The position numbers were made by a program, and so were the translations under genes. Below the pieces are notes generated by a model that worked only from the letters and a program-made list of their open reading frames with translations, ran no database searches and was not told the DNA's origin. A stretch of DNA of 64,000 bases from NCBI RefSeq assembly GCF_000184345.1, contig NC_017583.1, forward strand, positions 372,001 through 436,000, written 5' to 3'. This stretch comes from Spirochaeta thermophila DSM 6578. Its GTDB lineage: Bacteria; Spirochaetota; Spirochaetia; Winmispirales; Winmispiraceae. Of the stretch, positions 1 to 64,000 are shown piece after piece (position 1 is the stretch's first letter; the number at the start of each line of letters is the position of its first letter).

Positions 1-1278
1 CAGGAGCTCGGCCGCCTTCTGCTTCTTCCCCCCGGCCTTCTCGAGCGCCTTGAGGATGATCTCCCGGGAAAGGTGGTCCATGGCCGTGGAGAGATCCCCC
101 TCCGGTACGGGTTCCAGGGATACGGCTTCCCGGTACTGAGGAGGCAGGTCGTCCATGGTGAGACGTGCGCCCTCGGTGAAGATGACGGCCCGTTCTATGG
201 TGTTCTTGAGTTCCCGGACGTTCCCGGGCCATGAGTGGGAGAGGAAGAGTCGTTCCACCTCGGGAGAGAGCCCTTCCACCCTCTTTCCGTAGAGTTTCGA
301 GAAGTAGTCGATGTAGTAACGGGTGAGGGGCAGGATATCCTCCTTCCTGTCCCTGAGAGGGGGGATGTGTATGGTGATCACCGAGAGCCTATAGTAGAGA
401 TCCTCCCTGAAGCGATGATCTTCGATGAGTCCGGGCAGGTACTGGTGGGTGGCCGCGATGATACGTACGTCTGCATAGAGGATCTCCGATCCACCGAGGC
501 GCTGGAACTCCTTTTCCTGGAGGACGCGCAGGAGCTTCGCCTGGGTGCCCAGGTGCATGTCCCCTATCTCGTCGAAGAAGATGGTGCCTCCCTGGGCCTG
601 CTCGAACTTTCCCTTGTGCTGGGCCACCGCTCCGGTGAAGGCGCCCTTCTCGTAGCCGAAGAGTTCGGATTCGAGGAGGGTCTCGGGGATGGCGGCGCAG
701 TTGAGCTTGAGGAAGGGGCCACGGGCCCGCTCGCTTCTGTGATGGAGGGCATGGGCCACGAGTTCCTTGCCCGTGCCGCTCTCTCCGGTGATGAGGACCG
801 GGGCGTCGGTGGGAGCCACCTTTTCTATGGTGGCGAGGATGTCCTGCATGGCCGTGCTCTGGTGGATGAGCGGCAGCGAGGGGCCCTGGGGTGCCCGTGC
901 CGCACGGGCGGCGGCGATCTGCGCCACTTCACGGGACAGGCGTCTGAGGTCGAGGGGTTTTTCGTAGAAGTTGATGGCTCCGTACTTCATGGAGCGCACG
1001 ATGTTCTCGACCGACACATAGGCGGAGATCATGATCACAGGGGTGGACGAGTGGGAGGTCTTGAGTTCCCGCAGGAGGGTGATGCCGTCCTTTTCCGGCA
1101 TCCTGATGTCCATGAGGATGAGATCCACATGGAGGTGTGAGAGGATCCGTCGTACGTCTTCGGCCCGCTGGGCGGTGTAGGTCTCGTACCCGAGGGCGGA
1201 GAAGTACTCGCTGAGCGATTCACAGAGGGCAGCCTCGTCGTCCACGATGAGGAGCGAGAATCGTTTCTGTTCTCCCAT
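1..1278 (-). CDS. NtrC-family sigma-54-dependent response regulator (3' end outside the window)
   Basis: 426 codons are visible and the reading frame runs off the left edge. An N-terminal receiver has the acidic pair D13/D14, phospho-acceptor D57 in LILMDIRMPEKDG and K107 in EKPL. The AAA+ domain has Walker A GESGTGKE (about 165-172) and the sigma-54 contact loop GAFTGA (about 212-217). The Fis-type DNA-binding helix should follow; only its start (GGKKQKAAELL) is in the window. By family it would be phosphorylated by a partner histidine kinase and activate sigma-54 promoters by ATP hydrolysis. The ATG at 1278 is the only sensible start. It has no Shine-Dalgarno and sits 7 nt after a -10 box, so translation is probably leaderless. 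It is divergent from xylF, but nothing shows that it controls xylose uptake. Confidence 0.93.
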   Translation of the reverse strand, partial: MGEQKRFSLLIVDDEAALCESLSEYFSALGYETYTAQRAEDVRRILSHLHVDLILMDIRMPEKDGITLLRELKTSHSSTPVIMISAYVSVENIVRSMKYGAINFYEKPLDLRRLSREVAQIAAARAARAPQGPSLPLIHQSTAMQDILATIEKVAPTDAPVLITGESGTGKELVAHALHHRSERARGPFLKLNCAAIPETLLESELFGYEKGAFTGAVAQHKGKFEQAQGGTIFFDEIGDMHLGTQAKLLRVLQEKEFQRLGGSEILYADVRIIAATHQYLPGLIEDHRFREDLYYRLSVITIHIPPLRDRKEDILPLTRYYIDYFSKLYGKRVEGLSPEVERLFLSHSWPGNVRELKNTIERAVIFTEGARLTMDDLPPQYREAVSLEPVPEGDLSTAMDHLSREIILKALEKAGGKKQKAAELL

Positions 1279-1285
1279 TACGAAG

Positions 1286-1294
1286 AGTATAGCA
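1286..1294 (-). promoter_or_regulatory. Extended -10 promoter abutting the NtrC-type gene start
   Basis: Read on the minus strand, TGC-TATACT forms an extended -10 (hexamer 1286-1291). The hexamer is followed by only 7 nt before the ATG at 1278, so a start site 6-7 nt downstream would fall on or next to the start codon. No convincing -35 is seen. Confidence 0.6.
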
Positions 1295-1424
1295 CAGAAT
1301 GGGATTTTGTGGAGATTCTTCGAGTGCAGCCCGGAATGTGTCGATTCGTGCACGATCGGGGAGGAAGATGTGGCGAATGGTGCACACTCCGGGACGTTGC
1401 GTGGAGTCTGAGAAGTCTCCTTTT

Positions 1425-1439
1425 GTTTACAGGGTAAAC
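1425..1439. promoter_or_regulatory. GTTTAC-N3-GTAAAC inverted repeat, candidate xylose operator
   Basis: A perfect 6-bp inverted repeat with a 3-bp centre lies upstream of xylF and directly precedes TATAGT (1441-1446). It resembles half-sites bound by ROK-type XylR repressors, but that assignment is inference. A second short palindrome, TCGTGCACGA, lies at 1346-1355 in the same divergent region. Confidence 0.4.
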
Positions 1440-1480
1440 TTATAGTCGATGATGCGCAAGATGGCACGCCCGTTGCTAGA

Positions 1481-1489
1481 TGGTATACA
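1481..1489 (+). promoter_or_regulatory. Extended -10 promoter for xylF
   Basis: TGG-TATACA is an extended -10 (hexamer 1484-1489). A start near 1496 would give a leader of about 20 nt carrying AGGAGG (1506-1511) before the ATG at 1516. The -35 region is poor, which suits an extended -10 or an activated promoter. Confidence 0.45.
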
Positions 1490-1515
1490 GATACAAACTC
1501 TTTTCAGGAGGTCCT

Positions 1516-2598
1516 ATGAAGCGTATTCTACTTTCCGCGCTCATCCTTCTGTTCGCTGTGACCGGCCTCTTCGCCCAGGGGCAGGGACAGGGGGACGACA
1601 GGATCGTCATCGGGGTGTCCTTCTCCGATTTCGCGACCGAGCGCTGGCCGAACGAAGCCGCTCTGTTCACCAAGCTCGGTCAGGAGAACGGGGTACAGGT
1701 GATCGTCCAGGTGGCGAACCAGGATCCCAAGCTCCAGAACGATCAGATCGAGAACATGGTGCTCCAGGGCGCCGACGTGATCGTGGTGATCGCCCAGGAT
1801 GGTGATGCCGCCGCCACGGCTGCCGAGGCCGCGGCGCGTGAAGGCGTGCCCGTGATCGCCTACGACCGGCTCGTGAAGACCGACAAGATCGCCGCCTATC
1901 TCTCCTTCGATAACGTGGAGGTCGGTAGGGCCCAGGCCCGCGGCGTGCTCAAGGTGAAGGATCGCGGCAGGTTCGTGCTCCTCGGCGGAAGCCCCACGGA
2001 CAACAACGCCATCCTCTTCCGCAAGGGACAGATGGAGGTCCTTCAGCCCTACATCGACAAGGGACAGATCGAGATCGTCGCCGACCAGTGGGTGGAGAAC
2101 TGGGATCCCGCGAACGCCTTGAAGATCATGGAGAACATCCTCACCGCCACCGACAACAAGATCGATGCGGTGGTGGCCTCCAACGACGGGACCGCGCTGG
2201 GTGCGCTCCAGGCCCTCAAGGCCCAGGGACTCGCCGGCAAGGTGCCCATCTCCGGGCAGGACGCCACGCTCGCCGGGTGTAAGTCCATCGTGGAGGGTGA
2301 GCTCACCATGACGGTCTTCAAGGACATCCGCAAGCTCACTCCGCTCGCCTTCGATCTTGCCCTCGCCCTCGCCAGGGGAGAGGACATCAGGCAGAAGTAT
2401 CCTGAGATCAAGGACTACGATCTCGCCGATCTCACGCTCGACGAGTCCTTCCGCGGCAAGAAGGTGGCCTGCTACTTCCTCCCGGTGGTGGAAGTGGACA
2501 AGACCAACGTGTACGAGGAAGTGATAAAGAGCGGCTTCCAGCCTTACGACGAGGTCTACCGCGACATCCCCGAGGATCAGCGGCCGCCCCGTCCCTAA
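1516..2598 (+). CDS. xylF: D-xylose ABC transporter, periplasmic substrate-binding protein
   Basis: The 360-residue protein begins with a signal peptide (KR followed by a hydrophobic core, ending GLFAQ at about residue 20). It then has the type I periplasmic sugar-binding fold: VIGVSFSDFATERWPNE, VVIAQDGDAAATAAEAA, IAYDRLV and VVASNDGTALGALQAL are typical of XylF. It delivers pentose to the XylG/XylH importer. The ATG at 1516 was chosen because AGGAGG lies 5 nt upstream; a start 36 nt further upstream lacks a ribosome site. It is the first gene of xylFGH. A strong hairpin follows the stop, which is common after the highly expressed binding-protein gene. Confidence 0.95.
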   Translation: MKRILLSALILLFAVTGLFAQGQGQGDDRIVIGVSFSDFATERWPNEAALFTKLGQENGVQVIVQVANQDPKLQNDQIENMVLQGADVIVVIAQDGDAAATAAEAAAREGVPVIAYDRLVKTDKIAAYLSFDNVEVGRAQARGVLKVKDRGRFVLLGGSPTDNNAILFRKGQMEVLQPYIDKGQIEIVADQWVENWDPANALKIMENILTATDNKIDAVVASNDGTALGALQALKAQGLAGKVPISGQDATLAGCKSIVEGELTMTVFKDIRKLTPLAFDLALALARGEDIRQKYPEIKDYDLADLTLDESFRGKKVACYFLPVVEVDKTNVYEEVIKSGFQPYDEVYRDIPEDQRPPRP

Positions 2599-2609
2599 GT
2601 GAGTACACC

Positions 2610-2635
2610 GGGAGAGCCCCTCGAGGGGCTCTCCC
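2610..2635 (+). terminator. Intercistronic hairpin between xylF and xylG
   Basis: GGGAGAGCCCC and GGGGCTCTCCC form a perfect 11-bp stem around a TCGA centre. There is no long T-tract, so it is better read as an mRNA-stabilising or partial-attenuation hairpin than a full terminator. Confidence 0.6.
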
Positions 2636-2661
2636 TCTCTTCATTTCCGGAGGAATGCGGT

Positions 2662-4194
2662 ATGGGTGACGAGTACATTCTTCGCATAGAGCATGTGACC
2701 AAGGATTTCCCGGGGGTGAGAGCCCTGGACGATGTGTCGTTCTCGGTGAGGCGGGGAGAGATCCACGGACTGTGCGGGGAGAACGGGGCCGGAAAATCGA
2801 CCCTCATGAAGATTCTCGCAGGGGTGTATCCCCACGGTACGTATGAGGGGAATGTCTTTCTCGATGGAGAGGAGATCCGGTTCGAACAGGGTGCCATCCG
2901 TCAGGCGATAGAGAAGGGCATCGCGATCGTCTATCAGGAGCTCGCGTTGGTACCCAAGATGACGGTGGGTGAGAACATCTTTCTCGGGAGAGAACCGCGT
3001 ACACCGGCGGGTACCATCGATTGGGACAGGCTCTACGCCGACACCAAGGCCCTGCTCGAGGAGTTCGGACTGGATATCCACTTCTCCGCCAAGGTGGAGG
3101 ACCTGAGCGTGGGGAAGCAGCAGATGGTTGAGATCGCCCGGGCTTTGTCGGAGAACGCGAAGGTCCTCATACTCGACGAGCCCACTTCCGCGTTGAGCGA
3201 TGCCGAGGTGGAGACCCTCATGAGGATCCTTCGCACGTTGAAGGAACGGGGGGTCACGTGCATCTTCATCACGCACCGGCTCAACGAGTTTTTTAAAATT
3301 ACGGATTCCATCACGGTGCTTCGAGACGGTAAGGTGATCGACACCCTCAAGACGAGCGAGACGAACGTGGAGCACCTCATCTCACTCATGGTGGGGCGCG
3401 AGATGAAGGAGCGATTCCCCTCGAGGAACGTGATCCCCGGTGAGGAGATCTTCTCCGTGGAGGGGTGGACCGTGGAGGATCCCGAGCGTCCCGGCAAGGT
3501 GGTGATACACGATGTCTCATTTTCGCTCCACAAGGGCGAGGTGCTCGGAATCGCAGGCCTCATGGGTTCGGGGCGGACCGAGCTGGTGATGTCGCTCTTC
3601 GGTGAGTACGGGCGCGTGGTGAGGGGGCGTGTGTTCCTCGAGGGAAGGGAACTCTTCATAAGGTCGGCGCAGGATGCGATTTCTCAAGGTATAAGCCTGG
3701 TGCCGGAAGACAGGAAGAAGCAGGGACTCATCCTCCGGCAGACCATTCTTCAGAACATGGCCCTTCCCAATATGGAGATGTTCTCCGGGTTCGGCTACAT
3801 CGACAAGAACAAGGAGCTCAAGCTCTGTACCGAGTACTCCACCCGGCTCACGGTGAAGACCCCCTCGCTCCACGCGCCGGTGGACACCTTGAGCGGCGGA
3901 AACCAGCAGAAGGTGGTGATCTCCAAGTGGCTCATGAAGGAGCCGAAGGTGCTCATCCTGGACGATCCCACGAGGGGGATCGACGTGGGGGCCAAGTACG
4001 AGATCTACAAGCTCATCAACCAACTGGTGGCGTCAGGAGTCTCCGTCATACTCATCTCTTCGGAGCTCGAAGAGGTGATGGGCATGAGCGACAGGATCCT
4101 CGTGATGTGCGAGGGCCATGCCACCGGCATCCTCGAACGGGAAGAGTTCGACCAGGAACGGATCATGAGCCTGGCGACGAAGCTATTCCATTGA
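2662..4194 (+). CDS. xylG: D-xylose ABC transporter, duplicated ATPase subunit
   Basis: The 510-residue protein has two ABC cassettes, as in all sugar-importer ATPases of the XylG/MglA/RbsA type. The first has Walker A GENGAGKST (about 39-47), signature LSVGKQQ and Walker B LILDEPTSAL. The second has a degenerate P-loop (GLMGSGRTELV), signature LSGGNQQK and Walker B LILDDPTRGIDVGAK. This asymmetry is normal for the family. The start at 2662 follows CGGAGGA, and a second ATG at 2655 is out of frame. It is cytoplasmic and energises XylH. Confidence 0.96.
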   Translation: MGDEYILRIEHVTKDFPGVRALDDVSFSVRRGEIHGLCGENGAGKSTLMKILAGVYPHGTYEGNVFLDGEEIRFEQGAIRQAIEKGIAIVYQELALVPKMTVGENIFLGREPRTPAGTIDWDRLYADTKALLEEFGLDIHFSAKVEDLSVGKQQMVEIARALSENAKVLILDEPTSALSDAEVETLMRILRTLKERGVTCIFITHRLNEFFKITDSITVLRDGKVIDTLKTSETNVEHLISLMVGREMKERFPSRNVIPGEEIFSVEGWTVEDPERPGKVVIHDVSFSLHKGEVLGIAGLMGSGRTELVMSLFGEYGRVVRGRVFLEGRELFIRSAQDAISQGISLVPEDRKKQGLILRQTILQNMALPNMEMFSGFGYIDKNKELKLCTEYSTRLTVKTPSLHAPVDTLSGGNQQKVVISKWLMKEPKVLILDDPTRGIDVGAKYEIYKLINQLVASGVSVILISSELEEVMGMSDRILVMCEGHATGILEREEFDQERIMSLATKLFH

Positions 4195-4214
4195 TGTGTA
4201 GGAGGACGTAAGGA

Positions 4215-5420
4215 ATGAATGACCTTATGAATCGTCTGAAGCGGGCGGTGCAGGTGAATGCCAAGACCTACACCATGATCATCGCCCTTCTCCTCATCTG
4301 GTTCCTCTTCGGAGTGCTCACCGGGGGGATCTTCTTCTCTCCCAGAAACCTCTCCAACCTCTTCAGACAGATGACGATCATCTCGTTCCTCGCGACGGGT
4401 ATGGTGCTCGTGATCGTCTTGGGGAACATCGACCTTTCGGTGGGGTCGGTGACCGGTTTCATAAGCGCGGTGACCGCCTTTCTCCAGGCGCGTGTCCTCG
4501 CGAACATCCTGCCTTCCCTGTTCCCTTCCCTTCCTCAGGGGACGATCGGCATCCTCTCCACGGCGATCGCCATCGCGGTGGCCCTGCTGGTGGGGATCGT
4601 CATAGGACTGTTCCAGGGCAGTCTCATCGCCTACGGCGGGATCCCCGCCTTCATCGTGACTCTGGGAGGCATGCTCATCTTCCGCGGTGGCGTGCTCGGG
4701 GTGACCGAGGGGAAGACCATCGTGCCGGTGGAGGACTCCCTGGTCTACATCGCGCAGGGGTATCTTTCACCTGTAGTGGGGCTCGTGCTCGCAGCGGTGG
4801 TGGTGGTGCTCATCTTCCTTTCCACGCTCACCTCGCGGCGCAAGAAGGTGGAGTACGGGTTCGAGGTGCCGCCTCTCTGGAAGGATCTCGCAAAGGCGGG
4901 GTTTTTCTCCTTCCTCGTGATCCTCTACGTGGTGCTCATGAACATGTACCGGGGGGTCCAGCTCCCTGTGCTCCTCCTGGCGGTGGTGGCACTCATCATC
5001 TCCTACGTGGCGAACAATACCCGCTTCGGACGCTACGTGTATGCGGTAGGTGGTAACAGGGAGGCGACGAGGCTCTCGGGGATCAACATCCGCAAGACGG
5101 TCTTTCAGGTGCACGTCCTCATGGGCCTGCTCGCCGGTGTGGCGGGCGTGGTGCTCACGGGATACGTGGCGGCGGGAACGGTCAACGGCGGTATCAACTA
5201 CGAGCTCGATACCATCGCATCGTGCGTCATCGGCGGCACGAGCCTCATGGGCGGCGAGGGGACGATCTTCGGAGCCCTCGTGGGATCGCTCATCATGGCG
5301 AGTATCGTCAACGGTATGAGCGTGATGAACATGCCGATCTTCTGGCAGTACGTGACGCGGGGTCTCGTGCTCATCATCGCGGTGTATCTGGACGTGGCAT
5401 CCAAGCGGCGTAGGGAATAG
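4215..5420 (+). CDS. xylH: D-xylose ABC transporter, permease subunit
   Basis: The 401-residue polytopic membrane protein has many hydrophobic segments and the BPD_transp_2 features FLATGMVLVIVLGNIDLSVGS near the N-terminus and NREATRLSGINIRKT late in the protein. It forms the pore of the XylFGH importer. The GGAGG at 4201-4205 sets the ATG at 4215, 20 nt after xylG. No xylose isomerase or xylulokinase gene lies nearby, so catabolic genes must be elsewhere. Confidence 0.95.
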   Translation: MNDLMNRLKRAVQVNAKTYTMIIALLLIWFLFGVLTGGIFFSPRNLSNLFRQMTIISFLATGMVLVIVLGNIDLSVGSVTGFISAVTAFLQARVLANILPSLFPSLPQGTIGILSTAIAIAVALLVGIVIGLFQGSLIAYGGIPAFIVTLGGMLIFRGGVLGVTEGKTIVPVEDSLVYIAQGYLSPVVGLVLAAVVVVLIFLSTLTSRRKKVEYGFEVPPLWKDLAKAGFFSFLVILYVVLMNMYRGVQLPVLLLAVVALIISYVANNTRFGRYVYAVGGNREATRLSGINIRKTVFQVHVLMGLLAGVAGVVLTGYVAAGTVNGGINYELDTIASCVIGGTSLMGGEGTIFGALVGSLIMASIVNGMSVMNMPIFWQYVTRGLVLIIAVYLDVASKRRRE

Positions 5421-5449
5421 ATCGTACCTCCTCATGGTATCTTCCTTGA

Positions 5450-5482
5450 GGGCCGTCCGGCGTGTTCGGACGGCCCGTCCTT
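5450..5482 (+). terminator. Terminator-like hairpin after xylH
   Basis: GGGCCGTCCG and CGGACGGCCC form a perfect 10-bp stem with a 7-nt loop, 30 nt after the xylH stop. The stem is followed by GTCCTTT, which is only a weak T-tract. Confidence 0.65.
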
Positions 5483-5543
5483 TCGGGAGTTGGGAGTAGC
5501 GGGAGAGGAAGGGGTGTGGTAGAATGGAGGAGAGGAGGATGAG

Positions 5544-6023
5544 GTGTTGGAGGTGTGTTTCGCCTTGCTCGCATACCTTTCGCTTCCTGACGGTGGAGTG
5601 GAGGAGGTGTTGGTGGTGCAGGGGGGAGGGGTGGAGCGCTACGAGGTGATGGTCTCGGGAGGGGGGGTGGAGTTCGTGGCGGGGGAGGAGAGGGGGGTGG
5701 GGAGTGGCGATGAGGGGGAGGTGGGGATGGAGAGTGGGGCGATCGGGGGAGGGGAGGGTGAGGTGGTGGAGGGAGCGGGGGGAGGGGAGGGGGGAAGGGT
5801 GCGGGTGGAGCCGCTCGCAGGACGCGCCCACGTGCTGGTGGTGGAGCGGGGGGGCACGTTCGCGACGGTGGACCTCGCGCCCCTGCTCGAGTCGGAGCGT
5901 ACGGGAGGGTTCTCCGAGGTCCGGATGAAGGCAGGGGGGCTGGTGTGGTACCGAGGTGGGGAGGTGGTGGTGTGTGCGGCGGAGGGGCTGGTGGCGGTGG
6001 GGGTGTTCCGATCCGCGCCTTGA
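5544..6023 (+). CDS. Hypothetical protein, extremely G-rich coding strand
   Basis: 159 residues with no recognised domain. The frame opens with a short hydrophobic stretch (EVCFALLAYLSL) and ends with beta-rich sequence (GGLVWYRGGEVVVCAAEGLVAVGVF). The GTG start at 5544 is supported by AGGAGG a few bases upstream; a TAGAAT hexamer near 5519 could be its -10. Reading-strand G far exceeds C, with many Gly/Glu/Val codons. The frame ends with TGA overlapping the -35 box of the metG promoter. It could be a fast-evolving secreted or membrane-associated protein, and a non-coding explanation cannot be excluded. Confidence 0.5.
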   Translation: MLEVCFALLAYLSLPDGGVEEVLVVQGGGVERYEVMVSGGGVEFVAGEERGVGSGDEGEVGMESGAIGGGEGEVVEGAGGGEGGRVRVEPLAGRAHVLVVERGGTFATVDLAPLLESERTGGFSEVRMKAGGLVWYRGGEVVVCAAEGLVAVGVFRSAP

Positions 6024-6049
6024 CCCTGGTATGAGCCCTGCTCTATAGT
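6020..6049 (+). promoter_or_regulatory. metG promoter placing the start site at the ATG
   Basis: TTGACC (6020-6025), an 18-bp spacer and TATAGT (6044-6049) form a good sigma-70 promoter. Only 7 nt separate the -10 from the ATG at 6057, and those bases (ACCTCCT) are not a Shine-Dalgarno. The mRNA is therefore predicted to be leaderless. Confidence 0.7.
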
Positions 6050-6056
6050 ACCTCCT

Positions 6057-8216
6057 ATGAAGAAGAAAAGGCTTATCACGTCGGCACTTCCCTATGTGAA
6101 CAACGTGCCGCACCTCGGGAACCTCATCCAGGTCCTTTCCGCGGATGTCTTCGCACGCTACTGCAGGAGTGCGGGCTACGAGACACTCTACGTGTGCGGG
6201 ACCGACGAGTACGGTACCGCCACGGAAACGAGGGCCCTCGAGGAGGGCATCTCGCCCAAGGAGTTGTGCGACCGATTCCATGCCATCCACACCGAGATCT
6301 ACGAATGGTTCGAGATACAGTTCGACAAGTGGGGACGCACCTCCACTCCTGAACATACCCGCATCACCCAGGATATCTTCCTCAAGCTCGACAGGAACGG
6401 CTACATCAAGGAGCGCACCATCCAGCAGCTCTACTCCGAGAAGTCGGATATGTTCCTCGCCGACCGGTACGTGCGTGGGACGTGTCCGCACTGCGGATAC
6501 GAGGATGCGCGGGGAGACCAGTGTGAGCACTGCGGCAAGCTGCTCGACCCCACCGAGCTCATCGATCCCCGGAGCGCCATCGACGGATCCACCCCTGTCC
6601 TCAGGGAGACGAAGCACCTCTACCTGGACCTCCCCGCCCTTCTCCCCAAGCTCAAGGCGTGGATGGAGAAGGCCTCGGTGGAGGGGCGGTGGGCCACCAA
6701 TGCGATCCGCATGACCGAGAGCTGGATACGGGACGGCCTCCGGGAACGGTGTATCACCCGCGACCTCAAGTGGGGTGTGCCTGTGCCCAAGCCGGGTTAC
6801 GAGAACAAGGTGTTCTACGTGTGGTTCGATGCGCCCATAGGCTACATCTCCATCACGGCCACCTACACCGACAGGTGGGAGGAGTGGTGGAAAAACCCCG
6901 ATGAGGTGGAGCTCTACCAGTTCATAGGTAAGGACAACATCCCCTTCCACACCGTGATCTTCCCTTCCACCCTCCTCGGTACAGGGGAAGAGTGGACGCT
7001 GCTCAAGACCATGTCGTCCACCGAGTACCTCAACTACGAGAGCGGGAAGTTCTCCAAGAGCCGGGGGGTGGGGGTCTTCGGCAATGACGCGAAGGACACG
7101 GGGATACCGGCCGACGTGTGGCGGTTCTACCTCTTCTACAACAGACCCGAGACTTCCGACTACACCTTCACCTGGAAGGACTTCCAGGAGAAGGTGAACG
7201 GCGAGCTCATAGGGAACTTCGCCAACCTGGTGAACCGGACCCTCTCGTTCATCCATCGCTTCTACCAGGGAAGGATCCCCGAGGCCCCTACGGATACGGC
7301 CTTCTGGGGAAGGGTGAGGGAACTGGAGGAGAAGATCACCGAATATCTCGAGGGGGCTCAGTTGCGCGACGCCTTCAGGACCGTGTTCGCCCTCTCCGAC
7401 CTGGGGAACAAGGCCTTCCAGGCTGGCGAACCTTGGAAGACGCGTACAGAAAACCCTGAGGAGGCGGAGAAACTCCTCAGGCACCTCGCCTACCTCGTGC
7501 GCGACCTGGCCATCCTGGTGGAGCCCTATCTCCCTGCCACCTCCCGCCGCATACTCGAGTTCCTGGGCAATCCGCCGGCGACGTGGGCTCAACTCGGGAG
7601 ACTTGAGGGGCTCTCCGAGGTGCGCAAGCCCGAGATCCTCTTCGAGCGGCTCGAGGACGACCGGGTGGAGGCCCTCCGTATACGGTTCTCCGGCACCCAG
7701 GCCGAACGCGAGGAGAGCTCCCGGCCCCGTTCCGAGGATGTCTTTCGTGACAAGGTCCGTTTGGTGGTGGCGAAGATCACCGAGGTGAGGCGGCATCCGA
7801 ATGCCGAGAAGCTCTACATAGAGAAGATCGACCTGGGCGGGAGGGAATCGCAGATCGTGTCCGGATTGGTCCCCTACTACAAGGAGGAGGAGCTCCTCGG
7901 CCGGCATGTGATCGTGGTGGAGAATCTCAAACCGGCGAAGCTCCGAGGCGAGATGAGCCATGGGATGCTCCTCGCCGCCGAGGCCGAGGGCTCGGTGGAG
8001 GTGCTCTTCGCCGACCATGCGGCTCCTGGTACGAGGGTGGCGCTCAAGGGCGACGATCCCACCTCCTATGGGGAGGCGGGCGAGATCACCATCGACGAGT
8101 TCTTCAGTGTGCCCATCACGGTGAAGGGGGGAGTGGTGAGAGTAGGGGAGACGCCACTTGTGGCAGATGGTCGGGAGATCACCACCTCCTCGGTGAAGGA
8201 AGGGAAGGTGGGATAG
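6057..8216 (+). CDS. metG: Methionyl-tRNA synthetase with C-terminal tRNA-binding domain
   Basis: 719 residues. This class I synthetase charges tRNA-Met. The HIGH-type motif is PHLGN near residue 20, the zinc knuckle is CPHCGYEDARGDQCEHC, and the KMSKS loop is KFSKSRG. The C-terminal ~110 residues (from KITEVRRHPNAEKLYIEKIDLG) form the EMAP-II/Trbp111-like tRNA-binding domain that mediates dimerisation in the long bacterial form. The length fits that form. The start is set by the promoter immediately upstream and by homology of LITSALPYVNNVPHLGN to the usual N-terminus. The gene directly downstream begins 4 nt after the stop. Confidence 0.97.
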   Translation: MKKKRLITSALPYVNNVPHLGNLIQVLSADVFARYCRSAGYETLYVCGTDEYGTATETRALEEGISPKELCDRFHAIHTEIYEWFEIQFDKWGRTSTPEHTRITQDIFLKLDRNGYIKERTIQQLYSEKSDMFLADRYVRGTCPHCGYEDARGDQCEHCGKLLDPTELIDPRSAIDGSTPVLRETKHLYLDLPALLPKLKAWMEKASVEGRWATNAIRMTESWIRDGLRERCITRDLKWGVPVPKPGYENKVFYVWFDAPIGYISITATYTDRWEEWWKNPDEVELYQFIGKDNIPFHTVIFPSTLLGTGEEWTLLKTMSSTEYLNYESGKFSKSRGVGVFGNDAKDTGIPADVWRFYLFYNRPETSDYTFTWKDFQEKVNGELIGNFANLVNRTLSFIHRFYQGRIPEAPTDTAFWGRVRELEEKITEYLEGAQLRDAFRTVFALSDLGNKAFQAGEPWKTRTENPEEAEKLLRHLAYLVRDLAILVEPYLPATSRRILEFLGNPPATWAQLGRLEGLSEVRKPEILFERLEDDRVEALRIRFSGTQAEREESSRPRSEDVFRDKVRLVVAKITEVRRHPNAEKLYIEKIDLGGRESQIVSGLVPYYKEEELLGRHVIVVENLKPAKLRGEMSHGMLLAAEAEGSVEVLFADHAAPGTRVALKGDDPTSYGEAGEITIDEFFSVPITVKGGVVRVGETPLVADGREITTSSVKEGKVG

Positions 8217-8219
8217 CCC

Positions 8220-9209
8220 GTGAGGCGTGTGAGGCTCGAGGAACTCGAGGGGGCCTCCCTCCTCCAGAGTGGTTTCTGGGGCGCGCTCAAGCAGGCCTTT
8301 GGATGGCGGGCGTGGGGCTTCGAGGGCGAAGGTGGACAGGTCCTCGTGCTCACGCGACGCCTTCCCGGCGGGATGGATCTCGCCTATCTTCCTCATCCGT
8401 GGGAAGCTGTGGAGACGAGGCTCCGTACGGGAGGCTGGATGGTGGCCCGGCTTCGCGAGATCGCCTCACTCATGGAGCGGAAGCCGCTCTTCTTCCGGGT
8501 GGACCTCCCGTGGGAGGAGGGGCCTCCACGGGGAGTGCTCAGGAAGGCGCCCACCGATATTCAGCCACCCTCCACGGTGCTCATCGACCTGCGTTTTTCC
8601 GATGAGGAACTCCTCTCCTCTATGCACCACAAGACCCGATACAACCTCAGGCTCGCGCAGAAGAAAGGGGTGGTGGTACGGGAGGAGGGAGAGGAGGCAC
8701 TCCCCCTCTGGTACCGCATGTACGAGGAGACCGCTCGGCGTGATCGCATCGCCATCCACTCCTTCGAGTACTACGCCCACCTCTTCCGTCTCGCCCGAAC
8801 CTGGGAGGGGCCGAAGCCTCGTGTGGTGCTCTTCATGGCCTACCACGGGGGCGAGCCGCTCGCGGGCAACATCGTGGCCCTCTATCGTGACCGAGCGGTC
8901 TATCTTTATGGAGCGAGCCGTTCCCAGAAGCGCAACCTCATGCCCACCTACCTCCTCCAGTGGGAGGCTATGCAGTGGGCCAGAGGGGAGGGGGCGGTGG
9001 ACTACGACCTCTACGGCATACCTCCCAGGCCCGACCCTTCGCACCCCATGTACGGGCTCTACCGGTTTAAGACCGGGTTCGGGGGACGGATCGTCCACAG
9101 GGCCGGGTGCTGGGACCTCCCTCTCTCCCCGCTCTATGGGCTCTATCGAACGGCCGAACGTGTGCGTGATGTCTACTATAAACGTGTGAGGAAGCTGTTC
9201 CGAAGGTGA
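8220..9209 (+). CDS. FemX/FemAB-family peptidoglycan interpeptide-bridge aminoacyltransferase
   Basis: 329 residues. The sequence from LLQSGFWGALKQAFGWRAWGF through MHHKTRYNLRLAQKKGV and LYGASRSQKRNLMPTYLLQWEAMQWA to DYDLYGIP matches the FemAB double-GNAT fold. This family adds amino acids from aminoacyl-tRNA to lipid II or lipid-linked murein precursors. The start is GTG at 8220, 3 nt after the metG stop, so it is probably translated from the metG mRNA. Its proximity to murD suits a cell-wall role. The exact amino acid added cannot be read from the sequence. Confidence 0.85.
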   Translation: MRRVRLEELEGASLLQSGFWGALKQAFGWRAWGFEGEGGQVLVLTRRLPGGMDLAYLPHPWEAVETRLRTGGWMVARLREIASLMERKPLFFRVDLPWEEGPPRGVLRKAPTDIQPPSTVLIDLRFSDEELLSSMHHKTRYNLRLAQKKGVVVREEGEEALPLWYRMYEETARRDRIAIHSFEYYAHLFRLARTWEGPKPRVVLFMAYHGGEPLAGNIVALYRDRAVYLYGASRSQKRNLMPTYLLQWEAMQWARGEGAVDYDLYGIPPRPDPSHPMYGLYRFKTGFGGRIVHRAGCWDLPLSPLYGLYRTAERVRDVYYKRVRKLFRR

Positions 9210-9219
9210 ATGCGCGGCC

Positions 9220-10449
9220 ATGAGATTCGTGAAGGCTCTACTCCTCATGCTTGTGTGCCTCTCCTCACTCTCAGCCCTCACCCTCTCACTCAAGGTCTTT
9301 CCTCAGGATGCCCTCCTGCTCGAAGACGGGAGACCCCTCACACCCACCGGCAGGAAGGACACTGTGGCCTACTACTGGTTGCCGGCCGGTGACCACCTGC
9401 TCGAGTTGTGGGCCCCCGGGTATCTCTCCAAGTTCCTCCACCTCTCTCTCTCGAAGTCGGTCTTCATAGAGGAGAAGCTCGAGCGGAAGGACTCCCGCCT
9501 CCGACTCGTGGGGGAGTTCCCCACGGGCTGCCAGCCCAAGGGTATCTCCTTCTCTCCAGATGGACGATTCTTCTATGTGACCCTGCTCGACGGTGAGGGG
9601 GTGGAGATCTTTTCCGCCGATCCTCCGGCCTACGTGGGGAGGGCGAGTCCGCCCCCGTACTTTGCCGGACAGAGGGGTTTCGTGGAGGGGTACATCCTGC
9701 ACGGCATCCTCTGGGTCTCGCAGATGACCACGAACCGGGTGCACGCCTTTTCCCTGGATGGCAGCTATCTCTTCACCTCGGATCGGGTGGGCGTCTGGCC
9801 CAAGGTGATCGCAGGCACGCACCGCGGAGATCTCCTCTTCGTCTCCAACTGGGAATCGAACGACATCGCCTTCCTCGATCCGCTCTCGGGGCGGGTGGTG
9901 GGACGGGTCCCCGTGTCCGCCACGCCGAGGGGGCTTGCGGTCACGCCTGACGACAGGTTTCTCTACGTGTGCAACTATGACACCGGCGTGCTGGAGAAGA
10001 TAGACATCCCTCACCAGCGGGTGGTGAAGGTGATCGACTGGGAGTTTGGGGCCAAGCGCCACGCAGTCATGGACAGGCAAGGCAGGTTCCTCTATCTCTC
10101 CGACATGTATCTGGGTACCATCACCAAGTTCGACCTTGGATCCGAGGCGCCTGTGAATGAGCGTTACATCGGTCCCAAGCTCAATACCATCGCTCTCTCG
10201 CCCGATGACAGGTACCTCTTCGTCTCCTCGAGGGGCCACAACAACCCCGAGACCTACCTCAAGAAGGGACCCGATCACGGGAAGGTCTTCGTCCTCGATA
10301 CGAGGACGCTCGAGGTGGTGGATTGGGTATGGGGAAGGAACCAGCCCACAGGGCTCGCCGTTTCGCCGGACGGGCGGTACCTGGTGTTCTCCGACTTCCT
10401 GGACCACAACATAGAGGTCTACGACATCTCGAGGCTCCGGGCGGAGTGA
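9220..10449 (+). CDS. Exported beta-propeller (YVTN-type) protein
   Basis: 409 residues. A signal peptide (MRFVKALLLMLVCLSSLSA) is followed by about 70 residues of a PEGA-like beta domain (LPAGDHLLELWAPGYLSKFLHLSLSK). Several YVTN-like blades come next: GISFSPDGRFFYVTLLDG, GLAVTPDDRFLYVCNYDTG, TIALSPDDRYLFVSSRG and GLAVSPDGRYLVFSDF. It should be periplasmic or surface-located and act as a binding scaffold; no catalytic residues are recognised. It starts 10 nt after the FemX-like gene and ends tail-to-tail with murD, separated by 22 bp containing short GC-rich inverted repeats. Confidence 0.8.
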   Translation: MRFVKALLLMLVCLSSLSALTLSLKVFPQDALLLEDGRPLTPTGRKDTVAYYWLPAGDHLLELWAPGYLSKFLHLSLSKSVFIEEKLERKDSRLRLVGEFPTGCQPKGISFSPDGRFFYVTLLDGEGVEIFSADPPAYVGRASPPPYFAGQRGFVEGYILHGILWVSQMTTNRVHAFSLDGSYLFTSDRVGVWPKVIAGTHRGDLLFVSNWESNDIAFLDPLSGRVVGRVPVSATPRGLAVTPDDRFLYVCNYDTGVLEKIDIPHQRVVKVIDWEFGAKRHAVMDRQGRFLYLSDMYLGTITKFDLGSEAPVNERYIGPKLNTIALSPDDRYLFVSSRGHNNPETYLKKGPDHGKVFVLDTRTLEVVDWVWGRNQPTGLAVSPDGRYLVFSDFLDHNIEVYDISRLRAE

Positions 10450-10471
10450 GGCGCGCCTCTGCGCCAGCCGG

Positions 10472-11851
10472 CTATAGCCGCCGGACGAGGTCTCGGAAGA
10501 CCTCTCCTCGGTGGAACTCGTGTCTGAACATCTCGAAGGAGGCGGCTCCGGGGGAGAAGAGCACCACTTCGCCGGATGAAGCCCTGTGGTGAGCCTCGGC
10601 GAGGGCCTCTTCAAGGCTCCGATAGGGGCCCAGATAGGAGATGCCGGACTCTTCGAGGAGGGGGAGGAGGCGTCTGGTGGCGCTCCCTTCCAGGAGGTAG
10701 ACCGTGACCGGCTTGTCTGCGAGTCCTCGGTAGGGGGAGAGATCGAGGTTCTTGTCGGTGCCGCCGGTGATGAGGTGGACGGGACACTCGAAAGCGGAGA
10801 CCGCAGCGAGGACGGCGTCGGGTATGGTGGCGGCCGAGTCGTTGTAGAAGGCGACTCCTCCTTTCTCCCGTACGAGCTCGAGCCTGTGGGGAATACCGGG
10901 GAAGGAGGAGAGCCGGGTACGGATGAGCGCAGGGTCTGTGCCGAAGGTGTACGCCATGGCCCCGGCGAGGAGGAGGTTGAGCCGGTTGTGAGCGCCCGGC
11001 ACCAGGAGGCGTTCGGGGAGGAGGGGGATCTCCTTCCCGTGGTCGAGGAAGAGGCCCTCCTGCTCGGTGAGGAAGGCGGCGCGAGGGGGTGGGGAGGTCG
11101 GCCGCTCCTCGAAGAAGGGGAGAGCCGTCGCCGGGGTGTTGGCGGCCATCCACCTGCCCCAGGGATCGAAGGCGGGGTAGAGGAAGGTCTGCGAGGGATC
11201 CTGGGTTGCGGTGATCCAGAACTTGTCCTCCACGTAGGCTTCCATGGATGCGTAGGCGTTCTGGTGGTCGGGGTAGATGTTGGTGAGGGCCGCCACCTGT
11301 GGGGTGAAGGAGATCCTTCCGCCCAGGTCGCCGAGTTGCCAGGAGGAGAGTTCGAGGACCACGGGGGTCTCCTCGGAGAGTTCGCGGAGGAAGGTGAGGG
11401 GGCTCGTGGTGATGTTGCCCCCGAGCCTCGCACCCGGGAAGGCGGCCGAGAGGATGTGGTGGAGGGCCGAGGCCGTGGTGGACTTGCCCTTGCTCCCGGT
11501 GACCGCCAGGATGGGGGAGCGGCAGGCCTTCAGGAAGAGGGAGATGTCGGTCTCCACGTGGCGGGCGAGGGAGAGGAATCGGGAGGTTCGGGGGACCGCA
11601 GGGTTCTTGATCACCACATCGGCCTCGAGGAAGTCCTCCTCCCGGTGGGTGCCGAGGACGTAGCGTATGTCGTATCCCGCGAGGGCCTCGAGGGAGGGGG
11701 CGAGTTCCTCCTCCGTGCGCAGATCGGTCACGGTCACGATCGCCCCCTCCTCCACACAGAACCTGGCGGCGGCCGCCCCCCCTCCGTGGGCGCCGAGGCC
11801 CATCACGAGGACCTTCTTGCCTCCGAGCAGGCTACGCATGTCGCTGTACAT
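10472..11851 (-). CDS. murD: UDP-N-acetylmuramoylalanine--D-glutamate ligase
   Basis: 459 residues. It adds D-Glu to UDP-MurNAc-L-Ala in the cytoplasm. The N-terminal Rossmann-like domain begins with KVLVMGLGAHGGG. The central ATPase has VTGSKGKSTTASAL, where many MurD proteins have GTNGKTT, and ALTNIYPDHQNAY. The C-terminal ligase domain has FYNDSAATIPDAVLAA and LITGGTDKNLDLS, which are MurD-specific. The ATG at 11851 has GGGAG about 10 nt upstream and overlaps the end of the preceding gene by 20 nt; an internal ATG at 11839 has no ribosome site. Confidence 0.94.
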   Translation of the reverse strand: MYSDMRSLLGGKKVLVMGLGAHGGGAAAARFCVEEGAIVTVTDLRTEEELAPSLEALAGYDIRYVLGTHREEDFLEADVVIKNPAVPRTSRFLSLARHVETDISLFLKACRSPILAVTGSKGKSTTASALHHILSAAFPGARLGGNITTSPLTFLRELSEETPVVLELSSWQLGDLGGRISFTPQVAALTNIYPDHQNAYASMEAYVEDKFWITATQDPSQTFLYPAFDPWGRWMAANTPATALPFFEERPTSPPPRAAFLTEQEGLFLDHGKEIPLLPERLLVPGAHNRLNLLLAGAMAYTFGTDPALIRTRLSSFPGIPHRLELVREKGGVAFYNDSAATIPDAVLAAVSAFECPVHLITGGTDKNLDLSPYRGLADKPVTVYLLEGSATRRLLPLLEESGISYLGPYRSLEEALAEAHHRASSGEVVLFSPGAASFEMFRHEFHRGEVFRDLVRRL

Positions 11852-12788
11852 CGAGTCTGTACTCCCTCATCTGGTGTTCGTTGAGGTATCGGGCGATGCT
11901 GATCCCCTCCCATTGGGCGATCATCTCCCGGGGCACGGTGCTCCGTATCTCCTTGACCAGGGGGAGGTCGGGCGAGAACTTCTCCTTCCGGAGCACCTCG
12001 AGTATCTCGTCGACGTACGGTTCCAGGATACGCTGAGCGCGGTAGAGGAACGGCAGGTAGGTCTTGCGGGATGCGGGATCGTAGGAGGGGGGCATGAGGC
12101 ATATGGATCGGTACTTGCAGGTGAGGGGGTAGTAGGGGTAGGTCCTGGCCCCTTCGGGCAGGAAGACGCTGGAGAAGAATTTGGAGAGGTCACGATCGAG
12201 CCAGATGCCCTGCACGAAGTAGCCCCGCCCCATCTCCCCTATCCATGTGCGGGAGATCACCTGCCGTATGAGAAAGCCGCGGGGCCTGCCCTCTTCGGTA
12301 TGGAGGTCTTCGAGCGGGATGAGGTCGGCCTCGAGCATGAGCTTTCTCGTACGGTAGGAGGGCGTGGTGTCGTTGGTTCCCTGTTCCACCAGGGTGTGGT
12401 CGTGAGGGTGGTACGAGAGGTCGATCCTGAGGAGGTAGAGGTAGAGGGCTTCCCCCATGCGGTAGAGACGGAAGAAGGCGGGCCTCAGGATGCTCGCAGG
12501 ATCGAAGAGGTGGGTGAGGCCGTGGAAGAGACCCGGGCAGATGCCTACGAGCTCCCGGACCACCGGGAGAAGGTGCCTGAGGTACTCCCGTGAGGGACGT
12601 GTCTCCCGTATGTCGTGGTGTACCGGCAGGTGGGGTACCGAGAACTCGCGGGGGAGGAGGAGGAAGAAGTCCTCGTTCTGGGTGAAGTGACGCGAGACGG
12701 GGGGGAAGGCCTCGGAGGCCGAGGCGAGGACTGCGTTGATCTCGGGATCGCTCCAGGTGAGCGGGAGAACCTGGGTCGCTACTTCCAT
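11832..12788 (-). CDS. Conserved hypothetical protein, first gene of the murD operon
   Basis: 318 residues, soluble, with no signal peptide or transmembrane segment and no recognised domain. Aromatic- and His-rich stretches (FTQNEDFFLLLPREF, LRIDLSYHPHDHTLVEQG, LTCKYRSICLMPPSYDP) are evenly spread, as in a genuine globular protein. It overlaps murD, which suggests co-translation with cell-wall synthesis, but no function can be stated. The start at 12788 lies 10 nt after a good promoter, so the leader would be only 3-4 nt. Confidence 0.75.
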   Translation of the reverse strand: MEVATQVLPLTWSDPEINAVLASASEAFPPVSRHFTQNEDFFLLLPREFSVPHLPVHHDIRETRPSREYLRHLLPVVRELVGICPGLFHGLTHLFDPASILRPAFFRLYRMGEALYLYLLRIDLSYHPHDHTLVEQGTNDTTPSYRTRKLMLEADLIPLEDLHTEEGRPRGFLIRQVISRTWIGEMGRGYFVQGIWLDRDLSKFFSSVFLPEGARTYPYYPLTCKYRSICLMPPSYDPASRKTYLPFLYRAQRILEPYVDEILEVLRKEKFSPDLPLVKEIRSTVPREMIAQWEGISIARYLNEHQMREYRLDVQRHA

Positions 12789-12798
12789 CCTTACCGAA

Positions 12799-12827
12799 GT
12801 TATACTCCATGGCGGGGCTCATTTCAA
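12799..12827 (-). promoter_or_regulatory. Promoter with near-leaderless start for the gene ending at 11832
   Basis: On the minus strand TTGAAA (12822-12827), 17 bp and TATAAC (12799-12804) are followed by 10 nt and the ATG at 12788. The expected leader of about 3-4 nt is too short for a Shine-Dalgarno. Confidence 0.65.
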
Positions 12828-12899
12828 GGAACCATTTTGAGAGCGGGAAGGAGGCTCTATACGTACGGAGGTACTGCGAGATAGAGGTCTGGGGATTCT

Positions 12900-13001
12900 T
12901 TTTTGTTTCTTTTGTGGTAGAATGAGACGCACAGATAAGGAGGTATATAGAGGTATGATTTCGAAATTGCAGTGGTGAAGTCCGCAATAGGGAGGTGCAA
13001 C
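12900..13001 (+). promoter_or_regulatory. Leader region of the ATPase/nuclease pair with a possible 7-codon leader peptide
   Basis: A T-rich stretch precedes TAGAAT (near 12918), a plausible -10. AAGGAGG (12938-12944) is followed by a tiny frame 12955-12978 encoding MISKLQW. The downstream ATPase ATG (13002) has its own GGAGGT at 12991. Whether the peptide is translated is unknown. This is where the local GC content falls. Confidence 0.35.
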
Positions 13002-14045
13002 ATGCCGCTTACGTACATAAAATTCGAAAATTTCACCGCTTTCTCCTTTCTGGAGCTCAACTTGAGTCCCGGGATTAATGTCTTCGTAGGCACGAACGGA
13101 ACAGGAAAAACCCATTTGATCAAGGCCGCTTATGCCGCATGTGATATCAGTAAGACAAAAGACAATTTTGCAGATAAGCTCATTCGCACGTTTCTTCCTT
13201 CCGGGAGGATGCTCAGAAGATTGGTAAAACGGCAGCAAGGAAGCAGTCGGGCCTCTCTTGAGCTCAAAAGAGAAGAGGAACAACCTGGCGAGCCACTACG
13301 CATTAGGATCTCTTTTACGAACCATACTGAGAATCCAAAGTCTGCACAGACAGAGGGGGTCCAAAAGTGGATAGAGTACCCCATTGAGGCGGTATACATA
13401 CCGGTAAAGGAGATGCTCTCGGCAGCCCCCGGTTTCCGATCCCTCTATGCTCAGAGAGAGATTCACTTTGAAGAGATATATTCAGATCTCCTCGATAGGG
13501 CGTATCGTCCTCCTTTGCGCGGTCCGATTGATAGAGAGCGAAAGAAACTATTGGAAAAACTCAACACACTAATTGAGGGAAATGTCACGATAAAGGACGA
13601 AGAATTTTTTTTGAGGAATAAGCAGGGTAATCTGGAGTTTACTCTTCTCGCTGAAGGCATTCGTAAATTAGGGCTCTTGTGGTTGCTCATTCAGAACGGT
13701 ACGTTGCTGAGAGGTTCTGTGCTCTTTTGGGATGAGCCCGAGACAAACCTTAATCCCCGACTCTATGGTCCCCTCATGGACATCCTTCTTGAGCTCCATC
13801 GGATGGGAGTGCAGATTTTTCTCACCACTCATGATTATGTGATCCTCAAGGAGATAGATCTGAGGAGAAAGAAGGGAGATGAGATATTATTCCATTCTCT
13901 TTATCGAGAAAAGGAGACGAGAGAAATCCGCTGTGTGTCTACTGCTGAATTTCTCGAACTTCATCCTAATGCCATCGTGGAGACATTTGCCGATCTTTAT
14001 GATCGGGAGATAAAACGTACGTTGGGTGAGGACACACAAGAATGA
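13002..14045 (+). CDS. AAA family ATPase (SMC/OLD-like), candidate defence-system ATPase
   Basis: 347 residues. An N-terminal ABC/SMC-like ATPase start (YIKFENFTAFSFLELNLSPG) leads to Walker A GTNGTGKTH (30-38). A variable middle region follows, then SVLFWDEPETNLNPRL (Walker B with catalytic Glu) and the H-loop FLTTHDYVILKE. This arrangement is typical of AAA_15/AAA_21 ATPases in OLD, Septu-like, PARIS-like and related modules, which power or gate a partner effector. The ATG at 13002 was chosen for GGAGGT 5 nt upstream. The ATGA overlap with the next gene implies coupled translation. Base composition is clearly lower in GC than the neighbours, a sign of transfer. Confidence 0.85.
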   Translation: MPLTYIKFENFTAFSFLELNLSPGINVFVGTNGTGKTHLIKAAYAACDISKTKDNFADKLIRTFLPSGRMLRRLVKRQQGSSRASLELKREEEQPGEPLRIRISFTNHTENPKSAQTEGVQKWIEYPIEAVYIPVKEMLSAAPGFRSLYAQREIHFEEIYSDLLDRAYRPPLRGPIDRERKKLLEKLNTLIEGNVTIKDEEFFLRNKQGNLEFTLLAEGIRKLGLLWLLIQNGTLLRGSVLFWDEPETNLNPRLYGPLMDILLELHRMGVQIFLTTHDYVILKEIDLRRKKGDEILFHSLYREKETREIRCVSTAEFLELHPNAIVETFADLYDREIKRTLGEDTQE

Positions 14046-14563
14046 GAGTTCTGGAAGAAGGAGATCTCAGAATCGAGATCCCAGATGATGTTCAGAGTGT
14101 TGAAAAATTTGATGACCATGGGAGTCACGGTCTTTCCCACTGTATGAAAGCGGTGGATTTTATTATAGAGACCGACTCTCATATTTGGTTCATAGAAATA
14201 AAGGATCCTGATCACCCTCAAGCGAGAGAGAAAGATCGGCAGAGATTTTTGCGTGATCTGCAATCTTCGGAACTGGATAGAGACCTTGTTCAGAAATTCA
14301 GAGATTCTTTTTTGTATCGATGGGCTGAAGATCGAATCACTAAGCCCATACGATACTATATAATCATCGCTTCGAATCAACTGGATGAGGCGTTGTTGCT
14401 GTCAAGGATTGATGCTCTGAAGCAGAAGCTCCCTCTCACAGGTCCTCGTTCTGGAAGATGGAAGAGACGTTTGGTGGAAGGATGCGGGATCTACAACCTG
14501 CGTACATGGAAGGGAGCTTTCCCGGAGTTTCCACTTTCTAGAATCTCAGGCCGCATCTCTTGA
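14042..14563 (+). CDS. Small PD-(D/E)XK-like nuclease candidate, partner of the upstream ATPase
   Basis: 173 residues. The segment HCMKAVDFIIETDSHIWFIEIKD places D39, E52 and K54 in the order D-(12)-E-x-K expected for a PD-(D/E)XK nuclease core, preceded by a Lys-Ala pair. The rest is helical and charged (KDRQRFLRDLQSSELDRDLVQKF), then YYIIIAS gives another core strand. There is no signal peptide. It overlaps the ATPase stop by 4 nt (ATGA) and shares its low GC. It is inferred to be an effector nuclease licensed by the ATPase; the nuclease call rests on the motif alone. Confidence 0.6.
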   Translation: MRVLEEGDLRIEIPDDVQSVEKFDDHGSHGLSHCMKAVDFIIETDSHIWFIEIKDPDHPQAREKDRQRFLRDLQSSELDRDLVQKFRDSFLYRWAEDRITKPIRYYIIIASNQLDEALLLSRIDALKQKLPLTGPRSGRWKRRLVEGCGIYNLRTWKGAFPEFPLSRISGRIS

Positions 14564-14783
14564 TCTTGATCAAAGAAGATAGAGTAACAGTCTTATGAGA
14601 AAGTGTGTGTCACATGTAGTTTAGGCTTTCCTCAAGAGAGATTCCCACGGATGCTCCACCATCGTACAGAGGATGACAAAGAAGAGGTGCGTCCTCCTCT
14701 TTTACCGTATGCGTCGGGTTCCTGAGGGGCTTTTCCGATTGCAGGGGGGCGGTTTTTGCGGTATGCTTCAAGGAGGAGGCGGT
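14564..14783. other. Intergenic region between the ATPase/nuclease pair and the FecR-domain gene
   Basis: Composition returns from AT-rich to GC-rich across this stretch. No terminator with a T-tract is evident. TATGCT near 14763 may be the -10 for the next gene, and AAGGAGGAGG at 14770-14779 is its ribosome site. No coding frame with a ribosome site is seen. Confidence 0.4.
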
Positions 14784-15833
14784 ATGAGGTCGCGGATCCT
14801 GTGCGTGCTGTTCGTACACTTCGTGGCGATGGGGCTCTGGGCCGAGGAGGCGGTGGGGGTGCTCCTCTATGCCGAGGGAGGGACCTTCTCCCTCTATCGG
14901 GGCCAGGACGCCCTCCGCTTCGACGTGGGGAGGAACCCCGTGGTGGGGCTCGCGGTGAAGAGCGGCGATCTTTTCCAGACCGATGCGGAGAGCATGCTCG
15001 AGGTGCAGGTGTTGGGGAGTCGGGTGATGGTGAAGGTGGGGAGAAACACCACCTGCGAGATCCGGGCCGAGGGCGAGGGGGTGCGGCTCCGGGTGGCGTA
15101 CGGTACGGTGAGGGTGAGGACGGGGAGGGAGGCCGTACCGGTCGTGGTGGAGGGGAGGGGTGCCCGGGTCGATTTCTCGGAGGGCGATGTGATCTACCGG
15201 TTCGTCTCTTCCTCCGAGGGTATGCGTATCACCACCACGTCGGTGGATGTCCGGGCGGGATCGGTGCGGGTCGTGCCGCTGGGTGAGGGCAGGGTAGGGG
15301 AAGAGGTGCGGGCAGGTCCGGGTGAGAAGGTCGAGGTGTCGGAGGAGGTGGACGAACGGGGGCGTATAGGGATCACGGCGACGAAGGGGAGGAGCACGGT
15401 CGGGGGTCTTCCCTCCCTGGCGTTCGTGCACGAGCCCCTGTCTCCAGACCTCATCGCCCGGCTGTTTCCTCACCTGGAGACCGAGGGGGGGCCCGTAGAG
15501 GGGAGTGTGGTGCAACGGGAGGGGCGGGCGATCCAGTCGGCCTCGCTCGATGTCGCACAGGAGCCGCGGATGCTCACCGCTTCGGACCAGGTGGACCTCG
15601 AGTCCGGCCTCCTCAAGGCGAGGAGGCAGCGTGCCTGGGGCGGAGCCCTCTTCCTCTCCGGGATGTTCTTCACCGGCCTGGGGGTGTTCGTGGGGTATGG
15701 AGAGGACGTGGCCTCGCCCTACTGGCCGTATCAGGACAGACCCGACCTCGCCCTCTCTCTCTTTTCCGTCGGGGGGGTGGCGATCGTCTCGGGGATCATC
15801 TCGTACATCGCAGGCAGTTCCGTGTCCTATTGA
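14784..15833 (+). CDS. FecR-domain exported/membrane protein
   Basis: 350 residues. A signal peptide (MRSRILCVLFVHFVAMGLWA) is followed by a FecR-like beta domain. The pattern GDLFQTDAESMLEVQVLGSRVMVKVGRNTTCEI, then VAYGTVRVRT and VRAGSVRVVP, is the repeated strand pattern of FecR/LysM-associated spirochaete proteins. Two C-terminal hydrophobic segments follow (GGALFLSGMFFTGLGVFVGY and ALSLFSVGGVAIVSGIISYIAG). The first half is probably periplasmic, anchored by the C-terminus. The start at 14784 is set by AAGGAGGAGG. It converges on, and overlaps by 7 nt, the pseudokinase-like gene. Confidence 0.75.
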   Translation: MRSRILCVLFVHFVAMGLWAEEAVGVLLYAEGGTFSLYRGQDALRFDVGRNPVVGLAVKSGDLFQTDAESMLEVQVLGSRVMVKVGRNTTCEIRAEGEGVRLRVAYGTVRVRTGREAVPVVVEGRGARVDFSEGDVIYRFVSSSEGMRITTTSVDVRAGSVRVVPLGEGRVGEEVRAGPGEKVEVSEEVDERGRIGITATKGRSTVGGLPSLAFVHEPLSPDLIARLFPHLETEGGPVEGSVVQREGRAIQSASLDVAQEPRMLTASDQVDLESGLLKARRQRAWGGALFLSGMFFTGLGVFVGYGEDVASPYWPYQDRPDLALSLFSVGGVAIVSGIISYIAGSSVSY

Positions 15834-17203
15834 GCAGACGTCCGAGCGGAGAGGGCCTCCAGGGCTTCCTCCTGTGAGAGGGGCGTCTCTTCCATGACCT
15901 TCTTCTGCCGGATGGCCCACCGGTCCCCGAGAAAGACGAGTTCCATTATCTCCTCGATCCTGGAGGGATTGCTCGTTGCCGGGGTGCCGGTTTCGGGGTC
16001 TCCCGGTTCCAGTGTCCACCTGAGATAGGAGGCCCTGACGGTGGCCTGTTCCGAGGTCTCCTGGAGGGTGGAGAGTGTGAGGCCTGCCACGCCGTAGAGA
16101 ACCGTGCCCTCGGGGAGGGGCGGCATCCCTTCCTCCACCCACTGCTCCGGGCTCACGAGGGGGAGCGTGCGTTCCACTGCGGTGCGGACCCGTACGATCA
16201 CGAAGAGGTGGGTGAGTTCCCGATAGACCGGGTCGTCGTCAGAGACGAGGCAGTCCCGGAGGGTCTCCGGGTCGATGCGGTTGATGCTCTCGTAGTAGAG
16301 GCGGGCCACCTCCAGGGGGCCGAGGCCGATGGTGGCGGGTGGGCGGTTCGCGTTCTGTATCGTGGAGATCAGCACGAGGAGGATGAGGCCGAGTGCAGCG
16401 GCTCCTCCACCGAGGATGGCCCCGTACCTCCTGAAGAAGCGGTGCACGCGGAAGGCCCGGTGGATGCGGGCTTCTTCGAGCGGGTCGAACGAGACCGTGC
16501 CCACTGTGGCTCCGGGGGGGGCGGGCATCGGCAGGAGGAGTCTGTCGGGTTCTTCGAGAGCTCGATGGACCCAGTGGATGAAAGGCTGTGCTGACTCTCC
16601 CGAGGGACGGATACGGGGGAAACGCTTCCTGGTCCGTCGAAAGAGGCGTTCTTCCCGGATGCCGTTACCGAAGGGGGGTCTTCCAGTGATGCAGAGGTAG
16701 GAGAGGAAGGCGAGGCCGTACGACCAGGAGGTGTCCTCGATTTCCTCCTGGAGCGGATGGTCGGCGGCGGGAGGGCGATGTTCCCTCATGAGCTGGAGGA
16801 GGTCGTCGTTGAGTACGAGGATGCCTTCATCGAGGAAGACGATGGCCTCGAGTGCTGCAGGGGGAAGGGGCATGTCGTGCCCGCGGAGGGTCTCCAGCGC
16901 TTCGCCTGCCTGGTGGAGGAGTGGGAGGTGAGAGGGGGAAGGATGGTCGGCGATCTCCTTGAGGGAGGCGATGGGCCGGGCGGCTCTGAAGATGAGGTAT
17001 CCCTGTCCTTCCACCATCCTCAGGCCTTCGCAGGTCATGGGGTAGACGGCGTTCCCGATCACGAGTCTGCACGTCTTGTCCACGAGGGTGTACTGTTTGG
17101 CGACCGCCGGTGTGTAGTCGACGATGCCGGTGGGAATGGCGAGTTTCTCCTGTCCTTCGATGGTGGTGAGGTGGGGTGTGTTCCTATTCGTAATCGCGTT
17201 CAC
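15827..17203 (-). CDS. Membrane protein with degenerate Ser/Thr-kinase-like N-terminal half
   Basis: 458 residues. Residues 155-180 read TSWSYGLAFLSYLCITGRPPFG, which resembles kinase subdomain IX (WSxGvxlyellTGxpPF). The upstream segment AALEAIVFLDEGILVLNDDLL sits where HRD...N...DFG should be, but the catalytic Asp/Asn/DFG residues are absent. One transmembrane helix lies at about 260-282 and a C-terminal domain of about 175 residues should be outside the membrane. The start is GTG at 17203 with GGAGGT 5 nt upstream, inside the end of the AMMECR1 gene. It is most likely a pseudokinase-type sensor or scaffold; no family name is certain. Confidence 0.65.
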   Translation of the reverse strand: MNAITNRNTPHLTTIEGQEKLAIPTGIVDYTPAVAKQYTLVDKTCRLVIGNAVYPMTCEGLRMVEGQGYLIFRAARPIASLKEIADHPSPSHLPLLHQAGEALETLRGHDMPLPPAALEAIVFLDEGILVLNDDLLQLMREHRPPAADHPLQEEIEDTSWSYGLAFLSYLCITGRPPFGNGIREERLFRRTRKRFPRIRPSGESAQPFIHWVHRALEEPDRLLLPMPAPPGATVGTVSFDPLEEARIHRAFRVHRFFRRYGAILGGGAAALGLILLVLISTIQNANRPPATIGLGPLEVARLYYESINRIDPETLRDCLVSDDDPVYRELTHLFVIVRVRTAVERTLPLVSPEQWVEEGMPPLPEGTVLYGVAGLTLSTLQETSEQATVRASYLRWTLEPGDPETGTPATSNPSRIEEIMELVFLGDRWAIRQKKVMEETPLSQEEALEALSARTSAQ

Positions 17204-17732
17204 CGAACACCTCCGCGGTAAAACCAAAGAGTTGGGCGTCTGGGGCTTTCCATGCGTCGGGGGGGAGCCCTGCCTTGAGGCAGGTGTGAGCGAGAAAGGT
17301 CTCCCTCTCCCATCCCTGTTCCACCGGCACCTGGGGGAGGAGAAGACCGGATTGCCAGCCTTTGCGGATGAGCAGGCCGTGGGTCCCCACTTCGACCTCC
17401 TCCGGGGCTATGGGGAAGAGGGGGGAGAGGATCGAGATCTCTATGTCGAGGAGGGGAACCTCCGGTCTGGTGACGGGAGGGAACCGTGGGTCGCGAAAGG
17501 CGCTCTCGTAGGCCATGTCTTGTACCACCTCCCAGAGGGGGCGATCCGCGATGATGTGGCCGATGCAGCCGCGGAGCGTGCCCTCCTTGTGAAGGGTCAC
17601 GAAGGCTCCTCCCGGTTCGAGGAGCCGTGGGGGTGGGTCGGGGAGGCGGGGGGTGCGGCTTTCGGTGGCGGCGGTGATGACCTCACGGGCCGCGGAGAGG
17701 AGGAGCTTTCGTTCCTCGTCAGTGTGTCTCAT
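17184..17732 (-). CDS. amrA: AMMECR1-domain protein (AmmeMemoRadiSam system protein A)
   Basis: 182 residues. The landmarks LEPGGAFVTLHKEGTLRGCIGHI, YESAFRDPRFPPVTRPEVPLLDIEISILSP and GLLLPQVPVEQGW are those of the AMMECR1 family, including the LRGCIG motif. The role is unknown; the family co-occurs with MEMO and a radical SAM enzyme. The ATG at 17732 follows AGGAGG and overlaps the MEMO gene by 14 nt, so the two are co-translated. No radical SAM partner is in the window. Confidence 0.9.
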   Translation of the reverse strand: MRHTDEERKLLLSAAREVITAATESRTPRLPDPPPRLLEPGGAFVTLHKEGTLRGCIGHIIADRPLWEVVQDMAYESAFRDPRFPPVTRPEVPLLDIEISILSPLFPIAPEEVEVGTHGLLIRKGWQSGLLLPQVPVEQGWERETFLAHTCLKAGLPPDAWKAPDAQLFGFTAEVFGERDYE

Positions 17733-18600
17733 GGTCGTTTCCTCCTGTGACGAGGAATGAGGCGTACTCCACCGTGTGGCCGTCCTCGGGAGGGCTCGTC
17801 TCCCTGCCCAGCAGGTGGAAGGAGAGGGGGATTTCGAGGGCTTCGGCGAGCATGAGGAGGGGCCAGACCAGGAGGAGGAGCTTTTCCGGGTTGTGCTGGG
17901 TGCGGATGCGGGAGAGAAGGGTGTGGGACGGCGTGGAGAGGAGGGTGCGGATGAGTTCTTCCGCACGGCGTGCGTTGTCTTTCCGCGGGGCGAAGGGGGT
18001 GAGATTGGTGCTCACCACGAAGAGGGTGTGCTCCCATTCGGTGGCGTAGATGAGGTAGAGGGCGCGGGCGAGGGTCTCGGCGAGGGTCAGGAGGGGGGCG
18101 CCGACGAGTACGGGGAGGATGGGGGCGTGGGGGAGGATGCTCCGCAGGAAGGGGAAGACGACCTCCAGACAGTGTTCCTCCATGTGGGAGAGATCGTCCA
18201 CCGCAAAGGCGGTGCTGGAGGCGAGGGCCTCCTGGGTGGCGGGGAGGTCGAGTGCGAGAGGGCCCAAGGGGGTGGCGAAGAGCGTGGATCCGGGAAGAAA
18301 GAGGGTGGGGAATGGCTCGCGGTGGGTGGGGCCCCAGAGGACCACACGGCGGAAGTGTTCGCGCCAGGGGAGTACGTGCGCGAATGCGGCCCCCAGAAGG
18401 TCGCCCACGTAGTCCCAGGTGGCGTGGGGCACGATGAGGGCGAAGGGACGGGGCGGGGGGCTCTCGGGGGAAGGGCGGGAGAGGAGGGCATCGAGACGCG
18501 CCTCGAGTGTGTCGGCAGCGTCGGGGTAGAAAATGCCTTCGACGATGGGCTCTCTCACGAGTTCCTCGGTCTGGGTGAGGGCATTGCGTCCTTGGTTCAT
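17719..18600 (-). CDS. amrB: MEMO1-family protein (AmmeMemoRadiSam system protein B)
   Basis: 293 residues. REPIVEGIFYPDAADTLEARL, FALIVPHATWDYVGDLLGAAF, VVLWGPTHREP and EEHCLEVVFPFLRSI match the MEMO fold, which is related to class III extradiol dioxygenases, with His residues in VPHA and GPTH. The usual SSDLSHY block is VSTNLTPF here, so one conserved region has diverged. The ATG at 18600 has AAGGGG upstream; a GTG 15 nt further out lies against a TATACA hexamer and is less likely. It forms an overlapping pair with amrA. Confidence 0.82.
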   Translation of the reverse strand: MNQGRNALTQTEELVREPIVEGIFYPDAADTLEARLDALLSRPSPESPPPRPFALIVPHATWDYVGDLLGAAFAHVLPWREHFRRVVLWGPTHREPFPTLFLPGSTLFATPLGPLALDLPATQEALASSTAFAVDDLSHMEEHCLEVVFPFLRSILPHAPILPVLVGAPLLTLAETLARALYLIYATEWEHTLFVVSTNLTPFAPRKDNARRAEELIRTLLSTPSHTLLSRIRTQHNPEKLLLLVWPLLMLAEALEIPLSFHLLGRETSPPEDGHTVEYASFLVTGGNDHETH

Positions 18601-18664
18601 CCCATTCCCCTTCACTGTATAGAACCCCCTCTGCTTGTAAGGTAAAGAAAAAGAGGGGGAAGAA

Positions 18665-20110
18665 TCAAGTTGAGGGAGGCTCCTCCCGCATCTCTTCCCT
18701 CTGGAGGAGGGAAGAGATGCGGGCCGGATCCCTGCGCACGGCGATGTTCTTCTCCCGGGTGGGGATGACGGTTCCCAGGGTACCGTGCTTGGCCCTCCTG
18801 AGATACTTCACGTGGGTACAGTAGAGGTCGACCACCTCTTCGTGTTTCGCCTTACTGAAGTGGACGGCGAGCTGGGCTGCATCGAGGATCACGGGGTGGG
18901 GGATCTCCTTCCCTTTCTGAGACCGTATGATCACGTGACCGCCCGGCCAATCGCGCACGTGGAGCCACAGGTCGTTGCCCCGCGCATGGTGCCGGAGCAC
19001 CTCGTCGCTCTCTTTCGCGTTACGGCCCACGATGATGAGAAAACCATGGGAGAGGACGTGGAGGCCGGGTACCCCGGTGTCCTTCTCCCGTGCTCGCGTC
19101 TCCTTCAGGAAGGTGCGGGAGAGGGTCTCGAGATCCTCTTCTCCCATGGAGGGGATCTGTTCGAGAAGGCGCTCGTGGTGGCTGAGGTCCCTGGAGACGT
19201 CCTGCATGCGCGCGGCGAGGTTCTCCTCCTGCTGGAGGAGCCTGCGGTGCTCGCGATAGTAGCGCTCGGCGTTTTCCTGCGGGCCGAGGGCGGGATCAAG
19301 GGGGATCCTCACCGTGCCGCCTCGGAAGTAGTCCTCCACCTCGATCCATTCCTGGCCGCGGGGGATCTGCCAGAGGTTGGTGATGATGAGATCTCCGTAT
19401 TCCTTGTAGCGTTCCGCATCCCGGATGCGTTCCCGCCGAGAGGTGAGTTCCATGAGGGTCGCTCGAAGGGTGGTGATTCTTCGTTCGAGGAGACGGACGA
19501 GGTCTGCCTTCAGTTTCTCCACCCGCGCTCCCCGGTCCGTCTCCAGATAGGAGGCTTCCATACGTGAAAACCACTCTTCGGAGGAGGATGCCTCATCGAG
19601 GAAGCGGACCGAGAAGCGGGGGTCCTCGTCCTTATAGGTGCGCATGAGCTGTGGCCAGGGGTCGAAGCGCTCTCCCGAGACTTCGCCTCTGCGCGGCCGA
19701 CGGAACATGCAGTCGAGGATGGTCATCTCCTCATCGGTGACGATGATGTTGGGAGCCGTGGCCCAGAGGCGGATCCAGAGGAGGGTGGTGGTGCCTTCGC
19801 GAGCCACCGCGATCCGGATGAGACGCTCCCTCCCTATCTGGTAAGCACCGGTGATCTTTCCCCCGCGGATGTGGGCCCTGAGGAACTGGGTGAACCGCTG
19901 AGGATGGGGGAGCCGGGGGAGTTTTGTGGTGAGTGGAAAGAATGCCACGCCGGACTGGTCCATTCGAAAGAGGAGGGTGAAAGAGCGTCCCGGGAGATAG
20001 AGCTTGAGGCCCAGGTGTTTGAAATCGGGTTGGAAGATGTCCTGAACGAGGGCCCCCCGGAGTGAGAGGGCCTTGAGAGCGTAGTCCACCTCTTTCCAGT
20101 TGAAGGACAT
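18665..20110 (-). CDS. NFACT-domain RNA/ribosome-binding protein (RqcH/FbpA-like)
   Basis: 481 residues. The NFACT-N region (MSFNWKEVDYALKALSLRGALVQDIFQPDFKHLGLKLY) is followed by a long coiled-coil (VEKLKADLVRLLERRITTLRATLMELTSRRERI and LLQQEENLAARMQD) and the NFACT-R domain (GFLIIVGRNAKESDEVLRHHARGNDLWLHVRDWPGGHVII). RqcH-type proteins bind stalled 50S subunits and recruit Ala-tRNA for C-terminal tailing; older names call them fibronectin-binding proteins. It is somewhat shorter than the ~560-residue Bacillus form. The start at 20110 lies 6 nt after a -10 box and has no Shine-Dalgarno, so a leaderless mRNA is expected. Confidence 0.88.
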   Translation of the reverse strand: MSFNWKEVDYALKALSLRGALVQDIFQPDFKHLGLKLYLPGRSFTLLFRMDQSGVAFFPLTTKLPRLPHPQRFTQFLRAHIRGGKITGAYQIGRERLIRIAVAREGTTTLLWIRLWATAPNIIVTDEEMTILDCMFRRPRRGEVSGERFDPWPQLMRTYKDEDPRFSVRFLDEASSSEEWFSRMEASYLETDRGARVEKLKADLVRLLERRITTLRATLMELTSRRERIRDAERYKEYGDLIITNLWQIPRGQEWIEVEDYFRGGTVRIPLDPALGPQENAERYYREHRRLLQQEENLAARMQDVSRDLSHHERLLEQIPSMGEEDLETLSRTFLKETRAREKDTGVPGLHVLSHGFLIIVGRNAKESDEVLRHHARGNDLWLHVRDWPGGHVIIRSQKGKEIPHPVILDAAQLAVHFSKAKHEEVVDLYCTHVKYLRRAKHGTLGTVIPTREKNIAVRRDPARISSLLQREEMREEPPST

Positions 20111-20116
20111 GCACAG

Positions 20117-20146
20117 AGTGTACGGCTATCCAGGGGAAGCGGGCAA
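20117..20146 (-). promoter_or_regulatory. Promoter of the NFACT gene, leaderless type
   Basis: On the minus strand TTGCCC (20141-20146), 18 bp, TACACT (20117-20122), then 6 nt and the ATG at 20110. There is no purine-rich ribosome site in the six bases. Confidence 0.62.
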
Positions 20147-20154
20147 GGGGGATG

Positions 20155-20183
20155 TTGACAATATATGATTTTTTTAATATTAA
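20155..20183 (+). promoter_or_regulatory. Strong promoter for the small iron-sulfur protein
   Basis: A perfect TTGACA (20155-20160) and TATTAA (20178-20183) are separated by 17 bp of very AT-rich sequence. It is divergent from, and next to, the NFACT promoter. Confidence 0.7.
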
Positions 20184-20236
20184 TTGATCCGAATAATACG
20201 CTCCATCCCGAATCCTATACACATGCAGGAGGACTC

Positions 20237-20419
20237 ATGGCGATCAAGGTCGTACCGCACAGGTGTCCGCAGAACCACCCGTGCCCGGCGGTGAGGATGT
20301 GCCCCAGGGGGGCGCTCGTGCAGCGGGGATACCGCGCACCCCAGGTGGATCCCTCCCGGTGCACTGGGTGTGGATTGTGCGTGCGGTTCTGCGGGTTTGG
20401 GGCCATTCAACCCGCATGA
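20237..20419 (+). CDS. 60-residue ferredoxin-like 4Fe-4S protein
   Basis: The C-terminal half has a complete CxxCxxCxxxC motif (CTGCGLCVRFC). The N-terminal half has a modified Cys set, C-x5-C-x5-C-P (CPQNHPCPAVRMCPRGAL), so a second cluster, if present, has unusual ligand spacing. AGGAGG precedes the ATG at 20237. A consensus promoter and a strong terminator show it is a free-standing, well-expressed transcription unit. It is probably a small cytoplasmic electron carrier; no partner gene is adjacent. Confidence 0.85.
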   Translation: MAIKVVPHRCPQNHPCPAVRMCPRGALVQRGYRAPQVDPSRCTGCGLCVRFCGFGAIQPA

Positions 20420-20443
20420 GTGTTCCCTGAAGAAAGCCGAAGT

Positions 20444-20468
20444 GCCGCAGAAGTCTGCGGCTTTTTTT
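20444..20468 (+). terminator. Intrinsic terminator of the ferredoxin-like gene
   Basis: GCCGCAG and CTGCGGC form a 7-bp stem with an AAGT loop, followed by seven T residues (20462-20468). It overlaps the folC stop on the other strand. Confidence 0.88.
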
Positions 20469-21873
20469 ATGCACTCGCCCACCGTGAGAGCACCTTGAGC
20501 ACCTCGCCAGCGAGGTAGAAGGAACCTGTGACCAGCACGGGCCGTCCCTCGCTCCTCCGCAGCGCCTCCCTCAGCGCCCCTTCCTCCTCCGCCACCACCA
20601 CGGCCCGCACCACCCCCTCCGCCATCCTCCCCACCTCCTCCGGCCTGCTCTCCCTGAACCGGCCCGCCCTCGTCACCACCACCTCCCTGCACAGCCGCCC
20701 CAGCTCCCCCAGCATCCCCCGCGCATCCTTCCCCGCCACGCACCCAAACACCCCCACCACCTCCCCCCACCCATACCTCCGCCCCAGCGCCTCCACCACG
20801 GCCCGCACCGAGTCGCGCGTGTGCGATCCATCCACCCACACATCCGGGTCCTCTGCTACCTGCTGGAGCCTGCCCGGGAGGGTCGCCCTCCCCAGCCCCT
20901 GCGCCAGCGCCCCCACCTCCCCCTCCGGCACGCACACCCGCCACGCTGCTGCAGCGAGCGCCGCGTTCTCCGCCTGTACGAGGAGCGGTGTGGAGAGCCC
21001 GGTGTGCACCACGAGCCCGTCCTCCCACCTCACGCGCAGGTCAAGCCCTCTCTCCCCCTTCGCAGCCTCCCACCGCACCACCTGGCCGCCTTCCCCGGCC
21101 CCTCCTCCGTCGGCATCCTCCCCTCCATCCTGCCTCCCCACCACCCGCACCACCTGTGCCCCCAGCTCCCCCGCCCGCCCCTCGATCACCCGCATCGCCC
21201 CCGCCTCCTGTGGTGCCACCACCACCGGCACGCCCGGTTTGATGATCCCCGCCTTCTCGAAGGCAATCTTCTCGATCGTATCCCCCAGGTACTCCGTGTG
21301 CTCCAGCTCGAGGTGCGTAATCACCGTCACCTTTGGCTGCACCACATTGGTGGCATCGAGCCTTCCCCCCATCCCCGTCTCCAGCACCACCCACTTGCAT
21401 CCCATCTCCTTGAAGACGAGAAACCCCAGCACCGTGAGCAGTTCGAACGTCGTCACCTCAGGGAGGAGCGCCCTCCCCTCCGCCGTCCCTTCGAGCCGTC
21501 TCCTGAGCTGCGCAAGGGCATCGAGGTAGACCTCAGGAGGCCACTGACGCCCTGCCTGCGTGATGCGTTCGGTGTAGGAGACCAGGTGGGGGGAGGTGTA
21601 GAGCCCAGTACAGAATCCGGAGGCCTCCAGGGCCCGGGCGAAATAGTGGCACGTCGAGCCCTTGCCCTTCGATCCCGCCACATGGGCAAAGGAAAGCTCC
21701 TCCTCCGGGTGTCCGAAGAGCCCGCAGAGCGCCCGCACCCGGTCGAGTCTGAACTCCCGCACCTCGCCCGGCCGCCGCTCAAAGTTGGCGAACCGTTCCA
21801 GGTAGCGGAAGGCCTCCTCAACCTCGGGGTGAATAGGAGCCGGGAGTATCTCTGTGCACAATCGCAGCCGCAT
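20467..21873 (-). CDS. folC: Folylpolyglutamate synthase / dihydrofolate synthase
   Basis: 468 residues, Mur-ligase superfamily. HVAGSKGKGSTCHYFARAL is the FolC P-loop, SPHLVSYTERI follows, and VLETGMGGRLDATNVV with THLELEHTEYLGDTIEKIAFEKAGIIKPGVPVV are diagnostic. It adds glutamate to folates in the cytoplasm. The first half is standard, but the ~150 residues after the P-loop domain are unusually Gly/Glu/Val-rich with strong G bias on the coding strand. The ATG at 21873 has GAGGGG upstream and overlaps hisD by 56 nt; a later TTG is possible. Confidence 0.92.
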   Translation of the reverse strand: MRLRLCTEILPAPIHPEVEEAFRYLERFANFERRPGEVREFRLDRVRALCGLFGHPEEELSFAHVAGSKGKGSTCHYFARALEASGFCTGLYTSPHLVSYTERITQAGRQWPPEVYLDALAQLRRRLEGTAEGRALLPEVTTFELLTVLGFLVFKEMGCKWVVLETGMGGRLDATNVVQPKVTVITHLELEHTEYLGDTIEKIAFEKAGIIKPGVPVVVAPQEAGAMRVIEGRAGELGAQVVRVVGRQDGGEDADGGGAGEGGQVVRWEAAKGERGLDLRVRWEDGLVVHTGLSTPLLVQAENAALAAAAWRVCVPEGEVGALAQGLGRATLPGRLQQVAEDPDVWVDGSHTRDSVRAVVEALGRRYGWGEVVGVFGCVAGKDARGMLGELGRLCREVVVTRAGRFRESRPEEVGRMAEGVVRAVVVAEEEGALREALRRSEGRPVLVTGSFYLAGEVLKVLSRWASA

Positions 21874-23149
21874 GGGCCGGAAACCCCTCATACTCGGCCA
21901 GACGCACCACGTGCGGCCCCAGTTCGGCGAGCCCCTCCTCGCTCACGTGGATCACCGACGAGAACTTGAGAAAATCGCGCACCGAGACCGGAGAGAAGAC
22001 CTTTGCCTTTCTCCCTGTGGGCAATACGGCATTGGGCCCTGTGGCATAGTTTGCGAGGCTGAAGGGGAGGTGCTCACCCAGCAGGATCTCGCCGGCGTTT
22101 CTGATGAGCTTCAGGGTGGCGAAGAGATCGCTGGTGCGCAGTTGCAGGTGTTCCGGAGCCCACTCGTTCACCACCTCGGCCCCCTCCTCGATCGAATCCA
22201 CCAGGATGATCCCGCCGTACCCTGAGAACACCGCCTGGACGAACTCCCTGCGGGGTGAAGGGAGGCGGGGAATGCACGACAGAAGGTGTGCCTCCACCTG
22301 ACCGGCAAGCTCCCGCGACGGTGTCACGAGCAGGGCGGCCGAGTCTGCGCCGTGCTCGGCCTCCACGAGGAGGTCGAGCGCCACCTTCCACGGGTCTGCG
22401 CTCTCATCCGCGAGGATCACCGACTCAGAGGGGCCGGCAGGGAGGCCTGTGTGGACCACGTGCGCCACGAGCCGCTTTGCCGCCGTCACATACGCGCTCC
22501 CCGGACCGGTGATCATCGACACAGGGGCGATCGACTCAGTGCCGTAGGCGAGGGCGGCGATGGCCTGGGCGCCACCCACGCGGTAGACCTCGTGTACCCC
22601 GCAGCGCCTCGCTGCATACAGACACGCCGGGTTGACCGAGCCGTCCTTCTCAGGTGGGGTTACCATCACCACACGGGGCACCCCTGCGAGCCTCGCCGGT
22701 ACGGCGAGCATGTACACCATGGAGGGGAAGCTCCCCCGGCCCCGGGGCACGTAGAGCCCGCACGAAGGCACGGGCGTGGCCCGCTCACCCGCCATCACCC
22801 CGGGACGTACCTCCACCATGGGGGAAGGCTCCGGCACCTGCGTGCGGTGGAAGCGCTCCACATTCTCTATCACATAGTCGAGACTCTCCCTGATCTCCTC
22901 CGGGAGGGCCTCCTCTGCGGCCTTAAACTCCTCCTCGGTGACCCTGAGCCGATCGGGTGAGAGTACCACCCCATCGAATTGCCGGGTGAACCTGAGGAGG
23001 GCCGCATCCCCTTCAGTCCGCACCGCTTCCACCACCGGCCGCACCGCCTCCTCAACCCGGGCAATATCTTCCTCTGAACGGGAGAGGAGCTTGCGGCGTT
23101 CCTCAGGGGAAAGGTCCCCCCATACGTAGACGTTCACCTTAAGATCCAT
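21818..23149 (-). CDS. hisD: Histidinol dehydrogenase
   Basis: 443 residues, the usual family length. It oxidises L-histidinol to L-histidine in two NAD-dependent steps. Diagnostic blocks are CGLYVPRGRGSFPSMVYMLAVPARLAGVPRVVMVTPP, GGAQAIAALAYGTESIAPVSMITGPGSAYVTAAKRLV, LPAGPSESVILAD and AEHGADSAALLVT, with NEWAPEHLQL and GPNAVLPTGRKAKVFSPVSVRDF near the end. The start at 23149 (MDLKVNVYVWGD) is preferred over a much longer frame because the extra upstream sequence is not like the family. No other his gene is in the window. Confidence 0.95.
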   Translation of the reverse strand: MDLKVNVYVWGDLSPEERRKLLSRSEEDIARVEEAVRPVVEAVRTEGDAALLRFTRQFDGVVLSPDRLRVTEEEFKAAEEALPEEIRESLDYVIENVERFHRTQVPEPSPMVEVRPGVMAGERATPVPSCGLYVPRGRGSFPSMVYMLAVPARLAGVPRVVMVTPPEKDGSVNPACLYAARRCGVHEVYRVGGAQAIAALAYGTESIAPVSMITGPGSAYVTAAKRLVAHVVHTGLPAGPSESVILADESADPWKVALDLLVEAEHGADSAALLVTPSRELAGQVEAHLLSCIPRLPSPRREFVQAVFSGYGGIILVDSIEEGAEVVNEWAPEHLQLRTSDLFATLKLIRNAGEILLGEHLPFSLANYATGPNAVLPTGRKAKVFSPVSVRDFLKFSSVIHVSEEGLAELGPHVVRLAEYEGFPAHAAAIVHRDTPGSYSPRG

Positions 23150-23212
23150 ACCCCTATGGTCGCACGCACCCCTTCCTCCGGTCAATGGGAGGAGAGACAT
23201 GGAGAATACCCC

Positions 23213-23241
23213 TTGCCCCTTCTCGTTCCTCTGTCTATCCT
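23213..23241 (+). promoter_or_regulatory. Promoter for the AIM24-family gene
   Basis: TTGCCC (23213-23218), 17 bp, TATCCT (23236-23241), giving a leader of about 20 nt before the ATG at 23270. Confidence 0.55.
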
Positions 23242-23269
23242 GGGGGAAACCGATGGGTAGCGGAGTTCG

Positions 23270-24010
23270 ATGGCAGACCGTATAGACTATACGATTCACG
23301 GTGACGACATGCAGCTTGTGGAGGTGATCCTCGATCCCGGGGAGGGGGTGCGAGCCGAAGCGGGAGCCATGCTCTACATGGAAGAAGGGATCACCATGGA
23401 TACCCGGATGGAGGGCGGGCTGCTCGGAGGGTTCAAACGCATCCTCGCGGGAGAGAGCTTCTTTATCACCAACTTTGTGAACACGGGCTCACGGAGGGCG
23501 GCGGTGGCCTTCGCAGCCCCCTATCCGGGTAAGATCGTGCCGCTCGACCTCGGCACGCTCGGCGGGCGGTTCATCTGCCAGAAAGACGCCTTCCTGTGCG
23601 CCGCGGTCGGTATCGATATCAGTATAGTCTTCACCAGGCGGTTAGGAGCCGGCTTCTTCGGCGGTGAAGGGTTCATCCTGGAGGAGCTAAGAGGTGATGG
23701 CTGGGCCTTTATACATGCAGGAGGCACCATTGTGGAGAAACGGCTTGCGGCCGGTGAGACGTTGAGGGTAGACACGGGGTGCTTTGTGGGGTGCTCTCCC
23801 CCAGTGGACTACGATGTGCGATTTGTGGGAGGCTTCAGGAACGCCCTTTTCGGAGGGGAGGGGCTCTTCCTTACAGAGCTTACCGGGCCGGGTGTAGTCT
23901 ACCTCCAGAGCCTGCCGCTCGCCCGGCTCGCGGACAGGATCCTTGCGGGGCAGGTTCAGCGAAAGGGGGAGGGGGGACCGAGGATGATAGGCTCGTTCTT
24001 CGGCGAATAA
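23270..24010 (+). CDS. AIM24/TIGR00266-family protein
   Basis: 246 residues with the Gly-rich beta-prism pattern of the family: VEVILDPGEGVRAEAGAMLYMEEGITMDTRM, GGFKRILAGESFFITNF, GRFICQKDAFLCAA, FVGCSPPVDYDVRFVGGFRNALFGGEGLFLTELTGPG. Bacterial members are of unknown function; the yeast namesake is mitochondrial. No signal peptide is present. It is followed after 51 nt by the COG3044-type ATPase, probably in the same transcript. Confidence 0.88.
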   Translation: MADRIDYTIHGDDMQLVEVILDPGEGVRAEAGAMLYMEEGITMDTRMEGGLLGGFKRILAGESFFITNFVNTGSRRAAVAFAAPYPGKIVPLDLGTLGGRFICQKDAFLCAAVGIDISIVFTRRLGAGFFGGEGFILEELRGDGWAFIHAGGTIVEKRLAAGETLRVDTGCFVGCSPPVDYDVRFVGGFRNALFGGEGLFLTELTGPGVVYLQSLPLARLADRILAGQVQRKGEGGPRMIGSFFGE

Positions 24011-24061
24011 CGCGACAGCAGGCACCAGAGGACCATTCCATCGAGAAGAGGAGCGACCGGA

Positions 24062-25783
24062 ATGCAACGAGCAGATGTGCTCAGGAATACCCTGCGCAGG
24101 ATCGACGGCGCAGGATACAAGGCCTATAAGGACATAGAAGGTGCGTACGACTTCGACGACTTCGTGCTCATCATAGACCATGTCCAGGGCGATCCCTTTG
24201 CGGCACCCAGCAGGGTTCGGGTCCGTATCCCCCAGCGCGTGGCAGGCTTTCCTGAGGCGGCCTACCGGCCTAAGAGCAGGGAGGTGGCCCTTCGGGACTA
24301 CATCACCAGGATCTTCGCCCGGGAGGCCGGCCGGTTTCAACGACCCCGCGCCACGGGTAAGAGCGGGGTCATCAGCATCGACCGGCCGGGACAGGAGATC
24401 CTCGAGCGTACGAGCTGCTTCGTGAACGACAGGGAGGTGGAGCTCCGCTTCACCGTGGGGCTGCCCGCCTTCGGGCGGAGGATCGCCGGCAGGATCGCCC
24501 AGGAGATGTTCTTCGAGGACATCCCGGCGTTGGTGCGGAGGGCGGGGCTCTACCGTTCCATCCAGGGGAGGAGCCTGGTGGAGCACCTCAAGACCAACGA
24601 GGACGCCGATGCCCTGAGGGCCGAGCTCTCGAAGGCAGGGATCGTTGCCTTCGTGGCGGACGGCGCCATCCTCCCGAGGGAGAGCGGAGTGAGCCAGAAG
24701 CCCCTTTCCGCGGGGACGGTGGTGCCTTTCGAATCGCCCCCTTCCCTCAGGGTGGAGTTCACCCTCCCCAACCGGGGAAAGATCACCGGCATGGGGATCC
24801 CCCATGGAGTCACGCTCATCGTGGGAGGGGGCTACCACGGCAAGTCCACCCTCCTCAACGCTCTCGAGATGGGGGTCTACAATCACATCCCGGGTGACGG
24901 GAGGGAGTTCTGCGTCACCATCCCCGAGGCCGTGAAGATCCGGGCCGAAGACGGCCGCCGTATCGAGAAGGTGGATATCTCTCCCTTCATCTCGCACCTG
25001 CCGTTCGGCAAGGACACCACCAGCTTCTCCACCGAGGATGCGAGCGGGAGCACCTCCCAGGCGGCCAACATCATCGAGGCCCTCGAGGCAGGGGCCAAGC
25101 TCCTTTTCATCGATGAGGACACCTCGGCCACCAACTTCATGATCAGGGATCACCGGATGCAGGAGCTGGTCTCCAAGGACCATGAGCCGATCACCCCCTT
25201 CATCGACAAGGTGCGGCTCATGCTTCGCGACTACGGCGTCTCCACGGTGATGGTGATAGGCGGATCCGGCGACTACTTCGACGTGGCCGATCGGGTGGTG
25301 TGCCTCATCGAGTACCGACCGTACGAGGTGACGGCCAAGGCCAAGGAGATCGCCCAGCGGTACCGGACCGACCGCCGCCAGGAGGGCGGGGAGAGGTTCG
25401 GGATGATCACCCCCCGTGTCCCGCTCTCGGAGAGCTTTGATCCGAGCAAGGGGAAGCGGGAGGTGAAGATCTCTCCCAAGGGCCTCACCTCCATCCACTT
25501 CGGTACGCACGAGATCGACTTGGGGGCGGTGGAGCAGCTCGCGAGTGTGAGCCAGACCAGGGCCATAGGGGATGCCATCTACTACGCCACCAGGTACATG
25601 GACGGCCGCAGGCCCCTCGCCGAGATCCTCGATCGCGTCATGGAGGATGTGGCCCGTGAGGGGCTCGACGTGCTCTCTCCTTTCCCCGTGGGCGACTATG
25701 CCGCGTTCCGCCGATTCGAGCTTGCGGCCGCCATCGACCGTCTGCGGACCCTCAAGGTGCGTCAGCTCCGGGAGAGCTCCTGA
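24062..25783 (+). CDS. ABC-class P-loop ATPase (COG3044 type)
   Basis: 573 residues. The N-terminus (RNTLRRIDGAGYKAYKDIEGAYDFDDFVLIIDHVQGDPFAAPSRVRVRIP) and GVTLIVGGGYHGKSTLLNALEMGVYNHIPGDGRE with an unusual P-loop GGGYHGKST are the hallmarks of this family. Walker B is AKLLFIDEDTSATNFM, followed by VMVIGGSGDYFDVADRV. It is soluble and not linked to a permease; the cellular role is unknown. It ends convergently with the Amt-kinase gene, overlapping it by 22 nt. Confidence 0.88.
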   Translation: MQRADVLRNTLRRIDGAGYKAYKDIEGAYDFDDFVLIIDHVQGDPFAAPSRVRVRIPQRVAGFPEAAYRPKSREVALRDYITRIFAREAGRFQRPRATGKSGVISIDRPGQEILERTSCFVNDREVELRFTVGLPAFGRRIAGRIAQEMFFEDIPALVRRAGLYRSIQGRSLVEHLKTNEDADALRAELSKAGIVAFVADGAILPRESGVSQKPLSAGTVVPFESPPSLRVEFTLPNRGKITGMGIPHGVTLIVGGGYHGKSTLLNALEMGVYNHIPGDGREFCVTIPEAVKIRAEDGRRIEKVDISPFISHLPFGKDTTSFSTEDASGSTSQAANIIEALEAGAKLLFIDEDTSATNFMIRDHRMQELVSKDHEPITPFIDKVRLMLRDYGVSTVMVIGGSGDYFDVADRVVCLIEYRPYEVTAKAKEIAQRYRTDRRQEGGERFGMITPRVPLSESFDPSKGKREVKISPKGLTSIHFGTHEIDLGAVEQLASVSQTRAIGDAIYYATRYMDGRRPLAEILDRVMEDVAREGLDVLSPFPVGDYAAFRRFELAAAIDRLRTLKVRQLRESS

Positions 25784-28536
25784 TCCCGCATCCCGGGGGT
25801 GGGGATGTGGGAGGCGGGGGAGCAGGGGAGGGTGATGACGATCCGCGTCCCCCGGCCCGGGGTGCTGGTGAGCGCGATTCTTCCTCCCAGCCTGCGGACC
25901 AGGGTGCCGATGAGGGGGAGCCCTGCCCCCCGTCCGGCGAGGGCATCCGCCTCGTCCCTTGAGGAGGCCCCGTGGGTGAAGAGGGCCCTCAGCACCTCCC
26001 TGGGTGGGGCATCGGGGGCGATGAGTCCCCGCTCCAGGAGCCGCGCTCTCAGGCGTGCGAGGTCCATGCCGCGGCCGTCGTCCTCCACGATGATGCGGAG
26101 CACCTCCTCTTCGCGGGAGGTGCTGATGCGGATACACCCCTCGGCCGCCTTTCCCCGCGCCTCACGTTCGGCCTCGTCCTCTATCCCGTGGGCGACGGCG
26201 TTCCGCACGCACTGGAGGACCATGTCCTTCACCGGTTTGTAGATCTCGAGGGGGATCTCCTCCCTGTGGTAGGCGCTGAAGTCCACCCGCACCCGTTTCC
26301 CTTCCTCCGTTCTGATCCGCTCCAGGAACCGCTCCACGTCGAAGACGATGGGGTCGCTCGTGGGGGCCTCGGTGCTCTCCCTGTGGAAGGCGAGGAGCCG
26401 TTCCTTGAGGCTGAGTGCACGCTCGAGGAGGGTGCGGATCTCGCCCATCTTCACCCCCAGGTCCACGAGGGCCTCCTCCGAACACGTCCCGGACTCCCGC
26501 ATCTTAAGGATGTGCTCCTCTATCTGGTGGGCCGTCTCCCCTATCGGATCGAGTCCCACGGCATAGGCGTCTCCCTTTATGCTGTGGACGTAGCGGTAGA
26601 TGAGGGAGAGGGCTCGTTCCGGGTCGTCCGACTCGCGCTCGCAGATCTCTGCGATGGTGGTCAGGTCTTCCTCCACGCTCTGGAGGAACTGATCGAGGAT
26701 CACAGGGTGCGTGTGGAGGATGTGGTAGAACATCTCCATCTCGGAGGCGGTGCGCCGTTCCTTTTCCTGGAGCTCGCGTTCCAGCAGGGCCTGTTCCGTG
26801 ATGTCCTCGATCACGAAGAGGAGGTGGGTGATGGCCTCCCCTCCCCATATCCTCTGAACCTCGGCCCTGATGACCTTGTGGGTGAACCGATGTCCGTGGG
26901 GACAGAAGAGGTCGAGCTCCCGGAAGGGGCTGAGCGACCGGGCCACCTCCTCGTCCACGTGGGGTGCCCACATCACCTCGAGGAACTCGGAGAGCGAGGT
27001 GTAGGTGCGTTCGGGCACCCTCGACTTGAGGATATCGAGGAAGGTGAGGCGGGATACCTCCTCCTCACTGAGCTCGAAGATCTCGAGGAAGGCCCTGGAA
27101 TAGTGGGGGGCGATCCTCCCGTCCCTGTCGATGACGCACAGACCGGTCCGCATCACGGAGAGGAGACGCACGTACTCGTCCCGGTCCACGGTGGTCTCCT
27201 GGAGGCGGTCCATCACCCGGTTGTAGGCCCGCGCGATCTGTCCCACCTCGGTGAAGGGGTCTTCGGGCACGCGGAGCGAGAGGTCGCCGGTCCTGGCCTG
27301 TTCGGTGAGGGTGGTGAACAGGTCGTAGAGCTCGGTGGTGGCGCCGTGCTCGGCCACGTTGAGCCCCATCTCCTCTGCTTCGGGGGGAACCCGCAAGGGG
27401 AAGAAGCGGTCTATGAGGCGCAGGAGGAGGTACGAGACACCGAACCCCCACACCCCGGCCACTGCCACGCCCAGGGTCTGCACGCCCACTTGTTCCCAGA
27501 AGGGAAGCCCCGTTCCCAGGAGCGCGGGGTCACCGAAGAGCCCCACCGCGAGGGTGCCCCAGATCCCTGCGGCGAGGTGGACGGGGATGGCACCCACCAC
27601 GTCGTCGATCCTGAGCTGCTCGAGCAGCCGGAGGGAGCCGAGCATGACCAGGCCGCCGACCGCTCCGATGATGAGGGCCTCTGCCTCGGTGACCGCGTGG
27701 CAGTTGGCGGTGATGGCCACGAGCCCTGCGATGGAGCCGTTGATCACGTGCGAGACGTCGGCCCTGCCGGTGAGGACCCATCCTGCGGCCATCGCGGCCA
27801 TGAGGCCCGCCGCTCCTGCGAGCGAGGTGCGCAGGATGATCCCCGGCACCTGGTCGTCGAGGGCGAGGGTGCTGCCCCCGTTGAACCCGAACCAGCCCAG
27901 CCAGAGGAGGAGGGCGCCCAGCACTGCGATGGGGATGTTGCTCCCCTGCATCCGGGCCCCCTCCTCGAACCGCCCCTTCCTCGGCCCTATGATGAGGACT
28001 GCGGCGAGGGCCACCCAGCCGCCCATGCTGTGGACCACCGTGGATCCCGCGAAGTCCACAAACCCCCTCCGCACGAGCCACCCCTCGGGCGATCCGAAGA
28101 GGGCGCCGCCCCATGCCCAGTGGCCGAAGACCGGGTAGACCACCACGGTGATCACGGTGCTCACCACCAGGTAGGCGGCGAAGCGCATCCTCTCGGCCAC
28201 GGCGCCCGAGACGATGGTGGTGCACGTGGCGGCGAACATGAGCTGGAAGAGGAAGAAGGCCGCCTCCCACACCCCGGCGAGGCCCTCGTTGGGGAGGAAG
28301 AGGAAGTGGTCGCGTCCCGTGAGGCCCTGCCAGGTGGTGCCGAACATGAGCCCGAAGCCGACCGCCCAGAACCCCACCGAGGAGATCCCCACGTCGGCGA
28401 GGTTCTTGATCGCCACGTTGATGCTGTTCTTCGAACGGGTGAATCCCGCCTCGAGCATGGTGAACCCGGCCTGCATGAGGAAGACGAGCCCGGCGGCCAC
28501 GGTGATCCAGAGCAGATCTCCTACGTTCGGTTCCAT
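25762..28536 (-). CDS. Ammonium transporter fused to PAS, Hpt and CheA-like ATPase domains
   Basis: 924 residues in one frame. Residues ~1-385 are a full Amt/MEP/Rh channel with the twin pore histidines H169 (VVHSMGG) and H320 (VHLAAGIWGTLAVGLF) and FAATCTTIVSGAVAERMRF. A HAMP-like linker (~400-450), a PAS domain (~455-580) and a helical Hpt-like domain follow, with H651 in YVHSIKGDAYAVGL. The ATPase has a CheA-type N box (RNAVAHGIEDE, N779) and G1 box DDGRGMD (819-825). It is inferred to be an ammonium-gated membrane kinase that phosphorylates its own Hpt and then the adjacent CheY. AAGGAGG precedes the ATG. It is third in the operon after cheY and cheX. Confidence 0.9.
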   Translation of the reverse strand: MEPNVGDLLWITVAAGLVFLMQAGFTMLEAGFTRSKNSINVAIKNLADVGISSVGFWAVGFGLMFGTTWQGLTGRDHFLFLPNEGLAGVWEAAFFLFQLMFAATCTTIVSGAVAERMRFAAYLVVSTVITVVVYPVFGHWAWGGALFGSPEGWLVRRGFVDFAGSTVVHSMGGWVALAAVLIIGPRKGRFEEGARMQGSNIPIAVLGALLLWLGWFGFNGGSTLALDDQVPGIILRTSLAGAAGLMAAMAAGWVLTGRADVSHVINGSIAGLVAITANCHAVTEAEALIIGAVGGLVMLGSLRLLEQLRIDDVVGAIPVHLAAGIWGTLAVGLFGDPALLGTGLPFWEQVGVQTLGVAVAGVWGFGVSYLLLRLIDRFFPLRVPPEAEEMGLNVAEHGATTELYDLFTTLTEQARTGDLSLRVPEDPFTEVGQIARAYNRVMDRLQETTVDRDEYVRLLSVMRTGLCVIDRDGRIAPHYSRAFLEIFELSEEEVSRLTFLDILKSRVPERTYTSLSEFLEVMWAPHVDEEVARSLSPFRELDLFCPHGHRFTHKVIRAEVQRIWGGEAITHLLFVIEDITEQALLERELQEKERRTASEMEMFYHILHTHPVILDQFLQSVEEDLTTIAEICERESDDPERALSLIYRYVHSIKGDAYAVGLDPIGETAHQIEEHILKMRESGTCSEEALVDLGVKMGEIRTLLERALSLKERLLAFHRESTEAPTSDPIVFDVERFLERIRTEEGKRVRVDFSAYHREEIPLEIYKPVKDMVLQCVRNAVAHGIEDEAEREARGKAAEGCIRISTSREEEVLRIIVEDDGRGMDLARLRARLLERGLIAPDAPPREVLRALFTHGASSRDEADALAGRGAGLPLIGTLVRRLGGRIALTSTPGRGTRIVITLPCSPASHIPTPGMRDQELSRS

Positions 28537-28577
28537 CCGTATCCCTCCTTACGATGTAGGTATGTGCATCCCGTGGT

Positions 28578-29033
28578 TCAGGCGGGATCGAGGCCCACGC
28601 CGAGGAAGCTCTGGAACCCTTCCCACAGGATGGGGATGATGTACACGGGCGACTGTACGTGGATGAGGAGGTCGTCGGGTACGCCCCGCACCACGAGGGG
28701 CACGGAGATCATGAACTCGGGGCCGAAGGCCTCTCGCAGGTTGCCTGCCACGGTGTTGGCCACCTCGCCTGCGATGTCCATGAGCAGCTCCTCCTCCATC
28801 ACCTCCTCCGAGAGGATGAGGTGGCCCAGGTTCCAGAGCATGCCCCCCGATGCGGTGAGGTAGATGCCCCCCTTCCTCGATCCCGAGATGCCGATCATGC
28901 CGGTGTAGTCGAGGAAGAAGGCCTGTTCCTTTCTCTTGATGAACGGCACCCCTATGGTGGCGGGGTGCGGGGTCACCGTGGAGAAGTACCGCGTGGTGCA
29001 GTCCACCACGGCCTTGAGTTCCTCCCTGGTCAT
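28578..29033 (-). CDS. cheX: CheX-like CheY-P phosphatase
   Basis: 151 residues. The helix MDIAGEVANTVAGNLREAFG contains the E-x2-N phosphatase signature (E90, N93) of the CheC/CheX/FliY family. The beta-rich surround (GIGISGSRKGGIYLTAS type) fits CheX. It would dephosphorylate the response regulator encoded just upstream. Its ATG overlaps the cheY stop (ATGA), so translation is coupled, and the Amt-kinase follows after 41 nt. Confidence 0.85.
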   Translation of the reverse strand: MTREELKAVVDCTTRYFSTVTPHPATIGVPFIKRKEQAFFLDYTGMIGISGSRKGGIYLTASGGMLWNLGHLILSEEVMEEELLMDIAGEVANTVAGNLREAFGPEFMISVPLVVRGVPDDLLIHVQSPVYIIPILWEGFQSFLGVGLDPA

Positions 29034-29398
29034 GCGGTCACCTCCAGGACGTGTGAGAGGGTGCGCTTCACCTCCTCGGGGGTGAAGGGTTTCTTGATGA
29101 ATCCTGCGGCCCCTTTCTTGAGTGCGGTGAGGGCGGTGCGTTCGTCGGAGAGCGCGCTTATGATGACGATGGCGGTGCGCGGGTCGAATTGCTTCATGCG
29201 TTCGAGACACAGGAGCCCGTCCGCCCGGGGCATGGTGATGTCGAGGGTGACCAGGTCGGGACGGATCCGCTGGAAGGCCACGATGGCCTCCTCTCCGTCG
29301 GCGGCGAAGCCCGCGACCTCTATCCCCATCTCCTCGAGGATCCCGGCGAGCAGGTTCCGTATGGTTCGGGAGTCGTCGACCACGAGCGCCTTCTTCAT
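29030..29398 (-). CDS. CheY-like single-domain response regulator
   Basis: 122 residues: a receiver only, with D8/D9, phospho-acceptor D53 (LVTLDITMP), the conserved Ser/Thr position in VIISAL and K in FIKKPF. It has no output domain, so it acts by protein contact. It is first in the operon with CheX and the Amt-kinase. GGAGG lies 5 nt before the ATG at 29398. Confidence 0.92.
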   Translation of the reverse strand: MKKALVVDDSRTIRNLLAGILEEMGIEVAGFAADGEEAIVAFQRIRPDLVTLDITMPRADGLLCLERMKQFDPRTAIVIISALSDERTALTALKKGAAGFIKKPFTPEEVKRTLSHVLEVTA

Positions 29399-29610
29399 GG
29401 ATACCTCCTGGGAGTGAGTATGCAAAAACGGGGCCAGGATTGAGGCATTTCGCAACTCATGGTTAGGTAAGGAGATGGGAGGGAAGGGACGCAGGGATGG
29501 GGGATTTTTCTACAAAAATGCAGGTAATGCTTTGATGTCCTACATGTTTGTAGGTCGTGCACGACGAACCCGGCACCAGAGAGGAGGGAGCCGGGGATGG
29601 TGCATCGCGC
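29399..29610. other. Intergenic region with a CCTACA-N4-TGTAGG inverted repeat
   Basis: The stretch between cheY and the YjbQ gene includes an AT-rich block (29505-29555). Within it CCTACA (29539-29544) and TGTAGG (29549-29554) form an inverted repeat that could be an operator for the cheY-cheX-amt operon. A clear -35/-10 pair was not found. No coding frame is supported. Confidence 0.35.
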
Positions 29611-29634
29611 GAAGGGGAGGCCGGCCTCCCCTTC
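29611..29634 (-). terminator. Perfect 24-bp palindrome at the end of the YjbQ gene
   Basis: GAAGGGGAGGCC is followed directly by its reverse complement. It overlaps the stop codon of the YjbQ gene and probably ends that transcript, although no T-tract follows. Confidence 0.55.
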
Positions 29635-30052
29635 ATTCCCCGATGATCTTCATGAGGACGCGTTTCGGCCGTCTGCCGTCGAACTCGCCATAGAAGATCT
29701 GCTCCCACGGGCCGAAGTCGAGTCGTCCGTCGGTGATGGCCACCACGACCTCCCTCCCCATGATCTGGCGTTTGAGGTGGGCGTCACCGTTGTCTTCGCC
29801 GGTGCGGTTGTGCCGGTACCGGCTTGTGGGTTCGTGGGGTGCGAGCTCTTCGAGCCAGTCCCTGTAGTCCTGGTGGAGGCCCGGTTCGTCGTCGTTGATG
29901 AACACGCTCGCGGTGATGTGCATGGCGTTCACCAGGCAGAGGCCTTCCTTCACCCCGCTCTCCCGTACGGCTTCTTCGATCTGGGGGGTGATGTTGATGA
30001 AGGCGACCCTGCCGGGGGTGTTGAACCAGAGTTCCTTGCGGTAGCTCTTCAT
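29633..30052 (-). CDS. YjbQ/UPF0047 family protein
   Basis: 139 residues, the normal family length. [30 protein letters not shown] and [62 protein letters not shown] are the conserved blocks, including the HITAS and NGDAH residues. Some members show weak thiamine-phosphate synthase activity; the physiological role is unsettled. GGAGG precedes the ATG at 30052. Confidence 0.92.
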
Positions 30053-30075
30053 GGTGCCTCCTCGTGTGATGTCTT

Positions 30076-30111
30076 CCATGGGCGGCCGGAGACGGCCTCC
30101 GGGGCCCATGG
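30076..30111. repeat. Nested inverted repeat upstream of the YjbQ gene
   Basis: CCATGGGC (30076-30083) pairs with GCCCATGG (30104-30111), enclosing CCGGAG and CTCCGG around a 5-nt loop. It may end the transcript of the gene finishing at 30142 or fold in the YjbQ 5' leader. No T-tract follows. Confidence 0.45.
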
Positions 30112-30141
30112 GTGCGGTACCCCAGGGTACCAGAGAGCGGC

Positions 30142-31488
30142 CTAGTCTTCCAACAGGTCGCGGAGGTAGGAGAGGAGGACGGGGGAGGGTGGGGGGCTGA
30201 TGCGGTTCGCGAGGCGTTGCAGGGCGGTGAGGGTGGCGCGGCGTGCGGCCGGGGTGAGGGGGAGGGGGATGCCGGTGCGGCCCTGGGCGGCCAGGGGGAG
30301 GTGGTAGTGGAGGAGCGTGCGGAGGTGGAGGGGGATGGGGAGGGGTTCCAGGTCCTCCATGATGCGAGAGGGGTTTCGGCCTTCTGCGAGGAGTACGCCG
30401 GCGAGGAGGAGTAGGGCATCGATGGAGGGGGTGTAGAGGGTTGTGAGGCGCGCGGCGAGAAAGGGGTGGCCCGCCTCGGGGAGTTCCACGCCGGTGACGG
30501 TGGAGGAGGGCTCGTCGATGTGGAGGAGGAGGTGGCGGGTGAGGGGGAAGGGGTCGAGGAGGTCCTCGACGGCGGGGCCCTCCAGGATGGCGCGCTGGAA
30601 GGTGAGGGTGAGGAGGGCGTGGCGGGTGCGGGGTGAGAGTGATGCGAGGACCTGCACGTCGTTCACGGTGAGGCAGATGGGGGAGGTGTGTGCCGGACGG
30701 ATCATCTGGAGGAGGCGGGTGCGGGCGCCGGGAAGGCAGGGGAGGGTGTTGGTGGTGGGGAAGGCCTCGGGGAGGATGGTGTGCAGGATGGTGCGGCGGA
30801 GGGCGGCTTCCAGCAGGGGGGAGTGGGTGCTGCGGGGGGAGAGCAGGGTGTGCTGGGCGAAGGTGAGGGGGGCCTGGAGGCGGGTGAGGGTCCAGCCGTA
30901 CCGGCCGGAGTTGAGCGCGGCTTCGCAGTAGGGGCATCGGGGGGAGTGGGGGCGTTCGGGGAGCGGTGTCTTGCAGGAGGGGCACCTCCCGCCGGCGCCG
31001 GGGATCTGATCGGGCGCGGCCACGTGTTTGTGGAGGGACCAGATGGTGCGGGATGATTCCAGGAGGAGCGAGGAGGCCGACGCATCCGTGCGCTGCACCT
31101 TCCGGGAGAGGTCCATGATCCAGAAGGACCGTTCGGTGTCTCCCTCTCTTTTCCGTTCGAGGAGCGTGCTCCCCAGTATCCTGGTGTTGGAGAAGGAGGT
31201 GCGTCGCCCCAGGAGGCGATCGAGGAACACATCCACCTGGAGCTGATCCTGCATGTCGTCGGAGAGGAAGAAGACCGCAGGGGCCGGTTCCTGTCGGGTG
31301 TAGGCCTCCTCCAAGGCGAAGAGCATGTCTCTGAGGATGGGAGGACCGGTATCGTCGGAACCGCGGGGTGAGAGGATCCGTTCCAGGAGCACCTTTCCCC
31401 TCCTCCGACGGGCTTTCCGCACCACGAGGAGGGTTGAAGCGACAAAGAGAAGGATGCCTGCGGTGAGGGCGGGCCATGGCAGGGTCAC
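30142..31488 (-). CDS. Membrane-anchored zinc-ribbon protein, function unknown
   Basis: 448 residues. One N-terminal helix ([17 protein letters not shown]) is followed by RKARRRR, so the rest faces the cytoplasm. A zinc ribbon CPSC...CPYC (C169, C172, C185, C188) lies after a region around [15 protein letters not shown] that is faintly Tim44-like. The ~260 residues after the ribbon are Leu/Thr-rich and helical ([16 protein letters not shown]). The GTG start at 31488 follows GGAGG and overlaps the upstream stop (GTGA), so it is co-translated with the cyclase-like gene. Confidence 0.7.
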
Positions 31489-32186
31489 GTGTCCTCCTTG
31501 AACGAGGTGAAGACGTAGGCGGTCTTGTGGACGCCGGGTTGCGGGCGGATGTGTCTGGGACCTTCGACGACGACCTGTTCCTTCACCTCGTGATAGATCG
31601 AAGGAGAGATGAGGAGCTTCCCCCCCACGGCGGCGTCGGAGAGGAGGTGGGCCGTACGGGATGCCTCTCCCACGACCAGGGGGGGGAGGGTGGGAGAGGG
31701 GGCCAGGAGGTGTGCGTCGCCCCGATGTAGTCCCATGCTTGGAGGAATCGCCCCTTCGTATCCCTCCGAGAGGCGTACGGCGATCCTGCAGGCCTCCAGT
31801 ACGGGCGTGGTGCCGACGATCCACCCCTCGTCTCCCCTGAAGCTCACCACGAGGTGGGGGGATTCGCTGAAGAGATCGTGCCAGACTTCCTGCAGATGCA
31901 CGAGGGTACGATCCGCTTCTTCGGGAGAGAGCTGGAGCAGGTTCTTGTAGCGGACATGGAGGACCCACCTCTGGAGCCCGCTCCCCTCAGGCACGGGGGA
32001 GGAGTATCCGCTCGTGGCTCTCCTGATGGTGCGGCCTCTCCTCCGCCTCGTCCTCCCCGCGACGAACCCGACGATGAGGGACGGGAAGGAGAAGAGCAGC
32101 ACGCGCGCCGTGTCGAGGGACTCGAAGGGCAGAGGGAGTGGGGGGAGGGGGATCACTCCCAGCCCCACAATATAGGTGTACAGCAT
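31485..32186 (-). CDS. Membrane protein with degenerate class III cyclase-like domain
   Basis: 233 residues from the chosen ATG. Two hydrophobic segments lie at the N-terminus ([17 protein letters not shown] and [16 protein letters not shown]), followed by RTRRRRGR. The C-terminal domain follows the cyclase pattern: [55 protein letters not shown]. The second metal-binding Asp and the usual adenine-selecting residues are not evident, so it may bind but not cyclise nucleotides. In-frame starts exist up to 32405; 32186 was taken because GGAAAAGAG precedes it. Confidence 0.6.
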
Positions 32187-32263
32187 GCTCTTTTCCACCA
32201 CGATGAGCATAAAAGAGTGGGGAACGGCCGTCAACATGAGTTCGACCCTGGTGTACTGCGGAA

Positions 32264-32292
32264 TTGTGTCTTTCCCCTGTGTGTGGCATAGT
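32264..32292 (+). promoter_or_regulatory. Promoter of the HIT-family gene
   Basis: TTGTGT (32264-32269), 17 bp, CATAGT (32287-32292). The leader is about 12-18 nt and carries AAGGAGG before the ATG at 32311. Confidence 0.55.
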
Positions 32293-32310
32293 TGGGACAA
32301 GGAGGCAGCC

Positions 32311-32655
32311 ATGGGAGACACGATATTCGACAAGATCGTAAGGAAGGAGATCCCCTCGGATGTCGTCTTCGAGGACGAGGTGGCCCTCGCATTCCGCGAC
32401 ATCAACCCTCAGGCCCCGGTGCATGTCCTGGTTCTCCCCAAGCGAAGAGCGGCCACGCTCACCGAGTTCACCGACCAGGACCCCTCCTATCTCGGAGAGT
32501 TCCTCAAGCGGGTGAGCATGGTGGCGAAGCAGCTCGGGCTCGAGGAGAACGGCTTCAGGGTGGTGATCAACCAGGGACGGCACGGGCAGCAGAGTGTGGC
32601 CTACCTGCACGTGCACATCCTGGGCGGCAGGCAGATGGAGTGGCCCCCCGGCTGA
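32311..32655 (+). CDS. HIT-family nucleotide hydrolase (Hint/HinT-like)
   Basis: 114 residues. TIFDKIVRKEIPSDVVFEDE is the classic Hint N-terminus and YLHVHILGGRQMEWPPG carries the His triad (HxHxx). By family it hydrolyses purine-nucleoside phosphoramidates in the cytoplasm. The ATG at 32311 is set by AAGGAGG; the frame is open upstream but lacks a ribosome site. Confidence 0.95.
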   Translation: MGDTIFDKIVRKEIPSDVVFEDEVALAFRDINPQAPVHVLVLPKRRAATLTEFTDQDPSYLGEFLKRVSMVAKQLGLEENGFRVVINQGRHGQQSVAYLHVHILGGRQMEWPPG

Positions 32656-32681
32656 TGGGGCCTCCCATCGGGGAGGGCACG

Positions 32682-32709
32682 AAAAAGCCGCCCTGAGAAG
32701 GGCGGCTTT
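32682..32709 (-). terminator. Bidirectional terminator between the HIT gene and tRNA-Leu
   Basis: AAAGCCGCCCT and AGGGCGGCTTT form an 11-bp stem with a GAGA loop. On the minus strand the stem is followed by a T-run (32682-32686), so it ends the tRNA-Leu transcript; on the plus strand it follows the HIT stop by about 30 nt. Confidence 0.88.
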
Positions 32710-32713
32710 GAGG

Positions 32714-32798
32714 TGCTGTGGAGAGGACTTGAACCTCCACGGGCTTAACGCCCACTAGCCCCTCAAGCTAGCGTGTCTACCAATTCCACCACCACAGC
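32714..32798 (-). tRNA. tRNA-Leu, anticodon GAG
   Basis: 85 nt on the minus strand with a GCTGTGG/CCACAGC acceptor stem and discriminator A. The D-arm contains AATTGGTAGACACGC, the anticodon arm is CTAGC-TTGAGGG-GCTAG (anticodon GAG), the variable arm is long (GGGC...GCCC), and the T-loop is GGTTCAAGTCC. The type II variable arm and D-loop are those of leucine tRNA. The 3' CCA is not encoded (the next bases are CCT). Confidence 0.96.
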
Positions 32799-32812
32799 AC
32801 GATTCGGTGGAT

Positions 32813-32841
32813 ATAATACCGATACTCCTCTCCTTTGTCAA
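32813..32841 (-). promoter_or_regulatory. Consensus promoter of tRNA-Leu
   Basis: On the minus strand TTGACA (32836-32841), exactly 17 bp, TATTAT (32813-32818), ending 15 bp before the tRNA 5' end. It is a near-perfect stable-RNA promoter. Confidence 0.85.
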
Positions 32842-32870
32842 TACCGAGCGGCACCTGTTTCGATCCCGTC

Positions 32871-34139
32871 TCACCCCGTGCGGTGCGCTTCGAGGAGGGA
32901 GAAGAACTCCGGAAAGGTCACCTCCGTCGCCTCCGCCCCCTCTATGGTGACCGGAGCCCGTGCCGCAAGAGCCCCCACGGCCAAGGCCATGGCCACCCGG
33001 TGGTCGTCGTGGCTCGAGACGATTCCGCCGGTGAGCGGGCAGGGACCGTGGATGAGGAGCCCGTCGGGGAGCTCTTCCACGCGCGCTCCGAGGCGCGAAA
33101 GCTCCTGCGCCATCACCGCAATCCTGTCGGTCTCCTTGAGCCGCGTGTGGGCCGCGTTGTAGAGCCGTGTGGTGCCTTCCGCATAGCAGGCGGTCACGGC
33201 GAGTGCGGGGAGGGCGTCGGGGATGCGCGTCATGTCCACCTTGGTGGCGGAGAGCGGCCCACCCGTGATGGTCACCTCCCTCCTTTCCGGGGACACCTCC
33301 ACCGTGCAGCCCATACGCTCGAGGATGTCGAGCACCTCTCTGTCACCCTGAGGATCGTCCGGATACAGATTGGTGAGGGTGAGGGTGGAGCCGGTGACGG
33401 CCGCGGCGCACAGGAAGAACGTGGCCGAGGAGTAGTCGCCGGGTATGGTGAGATCGAAGGCCCGGTAGCACTGTCCCCCGGGAATCCTGAATCGGTCATA
33501 GCCCTCCCGTTCCAGTGCCACTCCCTGGGCCTTCAACCACCAGAGCGTCATGTCGATGTAGGGATGTTCGTTGAGCTCCACCACCTCCACCAGCGAATCC
33601 CCCTTCCCCAACGGGCAGGCGAGGAGCAGTGCCGAGAGGTACTGGCTCGTGGGACACGCGATGGAGGTGCTGCCGCCCCGTAGAGGCCCTCCTATCACCA
33701 GGGGGGCGCACCCATTCCCACGCGTGCTCTCCGCCCTCGCACCCAGGTCGTGGAGACTCGCGAGGAGCGGACCCGCCGTCCTCCTCCGCAGCTGCGCATC
33801 CCCGGTGAAGACCGCCCGGCCTCCCTCTATGAGGGCGGCCATGGCCCCCGCCAAGTAGAGCGTGGTGCCTGAGTTCTCCACGTCTATCACATCCTCGGGC
33901 ACCGAGAACCGTCCTCCGGTCCCCTCCACGAGGAGGTCCGCCCCCTCCTCCCTCACCACGGCACCCAGGAGCGAGACCGCTCTCATGCAGGCCCTCGTGT
34001 CGCGCGAGAAGAGCGGGCTACGGATGCGGCTCGTACCCCCTGCGGCTGCGGCTACGAGCAGGGCGCGGATGGTGTGCGATTTGGACGGCGGCACGGGGAT
34101 GTGTCCGGAGAGCCGTCCCGGCTGGACGCTGACCTCCAT
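32871..34139 (-). CDS. aroA: 3-phosphoshikimate 1-carboxyvinyltransferase (EPSP synthase)
   Basis: 422 residues. It transfers enolpyruvate to shikimate-3-phosphate in aromatic amino-acid synthesis. Signatures are VPPSKSHTIRALLVAAAAGG, DVENSGTTLYLAGAMAAL (the class I form often has NAGT), GDAQLRRRTAGPLLASL, IPGDYSSATFFL, RLKETDRIAVMAQELSRLGA and SHDDHRVAMALAVGAL. It begins 10 nt after the GGDEF gene, but a TATGAT hexamer 8 nt before its ATG and the absence of a Shine-Dalgarno suggest its own, nearly leaderless transcript. Confidence 0.96.
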   Translation of the reverse strand: MEVSVQPGRLSGHIPVPPSKSHTIRALLVAAAAGGTSRIRSPLFSRDTRACMRAVSLLGAVVREEGADLLVEGTGGRFSVPEDVIDVENSGTTLYLAGAMAALIEGGRAVFTGDAQLRRRTAGPLLASLHDLGARAESTRGNGCAPLVIGGPLRGGSTSIACPTSQYLSALLLACPLGKGDSLVEVVELNEHPYIDMTLWWLKAQGVALEREGYDRFRIPGGQCYRAFDLTIPGDYSSATFFLCAAAVTGSTLTLTNLYPDDPQGDREVLDILERMGCTVEVSPERREVTITGGPLSATKVDMTRIPDALPALAVTACYAEGTTRLYNAAHTRLKETDRIAVMAQELSRLGARVEELPDGLLIHGPCPLTGGIVSSHDDHRVAMALAVGALAARAPVTIEGAEATEVTFPEFFSLLEAHRTG

Positions 34140-34147
34140 AGGGCCAC

Positions 34148-34153
34148 ATCATA
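34148..34153 (-). promoter_or_regulatory. Candidate -10 box of aroA inside the end of the GGDEF gene
   Basis: TATGAT on the minus strand, 8 nt before the aroA ATG at 34139. The best -35 match (CTGGAA, about 18 bp upstream) is weak. Confidence 0.45.
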
Positions 34154-35159
34154 GGAAACGGACGCAGTTTTTTCCAGAGGCCTTTCCCACCAGGAGGGCT
34201 TGATCGGCCCGCTTTATGTACTCATAGACCGTGTGCGATGTCTCGTCGAAGGTGGAGACCCCGAAGGTGAGGGTCACGTTGTGTTCCTTCCCCGCGAAGA
34301 GGAAGGGGGTCTCTCCCACACGAGTCCTCAGCTTCTCGGCCACCACGAGGGCGCCTTCCTTCCTCGTGTCCGGCAGGAGGATGAGGAACTCCTCTCCCCC
34401 CCATCGGGAGATCGAGTCCTGTCGTCTGAGGCTCTGCTTGAACAGCTGTGCGAGCTTCACCAGGATGTAGTCCCCGCAGTCATGGCCGTAGGTGTCGTTG
34501 AATGTTTTGAAGTTGTCGATGTCGGCCATGATGATGGAGAACGGCGAGCCCGTACGCAGGGCCCTCCCGATCTCGGCATCCAGTCGCTCCTCCATCTCCC
34601 TGCGGTTTCCCAGCCCGGTGAGTGGATCGGTGCGGGCCGACCGTTCGAGCTTCTTGTTGATGGCGAGGAGCTGCTCCTCCACCCGCTTGCGTCGCTCTAT
34701 CTCCACCAGGGCGCGGTCCTTCATCTCCTTGTAGAGTTGTATACGCTTCACCAGATCGGTGACGTCCTGTACGGTGAACACGGCACAGGGAAGTCCCTCC
34801 AGGGATGCGGGGGCGATGGTGGTGAAGAAGAACCGTTCCTGGAGAGGGGCCTCGGGGTAGATGGGGGCGGGTACGTAGAGCTTCCTGTGGAGTTGGGGGG
34901 AGAGGATCACCGGTGCGCCGTCCGTGAAGACGATGTTGAGGAGCACCTGGTACTTCTCCTTCTTGAACTCGGGCAGGAACTCCCGAAGGTCTCTCCCCAC
35001 CACGCGTTCCTCTTCTATACCGGTGAACTCCTGCATCCTGTGGTTCCAGGCGCGCACCTTCCATTCCTCGGTGAGGATCAGGAGCCCCACCGAAACCGCG
35101 TTGAAGAGTTCAGCCGGGAGGTGGAGGATCGTGGTGTCCCTTGTCTCTTCTCTGCTCAT
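34149..35159 (-). CDS. PAS-GGDEF diguanylate cyclase
   Basis: 336 residues, soluble. The N-terminal PAS domain (~15-135: LFNAVSVGLLILTEEWKVRAWNHRMQEFTGI ... FTVQDVTDLV) leads through a coiled-coil linker (~140-175) to GGDEF. DPLTGLGNRR and RWGGEEF (254-258) carry the catalytic signature in its active GGEEF form. The product-inhibition I-site RxxD (RRQD, 245-248) is intact. It should make c-di-GMP under control of its PAS ligand and possibly of the upstream CheY/CheC pair. Its ATG overlaps the CheC-like stop (ATGA). Confidence 0.93.
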   Translation of the reverse strand: MSREETRDTTILHLPAELFNAVSVGLLILTEEWKVRAWNHRMQEFTGIEEERVVGRDLREFLPEFKKEKYQVLLNIVFTDGAPVILSPQLHRKLYVPAPIYPEAPLQERFFFTTIAPASLEGLPCAVFTVQDVTDLVKRIQLYKEMKDRALVEIERRKRVEEQLLAINKKLERSARTDPLTGLGNRREMEERLDAEIGRALRTGSPFSIIMADIDNFKTFNDTYGHDCGDYILVKLAQLFKQSLRRQDSISRWGGEEFLILLPDTRKEGALVVAEKLRTRVGETPFLFAGKEHNVTLTFGVSTFDETSHTVYEYIKRADQALLVGKASGKNCVRFL

Positions 35160-35776
35160 TTCTTCCGCACGATGCTCTCGTAGTGTGCGTCTATCTCCTT
35201 GAGGAGATGCTGGAACGGGGTCACCTCCATGAGGATGACGATGTCGCCTTCTATGTTGAGCGAGCTCACCGTGAACCTGGTCCTCGCGAGGAGGAACGAA
35301 TACTCCTTGTGGGCCTTGGTGTAGTGTTGGAAGAGCTCTTCGGGCCGTGATTCGGTGTAGCTCGGTACGGTGTACTGAATGTGCGAGGAGAAGAAGTTGG
35401 AGAAGGTACCCATGATGGAGTTGAGGACGATGTTGCCGATCTCCGAGAGCGTGCCCGCCCTGATCTCGTCCAGGTCTTCATCCTCGTCCATCTCCTGGAC
35501 GAGGAGACTGATGAGGTGCTGTGCACTCTGGGGAGGGAAGAGGAGGAAGGCGAGGCCGGTGAAGGCCCCGTCGAAGGGGAGGAGCACCGAGGAGATACGA
35601 TCCCCGGGAAAGGCCGAGAACTCCTTGAGGATCTCCGCCTTGGTGTATATGTAGATCTCCGGAACCTTCAGCTCGATGGGGGCGTTGAGGAGACTGCCGA
35701 GCACCCGGGCTGCCCTTCCCACCCCCATGTTCATGAGTTCCTTGAGGTAGTCCAGATGGACCTCGGATATCTTCAT
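35156..35776 (-). CDS. CheC-like CheY-P phosphatase
   Basis: 206 residues with two CheC-type phosphatase signatures: DYLKELMNMGVGRAA (E13, N16) and LSEIGNIVLNSIMGTF (E112, N115). The two motifs and the length fit CheC rather than CheX. It is linked by ATGA overlaps to cheY upstream and to the diguanylate cyclase downstream. It is inferred to reset the adjacent response regulator. Confidence 0.85.
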   Translation of the reverse strand: MKISEVHLDYLKELMNMGVGRAARVLGSLLNAPIELKVPEIYIYTKAEILKEFSAFPGDRISSVLLPFDGAFTGLAFLLFPPQSAQHLISLLVQEMDEDEDLDEIRAGTLSEIGNIVLNSIMGTFSNFFSSHIQYTVPSYTESRPEELFQHYTKAHKEYSFLLARTRFTVSSLNIEGDIVILMEVTPFQHLLKEIDAHYESIVRKK

Positions 35777-36132
35777 TGGGACACCTCTTGTAAGGCCTTT
35801 TTCAACTCCTCCTCGGTGAGCGGCTTGTTGAGAAACACCTTGGCTCCCAGCTGGATGCACCGCTGCTTCGTGCTCTCCTGGGTGTCCGCGGACACCACGA
35901 TGGTGGGCACGGAGACGCGCCTCTTTGCGAGTTCTTCCAGGACCTGGATGCCGTCCATCCCCGGCATGAGGAGATCGAGGAGGAGCACGTCGGGGCGCTG
36001 GGCCTCCAGCATGGAGATGGCTTCCTGTCCGCCCTCCGCTTCCTCCACCTGATAGCCCTCTTTTTCGAGGATCTTTCGTGCGATCTTCCGGGCGAGAAGC
36101 GCATCGTCGACGACCAGTACCGTCTTCGCCAT
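35773..36132 (-). CDS. CheY-like single-domain response regulator
   Basis: 119 residues. The receiver domain has D9/D10, phospho-acceptor D53 (LLLDLLMPGMDG), VVSADT and the conserved Lys in FLNKPL. There is no output domain. It is first in the cheY-cheC-GGDEF operon. The ATG at 36132 has AGGAG upstream. Confidence 0.93.
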   Translation of the reverse strand: MAKTVLVVDDALLARKIARKILEKEGYQVEEAEGGQEAISMLEAQRPDVLLLDLLMPGMDGIQVLEELAKRRVSVPTIVVSADTQESTKQRCIQLGAKVFLNKPLTEEELKKALQEVSQ

Positions 36133-36163
36133 AGGGTACACTCCTGTGTGAATTCTCTTTTTA

Positions 36164-36191
36164 ACTATAGTCGATTTATCGAAAACTGCAA
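36164..36191 (-). promoter_or_regulatory. Promoter of the cheY-cheC-GGDEF operon
   Basis: On the minus strand TTGCAG (36186-36191), 16 bp, TATAGT (36164-36169). The leader is about 25 nt and contains AGGAG. Confidence 0.6.
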
Positions 36192-36266
36192 GCATTTCCA
36201 TTATAATGTAAACAAAGGCGGTGAATCTCCCGATTCAAAACCTATACTGCGAGTGAGGAGTGCGAA

Positions 36267-37394
36267 TTGAAACTGTCCAAAGGGATCCGCGTGGGGGTAT
36301 CGATTCTCGCGGCCGCGATGGTGCTCTCCGGCGCCCCCCATGTGGACGACCGCTGGGGATTCATCGTCGATCCACCCGAGGGGTGGCAGCTCTCTCCTTC
36401 CGAGAAAGGGGTCTCGGTGACGGATCCCTACCAGGTGGCTTCGTTCCAGGTGGCAGCCTTTCCAGGTCAACGATTCTCCTCCGCCGTGGATATGGGTGAG
36501 GCGTTCTTCTCCTCCCTGGAGGCCGAGGGCGATGTGAGCGCCTTCGCCCCCTACGGAGGGATGCAGGCCATTCTCGCCGACGCCGCCTTCCCGGTGGAGG
36601 GCGGCACCGTGAGAGGATATTTCGTCTTCATCAACGGAGAAGAAGCCGACTACATCCTCATGGCCTATGCGCCCGAGGAGGTGTACGAGAGGTATCACGA
36701 CTTCCTCCTGAGCGCCATCGACTCCTTCGCCCCTTCCAGCGACTGGTATCTCTACCCGGGCCCCATCGGCCAGTTCTACTACCCGGTGGAGGGACCCTCG
36801 CGCACCAGAGTGGACGTCCCGTTCGAGGGGGGGACGCTCGCGTTCCTCCTCGATCCCGGCGAGGAGGATGCCGCTCAGGTCCTCATAGAACGCGAGGCGA
36901 GGGTCCTCCTGGCCTACGGAGATCCGCCGTCGGTGGAGGCCTGGAGGCGCTACTACCGCATGGTGGTGCGCGACGAGTACCCCAGGTTCAGGGATGTCTC
37001 GGCGAAACTCTCCGAGCGGATGGGAGGAGGCGCGTGTGATGTGCCTTCGAGGCTCCTCTCCTGGTTCCAGGGCTTCGCCTTCGAGCGCACGGGCACGCTC
37101 TCCGACCTCAGGGCTCCCATATCGGCGGTGAGGCGCCACGCAGGCGACTGCGATGCCCTCGCCCTCGCGTATCTGATCATCCTCCACCACCTGGGCTATG
37201 ACGGTATCCTCATGGTCTCCTCGGTGTACCGGCACGCGATGGCCGCGGTGGATGTGCCGGGAGACGGTGCGCGCTTTCCTTTCAATGGCGGGACCTACCT
37301 GGTGGCCGAACTCACGGACGACGTCCCCATGGGAATGATCGCCCAGGACATGAGCACCGTGGAGCACTGGGTAGGGGTCGATCTCTTCCCCTGA
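36267..37394 (+). CDS. Exported transglutaminase-like cysteine protein
   Basis: 375 residues. A signal peptide (KLSKGIRVGVSILAAAMVLSGA) is followed by ~190 residues of beta-rich sequence (WGFIVDPPEGWQLS ... YFVFINGEEADYILMAY). The C-terminal domain has Cys in RRHAGDCDALALAYLIILHHLGYD, His in VYRHAMAAVDV and a later Asp/Glu, which is the order of the transglutaminase/protease catalytic triad. It is probably periplasmic. The start is TTG at 36267, supported by GAGGAG 7 nt upstream; TATACT at 36243-36248 may be its -10. It is divergent from the cheY operon and followed by a strong terminator. Confidence 0.72.
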   Translation: MKLSKGIRVGVSILAAAMVLSGAPHVDDRWGFIVDPPEGWQLSPSEKGVSVTDPYQVASFQVAAFPGQRFSSAVDMGEAFFSSLEAEGDVSAFAPYGGMQAILADAAFPVEGGTVRGYFVFINGEEADYILMAYAPEEVYERYHDFLLSAIDSFAPSSDWYLYPGPIGQFYYPVEGPSRTRVDVPFEGGTLAFLLDPGEEDAAQVLIEREARVLLAYGDPPSVEAWRRYYRMVVRDEYPRFRDVSAKLSERMGGGACDVPSRLLSWFQGFAFERTGTLSDLRAPISAVRRHAGDCDALALAYLIILHHLGYDGILMVSSVYRHAMAAVDVPGDGARFPFNGGTYLVAELTDDVPMGMIAQDMSTVEHWVGVDLFP

Positions 37395-37432
37395 GTGCCT
37401 GCCGGCCATCCCCGGCGGGATGAACCGCCCGG

Positions 37433-37466
37433 AACCCCCGACGAGGACGTCGGGGGTTGTCTTTTT
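37433..37466 (+). terminator. Intrinsic terminator after the transglutaminase-like gene
   Basis: AACCCCCGACG and CGTCGGGGGTT form an 11-bp stem with an AGGA loop, followed by GTCTTTTT. Confidence 0.88.
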
Positions 37467-37532
37467 CGGCAAGGAGAAGTAATCTTAAAAGAGGGGAAAA
37501 TAGAGGAAAATAGCCCCTTTTGGAGGATTTTT

Positions 37533-38234
37533 ATGCTTGATGAATATCCTCCCATCCTCACCACCGAGGAAGTGGCGCGCATCCTCAGGCTCAGCGAACG
37601 CACGGTGCTCAAGTTCGCCCGTGAGGGGACCATCCCCGCCATGAAGGTGGGGGGACAGTTCCGTTTCAGCAGGGACAAGCTCGCCGAGTGGATCGAGAGA
37701 CAGATGGCGGGCGGTGAGTTCGCCCTGTGGGAGCGTCTTCCCCAGTGGCACGGAGGGGTGGCGGAACTCCTCTCGCCCGAGTGCGTGCTGACGGGATTCT
37801 CGGCGACAAGAGAAGAGGAAGCCTTCCAGAAGATGGTGGACGCGGCCTTCAGGGCCGGGAGGGTGAAGGATCCGGAGGAGCTCGTGCGCCTCGTGCTCAT
37901 ACGGGAGCGCCAGTGCTCCACGGTGATGCGGCCGGGGGTCGCCTTCCCGCACCCCCGCGCCGTGGGCCCCGAGGTGGTGCCGGAGTACGCGCTCGTGCTC
38001 GCCATAAGCCCCGAGGGTGTGCCTTTCAGCGATGCACCGGGGGACGGCGACGTACACTTCATCGCACTCTTCGCCATCCCCAGTCTGCAGCTTCACCTGA
38101 AGATCCTCGCGGCCCTGGGGGAACTCTTCTCCCATGAAGAAGTGCAGGAGAGGCTCCTCTCTGCACGCAGCCCCCAGGAGGTGATCTCCCATATCACCTC
38201 GTACGAGAAGGAGAGGGAGAAAGATGACGTTTAG
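37533..38234 (+). CDS. Excisionase/MerR-type HTH fused to a PTS EIIA (fructose/Ntr) domain
   Basis: 233 residues. Residues ~8-57 (ILTTEEVARILRLSERTVLKFAREGTIPAMKVGGQFRF) form an excisionase-type winged helix. Residues ~80-225 form a PTS_EIIA_2 domain with the phospho-acceptor His in GVAFPH (H140). TGGAGGA precedes the ATG at 37533. The fusion implies that phosphorylation by HPr or NPr controls DNA binding or an interaction. It overlaps the second EIIA gene by 11 nt; no sugar-permease EIIB/EIIC is present, so the role is regulatory rather than transport. Confidence 0.85.
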   Translation: MLDEYPPILTTEEVARILRLSERTVLKFAREGTIPAMKVGGQFRFSRDKLAEWIERQMAGGEFALWERLPQWHGGVAELLSPECVLTGFSATREEEAFQKMVDAAFRAGRVKDPEELVRLVLIRERQCSTVMRPGVAFPHPRAVGPEVVPEYALVLAISPEGVPFSDAPGDGDVHFIALFAIPSLQLHLKILAALGELFSHEEVQERLLSARSPQEVISHITSYEKEREKDDV

Positions 38235-38679
38235 CAGGTATCTCTCACACGACAGGGTGGTCTTCCTGTCTGCGCGATCCAAGGACGAGGCCCTCAAAGC
38301 CCTCGTCTCCCGGCTCGCGGGTGCGGTCTCACCCTTCGAACCCGATGACCTCCTCGAGAGGCTCCACGAACGTGAGGGCCTCATGAGTACGGGCATCGGC
38401 CTCGGCATAGGGGTCCCCCACCTCCGCTACAAGGGAGTGAAGGAACCCTGTATCGTCATAGGCCTGCAACCGCAGGGAATCGAGGACTACGAGAGCATGG
38501 ACGGTGAGCCGGTGAAGATCCTGGTGCTCATCCTCGTAGGAGAGGGCCAGCACCGCGAGTATCTCCGCATCCTCTCGGGAGTGGTGAAGGCCCTCAAGAG
38601 AGAAGAGGTGCGAAAGGCCCTCCTTTCGGCCCGCTCCCCCGAGGAAGTGGTGGATGTCCTGAAGCGGGAGGACGACTGA
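38224..38679 (+). CDS. PTS EIIA (fructose/Ntr-type) protein
   Basis: 151 residues: a stand-alone EIIA_2 domain with phospho-His H66 in GIGVPHLRY, and LLSARSPEEVVDVL at the C-terminus as in EIIA-Ntr. It lies between an HTH-EIIA gene and a cation antiporter, overlapping both neighbours. EIIA-Ntr is known to regulate potassium transport in other bacteria, so regulation of the antiporter is a reasonable inference. Confidence 0.88.
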   Translation: MTFSRYLSHDRVVFLSARSKDEALKALVSRLAGAVSPFEPDDLLERLHEREGLMSTGIGLGIGVPHLRYKGVKEPCIVIGLQPQGIEDYESMDGEPVKILVLILVGEGQHREYLRILSGVVKALKREEVRKALLSARSPEEVVDVLKREDD

Positions 38680-40352
38680 TGGAGGTGTTCCACGATCTGG
38701 TCTCACGTATCTCCGTCGAACAGCTCAACGTCCTCCTCCTTCTGGGCGTGGTCCTCTTCGGCGGCACCATCGGGGCCGTGTACTTCAAGAAGGCACGCAT
38801 CCCCCAGGTCATCGCCTACATCCTCCTGGGCATCCTCGTGGGGAAGAGCGGCCTGCGGCTCTTCTCCGAAGACTTCCTCTCCTCGTTCGAACCGTTCAAC
38901 TACCTCGCCCTGGGGCTCATCAGCTTCGCCCTGGGCGGCGAACTCGACCTCTCGCTCCTCAAGAAACACGGGAAGGTCCTCACCTGGGTCCTCTTCCTCG
39001 AGGTCTTCGGCGCCTTCATCATGGTGGGCACCGGCTTCTTCCTCCTCGGACGACTCTTCTTCGATCCGACGACCTCGCTGGTGATCGCCCTGCTCGCCGG
39101 GTCCATCTCTTCGGCCACGGCCGCAGCCGGCACCACCGACGTGGTGTGGGAATACCGGGCGAAAGGCGTGCTCACCACCACCCTTCTGGGGATCATTGCC
39201 CTCGATGACGTGCTCGCCCTTCTCCTTTTTGCGATAACCTCCAGTATCTCCTTTGCACTTATGGGGGTTTCCGCCAACCTCGTTGTAACTATAGGCCGAC
39301 CCTTCTATGAGATAGGAGGAGCTACTCTGCTCGGTTGGGTGGCAGCATGGCTCCTCTCTCGACAGCTCGCACAATACACCGAAGAGGAGCGTATCTTTGT
39401 GTTCACCACCGGCATGGTCGTGTTGGTCTTGGGCCTCTCCCTTGCCCTCGACCTCGACATGCTCATGGCCGCCACCGTGATGGGGTTTGCCCTGCGCCAG
39501 TATGCGCCGCGCAAGACCGAGGTCATCCTCCGGCTCCTCGAGAAGTTCGCAGGTCCCATCTACCTGCTCTTCTTTGTCTTCGTCGGTGCGAGCCTCGAGG
39601 TGGCGAGCATCTCCCTCTCGGCCCTTGTGTTCATCGCGGCCTTCCTGCTCTTCCGGATAGGGGGGAAGACGGTCGGCACACGCATGGGCGCCTGGATAAG
39701 CGGGGCACCCGAGAAGGTGGGACGCTACCTCCCCCTCTGTCTCTTGAGCCAGTCGGGTGTCGCCATCGGCCTTTCCCTCATCGCATATCAGCGCTTTCCC
39801 GGGACCATTGGCCAGACCATCCTCGTGGTGGTGACCACCACGGTCTTCGTGGTCCAGCTTGTGGGACCTGCGCTCGTGAAGGTGGCGCTCGAGAAGGCCG
39901 GTGAGGCCGGGCTCAACGTGACGGAGGAGGACATCCTCACGCGTCACAGAGTCGCCGACGTGCTTCCCGCGGACAGGGCCGTGGTGCCCAACACGATCCG
40001 GCTCTCGGAGCTCCTCAGGCTCTATGCCGAACACGACTGGAACGTGTGGGCCGTGGTCGATGCCGAGGATCGGTACCGGGGTGTGGTGGGCTTCGAGAAC
40101 CTGCGCGAGGCCCTCGCCGAGCCTGAGCTCCAGGAGTTCGTCATCGCCGAGGACATCCTCACCCCTTTCCCCGAGACCGTCCACCCCCACACCCCGCTCC
40201 ATGAAGCCCTCCGCATCATGCGTCGCCGCAACGTGGACTTCCTTCCCGTGCTGGACGATCGAGGACACGTCCTGGGCATACTCGAGGAACGGATGGTGCG
40301 CCACTTCGTGAGACGGGAGCTCCTCAGCGCCCAGGCGAGGACAGGGCTCTAA
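38679..40352 (+). CDS. CPA2-family cation:proton antiporter with C-terminal CBS domains
   Basis: 557 residues. About 12 transmembrane helices (residues 15-410) include ARIPQVIAYILLGILVGKSGL, FALGGELDLSLLKKHG and ALDDVLALLLFAI, the acidic pair typical of the Kef/NhaS3-like CPA2 exchangers. Two CBS motifs fill the last ~130 residues (VVPNTIRLSELLRLYAEHDWN and HPHTPLHEALRIMRRRNVDFLPVLD) and would sense nucleotides or ionic state. The ATG overlaps the EIIA stop (TGATG). It is the last gene of the operon, followed by a strong terminator. Confidence 0.92.
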   Translation: MEVFHDLVSRISVEQLNVLLLLGVVLFGGTIGAVYFKKARIPQVIAYILLGILVGKSGLRLFSEDFLSSFEPFNYLALGLISFALGGELDLSLLKKHGKVLTWVLFLEVFGAFIMVGTGFFLLGRLFFDPTTSLVIALLAGSISSATAAAGTTDVVWEYRAKGVLTTTLLGIIALDDVLALLLFAITSSISFALMGVSANLVVTIGRPFYEIGGATLLGWVAAWLLSRQLAQYTEEERIFVFTTGMVVLVLGLSLALDLDMLMAATVMGFALRQYAPRKTEVILRLLEKFAGPIYLLFFVFVGASLEVASISLSALVFIAAFLLFRIGGKTVGTRMGAWISGAPEKVGRYLPLCLLSQSGVAIGLSLIAYQRFPGTIGQTILVVVTTTVFVVQLVGPALVKVALEKAGEAGLNVTEEDILTRHRVADVLPADRAVVPNTIRLSELLRLYAEHDWNVWAVVDAEDRYRGVVGFENLREALAEPELQEFVIAEDILTPFPETVHPHTPLHEALRIMRRRNVDFLPVLDDRGHVLGILEERMVRHFVRRELLSAQARTGL

Positions 40353-40372
40353 CACCCTCCTCAATCACCGAT

Positions 40373-40397
40373 GCCGGCCGCACGGCCGGCTTTTTTT
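40373..40397 (+). terminator. Intrinsic terminator after the antiporter, abutting an IS insertion
   Basis: GCCGGCC and GGCCGGC form a 7-bp stem followed by seven T residues (40391-40397). The last four T residues belong to the target duplication of the IS1595-type element, so the insertion is immediately next to the T-tract. Confidence 0.9.
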
Positions 40398-40401
40398 GAT
40401 A
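40394..40401. repeat. 8-bp target-site duplication, left copy (TTTTGATA)
   Basis: Identical to 42620-42627 on the other side of the IS1595-type element. An 8-bp duplication is the family norm. Confidence 0.9.
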
Positions 40402-41048
40402 GGTGATTACCATTTTTGAGCCACCTGTGGTATAATACCGAAGAGAGAGGTGGCACGGATATGGACGTCGTAAGTCTTTCAACACTTGCAAGCGATAGAG
40501 AGAAAACGGTCTCCTATCTGAGAGAGAAAGGACTCCTCGTCACGTACACCCGGTGTCCCTTCTGTGGAAGTGAGCATATAGGCGAGGTGAGACGAGAGAA
40601 GTACAAGTGCTACCAGTGCAGGAAAGAGTGGAGCATACGACGAGGGAGCATCTTCGAGGGGATGAAGCTCTCCTGGGAGAAGATCCTGTGGGCAATGAAG
40701 CTCTTTGAGATGGAAGTTACCGCCCACAAGGCGGCTTTGCAGTTACGGCTCTCCTATGAGGTGACGCTGAGGCTCTACACATTGTTTCGGAAGGCGATAT
40801 GGGTCCACACCCAGAAGGAGGGGAAGAGCCTGCTCGAAGGTGAAGTAGAGATGGACGAAAGTTATTTTGGAGGAAAGAGAAAGGGGAAGAGGGGGAGAGG
40901 GGCGGCAGGGAAGATTCCTGTGTTTGGGATTCTTGAGCGAGGGGGAAAAGTGCAGGTGGAAGTGGTGGAGCAGGTATATACTGCGTCCCGTAGGAGTGGA
41001 CACGGAGAAATGGTAGAGGTAAGACTGGAATAAGGGAGGAGGACGCAG

Positions 41049-41384
41049 ATGAAGAAGCGGACATGGACCACTGAAGAGAAACTTGCGATCGTCCTGGAAG
41101 GACTCCGAGGCGAACGGCAGATCGCCGAGATCTGCCGGGAACACCAGATCAGCCAGACGATGTACTACCGATGGCGGGACAGGTTTCTGGAAGGGGGCAC
41201 GAGAGCCCTTGCAGACGGCAGGAAGGAGAAGGACACCTATCGAGCGAAGATAGAGCAGCTTGAGAAGATCATAGCGAAGCAGGCGATCCAGATCGAGATA
41301 CTAAAAAAACGAAGGAGCTGTTGGGGAGATAGAGGCAGTGGAGCGGCTGGTGGGGGAAGGGTACCGGGTGAAGGATGCGTGTGA
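41049..41384 (+). CDS. IS3-family transposase OrfA (HTH subunit)
   Basis: 111 residues. RTWTTEEKLAIVLEGLRGERQIAEICREHQISQTMYYRWRDRFLEGG is the HTH_Tnp_1 domain, followed by a leucine-zipper-like helix (IEQLEKIIAKQAIQIEILKK). GGAGGAGG precedes the ATG. An A7 run (41303-41309) lies near the overlap with OrfB. Confidence 0.9.
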   Translation: MKKRTWTTEEKLAIVLEGLRGERQIAEICREHQISQTMYYRWRDRFLEGGTRALADGRKEKDTYRAKIEQLEKIIAKQAIQIEILKKRRSCWGDRGSGAAGGGRVPGEGCV

Positions 41385-42204
41385 GGCACTTGGCGTGAGT
41401 CGGAGCCGGTACTATGCGAGGAGGAAAAGGGGGCAGAAGGTGGGGAAGAAGCGGGAGGAGAAGGAGAGGGACGATGGGCGGCTTATGGAGAAGATCAGGG
41501 ATCTTGTGGGGGAGCATCCGTACTGGGGGTACAGGCGGGTGGCGTGGTGGTTGAGGAGGCGGGAGGGGGAGGAGGTGAGCGAGAAGCGGGTGAGAGGACT
41601 TATGAAGGGTGCGGGGCTTATGTGTAGACGGGAGAAGAAGAAAGCGAGACGTGGGAGTGGGCGAGGGAAGCCGGTGGCGAGGAGACCGAGGGAGTGGTGG
41701 GGGATCGACATGACGAAGGTGCTGGTGAAAGGGATAGGATGGGTCTATCTCGTGATCGTACTTGACTGGTACACGAAGAAGCTGGTGGGGTGGAAGGTGT
41801 CGGTGAGGGGGAGGAGTGAGGAGTGGTGTGCGGCGATGGAGATGGCGGTGGAGCGGGAGTTTCCCGAGGGGGTGAGGGGGAGAGGGCTTCGGCTGGTGAG
41901 TGACAACGGGAGCCAACCGTTGAGCCGGTCGTTCATGAAGGCGATGGAGGTATTGGGGATCGAACAGGTGTTCACGAGCTACAACAATCCGAAGGGGAAT
42001 GCGGACACGGAGCGGATGATACGGACGATGAAGGAGGAGCTGTTGTGGCTGCGGGAGTGGGAGCACGTGGGGGAGCTGGAGGAGGCGGTGAGGGGATGGG
42101 CGGAGGAGTACAACCAGCACTATGTCCACAGTGCGCTAGGGTACAGGAGCCCCGAGGAATATGAGGCCCTTTGGGCGCAGATGCAAGGAGAGGAGGTCGC
42201 ATGA
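41338..42204 (+). CDS. IS3-family transposase OrfB (DDE integrase)
   Basis: 288 residues. An HTH_21 region (LMEKIRDLVGEHPYWGYRRVAWWLRRR) precedes the rve-type core, with catalytic D in WGIDMTKV, D in LVSDNGSQ and E in NADTERMIRTMKEELL, which is the DD(35)E order. Its frame is +1 relative to OrfA. OrfAB fusion would need a +1 shift or slippage at the A7 run, or OrfB is made from the GTG at 41338 (GGGGAG upstream). It looks intact and so possibly active. Confidence 0.92.
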   Translation: MERLVGEGYRVKDACEALGVSRSRYYARRKRGQKVGKKREEKERDDGRLMEKIRDLVGEHPYWGYRRVAWWLRRREGEEVSEKRVRGLMKGAGLMCRREKKKARRGSGRGKPVARRPREWWGIDMTKVLVKGIGWVYLVIVLDWYTKKLVGWKVSVRGRSEEWCAAMEMAVEREFPEGVRGRGLRLVSDNGSQPLSRSFMKAMEVLGIEQVFTSYNNPKGNADTERMIRTMKEELLWLREWEHVGELEEAVRGWAEEYNQHYVHSALGYRSPEEYEALWAQMQGEEVA

Positions 42205-42619
42205 CCCCTTTCGGTACTACCATTTCTCCCTACCCTTTTTGTCTTGACTTAATGGGCGCAGTACAGGTAAGTGCGGAGGAGCTTGTACGACTGGCAGTGG
42301 CCAAAGTGAAGCGGGGGTCGCTTGTGTATACCGACCGGTTCAAGAGCTATGATGGGCTTGTGAGCTATGGATTCAGGCACAAGCGGATTGATCACGGGAA
42401 GCGATTTGCGAATGGGAAAGTGTACATCAATGGGATAGAGGGGTTTTGGAGTTATGCGAAAGGGCGGCTGCTCCAGCATCACGGGGTGAGTGTAGAACGT
42501 TTTCCGCTGTACTTGAAAGAATTGGAGTGGCGGTATAATCATAGGGAGGAGGATCTATTCGAGCTTCTGCTGGAGGTACTTAGAGAGTACTCCCGGGTGG
42601 CAAATAATGGATAATCACC

Positions 42620-42627
42620 TTTTGATA
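42620..42627. repeat. 8-bp target-site duplication, right copy (TTTTGATA)
   Basis: Identical to 40394-40401. Confidence 0.9.
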
Positions 42628-42696
42628 TAAAAATATGGAACATTCGTCCGCTTCTATATATACTGGGGAGTGGGAAGGGGGAAAAAGGAGGACGAC

Positions 42697-43692
42697 GTGG
42701 CGCACCATCGCGGTGAAGGCACCAAGACCACCCGTTTTTTCGACCTCATGAACCTCCTTTCCTCGGCACCGAGGAGCAGGAGAGACCTCGCGGAGCGGCT
42801 CGGCGTGAGCTTCTCCACCATCACCCGCTATCTCCAGGATCTCGAGCGGATGGGCTATCCCCTCGAGTACGGGAGGGGGAGTCGGGGTGAGGCCCTCGTG
42901 TCGCTCAAGAAAGTGGAACTCCCCTTCTCCCGCGAGGAGATCGTCTGGCTCTACAACGCCGCCCTCCTCATGGCCGCCCACCTCGACAGGGAGTGCGCCC
43001 TCGCAGCCGGCATGCTCGCCAAGATCGCCGACCGCCTCACCGTGGCCCCCTCCTGGTTCCGGGCCCTCCTCAGGGAGGAGGCCGATCGCATGAGATCGCG
43101 CCGACCCTCCTCGCCTCCGGTGGACGAGATATTCAACACCGTCTCGCGCGCCTGGCTCGAAGGCACCATGATCGAGCTCACCTACCAGGCCCCTCACAAG
43201 CCGGAGAAGACCTACCTCTGCGGCATCCTCGGCATCAGGCCCAACCTGGTGGGTCGGAGCTACTACCTCATCACCTGGTGTCCCGAGCTCGGCGACCTGC
43301 GCACCTTCAGGGTGGACAGGATCCGTCGGGTGCGCCAGCAGGGCTTCACCCGGTTCGAGCCCCCTCGCGGCATCGACCTCACCGCGCGCCTCTCCTCCGC
43401 CTGGAACGTGTGGTGGGGTGAGGAAGAGGAAGAGGTGGTGCTCCGTTTCTCCAGGGACGTGGCCTACCGGGTGGTGGAGACACAGTGGCACGAGCGCGAG
43501 GAAAAAGCGCCTCAAGCCGACGGCAGCATCATCTGGCGTGCCCGCATCAGCGAGCCGCGCGAGATGCTCCCCTGGATACGAGGGTGGGGCAAAGACGTGG
43601 AAGTCCTGTCCCCCCAATGGCTCCGTGAAAACCTCGCTCAGGAAGCCAGAGCCATGTATGAGCTGTATTGGGGAAAATGCGGGGAAAAGTGA
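42697..43692 (+). CDS. WYL-domain transcriptional regulator
   Basis: 331 residues. An N-terminal HTH (RFFDLMNLLSSAPRSRRDLAERLGVSFSTITRYLQDLERMGYPLEYGRG) is followed by a WYL ligand-binding domain (TMIELTYQAPHKPEKTYLCGILGIRPNLVGRSYYLITWCPELGDLRTFRVDRIRRV). GTG at 42697 was chosen for AAAGGAGG upstream. WYL regulators often sit next to CRISPR-Cas and other defence loci and respond to nucleic acids or nucleotides. It lies 99 bp before the cas3 remnant, so it is a likely regulator of this locus. Confidence 0.88.
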   Translation: MAHHRGEGTKTTRFFDLMNLLSSAPRSRRDLAERLGVSFSTITRYLQDLERMGYPLEYGRGSRGEALVSLKKVELPFSREEIVWLYNAALLMAAHLDRECALAAGMLAKIADRLTVAPSWFRALLREEADRMRSRRPSSPPVDEIFNTVSRAWLEGTMIELTYQAPHKPEKTYLCGILGIRPNLVGRSYYLITWCPELGDLRTFRVDRIRRVRQQGFTRFEPPRGIDLTARLSSAWNVWWGEEEEEVVLRFSRDVAYRVVETQWHEREEKAPQADGSIIWRARISEPREMLPWIRGWGKDVEVLSPQWLRENLAQEARAMYELYWGKCGEK

Positions 43693-43730
43693 GAGTGGTT
43701 TGCAGGATTTGCAACGGAGAGTGGTATAAT
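43691..43730 (+). promoter_or_regulatory. Promoter region of the cas remnant with paired direct repeats
   Basis: GAGAGTGG occurs at 43691-43698 and 43717-43724, enclosing two TTTGCA hexamers 9 bp apart, and TATAAT follows at 43725-43730. The repeats overlap the expected -35 area and may be the WYL operator. The leader runs to GGAGGGG before the cas3 ATG. Confidence 0.5.
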
Positions 43731-43791
43731 GAGTGAGTGAGGAAAGGAACGCTCATAGTAAAGCTAAAGGAGGAAGGAAAGGAGGGGCTGC

Positions 43792-44623
43792 ATGTTCTAT
43801 GCTCACTCCCGTCCTGATCTGCCAAAGGAGAAATGGCAGACACTTGAGGAGCATCTGGCGGAAGTCGGTTCTCTTGCAGGCAGGTTTGCAAGGAAGTGGG
43901 ATGCAGAGGTACTAGGAGTAATCACAAGGGAGGTATCATGATCTGGGAAAGGCTCAGGACGCCTTTCTCAAACGACTGGAAGGTTCATCCACCCCGGTAG
44001 ACCATTCCACACCCGGAGCCCTTTTCGTAAAAGAGCAGTTCTCCCAGCGTGGGAAGGAGTGGGAACCGCTTGGTATGTTCCTTGCCTACCCGATCGCGGG
44101 GCACCATACCGGACTCCCCAATGGGAAAGATGCCTCGGACCACAACCTCTTTACTCGCCTTCAGAAGACCTCCCCTTTACCTCCCCACAACCTCCAGCAG
44201 GTGGCACACCTCCTGGAGGTATCCGAAGACGCCCTTGCACACCAGGTAGAAAGGCTGAAGCGAGACCTGGGGAGGTATCTCTCAAAAACCCCTCCGGATC
44301 TCACCCTCGCAGGGATGTACCTTTATCTTTTTGTGAAGATGCTCTACTCGGCTCTTGTGGATGCGGATTTTCTCGATACCGAGCGATTTATGGACCCTGA
44401 GAGATCACGCCTCAGAGGCACGTATCCATCGATCGAGACGCTCCATGCCCGCTTTTTCGGCTCGATGGAGAGATTTTTGGAGGAGCGCACCTCCCATCCC
44501 TCTCCGCTTGATGCCATACGTGGAGAGATCTACCGGGCATGTCTCGATGCGGCCCGAGAGCCCCAGGGCTTCTTCTCCCTTACTGTCCCTACAGGCGGAG
44601 GGAAGACCCTCTCATCCTCTTGA
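43792..44623 (+). pseudogene. cas3: cas3 remnant (type I-C), frameshifted and truncated after Walker A
   Basis: The start (MFYAHSRPDLPKEKWQTLEEHLAEVGSLAGRFARK) is the usual Cas3 HD N-terminus. That frame stops at 43941. The continuation is in another frame: HDLGKAQDAFLKRLEGSSTPVDHSTPGALFVKEQF from 43937, GHHTGLPNGKDASDHN, then the helicase P-loop LTVPTGGGKTLSS. The frame ends in TGA at 44621-44623 exactly where cas1 begins. At least one indel lies between about 43900 and 43937, and the rest of the helicase is gone. This implies a deletion that also removed cas5, cas8c, cas7 and cas4. Confidence 0.88.
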
Positions 44624-45654
44624 AGCGACTCCTCAATACACTATTTATCACTACCGAGAAGCTCTATCTTAAGAAAGACCATGAGTGTGTGGCTATCTTT
44701 CAGAAAAAGCGCCTCCTCACGCGTATCCCACTCATTCAGCTCTCCCAGATTGTCTGCTTCGGGAACGTGCTCGTGACTCCGTTTCTCTTGGGACACTGTG
44801 GAAAGAACGGAATCTCCGTATCCTTTTTTTCAAGGAACGGTCGTTTCTTGGCCAGAGCCACAGGCCCCACCCGGGGAAATGTGTTACTCAGGAGGGAACA
44901 GTATCGCATCGCGGACAGTGAAGAGCGCAGTCTTCCGATTGTTCGAACGGTGATTCTGGCCAAGATCCATAACTCGAGACGTGTGCTTCAGCGAGCCTTT
45001 CAGGATCATGGAGAGAAAATCACAGATCCCAAAAGGTTTCAACGCGCTATTGGCCTTTTGCTGCGTCTTAAGGAGAGAGTAGCACGGACCCCGACGATCA
45101 CAGAACTCCGAGGGATAGAAGGAGATGCCTCTCGTCTTTATTTTACCTTGTTCGATCAGTGCATTACGAGTCAGAAGGCCGACTTCTTTTTCCATGAGCG
45201 TTCCCGACGACCTCCACTCGATAGAATGAACGCCCTTCTCTCGTTTTTGTATACGCTCCTCTACTGCGACATGATATCGGCACTTGAGGCGGTGGGCCTC
45301 GATCCCGCAGTGGGATTCCTCCACAAGGACAGGTCGGGAAGGGCGTCCCTCGCGTTGGATCTCATTGAAGAACTCAGGGCCTATCTCGGGGATAGGATAG
45401 CCCTTTCTCTTGTGAACTTGCGACAGATAAAAGCAGAAGATTTCGAACTTTTGGATAACGGTGCGGTCTTCCTCACCGAGAAGGGGAGAAAAAAGGTACT
45501 TACTGCGTATCAGCAGAGGAAACAGGAGGAGATCACCCATCCATTCTTGGGAGAGAAGATCCCGATAGGTCTCTTGTTTTATGTACAAGGCCTGTTGCTC
45601 GCCCGATACATACGAGGCGACTTGGATGGGTATCCCGCCTTTTTCTGGAAGTAA
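44620..45654 (+). CDS. cas1: CRISPR-associated endonuclease Cas1 (type I-C)
   Basis: 344 residues, full length for I-C. LLNTLFITTEKLYLKKDHECVAIF, QIVCFGNVLVTPFLLGHCGKNGISVSFFSRNGRFLAR and NVLLRREQYR are typical. The catalytic Glu (EGDASRLYF), His (VGFLHKDRSGRASLALDL) and Asp are in place. Translation would start at TTG 44620, overlapping the cas3-remnant stop (TTGA). The usual ATG appears to have lost its A at the deletion junction, so initiation may be weak and depend on coupling. Confidence 0.93.
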   Translation: MKRLLNTLFITTEKLYLKKDHECVAIFQKKRLLTRIPLIQLSQIVCFGNVLVTPFLLGHCGKNGISVSFFSRNGRFLARATGPTRGNVLLRREQYRIADSEERSLPIVRTVILAKIHNSRRVLQRAFQDHGEKITDPKRFQRAIGLLLRLKERVARTPTITELRGIEGDASRLYFTLFDQCITSQKADFFFHERSRRPPLDRMNALLSFLYTLLYCDMISALEAVGLDPAVGFLHKDRSGRASLALDLIEELRAYLGDRIALSLVNLRQIKAEDFELLDNGAVFLTEKGRKKVLTAYQQRKQEEITHPFLGEKIPIGLLFYVQGLLLARYIRGDLDGYPAFFWK

Positions 45655-45675
45655 GATGCAAGGGGGTGGTTCGAG

Positions 45676-45963
45676 ATGATGGTAGTAGTGAGCTATGATG
45701 TGGGGCAGGATGAAGGAGGTCAAAAAAGACTTCGCAAAATGGCGAAGCTCTGTGAAGGGTTTGGACAGCGGGTTCAATACTCGGTCTTTGAGTGCCTCGT
45801 CGACCCCGCGCAATGGGTCAACCTGAAAGCGCATATCTCCTCGATCATCAATCCGGAGTACGATAGTGTGAGGTTCTATTTCCTGGGTGCCAATTGGAAG
45901 CGACGCGTGGAGAGCCTGGGGAAACAGCGATCGTTTGAGCCCGATGAACCTATGATCATCTAA
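45676..45963 (+). CDS. cas2: CRISPR-associated Cas2
   Basis: 95 residues. MMVVVSYDVGQDEGGQKRLRKMAKLCEGFGQRVQYSVFECLVDPAQW has the conserved Asp after the first strand and the RVQYSVFEC block of Cas2. It forms the adaptation complex with Cas1. GGTTCGAG precedes the ATG. It is intact. Confidence 0.94.
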   Translation: MMVVVSYDVGQDEGGQKRLRKMAKLCEGFGQRVQYSVFECLVDPAQWVNLKAHISSIINPEYDSVRFYFLGANWKRRVESLGKQRSFEPDEPMII

Positions 45964-46133
45964 TACGGTCGCGAACCCGAAGGTGTGAAACATCCTCGGG
46001 AGGTTCGTTCTTTGATAACTGGAGAGAAGGGAAGAAAAAAGGGGAGAAGGGAGAGGGGGATGGCGTACAAGGGACTTGATTTCGGGGGATGGAGGGTGTA
46101 AGCTATTCACATATAGAGAGAAAAAGGTGTGCA
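45964..46133 (+). promoter_or_regulatory. CRISPR leader
   Basis: About 170 bp between cas2 and the first repeat, rich in purine runs (GAGAAGGGAAGAAAAAAGGG). TTGATT near 46077 and TAAGCT 17 bp on could be the array promoter. Confidence 0.6.
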
Positions 46134-46231
46134 GTCGCGCCCCCCGCGGGTGCGTGGATTGAAACATGGCGTATTCCGATAGAGAGGAGTACTGTAATTG
46201 TGCCCACCCCTGCGGGGGTCGGTGGTCCCCG
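46134..46231 (+). CRISPR. Type I-C CRISPR array reduced to one spacer
   Basis: A canonical 32-bp I-C repeat (46134-46165, beginning GTCGCGCCCC and ending ATTGAAAC) is followed by a 34-nt spacer (46166-46199). A clearly degenerate terminal repeat (46200-46231) keeps only GT..C..CCCC.GCGGG-like positions. The repeat's palindrome CCCCGCGGG is intact in the first copy. Confidence 0.85.
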
Positions 46232-46267
46232 TTCGTTGGGTTTCCCGGCGAACGGGCTTTTATTTTA
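46228..46267 (+). terminator. Terminator closing the CRISPR array
   Basis: CCCGTTCG (46228-46235) and CGAACGGG (46249-46256) form an 8-bp stem with GGG/CCC pairing inside the loop, followed by CTTTTATTTT. Confidence 0.75.
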
Positions 46268-46650
46268 GGGGTTGCCTATTGCCCGTCACCTATGCTGAGT
46301 CTGAAAGCCCACAGTGTGATGGACTATTCGGCCTTTCAGGACTCGTGAGTGAGAACACGGTCTCGTTCGTGGAGAATACTCTGAGTACACTCGTCTCCCT
46401 TACTACGGGAGCGAACATGTAGACCCATACGAGGTGCGGTGTCACGGTAGCATTGGTCATAGATCGCTATTCCCTCTACTTGTAAAGAACGAGTGCGGAG
46501 ATATAATCAGTGGGGAGAATCTGTGTGATATGCTGGTCGAGGCATCTAGAGAGCAGGGCGGTACACGGTCGATAGTCACCCTTGGTCCTTTTCGACACGG
46601 TGTACGACGGTATCCGTTGTGGGTGAATATATCATAGACCAGGAGGGAGT
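46268..46650. other. Intergenic region with no supported gene
   Basis: About 380 bp of lower-GC sequence between the CRISPR terminator and the DUF4416 gene. Short open frames exist, but none has a ribosome site and a recognisable product. TATAAT-like hexamers occur near 46503. The sequence just before 46651 supplies AGGAGGGA for the next gene. Confidence 0.5.
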
Positions 46651-47208
46651 ATGGGCCTGCGCAGGTCGTTCGAACCCTGGAATCTCTTTGTGGGGGTGCT
46701 CCTCTCGAGCGAGGTGTACGCCCTGGATGTGCAGCGGGTGTTGGAAATGGAGTGGGGGCCTGTGGATTTCGTCTCCGACCTCATGCCGTTCCGCTACACG
46801 TCATATTACGATAAGGAGATGGGAGAGGGTATACTCAGGTGGTTCCTCTCGTTCGAGCGGCTCGTCGATCCGTCTCGCCTGTGGGAGTTCAAGGTGAGGT
46901 CGAATGAGTTGGAGGATCGGTGGAGGGAAGGAGGAAGACGGAGGGTCAATCTCGATCCGGGGCTGCTCAATCTGAGCAGGGTGGTGCTCGCGAGCACGAA
47001 GGATCATGCACACCGCATCCCGCTCCAGGAGGGTATCTACGCAGAGGTGACGCTTGTGTATCGTGAGAAGCGGTTTTCGTCGCTTCCCTGGACGTATCCG
47101 GACTACAGGAGCAGGGAGTACCAGGAGGTGTTCAAGCGAATGCGGCGCCTCTATGTGGAGAAGCGAAGGATATGGCTGAAGCAGGTGGGTGGTGAAGCGG
47201 GAGGTTAG
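46651..47208 (+). CDS. DUF4416 family protein
   Basis: 185 residues. LFVGVLLSSEVYALDVQRVLEMEWGPVDFVSDLMPFRYTSYYDKEMGEGILRWFLSFERLVDP, then RRVNLDPGLLNLSRVVLASTKDHAHRIPLQEGIYAEVTLVYREKRFSSLPWTYPDYRS, are the conserved blocks of DUF4416. The family is unstudied; it is cytoplasmic, with conserved His/Asp/Tyr residues that suggest an enzyme. AGGAGGGA precedes the ATG at 46651. Confidence 0.9.
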   Translation: MGLRRSFEPWNLFVGVLLSSEVYALDVQRVLEMEWGPVDFVSDLMPFRYTSYYDKEMGEGILRWFLSFERLVDPSRLWEFKVRSNELEDRWREGGRRRVNLDPGLLNLSRVVLASTKDHAHRIPLQEGIYAEVTLVYREKRFSSLPWTYPDYRSREYQEVFKRMRRLYVEKRRIWLKQVGGEAGG

Positions 47209-47237
47209 GTGCGGCTGTTGGGGGGATGGAGGCTGGT

Positions 47238-47954
47238 GTGAAGAGATGGTTGCTCCTCGTCTGCTGGGTGGGGGTGGTAGGGGGGTGTGGGGCGCCCCCG
47301 GTGGTGATGAGGGTGGAGTTGCCGGGAATGCCGGATGGCTGGAGAGAGTGGGCGGTGGAGTGGCGGCTTGCCTGGAGCGGGGGAGAAGGGGGTGTGGTGG
47401 AGGGGGTGCGGCCGGGTGAGGTGGTGGAGGTGGTGGTGGACCGGGGGATGGTGTGGGTGTGGGTGCTGGAGGGGGTGGTGCGGGGATGGGAGGGAGTGGT
47501 GCGGCCTGGAGGTGGAGTGGTGCTGTGGGGGGAGGGAGGGGAGGTCGCTGTCTCGTGGGAGGACGGGGCCGCCTGCAGTCTGCTCTACGAGCTCCAGGCC
47601 GGAGGGTTCCCTCTGGAGGAGTTCAACGTGAGGAGGTTCGTGGAAGAGGTCCGGGTGCGTGTGGAGGATCCGTGGGAGCTCGACAGGGAGCGGGTGAGGG
47701 ATGCCATCATCGGACGGGACATCTCTGTCTACGATATCGCGGGCAAAGAGGTCTTCGATGTGACCCTTGCCTTCCCGCCTGGGATCTGGAGGAGTGGGAA
47801 TCCGATGAGGGCAACGGAGGTCCTGTCCGGTACCTGTACCGTGAAGCTCTGCTCAGGGATCCACCACTTCCTCGATGAGGAGGCCGCCTCTCTCTTCTGT
47901 GTGTATGTGGATGAAAAAGGGAGGGCCCAGGGATTCCTGAGCCCTCTCGACTGA
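47238..47954 (+). CDS. Putative lipoprotein, function unknown
   Basis: 238 residues. The N-terminus KRWLLLVCWVGVVGGC is a lipoprotein signal with lipobox VGGC (Cys at about 17). The next ~90 residues are Gly/Val/Trp-rich with a strongly G-biased coding strand. The C-terminal half is ordinary (LLYELQAGGFPLEEFNVRRFVEEVRVRVEDPWELDRERV ... GRDISVYDIAGKEVFDVTLAFPPGIW). GTG at 47238 has GGAGG 5 nt upstream; ATG 47226 has no spacing for one. Its 3' end contains the leuS terminator on the opposite strand. Confidence 0.7.
   Translation: MKRWLLLVCWVGVVGGCGAPPVVMRVELPGMPDGWREWAVEWRLAWSGGEGGVVEGVRPGEVVEVVVDRGMVWVWVLEGVVRGWEGVVRPGGGVVLWGEGGEVAVSWEDGAACSLLYELQAGGFPLEEFNVRRFVEEVRVRVEDPWELDRERVRDAIIGRDISVYDIAGKEVFDVTLAFPPGIWRSGNPMRATEVLSGTCTVKLCSGIHHFLDEEAASLFCVYVDEKGRAQGFLSPLD
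47914..47946 (-). terminator. leuS terminator embedded in the 3' end of the lipoprotein gene
   Basis: On the minus strand GAGGGC/GCCCTC and CAGG/CCTG pairs form a bulged 10-bp hairpin followed by CCTTTTT, starting 26 nt after the leuS stop. Confidence 0.75.
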
Positions 47955-47971
47955 TGGCTGCAAAGAGTGTT

Positions 47972-50401
47972 CTAGACCACGATGTTCACGATCTTGTTCG
48001 GGACGGTGATGACCTTTTTCATCTCTTTCCCGTCGATCCACTGGCGGATGCGCTCGTGGGAGAGTGCCCGTTTCTCGAGTTCCTCTTTGGGAAGGTCCCT
48101 CGGTACCTCGATCCTGGCCCGGACCTTGCCGTTCACCTGGATCACCACCGTGACGACCTCGTCGATGGTGAGGGCCTCGTCGTATGTGGGCCAGGGGTGG
48201 TAGGCGAGGGTGCCTTCATGGCCGAGTTTCTCCCACATCTCTTCGGCGATATGGGGTGCATAGGGGGCGATGATGAGGACGAATGGCTCCCACAGGGACC
48301 GAGGCACGCGCTCGAGCTTGTAGATCTCGTTGATGTAGGTCATCATCTGGGCGATGGCGGTGTTGAACCTGAGATGCTCGGTGTCCTCTGTGACCTTCTT
48401 GATCGTCTTGTGGAGGAGCTTGAGGAGGTCGGGATCGGGTTCTTCGTCCGTGATCTCCCGTTCGCTTATGTCCCACACCCTGTTGAGGAAGCGGTGTACC
48501 CCCACGAGCCCTTTGGTCGACCAGGGCTTCGTGGCCTCGAGCGGTCCCATGAACATCTCGTACATCCTCAGGGAATCCGCACCGTACTCCTCGACGATAT
48601 CGTCGGGGTTCACCACGTTGCCCCGGGATTTCGACATCTTCTCCCCGTCTTCGCCCAGGATCATGCCTTGATTCACCAATCTCATGAACGGCTCGTCGGT
48701 GTTCACGAGTCCGAGATCGTAGAGCACCTTGTGCCAGAACCGGGCGTAGAGGAGGTGGAGTACTGCGTGTTCTGCCCCTCCCACGTAGAGGTCTACCGGC
48801 ATCCAGTAGTCGATCTTCTCGCGCGATGCGAATTCCCGGTCATTGTGCGGGTCGAGATACCGGAGGTAGTACCAACAGGAACCGGCCCACTGCGGCATGG
48901 TGTTGGTCTCCCGGTAGGCCTTTCTCCCTGATCCATCGGGCGCGGTGGTCTCAACCCATTCCCTGATAGCCGCAAGTGGAGATTCTCCGGTACCGGTTGG
49001 TTTGTAGCTTTCCACCTCTGGGAGGGTCACTGGAAGCTGGTCGTAGGGCACTGGCTGAACCCCATCTCCCTCTACGTGTACCACGGGAATAGGTTCACCC
49101 CAATACCGCTGTCGTGAGAAGATCCAGTCCCGCAGGCGGTAGTTCACTGCGCGCTTCCCGATTCCCTTTTCCTCCATGTAGGCGATGATCTTCTCTTTCA
49201 TCTCCTTGGTGGGGAGGCCGCTGAAGGGGCCCGAGTTGATGCTGATGCCTTCCTCCACGAAGGCTTCGGTGAGTTCTTCTTCCTTGCCGTTCCTCGAGAC
49301 CACTTGGACAATGGGAAGGTCGAACTTCTTCGCGAACTCCCAGTCTCGCTCGTCGTGGGCCGGGACAGCCATGATGGCGCCCGTACCGTAGGTGATGAGG
49401 ATGTAGTCGGAGATCCACACCGGGATCTCTCTCTCCGTGAAAGGGTTGATGGCGTAGGCCCCTGTGAACACACCGGTCTTTTCCTTGGCGAGATCGGTGC
49501 GCTCGAGATCGGATTTGAGCTGGGCCTGTCGTACGTATGCCTCGACAGCCTCTCGCTGTTCAGGGGTGGTGATCTTCTGCACGAGCGGATGCTCGGGCGC
49601 GAGCACCATGTAGGTGGCGCCGAAGACCGTGTCGGGTCTGGTGGTGAAGACCTCGATATGACCGTCGTGGTCTTTGAGGGGGAATCGGATGTCCGCCCCC
49701 TCGCTTCTGCCGATCCAGTTGCGCTGCATGGTCTTGATGGACTCGGGCCAGTCGAGCTTGTCGAGACCTTCCAGGAGTCGGTCTGCATAGGCGGTGATCC
49801 TGAGCATCCACTGTCTGAGGGGTTTTCTGATCACGGGATGGTTTCCCCGTTCCGAGCGTGGTCCCTCGGGGGTCTGGATTACCTCCTCGTTCGCGAGCAC
49901 CGTGCCGAGGGCCTCACAGAACCAGACAGGCACCTCCGCCATGTACGCGAGTCCCATCTCATACATCTTGAGGAACATCCACTGGGTCCACTTGTAGTAC
50001 TCCGGCCTGTGTGTGGCGATCTCTCTGTCCCAATCGTAGGAGAAGCCGAGGGACTGGATCTGCTTCCTGAAACGATTGATGTTTCTCTCGGTGGTGATAC
50101 GGGGATGTGTTCCCGTGGTGATGGCGTAGATCTCGGCAGGCAGGCCGAAGGAGTCGAACCCCATGGGATGGAGGACCTGATAGCCTCGCATCCGGAGGTA
50201 GCGGCAATAGATGTCGGTGGCGGTGTAGCCCTCCGGGTGTCCCACGTGGAGGCCCTCTGCCGAGGGATAGGGGAACATGTCGAGGACGTATCTTCGTTTT
50301 TCCCTCGGAACCGACGGATCTTCCTTGACGGAAAAGGTCTTGTGTTCAAGCCAGTAGCGTTGCCATTTCTTTTCTATGTCTCTGAATGAGTAGTTTTTCA
50401 T
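47972..50401 (-). CDS. leuS: Leucyl-tRNA synthetase
   Basis: 809 residues. HIGH motif HVGHPEGYT in [49 protein letters not shown]. The CP1 editing domain has [22 protein letters not shown], and [16 protein letters not shown] is the KMSKS loop. The C-terminus has the short Leu-specific domain ([15 protein letters not shown]). Length and order are standard. There is no Shine-Dalgarno before ATG 50401; the -10 lies 8 nt upstream, so leaderless initiation is likely. Confidence 0.98.
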
Positions 50402-50409
50402 GGTGAAAG

Positions 50410-50438
50410 ATGATACAGGAGGTTCAGGGTGAGGTCAA
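50410..50438 (-). promoter_or_regulatory. leuS promoter, leaderless type
   Basis: On the minus strand TTGACC (50433-50438), exactly 17 bp, TATCAT (50410-50415), then CTTTCACC and the ATG at 50401. The predicted leader is 0-2 nt. Confidence 0.75.
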
Positions 50439-50455
50439 TAGAGAGTCCGGAAGGT

Positions 50456-50571
50456 AAAAAAAGTCCCCCCAGGAAAGGAGGTAGAAACCTGGGGGGAACA
50501 AAGCGGGTAACTCTTCGCGTCCTTCTCGGGAAAGGAGGTGAAACCCGAGAAGGAACATCGTTCCATTACCT
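50456..50571 (-). ncRNA. Candidate small RNA with two anti-Shine-Dalgarno hairpin loops
   Basis: Predicted ~116-nt transcript on the minus strand. Hairpin 1 has a 10-bp stem (CCTTCTCGGG/CCCGAGAAGG, 50521-50553) with loop TTTCACCTCCTTT. Hairpin 2 has a 9-10-bp stem (CCCCCCAGG/CCTGGGGGG, 50465-50496) with loop TTTCTACCTCCTTT, and its 3' side runs into seven T residues, so it doubles as the terminator. The stems differ completely while the loops share ACCTCCTTT. Loop 1 contains TCACCTCCTTT, identical to the 16S rRNA 3' tail by general knowledge. No open frame is present. A cis leader of leuS is the alternative. Confidence 0.7.
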
Positions 50572-50578
50572 GATTCAG

Positions 50579-50608
50579 AATATACTACAGGTGGAGTGAA
50601 AATGTCAA
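50579..50608 (-). promoter_or_regulatory. Promoter of the candidate small RNA
   Basis: On the minus strand a perfect TTGACA (50603-50608), 18 bp and TATATT (50579-50584). The start is expected near 50571. Confidence 0.75.
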
Positions 50609-51021
50609 GAGGAATATCAAAAAAATCTCTAAAATCTCCAAAATTTCCAACCCCTTCCCCTTGCCCGCGTGTCCGGGATCTGAGGTGAGGGGAAAGGCTT
50701 GTGGAAAACGTGTGAATATTGTGGAAAACCTCTGAATTTCCGGATGAATTCCAGGGGTGTTTCCTCTTGAGAATCCTGGGGAGATCCTCACTAACCCCTT
50801 TCAGTGTATAGGGAACTGTTTCATTGTCACATCATCTTCCGTACACCGGCAGGCTGTGGAGGACACGGCGGAGAGAGGGAGCGTGAGAGGGCTGAGGGTT
50901 CGAGTAACCTTTTTTGCACACCTTTTCGTCGAAAAAAGTTTACTTTGTTGAAAAACTGTTCATTTACAACCGGGAGTCGAGGGGCCATCATAATGCTGAT
51001 CACAAACGACCGGAGGTGTGG
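50609..51021. other. Intergenic region with two DnaA-box-like repeats and the galactoside-operon leader
   Basis: No gene is supported. TGTGGAAAA occurs at 50700-50708 and 50720-50728, matching the reverse DnaA-box pattern TGTGNAWAA, 20 bp apart. Upstream of the permease gene an AT-rich stretch (50920-50980) includes TTTACA and CATCAT/CATAAT spaced as a possible promoter, and CGGAGG supplies the ribosome site. Confidence 0.4.
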
Positions 51022-52005
51022 ATGATTGAGATCAGATCTGTGGGGGAGGAGGCGGGATCCATCTCCCCGTCCGGATCCCCCTCGAGGGGGTCGGCCTCGT
51101 TCCTGACGACGCTCAAGAAGAACAGGCAGTTCCTCGTCATGCTCATTCCCGTGACCGTCTATCTTCTCATCTTCAATTATGCACCCATGGCGGGGCTCAT
51201 CTTGGCGTTCAAGCGCTACATTCCGGCGCTCGGTTTCTGGAAGAGTCCCTGGGCGGGGCTTTCCAACTTCAAGTTCCTCTTCGTTTCAGGGGCCTTCGGA
51301 AGGATCCTCTTCAACACGGTGTTCTACAACGTGATCTTCCTGATCACGTGTCAGGCCCTGGGGATGATGGTGGCCATTCTCATCTCGGAGCTCCGCTTGA
51401 AGAAGCTCAACAACCTGCTCCATTCGCTCACCTTCTTTCCTTATTTTGTCTCATACGTGGTGGTGGGGGCCATCGTGTACAACATCTTCAGCTACGAGTT
51501 CGGGGTGTTCAACAACCTTCTGGAAGCCTGGGGAGCCGAGCCCGTGAACGTGTACCAGATGCCGAACGTGTGGGTCTTTATCCTCACCTTCCTCAACTCG
51601 TGGAAGTGGGTGGGGTACACGAGCATCATCTACTATACCACCATCGTGGGGATCGACCCCGAACTCTACGAAGCGGCCGAGATCGATGGGGCTTCCACCC
51701 TCGCGAGGATATGGCACATCACCGTGCCGTACCTGAAGGTCACGCTCCTCACCATCGTCCTCTTCCAGTTGGGGAGTATTTTCAAAGGGCAGTTCGATCT
51801 CTTCTACAACGTGATAGGGAACAACGGTCAGCTTTTCGAGGCGACCGACGTGGTGGACACCTATGTCTTCAGGATGCTCATCACCAACTTCGATGTGGGG
51901 CTGGGGACCGCGGCGGGGCTGTTCCAGTCGTTTTTCGGTTTCCTGCTCATGATGATCGTGAACGGGGTGGTAAAGAAGGTCCGCCCCCAGTACGCACTCT
52001 TCTAG
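51022..52005 (+). CDS. ABC sugar transporter permease (LplB/UgpA type)
   Basis: 327 residues. After a polar N-terminus, six transmembrane helices begin with FLVMLIPVTVYLLIFNYAPMAGLILAFKRY. The EAA loop is EAAEIDGASTLARIWHITVPYLK. It pairs with the next permease to import an oligosaccharide, probably a galacto-oligosaccharide judging by the linked glycosidases. GGAGG precedes ATG 51022. It is first in the operon; the ATPase subunit is not encoded here and may be a shared MsmK-type protein. Confidence 0.92.
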   Translation: MIEIRSVGEEAGSISPSGSPSRGSASFLTTLKKNRQFLVMLIPVTVYLLIFNYAPMAGLILAFKRYIPALGFWKSPWAGLSNFKFLFVSGAFGRILFNTVFYNVIFLITCQALGMMVAILISELRLKKLNNLLHSLTFFPYFVSYVVVGAIVYNIFSYEFGVFNNLLEAWGAEPVNVYQMPNVWVFILTFLNSWKWVGYTSIIYYTTIVGIDPELYEAAEIDGASTLARIWHITVPYLKVTLLTIVLFQLGSIFKGQFDLFYNVIGNNGQLFEATDVVDTYVFRMLITNFDVGLGTAAGLFQSFFGFLLMMIVNGVVKKVRPQYALF

Positions 52006-52014
52006 GAGGATCTC

Positions 52015-52908
52015 ATGCGGTTCGGAAGACCTATGTCCAGGGAAGGGCTTGTGTTCCAGTTCGTAGGATACGGCCTGCTGATCGTGGTGGTGATTCTGTG
52101 CGTGGCACCGCTTCTCCTCGTGGTGTCGGGATCGCTCTCTTCCGAGGAGTCCATCTATCAGCATGGGTTCTGGTTCATCCCGCGGGAGTTCTCGTTCGAT
52201 GCGTACCGCATCCTGTTCAAGGCGCCCAAGGATGTGCTTCAGGCCCTGTGGATAAGTGTATTGGTGGCTGCAACGGGGACGATCACGAGTGTGTTCGTGG
52301 CGTGCATGGTGGCGTACGTGCTCATACAGCCGGAGTTCGCCTACAAGCGGTTCTTCTCGATCTTCATCTACTTCACGGCGATCTTCTCGGGCGGGCTCAT
52401 CCCCACCTACATCCTCATGGTGCGGTACCTCCACCTGAAGAACACCCTCCTTGCCCTCATCCTTCCTCAATGGATCACGGCCTGGAATCTCTTCCTGCTC
52501 AGGAACTTCTTCACCGAGATACCCTATTCGGTGGTGGAGTCGGCGAGGATCGATGGGGCGAAGGAGTTCACGATCATGACGAGGCTGGTGATTCCCATGG
52601 CCATGCCGGGCATCACCACCATCGCACTCTTCCAGATTCTCTACTACTGGAACGACTGGGTGCAGGCCATGCTCTATATCACGGACAAGGCACTGTATCC
52701 CTTCCAGTACTATCTCTACACCATGCTCCACAACTTCCTCTCGGTGCAGAATGCCATTGCGAATGCGGGGATCGTGCTCCCCTCGGTGCCCACCGAGAGT
52801 TTCAAGATGGCGATGACCGTGATCGCGATTCTTCCGATCGCGATCATCTTCCCCTTCATCAAGCGGTTCTTCGTCACCGGCTTGAGCAAGGGGGCGATCA
52901 AGGGATGA
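52015..52908 (+). CDS. ABC sugar transporter permease (YtcP/AraQ type)
   Basis: 297 residues, six transmembrane helices. LIVVVILCVAPLLLVVSGSLSSEESIYQHGFWFIPREFSFDAYRILF is the typical N-terminus of the YtcP subgroup, and the EAA-type loop is ESARIDGAKEFTIMTRLVIPMAMPG. AGGAGG precedes the ATG, 9 nt after the first permease gene. Confidence 0.93.
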   Translation: MRFGRPMSREGLVFQFVGYGLLIVVVILCVAPLLLVVSGSLSSEESIYQHGFWFIPREFSFDAYRILFKAPKDVLQALWISVLVAATGTITSVFVACMVAYVLIQPEFAYKRFFSIFIYFTAIFSGGLIPTYILMVRYLHLKNTLLALILPQWITAWNLFLLRNFFTEIPYSVVESARIDGAKEFTIMTRLVIPMAMPGITTIALFQILYYWNDWVQAMLYITDKALYPFQYYLYTMLHNFLSVQNAIANAGIVLPSVPTESFKMAMTVIAILPIAIIFPFIKRFFVTGLSKGAIKG

Positions 52909-52958
52909 ATCCGGGTGTTACCCGGTGGAAGATATACTATACTGGTAAGGAGTGACGT

Positions 52959-54512
52959 ATGAGGAATGTCGTAAAGGGCGTATGGCTCGGCCTCCTCATG
53001 GTGCTGCTCTCCTTCGGGCTCTGGGCGACCGGGGCTCAGGAGGGGGAAACCGCCGGCGGGACGCAGGAACTCAAGCCTGTCGAGCTGGTGATGTGGCTCG
53101 TGGGCGACTCGGTGCCCGACTATGAGCTCATGCTCCAGGAGCTCAACAAGCTCACCAAGGAGGAGCTCAACGCCACCATCAAGGTGAACTTCACCACCTG
53201 GACCGACTGGAAGACCAAGTTGCGGCTCCTCCTCACCTCGGGTGAGGCTTTCGACCTGGTCCACATGGCGCCCTGGGGGATCTACCAGGAGGCCTCCAAG
53301 TTGGGGCTCCTGCTTCCGCTGGAGGATCTGGCCCCGAAGTACGCGCCTGTGACCTGGCAGAGCTACTCTCCTGATGTGCTCAAGCAGGCCACGGTGAACG
53401 GACACGTGTACATGCTCCCCTTCAACTACACCGATCCCTACGGGAACGGGTTCCTCTACCGGCTCGATCTCGCCGAGAAGTACGGACTCGGGAAGATCAG
53501 GAATATCGAGGACCTGGAGACCTACCTGGTGACCCTCGCCAAGAACGAGAAGGGTATCATCCCCTACAATGCGGGCGAGTTCGATCTCACCACCTATCCC
53601 GAGACGATCTGCGCCGCCATGCCCTCGTTCCCCAAGGCGGGAGGCGAGGATATCATCCAGGGGCTCATGCCGTACTTCTACGTGTTTTACGACGATCCGA
53701 CCCCTGAGCCCGAGTTCATCCTCGAGCATCCGTCCTTCAGGGAGGCGATCGAGTTCTCGCGGGGTCTGTACCTTGCCGGAGCGATTCCCAAGGGTGTGCT
53801 CTCCAACCAGGTGGGGTCCCGCGAGGCGTTCATCAACGGGACGAGTGCGGTCACCCTCCTCAACCCGCTCAATGCGAACGAGGTGTACCAGCAGGTGGCA
53901 GCCAAGCATCCCGATTGGAAGCTCGACTACTGGAACCCCTACCTGAATCTCGATCACCCGACCAAGGCTCCCGCGATCAACAACGGGATGTCCGTACCGG
54001 CGAGCTCCCGGAATCCCCAGCGGGCCCTCATGTTCCTGGAGAAGCTTCACCAGGACCAGCGCTATCACGACCTCACGAGCTATGGTATCCGCGGCAAACA
54101 CTGGGATCTCGACGAGAACGGCCAGATCGTGCTTCCGGAGGGCGTGACGGTCGACAGTACCGGTTTCGCCTGGGACAGGCCGTGTCCGTGGGGATGGAGG
54201 GAGGAGAAGTTCTACCGCCTCAATCCGCTCAAGTTCGCCTCCACTTGGCAGGTGATAAAGGATTGGTACAGCGCGTACCTCGCAAAGGCGGTGGACAGGA
54301 AGTACGTGAGCTTCTACCTCGACAAGGAGCCGATCCTCGCCGAGTTCGCGGCCGTGGACAACCTGAAGACGCAGTACGTGGATCCGCTCCTCTGGGGTAT
54401 CGCGGATCCGGCCACCTATCCTGAGGTGATGGACAAGTTCTACGCAGCAGGGCTCGGGAAGGTGAAGGACGAGATCCTCAAGCAGTGGAAGGCCTACATG
54501 GCCCAGTACTGA
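52959..54512 (+). CDS. ABC transporter extracellular sugar-binding protein (LipO-like)
   Basis: 517 residues, the long class of binding proteins that accompanies LplB/YtcP permeases. The signal peptide (VWLGLLMVLLSFGLWATGAQE) lacks a lipobox Cys, so cleavage by signal peptidase I is likely. Domain features include DWKTKLRLLLTSGEAFDLVHMAPWGIYQEASKLGLLLPLEDLAPKYAP and PASSRNPQRALMFLEKLHQDQRYHDLTSYGIRGKHWDL. The substrate is inferred to be a beta-galacto-oligosaccharide. It is followed by an attenuating hairpin. Confidence 0.92.
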   Translation: MRNVVKGVWLGLLMVLLSFGLWATGAQEGETAGGTQELKPVELVMWLVGDSVPDYELMLQELNKLTKEELNATIKVNFTTWTDWKTKLRLLLTSGEAFDLVHMAPWGIYQEASKLGLLLPLEDLAPKYAPVTWQSYSPDVLKQATVNGHVYMLPFNYTDPYGNGFLYRLDLAEKYGLGKIRNIEDLETYLVTLAKNEKGIIPYNAGEFDLTTYPETICAAMPSFPKAGGEDIIQGLMPYFYVFYDDPTPEPEFILEHPSFREAIEFSRGLYLAGAIPKGVLSNQVGSREAFINGTSAVTLLNPLNANEVYQQVAAKHPDWKLDYWNPYLNLDHPTKAPAINNGMSVPASSRNPQRALMFLEKLHQDQRYHDLTSYGIRGKHWDLDENGQIVLPEGVTVDSTGFAWDRPCPWGWREEKFYRLNPLKFASTWQVIKDWYSAYLAKAVDRKYVSFYLDKEPILAEFAAVDNLKTQYVDPLLWGIADPATYPEVMDKFYAAGLGKVKDEILKQWKAYMAQY

Positions 54513-54530
54513 CCGGTACCGAGAGGATGC

Positions 54531-54570
54531 GCCCGTCGGGTGTACCCCGGCGGGCCTCCCTTTTCTCTTT
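54531..54570 (+). terminator. Hairpin after the binding-protein gene
   Basis: GCCCGTCGGG and CCCGGCGGGC pair over 10 bp with one G-U and a 5-nt loop, followed by CTCCCTTTTCTCTTT. It probably reduces read-through into the regulator gene. Confidence 0.7.
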
Positions 54571-54599
54571 CACGATTGTTGTTCCATGATGAGGAGGGT

Positions 54600-56816
54600 A
54601 TGAGGAACGAGGGTTCACCATGGAAGCACGTGCTGAGGAGGACGCTCCTCTTCTTCTCGATCACTGCGGGGCTCACCATCATCGTGCTCACGGTAACGAT
54701 CTACCTCTCCATCCAGCCCATCGTGGCCCGCAGGCTCTACCGGGTGGAGCGGCAGAACATCCACAACGCCGTCACCGGGATACGGCTCATGCAGAACCTG
54801 GCCACGAATCTCCTCATCCAGATCTACAACGATCCGCTGATCGTCCCGCTGCTGACCGTGCCGCCCGAGGATCCGCAGGAGGAGTACCTCGCCATCCAGA
54901 GCCTCAAGAAGTACTCCACCTTTATTCCCTACCTCGACTCGGTCTACATCTACAACGATGCGACAGGGAGGTGCTACCTGAGCACGTCGGCCTCCACCAA
55001 CCTCTCTCTCCCGGTGGAGGAGATGTACGACAGAGAGTTTCTCGAACTCATGGAGGACGGACGCTGGATCAACAGTCCTGCGCCGATCTTCAGGTCGTAC
55101 GAGGGCGACTTCCCCTTCGGCGGGCAGAGGAGGAGGGTGTTCACCTATCTCTACAACGTGATGGGGGTGCGTACCAGGCGACCGAGCGTGGTGGCGATCA
55201 ACATCTCGTACGAGTGGATTACCAGCATCATGGAGTCGCTCGACGCTTCCGAGGGGTATCCGGCCTTCATCCTCGATCGTGAGGGCTCCCTCATCGGTGC
55301 CTCGATGAAGGATGAGGACCTGGTGGGCCTCGTCCGCACCACGATCCAGGGACAGGGTTCGGAGGAAGGACAGCCGCTGGTCACCACGGTGGCGACCCGG
55401 AGGGAGACCTATCTCCTGGTCTACGAGACCCTGCGTGATATGGGATGGGTGGTGGGGAAGGTGGTGCCCCTCTCCCAGGCGGTGAACGAGATCTTCGTGA
55501 TACGGAGGGAGCTGCTCAAGATCGGGACAGCCTTTCTCGCGGCGGGATTCCTCGTTTCGTTCCTGCTCTCCAACCGGCTCACCCGCCTCCTCAGGAGTCT
55601 CTCAAGAGAGCAGAACGGGGAGGTTCCGTACCGTTCGTTCTTCAAGACGAGGGTGCTCTCGGATCTCCTCCTCAAGGGGCCGGATGGGGCTTCTGTACGA
55701 GTGGGAGATGCCGGGGACCTGCTCGCCATTCGAGTCTCTCCCCATTCCTGGTACGCGCTCTTGGTGTGCGAAAGGGAGGGGGGGGATGAGGCTCTCGCAG
55801 ACTGGTACGCGCACCTCCTCGAGGAGGTGGAAGGCTGGGAGGAGGTACGGTGGGAGTGGCTCCAGAGGGAGGACGAGTTCCTGCTCGTGGTGGAGACCGA
55901 GCGCGATCCGGGGCAGGGACAGAGGGAGATCTTCGAGGAGTGGCACCGCAGGCTGGAGCGGGCCCTGGGGACGTCGGTGCGACTCTATGTAGCGGGGTTT
56001 TCGAGGGGGGCGGCTTCGCTTCCCCGTCTCTACAACCAGATGAGTAGTCTGCTCGCCAACAGGAGGTTCCTCGAGGGGAAGGCCGTGTTCACCCACGAGG
56101 ATCTCGGCGTGCTCTCCCGCGGACACTACGAGTACCCTCAGAACAAGGAGCACGAGTTTCTGGAGGCCCTGCACCACATGGATGCAGAGACCGCGGTCTC
56201 GGTGGCGCAGGAGGTGTTCCAGGGTACCAGGTGCTTCGGGTATCATGTGTTCCAGTCGGTGAAGTACCGGCTCTGCACGGCTTTCCTCAGGGCGGTGGAG
56301 CAGGAGAATCAGTTCCTGGTGTCGACGTTCGGCCTCGATCCTGTCCGGTTCCTCGAGGAGGTTGAACGGGCCCAAGGGCCTGAAGAGGTTTCTGCAGTGT
56401 TCGAATCCGAGGTGCGACGTTTCGTGCGGCACATGGAGGATGACAGGACGAGCGATCACAAGAAGCTCGTCCAGGAGGTCTGCAGGATCATCGAGGAGGA
56501 GTACGACGACTTCAACCTGGGAGTGGCCACCCTGGCCGACAGGATAGGCCTCTCCTCGGGATACCTGGGACAGCTCTTCAAGAAGTACGTGGGTGTCTCG
56601 ATGACGGACTACATCAACGAGGTGAGGGTGAGCAGGGCGATCCACTTCCTGGTGAACACCGAGGCGCCCGTGTACGAGATACCGCAGATGGTGGGGTACA
56701 CGAACAAGCAGCACTTCCACGCGGTGTTCAAGAAGTATACCCGTCTGACGCCCAATGAGTACAGGAAACAGGCCCGGCTCAAGCGGGCGCAGCGGAGGGG
56801 CGAGATGGCCTCCTGA
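54600..56816 (+). CDS. Membrane-bound AraC-family regulator with extracytoplasmic sensor
   Basis: 738 residues. TM1 (TLLFFSITAGLTIIVLTVTIYLSI) and TM2 (ELLKIGTAFLAAGFLVSFLLS) enclose a ~240-residue extracytoplasmic Cache-like domain. After a cytoplasmic linker comes the AraC HTH pair at the C-terminus: VCRIIEEEYDDFNLGVATLADRIGLSSGYLGQLFKKYVGVSMTDYINEVRVSRA and VYEIPQMVGYTNKQHFHAVFKKYTRLTPNEYRK. It resembles YesN/LplR-type one-component sensors found beside such transporters. GAGGAGGGT precedes ATG 54600. It likely senses the transported saccharide and activates this cluster. Confidence 0.9.
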   Translation: MRNEGSPWKHVLRRTLLFFSITAGLTIIVLTVTIYLSIQPIVARRLYRVERQNIHNAVTGIRLMQNLATNLLIQIYNDPLIVPLLTVPPEDPQEEYLAIQSLKKYSTFIPYLDSVYIYNDATGRCYLSTSASTNLSLPVEEMYDREFLELMEDGRWINSPAPIFRSYEGDFPFGGQRRRVFTYLYNVMGVRTRRPSVVAINISYEWITSIMESLDASEGYPAFILDREGSLIGASMKDEDLVGLVRTTIQGQGSEEGQPLVTTVATRRETYLLVYETLRDMGWVVGKVVPLSQAVNEIFVIRRELLKIGTAFLAAGFLVSFLLSNRLTRLLRSLSREQNGEVPYRSFFKTRVLSDLLLKGPDGASVRVGDAGDLLAIRVSPHSWYALLVCEREGGDEALADWYAHLLEEVEGWEEVRWEWLQREDEFLLVVETERDPGQGQREIFEEWHRRLERALGTSVRLYVAGFSRGAASLPRLYNQMSSLLANRRFLEGKAVFTHEDLGVLSRGHYEYPQNKEHEFLEALHHMDAETAVSVAQEVFQGTRCFGYHVFQSVKYRLCTAFLRAVEQENQFLVSTFGLDPVRFLEEVERAQGPEEVSAVFESEVRRFVRHMEDDRTSDHKKLVQEVCRIIEEEYDDFNLGVATLADRIGLSSGYLGQLFKKYVGVSMTDYINEVRVSRAIHFLVNTEAPVYEIPQMVGYTNKQHFHAVFKKYTRLTPNEYRKQARLKRAQRRGEMAS

Positions 56817-56920
56817 AGGGGGCGTGGGCTTCGGATACCGGGTCGGACCGTGGGTGCGGTGTTCTCATGGATGACCCGAGCGGGCAGATCCATTATCACT
56901 TGTGTGTGGAGGAACAGTAT

Positions 56921-58996
56921 ATGCAGCATAGGATTCTTCATGGTGCCGAGTACAATCCCGATCAATGGCTCGACGATCCCGAGGTGCTCGAGCAGGATAT
57001 CGCGCTCATGAGGGAGGCGCGGATCGATACGGTGACGCTGGGGACCTTCTCCTGGGCGCTCCTTGAGCCCGAGGAAGGGGTGTATTCGTTTGAGTGGATG
57101 GATGAGGTGATGGAGAGGCTCGAGAGAGCGGGGATCCGGGTGATTCTTGCCACGCCGTCCGGGGCGAGGCCCAGGTGGCTCGCGTACAAGTATCCCGAGG
57201 TGCTCAGGGTGGGACCGGATAGGAGGCGGCGTCTGTTCGGCGAGCGACACAACCACTGCTTCACCTCGCCGGTGTTCCGTCAGAAGGTGTACGAACTCGA
57301 CAGGAGGCTCGCGGAGCGGTACGGTCGGAGGGATCATGTGATCCTCTGGCACATCTCGAACGAGTTCTCAGGAGAGTGCCACTGCGATCTGTGTCAGGAG
57401 GCCTTCAGGCGATGGCTCTACGATCGGTATGAGGGGGATCTTGAGGCCCTCAATCGGGCGTGGTGGACGGCCTTCTGGAGCCACAGGTACACGCGTTGGG
57501 AGGAGATCGCATCGCCTTCCCCCCTTGGTGAGCCCAATCTGCACGGTCTCAACCTCGATTGGCGTCGATTTGTGACGCACCAGACCGTGGAGTTCATGCT
57601 GGTGGAGGTGCGGGCCTTGAGGGATGGAGGGTCTTCCCTCCCGGTGACGACCAATCTCATGGGGTTCCAGAGGGATCTCGACTACTTCCGGCTTGCCTCG
57701 CACTTGGACGTGGTCTCATGGGATAGCTATCCCCTCTGGCATGGGAGGGGAACTGAGACGCCGAGGGTGGCGAGTGGGGATCTCGATCACAACTGGGATC
57801 CTGCGGGAAGGGACTGGGTGCTCGCGAGTGGGGTGGCGTGGGCGCATGCCCTCCACCGAAGTCTGGGTGGTGGGAAGCCTTTCCTCCTCATGGAGAGTAC
57901 GCCGAGCCATACGAACTGGCAGCCGTGGAGCAAGCCGAAGCGGCCGGGGATGCACGTGCTCTCCTCGCTCCACGCAGTGGCGCACGGCGCGGATTCGGTC
58001 CAGTACTTCCAGTGGCGTGCGGGTCGGGGTGGGTCCGAGAAGTTCCACGGTGCGGTGATGTACCACGACCGGCGTACGGATAGCCGGGTGTTCCAGGAGG
58101 TGAGGGAATTGGGAGGGGTGCTGGAGCGGCTTGCAGAGGTAAAGGGGAGCAGGGTGGAGGCCGAGGTGGCGGTGGTCTTCGACTGGGAGAATCGATGGGC
58201 GATGGAGGATGCGCAGGGGCCGAGGAACGATGGGCGGCTCGACTACGTGGAGGAGTGCTGGCGGTGGTTCGATGCCTGGCACCGGCGGGGGGTGGGGTGC
58301 GATGTCCTGCATCCAGAGGGAGACTGGTCTGCGTATCGTGTGGTGATAGCGCCGCTCTGGTACATGGTGAAGGAGGAGTGGGCAGAGCGGGTGAGGGGAT
58401 TCGTGGAGGGAGGCGGGGTGTTCGTGACCACAGTGTGGAGCGGTGTGGTGGAGGAGCATGACCTCTGCCATGTGGGTGGGTTTCCGGGGCCCTTGAGGGG
58501 GCTGGTGGGAGTGCGGAGCCGGGAGGTGGATGTGCTGGTGGAGGGGGAGGTGCGGCAGGTGGCAGGGGTGTGGGGGGTGTGTGAGGGGCGCCTCCTGTGC
58601 GACGTGCTCGCGGTGGAGGATGAGGGGGTGGAGGTACGCGCGGTGTATGGGAACGGGTTCTACGCGGGGAGTCCGGCGGCGACGCGGGTGAGACGAGGTG
58701 AGGGGTGGGCCTACTACGTGGGGACCTTGCCTGCGCAGCAGGGCATCGACTGTCTGGTGGGGGAGCTCATGGAGGAGGCAGGGGTGGTGCCGGCGCTCAG
58801 GGTGGTGCCGGAGGGGGTGGATGTGTCGGTGCGAGTGGGGGAGGATGGAACCCGTTACCTGTGGCTCCTCAATTTCAGGGAGCACCCCGTGGTCGTGGAT
58901 CTTTCCGAGGGCACGTGGAGGGACATGGTGGAAGAAGGGGAGCGTCGGGGTGCCCTCATCCTGCCCGGTTACGGGTACGTGGTGCTGAAGTCGTGA
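56921..58996 (+). CDS. Beta-galactosidase, GH42 family
   Basis: 691 residues, a normal GH42 length. The N-terminal TIM barrel has HGAEYNPDQWLDDPEVLEQDIALMREARIDTVTLGTFSWALLEPEEGVYSFEWMD. The acid/base Glu is in WHISNEFSGECHCDLC (E148), with the zinc-binding Cys set (CHCDLC), and the nucleophile Glu is in FLLMESTPSHTNWQPW. A trimerisation domain and a small beta domain follow. There is no signal peptide, so it is cytoplasmic and cleaves imported galacto-oligosaccharides. ATG 56921 has GGAGG 8 nt upstream; a start 54 nt further upstream is possible. Confidence 0.95.
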   Translation: MQHRILHGAEYNPDQWLDDPEVLEQDIALMREARIDTVTLGTFSWALLEPEEGVYSFEWMDEVMERLERAGIRVILATPSGARPRWLAYKYPEVLRVGPDRRRRLFGERHNHCFTSPVFRQKVYELDRRLAERYGRRDHVILWHISNEFSGECHCDLCQEAFRRWLYDRYEGDLEALNRAWWTAFWSHRYTRWEEIASPSPLGEPNLHGLNLDWRRFVTHQTVEFMLVEVRALRDGGSSLPVTTNLMGFQRDLDYFRLASHLDVVSWDSYPLWHGRGTETPRVASGDLDHNWDPAGRDWVLASGVAWAHALHRSLGGGKPFLLMESTPSHTNWQPWSKPKRPGMHVLSSLHAVAHGADSVQYFQWRAGRGGSEKFHGAVMYHDRRTDSRVFQEVRELGGVLERLAEVKGSRVEAEVAVVFDWENRWAMEDAQGPRNDGRLDYVEECWRWFDAWHRRGVGCDVLHPEGDWSAYRVVIAPLWYMVKEEWAERVRGFVEGGGVFVTTVWSGVVEEHDLCHVGGFPGPLRGLVGVRSREVDVLVEGEVRQVAGVWGVCEGRLLCDVLAVEDEGVEVRAVYGNGFYAGSPAATRVRRGEGWAYYVGTLPAQQGIDCLVGELMEEAGVVPALRVVPEGVDVSVRVGEDGTRYLWLLNFREHPVVVDLSEGTWRDMVEEGERRGALILPGYGYVVLKS

Positions 58997-59009
58997 ATGC
59001 CTCTGTGAG

Positions 59010-59041
59010 AGGAAGAGCCCCGGCTCGCCGGGGCTCTTCCT
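59010..59041. terminator. Bidirectional terminator between the GH42 gene and galE
   Basis: AGGAAGAGCCCCGG and CCGGGGCTCTTCCT form a perfect 14-bp stem with a CTCG loop, 14 nt after the GH42 stop and 13 nt from the galE stop. The stem is long; T-tracts are weak on both sides. Confidence 0.75.
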
Positions 59042-59053
59042 GTACTCGGGCTC

Positions 59054-60028
59054 TCAGTACCTACGGTTGAGTTCCCAGTTCCACGCAGTCTTGATGATGT
59101 ACGCGAGGTCGTCCCGGGTTGGCTTCCACCCCAGAATGGTCCTCATACGTGACGAGTCGGCCACCAGGGCAGGAGGATCGCCGGCCCTCCGATCCCCCTC
59201 GATGACGGGGAATTCGCGGCCGGTGACCTTCTTCGCCGTGTCGATCACCTCTCTCACACTGTAGCCGCGGGAGTAGCCGCAGTTGAGGGCCTGGCTCTCC
59301 CCCCCGTCCATGAGGTACTCGGCGGCGAGGAGGTGGGCCTCGGCGAGATCTGTGACGTGGATGTAGTCGCGGATGGCCGTGCCATCGGGGGTGGGAAAGT
59401 CGGTGCCGAAGATGGTGATGTGCGGGCGTTCGCCCTTTGCAGCCTTGAGGATGAGAGGGATGAGGTGGGTCTCCGGGTCGTGTGCCTCTCCTATGGATCC
59501 GTCTTCGGCAGCCCCTGCGGCGTTGAAGTACCGTATCGCCACGTATCGGAAAGAGCTCCACTCCGAGAGGGACCGGAGGAACTCCTCCACCATCACCTTG
59601 CTGCTTCCGTAAGGGTTTACCGGTGTGAGCCGCGCATCCTCGGAGATAGGCACCCTCTCGGGATGGCCGTAGACTGCAGCAGTGGACGAGAAGATGAAGT
59701 GGTGGACCCCTGTGTGCATCATGGCCTGCACGAGCCGGATGGTCCCCACGGTGTTGTTCTCGAAGAATTCGAGGGGCCGTTCCGTGGAGATCCCCACCTC
59801 GATGAATGCGGCGAAGTGCATCACCACATCGGGCCTGAAGGAGAGGAGGACCTCGCGGAATTTCTCGGTGTCGTGGAGGTCTCCGACTCTGAGGTCTGAA
59901 GGCTCCACAGCCTCCCTGTGTCCGTGTGAGAGATTGTCGTAGACCACGACTTCATGACCTCGTTCCTTGAGAAGCCGGTACACGTGGCTCCCTATGTACC
60001 CTGCTCCGCCTGTGAGCACGAAACGCAT
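59054..60028 (-). CDS. galE: UDP-glucose 4-epimerase
   Basis: 324 residues. This extended SDR has GGAGYIGSH at the N-terminus, VVVYDNLSHGHREAV, the Ser in FSSTAAVYG and the YxxxK pair in NPYGSSKVMVEE. IRDYIHVTDLAEAH and LNCGYSRGYSVREVIDTAKKVTG are GalE-specific. It interconverts UDP-galactose and UDP-glucose (Leloir pathway), which suits galactose release by the adjacent glycosidases. No galK or galT is in the window. AGGAGG precedes ATG 60028. Confidence 0.96.
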   Translation of the reverse strand: MRFVLTGGAGYIGSHVYRLLKERGHEVVVYDNLSHGHREAVEPSDLRVGDLHDTEKFREVLLSFRPDVVMHFAAFIEVGISTERPLEFFENNTVGTIRLVQAMMHTGVHHFIFSSTAAVYGHPERVPISEDARLTPVNPYGSSKVMVEEFLRSLSEWSSFRYVAIRYFNAAGAAEDGSIGEAHDPETHLIPLILKAAKGERPHITIFGTDFPTPDGTAIRDYIHVTDLAEAHLLAAEYLMDGGESQALNCGYSRGYSVREVIDTAKKVTGREFPVIEGDRRAGDPPALVADSSRMRTILGWKPTRDDLAYIIKTAWNWELNRRY

Positions 60029-60119
60029 GGATCCTCCTTCACGGGTGGATTTCGTAGTGAGTATAGCGGAAACGAGGGGCAGTGGAAATGAAGAGTTCGT
60101 CCAAAAAGTAAAGAACCTC

Positions 60120-60147
60120 AAAAAAACAGGGGGCCTCGTGCCCCCTG
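60120..60147 (-). terminator. Intrinsic terminator of the leuB-like gene
   Basis: On the minus strand CAGGGGGC and GCCCCCTG form an 8-bp stem with a 5-nt loop, followed by seven T residues, 24 nt after the gene stop. Confidence 0.9.
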
Positions 60148-60170
60148 TCGAACGATGCGCTCTTCGCCCG

Positions 60171-61244
60171 TCACACCGCTTCGGCGACCATGTCGCCTAC
60201 TTCTTCGGTGTTGTATCCCATCTTGCCTGCAGAGAGGCTCTCGAGTTTCGTACAGGTGAGGGCCACCGCCTTCTCTATGGCCTTTGCCGCCTCGTGCTCA
60301 CCGAGGAAATCGAGCATCATCCTTCCTGCCTCTATGGCGGCGAGAGGGTTGATCATCTTCTTCCCGGTGTACTTGGGGGCCGAGCCTCCGATGGGTTCGA
60401 ACATGGAGACGCCTTCCGGATTGATGTTCCCCCCTGCGGCGATTCCCATGCCTCCCTGGATCATGGCACCCAGGTCGGTGATGATGTCACCGAAGAGGTT
60501 CTCCGTGACCAGGACGTCGAACCACTCGGGGTTCTTCACGAACCACATGGTGGTGGCGTCCACGTGCATGTAGTCCCTGGGGATGTCGGGATACTCTCTC
60601 TCGCCCATCTCTTCGAAGGCCCGGTACCAGAGATCGCCGCAGTGGGTGAGGACGTTGCGTTTGTGGACCAGGTGGATGGGCTTGCTGCGGGACTTCTCGC
60701 TCTCTGCATTCCGCCGTTTTTTCAGTTCGAAGGCGAACTCGAGGCAGCGATCCACGGTCCTCCGGTCGTAGACCATCACCTGGGTGGCGATCTCGTCAGG
60801 AGTACCCTTTCGGGTGACGCCGCCGTGTCCGGTGTAGATCCCACCGGTGTTCTCACGGACCACCACAAAGTCTATATCCTCGGGCCCCTTGTCTTTGAGC
60901 GGACAATCGACGCCGGGATAGAGCTTGACCGGTCTGAGGTTGATGTACTGGTCGAGGTCGAAGCGGATTTTGAGGAGAAGTCCGGTCTCGAGTATGCCGG
61001 GTTTCACGTCTGGGTGGCCTATGGCGCCGAGGTAGATGGCATCGAAGTGGGTGAGCTCCTGCACTTCCTCGTCGGAAATGATCTTCCCGGTCTTGAGGTA
61101 GCGTTCGCCGCCGTAGTCGAAATACGTGAAGTCGAGTTTGAATCCATACTTCGCTGCGGCTGCCGTGAGGACCTTTACTCCCTCGGCCACCACCTCGGGA
61201 CCTGTGCCGTCTCCAGGGATCACTGCGATCTTGTGGGTTTTCAT
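60171..61244 (-). CDS. leuB: 3-isopropylmalate dehydrogenase-like decarboxylating dehydrogenase
   Basis: 357 residues. IAVIPGDGTGPEVVAEGVKVL, VVVRENTGGIYTGHGGVTRKG, LVHKRNVLTHCGDLWYRAF, VTENLFGDIITDLGAMIQGGMGIAAGGNINPEG and FEPIGGSAPKYTGK are the metal-, substrate- and NAD-binding blocks of the IPMDH/ICDH superfamily. The RENTGGIY loop deviates from the common RELTGGIYFG, so a related substrate (isocitrate, homoisocitrate or tartrate class) remains possible. GGAGG precedes ATG 61244. It sits alone between galactan genes without other leu genes. Confidence 0.82.
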   Translation of the reverse strand: MKTHKIAVIPGDGTGPEVVAEGVKVLTAAAAKYGFKLDFTYFDYGGERYLKTGKIISDEEVQELTHFDAIYLGAIGHPDVKPGILETGLLLKIRFDLDQYINLRPVKLYPGVDCPLKDKGPEDIDFVVVRENTGGIYTGHGGVTRKGTPDEIATQVMVYDRRTVDRCLEFAFELKKRRNAESEKSRSKPIHLVHKRNVLTHCGDLWYRAFEEMGEREYPDIPRDYMHVDATTMWFVKNPEWFDVLVTENLFGDIITDLGAMIQGGMGIAAGGNINPEGVSMFEPIGGSAPKYTGKKMINPLAAIEAGRMMLDFLGEHEAAKAIEKAVALTCTKLESLSAGKMGYNTEEVGDMVAEAV

Positions 61245-61346
61245 GTCACCTCCAGGGCTTGTTGATGTCGACTGGATTGTTCAGGTGTAGAATAAATCGA
61301 GAAAAAAATCAACATGGACTTATGGAGAGAAACGGAGGGAGGAGAA

Positions 61347-61370
61347 GGGCGGAGCCCGAGAGCTCCGCCC
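61347..61370 (-). terminator. Hairpin after the GH53 gene
   Basis: GGGCGGAGC and GCTCCGCCC form a 9-bp stem, 11 nt after the GH53 stop on the minus strand, followed by TTCTCCTCC (weak T-tract). Confidence 0.6.
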
Positions 61371-61381
61371 CGGAGGGACTG

Positions 61382-62536
61382 TTAGAACAGACCGTCGATG
61401 CCCATGGTGGCCACGGCGTCATCGTCGAAGAGGGACCTTCGGGAGGCGTCGTCGTCGGACCAGCCGGGGGCGCTGAGCCACTTCGAAGACTGGCACCAGG
61501 CGGCTCCCCAGTAGAAGATGCCCTTGACGTTGGAGTATGCAGACACCGTGTTCTTGAGTGCCTGGAGGAACTGGTACTGGCCCTGAGGAGTCTGGGGATA
61601 GGGCACCTGGCTTCCTGAGTAGCCCTTTAGATTGGTGTCCCAGTAGTAGGCCGTTTCCACGATGTATACTTCTTTACCGAGGGAGTTCACATAGGAGAGG
61701 TTGTTCGAAAGATCACTGAGCGAGCCCTGCCACATGGTGTAGTAGGAGAGACCGATGGCGTTCACATCCCCCCACTGGCCGTCGTTGTTCCGGAAGTTGG
61801 TGATCCAGTTCTGGGTGGTGGATCGGCTCCCGCCGGAATCGAGGTGGATCATGATCTTGGCGCTGCTTCCTGCATCTTTCACCCCGTTGATGCCGGAATT
61901 GATGAGCCATGCCATATTGCGCCATGAGCCACCTGACCGATAGGGGCCGCCGAGGTCCCACAGGAGGCCGTTGGTGATCTCATTGCCGATCTGCACCATA
62001 TCGGGCGCCGCCCCGGCATTCCTGAGCTGGGTAATCGCATCCTTGGTCCAGTTGTACACATAGGTGCAGAGGGTGTTGATGTTGCTCGTCTGCCAGGCAG
62101 AGGGTGTCCACTGGTTACCCGGGTCGGCCCACCAGTGGGAGTAGTGGAAGTCGACGAGGAGTTTGAACCCCTTGCTCTTGGCGATGGCACCGAGCTGTTT
62201 CGCATAGGTGAGGTCGGTGAACATGGCGTAGTTGGGATTGTCGGGCGGATCGACGTTGACGCGGACACGCACCCAGGTGTAGCCGTGATCCTTGAAGATC
62301 TGGAAGACGTCCTTCACCTGACCGTTCGTGTCCCTGTACTGGACCCCGTGGTTCTGGGCATAGAGTGCCTCTGAGAGGTCCACCCCGATCTGGAGGGAGC
62401 TGGTCGCTCTCGCCCCCACATCATCGGCCACATCGGTGTGTGAGCCGAAGATCTCGTTTCCGCACCCTCCGAGGAGGAGTGTGAGAAGGAGCGCTCCGAG
62501 GAGGAGCCACAGGGGAGTGAAGATCTTGTGTCGCAT
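61382..62536 (-). CDS. Arabinogalactan endo-beta-1,4-galactanase, GH53 lipoprotein
   Basis: 384 residues. A lipoprotein signal (PLWLLLGALLLTLLLGGC, Cys ~25) anchors it outside the cytoplasm. The GH53 barrel has GVDLSEALYAQNHGVQYRD, WVRVRVNVDPPDNPNYAMFTDLTYAKQLGAIAKSKGFKLLVDFHYSHWWADPGNQWTPSAW, acid/base Glu in VQIGNEITNGLLWDLGG and nucleophile Glu in VYIVETAYYW. It cuts beta-1,4-galactan chains at the surface, feeding the transporter. The ATG at 62536 has GGAGG upstream; TTTACT-17-TATCCT near 62580-62610 may be its promoter. Confidence 0.95.
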   Translation of the reverse strand: MRHKIFTPLWLLLGALLLTLLLGGCGNEIFGSHTDVADDVGARATSSLQIGVDLSEALYAQNHGVQYRDTNGQVKDVFQIFKDHGYTWVRVRVNVDPPDNPNYAMFTDLTYAKQLGAIAKSKGFKLLVDFHYSHWWADPGNQWTPSAWQTSNINTLCTYVYNWTKDAITQLRNAGAAPDMVQIGNEITNGLLWDLGGPYRSGGSWRNMAWLINSGINGVKDAGSSAKIMIHLDSGGSRSTTQNWITNFRNNDGQWGDVNAIGLSYYTMWQGSLSDLSNNLSYVNSLGKEVYIVETAYYWDTNLKGYSGSQVPYPQTPQGQYQFLQALKNTVSAYSNVKGIFYWGAAWCQSSKWLSAPGWSDDDASRRSLFDDDAVATMGIDGLF

Positions 62537-62818
62537 AGCGACCTCCGTAGTGGTGTAGTGGACTCCGCGCATCGCGCGGGCTGTATCCCAGGATAGGGTG
62601 TGGGGAGAATGCAGTAAATTTTCAAAAATTGGAAAAAGTAACGAAACCGAGAAAATGAAGAAATTCTTACCGAAACATAGTGTAGTTCTGATATTCCGAC
62701 GTGTACCGGGTCATAATTTTTTCAATAAGTCGGTGGAACCAAGGGCATGGTGAGGGAAAACTTGACAGATGGGGCCGTGGGTGCGATAAAGGAGGAGATC
62801 GGTGGTAAGGAGGAACAG
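62537..62818. promoter_or_regulatory. Divergent regulatory region between the GH53 and GH36 genes
   Basis: This AT-rich stretch contains the near-palindrome TTTTC-AAAAATT-GGAAAA (62619-62636) and two copies of CGAAAC about 27 bp apart (near 62642 and 62669), candidate operators. On the plus strand TTGACA (62762-62767), 17 bp, GATAAA (62785-62790) could drive the GH36 gene. A short GC-rich inverted repeat (CCGCGC/GCGCGG) lies in the GH53 leader. Confidence 0.5.
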
Positions 62819-64000
62819 GTGAGGCTGTGTGGTGTGCATGTACAGGAAGGGTGTTTCGTCCATTCCTTCGAAGGAGGCTCTCTCTCGTTCCAGGTCGAAC
62901 GTGTACCCCTCGGCTGGGTGGTACGTGGGACCGTGGAGGGGAGGCCGGGACGGCTCGAGGTGGTGCGTCTGCCGCTCCGGTTCCCCCTTCTGCTCCACTC
63001 GTGGGAGTCATGGGGGGCATGTCCACTTGTGGATGAGGGGTGGCGGTTCCCCTGGGGCGAGCGTCAGTACGAGGATTGGCGGTATACCGTCTCCCCGGTG
63101 CCTGAGCTCATGCGCGAGGGGGTGGTGAGCGACTACCTGGTGGCATGGGAGCACGGGATGGCGGGATTCCTCACCTCGCGGTATGCGCACGGGTTCTTCA
63201 CCGTGGAGGGGGAGGAACTGGTGGGCTACCTCGAGTTCTTCGACAGGGAGTTCGAGGAGCCGGTCCCCCTCGAGCCGCTTGTGGTGCTGGAGGGGGCGAG
63301 AATGTGGGAGCTTCTGGAGGGGTATGCGACCATGGCGGGGAGGGAGAACCGGGCGCGGGTACCTGCGTACTCGCCTCTGGGGTGGTGCAGCTGGTACCAC
63401 TACTTCCTCGACCTCACCTGGGATGAGGTGCGAAAGAACCTCGCCCGTGCGAGGGAATGGCCGTTCGAGGTCTTCCAGGTGGACGATGCCTACGAGGCCG
63501 ATATCGGTGACTGGCTCGAGCCGAGGGAGGGGTTTCCGTCGGTGGAGGAGATGGCGAGGGTGATCAAGGAGGCGGGCTTCAGGCCGGGGATATGGACCGC
63601 TCCGTTCTGTGCCTCCTCCACCTCCCGGGTCTTCAGGGAGCATCCGGAGTGGTTCGTGAAGGAGGACGGTCGTCCGCGTGTGGCCTTCAGGAACTGGGAC
63701 AAGGACATCCATGCACTCGATCTCTCGAATCCCGAGGTGCAGGATCACCTCACGGGGCTCTTCTCCTCGCTTAGGGCTGTAGGGTACGAGTACTTCAAGA
63801 TAGACTTTCTCTTCGCAGGGGCTGTTCCGGGGGAGCGATACCTGAAGGTGAGCCCGGTGGAGGCCTACCGGATGGGACTCGAGACGATCCGGGAGGCGGT
63901 CGGTGATGCCTTCATCCTGGGGTGCGGGGCGCCGCTCCTCCCCTCGGTGGGTCTGGTGGACGGGATGCGGATCGGGCCCGACACCACTCCCTTCTGGGAT
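62819..64000 (+). CDS. Alpha-galactosidase, GH36 family (3' end outside the window)
   Basis: 394 codons are visible and the frame runs off the right edge. The N-terminal beta-supersandwich leads into the catalytic barrel: LGWCSWYHYF, PFEVFQVDDAYEADIGDW, FRPGIWTAPFCASSTSRVF, and YEYFKIDFLFAGAVPGERY with the nucleophile Asp in KIDF. It is probably cytoplasmic (no signal peptide) and removes alpha-galactosyl side groups. GTG 62819 was chosen for AAGGAGG 5 nt upstream and a promoter just before it; an in-frame ATG at 62747 would lie upstream of that promoter. Confidence 0.9.
   Translation, partial: MRLCGVHVQEGCFVHSFEGGSLSFQVERVPLGWVVRGTVEGRPGRLEVVRLPLRFPLLLHSWESWGACPLVDEGWRFPWGERQYEDWRYTVSPVPELMREGVVSDYLVAWEHGMAGFLTSRYAHGFFTVEGEELVGYLEFFDREFEEPVPLEPLVVLEGARMWELLEGYATMAGRENRARVPAYSPLGWCSWYHYFLDLTWDEVRKNLARAREWPFEVFQVDDAYEADIGDWLEPREGFPSVEEMARVIKEAGFRPGIWTAPFCASSTSRVFREHPEWFVKEDGRPRVAFRNWDKDIHALDLSNPEVQDHLTGLFSSLRAVGYEYFKIDFLFAGAVPGERYLKVSPVEAYRMGLETIREAVGDAFILGCGAPLLPSVGLVDGMRIGPDTTPFWD

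Follow-up and report, generated by a model that had tools for sequence, protein, structure and literature searches.

A putative anti-Shine-Dalgarno small RNA of Spirochaeta thermophila DSM 6578 with relatives across the class Spirochaetia and a frequent ECF-type promoter element

A predicted small RNA (sRNA) of S. thermophila DSM 6578 that carries copies of the 16S anti-Shine-Dalgarno (anti-SD) tail in its loops has, judged by covariance models, relatives in most families of the class Spirochaetia. A new observation is that 36 of the 69 distinct homologues lie behind TGTAAC-N17-GTT, a putative promoter element that also stands before an ECF sigma factor gene and htrA. We consider it likely, with a probability of roughly 0.7, that these are trans-acting anti-SD sRNAs, the loops of which probably block Shine-Dalgarno (SD) sequences and the siblings of which often belong to an ECF regulon resembling an envelope-stress regulon. 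Gene structure, conservation, covariation, constancy of the loops, promoter association and separation from leuS were all read from sequence. The wider family, the link to the ECF regulon and two siblings elsewhere in the genome lay beyond the sight of the earlier note on this DNA.

Structure of the predicted sRNA gene

The window, which is the whole 64,000-nt stretch analysed here, is part of a complete 2.56-Mb genome. The earlier note had described TTGACA-18-TATATT on the minus strand, followed by two hairpins with like loops and a T7 run, and this description was exact to the base (Table 1). The two hairpins have unrelated stems and near-alike loops, and the RNA folds with a z-score of -3.57, with none of 200 shuffled sequences equally stable. 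The suggested match between the loops and the 16S 3′ end was borne out in the organism itself. Both rrn copies end in GGATCACCTCCTTTCT, indicating that the sRNA loops carry the organism's own anti-SD sequence, and loop 1 with the next C has 12 consecutive bases in common with this tail.

In Markov controls, CCTCCT-centred hairpins arose by chance about 6 times per 64 kb with a stem of at least 7 and 1.3 times with a stem of at least 9, while one with a stem of at least 9 and a T-run was found in 0 of 30 control windows. CCTCCT hairpins alone are common by chance, and it is sequence conservation that decides that the window observation is real. An open reading frame in the sRNA (MERCSFSGF...) was not kept in the same-family locus L003, and a coding RNA was rejected. 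From its layout, the window locus is read as a free-standing sRNA gene, separate from leuS and equipped with a promoter and a terminator of its own; the discrete sRNA gene proposed from the window is thus upheld, and it is conserved.

Table 1. Predicted features of the sRNA locus, the adjacent leuS and the sibling RNAs in the same genome
Feature	Position	Strand	Remark
sRNA promoter -35 box TTGACA	50603..50608	minus	same hexamer in L002 (same genus) and L003 (same family)
sRNA promoter -10 box TATATT, spacer 18	50579..50584	minus	unchanged in L002 and L003
Predicted sRNA, about 116 nt	50456..50572	minus	the -10 box sets the predicted 5′ end and the T-run the predicted 3′ end
Hairpin 1, 11-bp stem TCCTTCTCGGG / CCCGAGAAGGA	50520..50554	minus	
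Loop 1 TTTCACCTCCTTT (also written UUUCACCUCCUUU), anti-SD copy	50531..50543	minus	
Hairpin 2 (terminator hairpin), 10-bp stem TCCCCCCAGG / CCTGGGGGGA	50464..50497	minus	class-wide conservation
Loop 2 TTTCTACCTCCTTT (also written UUUCUACCUCCUUU), anti-SD copy	50474..50487	minus	
T7 run of intrinsic terminator	50456..50462	minus	same-strand T-run in nearly all homologues
leuS (leucyl-tRNA synthetase)	47972..50401	minus	outside the sRNA transcript; named from translation
leuS promoter, leaderless-type, TTGACC-17-TATCAT	50410..50438	minus	ends 8 nt before ATG, after the sRNA terminator
Second sibling (L143)	G000:C1:1374401-1374359	minus	about 75-80 nt, TTGACA-17-TATAGT
Third sibling (L371)	G000:C1:2323172 downwards	minus	behind TGTAAC-N17-GTT

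Conservation of the family and selection on its loops

In a search of 60 relatives, the whole RNA was found at 95% identity in the same genus and at 76% within the family; several other families had the terminal hairpin. The pattern CAGG..ACCTCCTTT..CCTG occurred in 56 of 198 class genomes, compared with 4 for the reversed pattern. A stricter pattern including the terminator, run against about 85,000 species of bacteria and archaea, was found in 62 stretches, all of them spirochaetal. Families with other stems escaped this strict pattern, and the covariance models R1 and R2 were used instead; they are home-made, and their E-values are rough. With R1, 91 of 296 genomes of the phylum had a match at E <= 0.05; with R2, 77 of 296 did at E <= 0.01. 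The covariance search of spirochaete genomes that the earlier note had proposed recovered the terminal hairpin, with R2 at E <= 0.001, in 107 of 198 class genomes and 59 of 92 genera, and by our own count in 34 of 43 class families. For the small-genome family f19, no R2 match was listed at this threshold among the 198 class genomes. A model match in G028 (L148) without an anti-SD loop was dropped.

No family of Rfam release 15 reached its gathering score with the window RNA; the best sub-threshold matches were anti-hemB (RF02837; 24.5 bits, gathering score 49.5) and Hrs12 (RF02630; 28 bits, gathering score 70). A literature search, with most subscription papers outside its scope, returned no report of a spirochaete RNA of this kind. 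We found no class-wide spirochaete sRNA described, and the phylum has seen little work on riboregulation.

Selection on the loops, which had been argued from the two window hairpins, was supported by covariation. The alignment held 87 matches (73 distinct) and, as it was fitted to the model, it leans towards it. Of its stem cells, 99.1% were paired, and 7 of 9 pairs had changes on both sides, with 89 double-change cells compared with 18 when shuffled. The covariation score was 0.443, while shuffled alignments gave 0.172 and slid ones at most 0.186. There were 31 different 5′ stems, and CCTCCTT (CCUCCUU) was present in 84 of 85 loops, a count that excludes two junk rows of alignment A4. Loss of the loops in relatives had been named beforehand as grounds for refutation, and the loops were found to be kept. 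ACCTCC occurred in 76 of 85 loops and the longer 16S match TCACCTCCTTT in only 16. What is kept is thus the complement of the SD core.

The same anti-SD loop stands on two unrelated hairpins in the window and in L003, L008 and L048. In many lineages a second loop copy lies upstream, either in a hairpin or just before the terminator hairpin, and other lineages have a single anti-SD loop. Some single-loop loci (L006, L011, L110) share a hairpin type without anti-SD, TGTTAACGGGATCCGAAATAGTCCCGGTAACC, upstream of the terminal hairpin. Close to its 5′ end, the sRNA of L063, L065 (from a Sphaerochaeta MAG), L070, L112 and L120 has a common 5′ block, CAGAAAGAGAACGAC, and a stretch TTTTTCTAACCTCC, which were seen only there. 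Three to four sibling hairpins per genome were observed in some families (G027 and G129 of f26; G079, G090 and G121 of f34); at L315 and L319 an additional TTTTCCTCCTTTTC hairpin lies farther upstream.

Promoters and the candidate ECF regulon

In the 260 nt that precede the terminal hairpin, TGTAA(C/G)-N16-18-GTT was present in the 36 loci mentioned above; it was found 0 times downstream and 0 times in antisense, and shuffled sequences gave a mean of 0.4 and a maximum of 3. The spacer between TGTAAC and GTT was mostly 17, and the element resembles an ECF sigma promoter. A TTGA..TAnnnT site was found in 26 of the 33 loci without the TGTAAC element and in 12 of the 36 with it (Fisher p = 2.3e-4), which suggests that two promoter types replace each other. 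The window locus has a sigma70-type promoter and lacks the ECF element, as do its counterparts in the same family; L008 and L048 of f28, which have tandem hairpins and are leuS-linked, carry the ECF-type element. Among the sibling hairpins of multi-copy genomes the element is present in part, in some cases perhaps as TGTTAC. Across the wider set, the more stringent motif TGTAACCNTT-N13-GTT often occurred once per genome, at the sRNA.

The candidate sigma factor is an ECF protein of 165-176 aa that scores above cut-off with TIGR02937 and shows 33-58% identity between families; it was found in all 7 genomes examined. In the own genome, G001, G026 and G031, the start codon of its gene comes 6-7 nt after the TGTAAC element, and G002, G023, G021 and G059 have near matches. 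In several genomes, ECF loci (L329-L335, L368, L369) have a presumed promoter element of their own 6-9 nt before the start codon. A distance of 6-7 nt fits an autoregulated, leaderless gene, and the ECF sigma gene is probably both. The ECF assignment is based on shared sequence and position and is likewise putative. In G026 and G031, the reading frame after the ECF gene begins like an anti-sigma factor (LSAYIDGEL).

The element also precedes an HtrA/DegP-type protease gene (Trypsin_2 and PDZ domains) in two f20 genomes and an evident htrA homologue in the own genus. The own genome has 7 TGTAAC-N17-GTT sites with the 17-nt spacer, compared with 4 for the reversed control. They include the ECF gene, htrA and the third anti-SD sRNA, all three of which are conserved in the same genus; the others lie at two exported-protein genes, one further gene and one apparently chance site. 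The sites L359, L361 and L363 (two exported proteins, one of them outer-membrane-like, and one further gene) are also present in a same-genus genome, and these genes are candidate members of the ECF regulon.

Three predicted sibling anti-SD RNAs, one with the ECF element, were thus found in the own genome. The second has CAACCTCCAGTCCCCCCC ahead of a hairpin whose loop is TTTTCCTCCTTT, with T7 after the hairpin, and it is conserved in the family (L143, L144, L145). In the third, a hairpin AAAGGAGAGCGCGTCGCGCTCTCCTT is followed by GCCTCCTTTTTTT and by a terminal hairpin with loop TGTCACCTCCTCG; G001 and G002 also have this RNA, the latter as L304 (loci L371, L370, L304).

Mode of action, alternatives and relation to known systems

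We infer transcription, SD pairing, translational repression and envelope stress as the signal. The two hairpins of the predicted RNA would display the 16S anti-SD tail copy in open loops, which probably pair with the SD regions of mRNAs and block ribosome binding and initiation on chosen messages. Siblings would be induced through the ECF element in about half of the loci, across many lineages, as part of an envelope-stress-like regulon; for the family to which the window belongs, the copy at the leuS locus would be driven by a sigma70-type promoter and another sibling by the ECF element. Loops of the NfeR1/alpha-r14 RNA pair with ntrB at its translation start and thereby silence it, three anti-SD loops act redundantly, and Hfq is not needed (PMC10746234). 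Canonical Hfq (PF17209) was found in 0 of 60 class genomes, while the control genomes gave matches; a divergent Hfq could escape the profile.

A loop complementary to the generic SD could also serve a global shut-down RNA directed at the majority of SD-led mRNAs and sparing leaderless ones; leuS and the ECF sigma gene both appear to be leaderless, and leaderless mRNAs are common, as found experimentally, in Leptospira, a studied spirochaete (PMC5243855). We consider this unlikely, and global action is not supported so far. The loop complement AAAGGAGGT occurred 34 times in the own genome and its reversed control 64 times, and a search for perfect-complement AAAGGAGGT targets in three genomes gave no enrichment. 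About 6 genes of the own genome, including a katG-like gene, have AAAGGAGGT as SD, and the candidate lists of the own genome and G002 did not overlap; no target emerged from these counts. A GGAGG-type SD preceded only about 32% of 294 ORFs (interior control 12%), and a leaderless-type promoter 12 of 294 (control 0 of 178). Known anti-SD sRNAs, moreover, act on subsets of mRNAs (PMC10746234).

A tentative and rather doubtful extension of the SD-blocking reading is that, in much of the class, the autoregulated ECF sigma factor, itself made from a leaderless mRNA, induces several SD-masking siblings, such that envelope stress would favour leaderless mRNAs, including the sigma factor's own and leuS. 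The leaderless genes make this idea of selective translation directly testable, and a conserved anti-SD family with an ECF sigma factor offers a testable envelope-stress circuit.

The loops might instead mimic the 16S tail in order to bind a protein, such as Era, S1 or another 16S 3′-end factor, rather than mRNAs. The 12-base match of loop 1 and the class-wide constant loop core would suit such a mimic. Era reads the GAUCA part of the 16S tail, and this part is not kept; what stays constant is only the SD-core complement, and the sibling loops diverge further (TTTTCCTCCTTT, TGTCACCTCCTCG). This makes a protein-binding mimic quite improbable.

In 21 loci from several families, some of the same species twice and a few without a clear -35 box, leuS lies downstream on the same strand. 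This arrangement would be expected if the sRNA were a cis-acting leader or attenuator of leuS, with the terminator controlling read-through, an alternative that the earlier note had also raised. In about 20 of the 21, however, the sRNA terminator is followed by a -10-like box that ends 7-9 nt short of the leuS start codon and usually has a TTGAC box 17 nt upstream of it (L003, L010, L041, L046, L081 and L104, among others; L128 lacks the pattern). It suggested that leuS is leaderless and separately transcribed, and the earlier note's remark on leaderless genes nearby is supported by this leaderless-type leuS. Most other loci have no leuS downstream, and in other clades the neighbours are pfkA, pgi or acyl-CoA synthetase-like genes (names from translations). 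With the possible ORF in the RNA not conserved either, a leuS leader is very improbable, and it was ruled out on the separate promoter and the leuS-free loci. Hardly credible at all is a functional plus strand whose GGA-containing hairpin loops (AAGGAGGU) titrate a CsrA-like protein, since the minus-strand T-run is found in nearly all homologues and both promoter elements favour the sense direction (ECF-type 36 sense against 0 antisense; sigma70-type 33 against 4 of 68).

Returning to trans-acting anti-SD sRNAs, the design most closely resembles alpha-r14/NfeR1/cuckoo of Rhizobiales and other alphaproteobacteria, with several hairpins, an unchanging anti-SD loop and diverged stems. Such loops on diverged stems were described in Rhizobiales (PMC3927594). 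Those RNAs are trans-acting, as we presume for the spirochaete family. The cuckoo/alpha-r14 loop is CCUCCUCCC, whereas the spirochaete loop is (A)CCUCCUUU; the former motif was not found in the spirochaete loops, which have CCUCCUU. The two also differ in phylum and promoters and have no Rfam-level similarity. With the loop motif absent and all Rfam thresholds missed, we call the spirochaete RNAs a separate family, which most likely works like cuckoo/alpha-r14/CcsR without belonging to it.

In E. coli, the siblings MicA and RybB are driven by the envelope-stress ECF factor sigmaE, beside htrA/degP and its own gene, and these RNAs have other seeds and need Hfq. The spirochaete case is alike in that one ECF element is common to sibling sRNAs, htrA and the sigma factor's own gene; it differs in its anti-SD loops and in that no canonical Hfq was found in the 60 class genomes. 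CcsR1-4 of Rhodobacter sphaeroides are cuckoo-type siblings under an alternative stress sigma promoter. The spirochaete family presents a similar design, in which loop, sigma factor and phylum are different. For the CcsR operon the promoter is of the RpoHI/RpoHII type (PMC10253847), in contrast to the ECF-type or sigma70-type promoters here. CcsR1-4 are co-transcribed with, and processed from, ccaF1 (DUF1127), whereas the spirochaete genes are free-standing. Association with a DUF1127 protein gene is a feature of the CIN1 locus of cuckoo/alpha-r14 (PMC10253847); here, where only large ORFs were considered, the nearest were leuS, pfkA, pgi and acyl-CoA synthetase-like genes.
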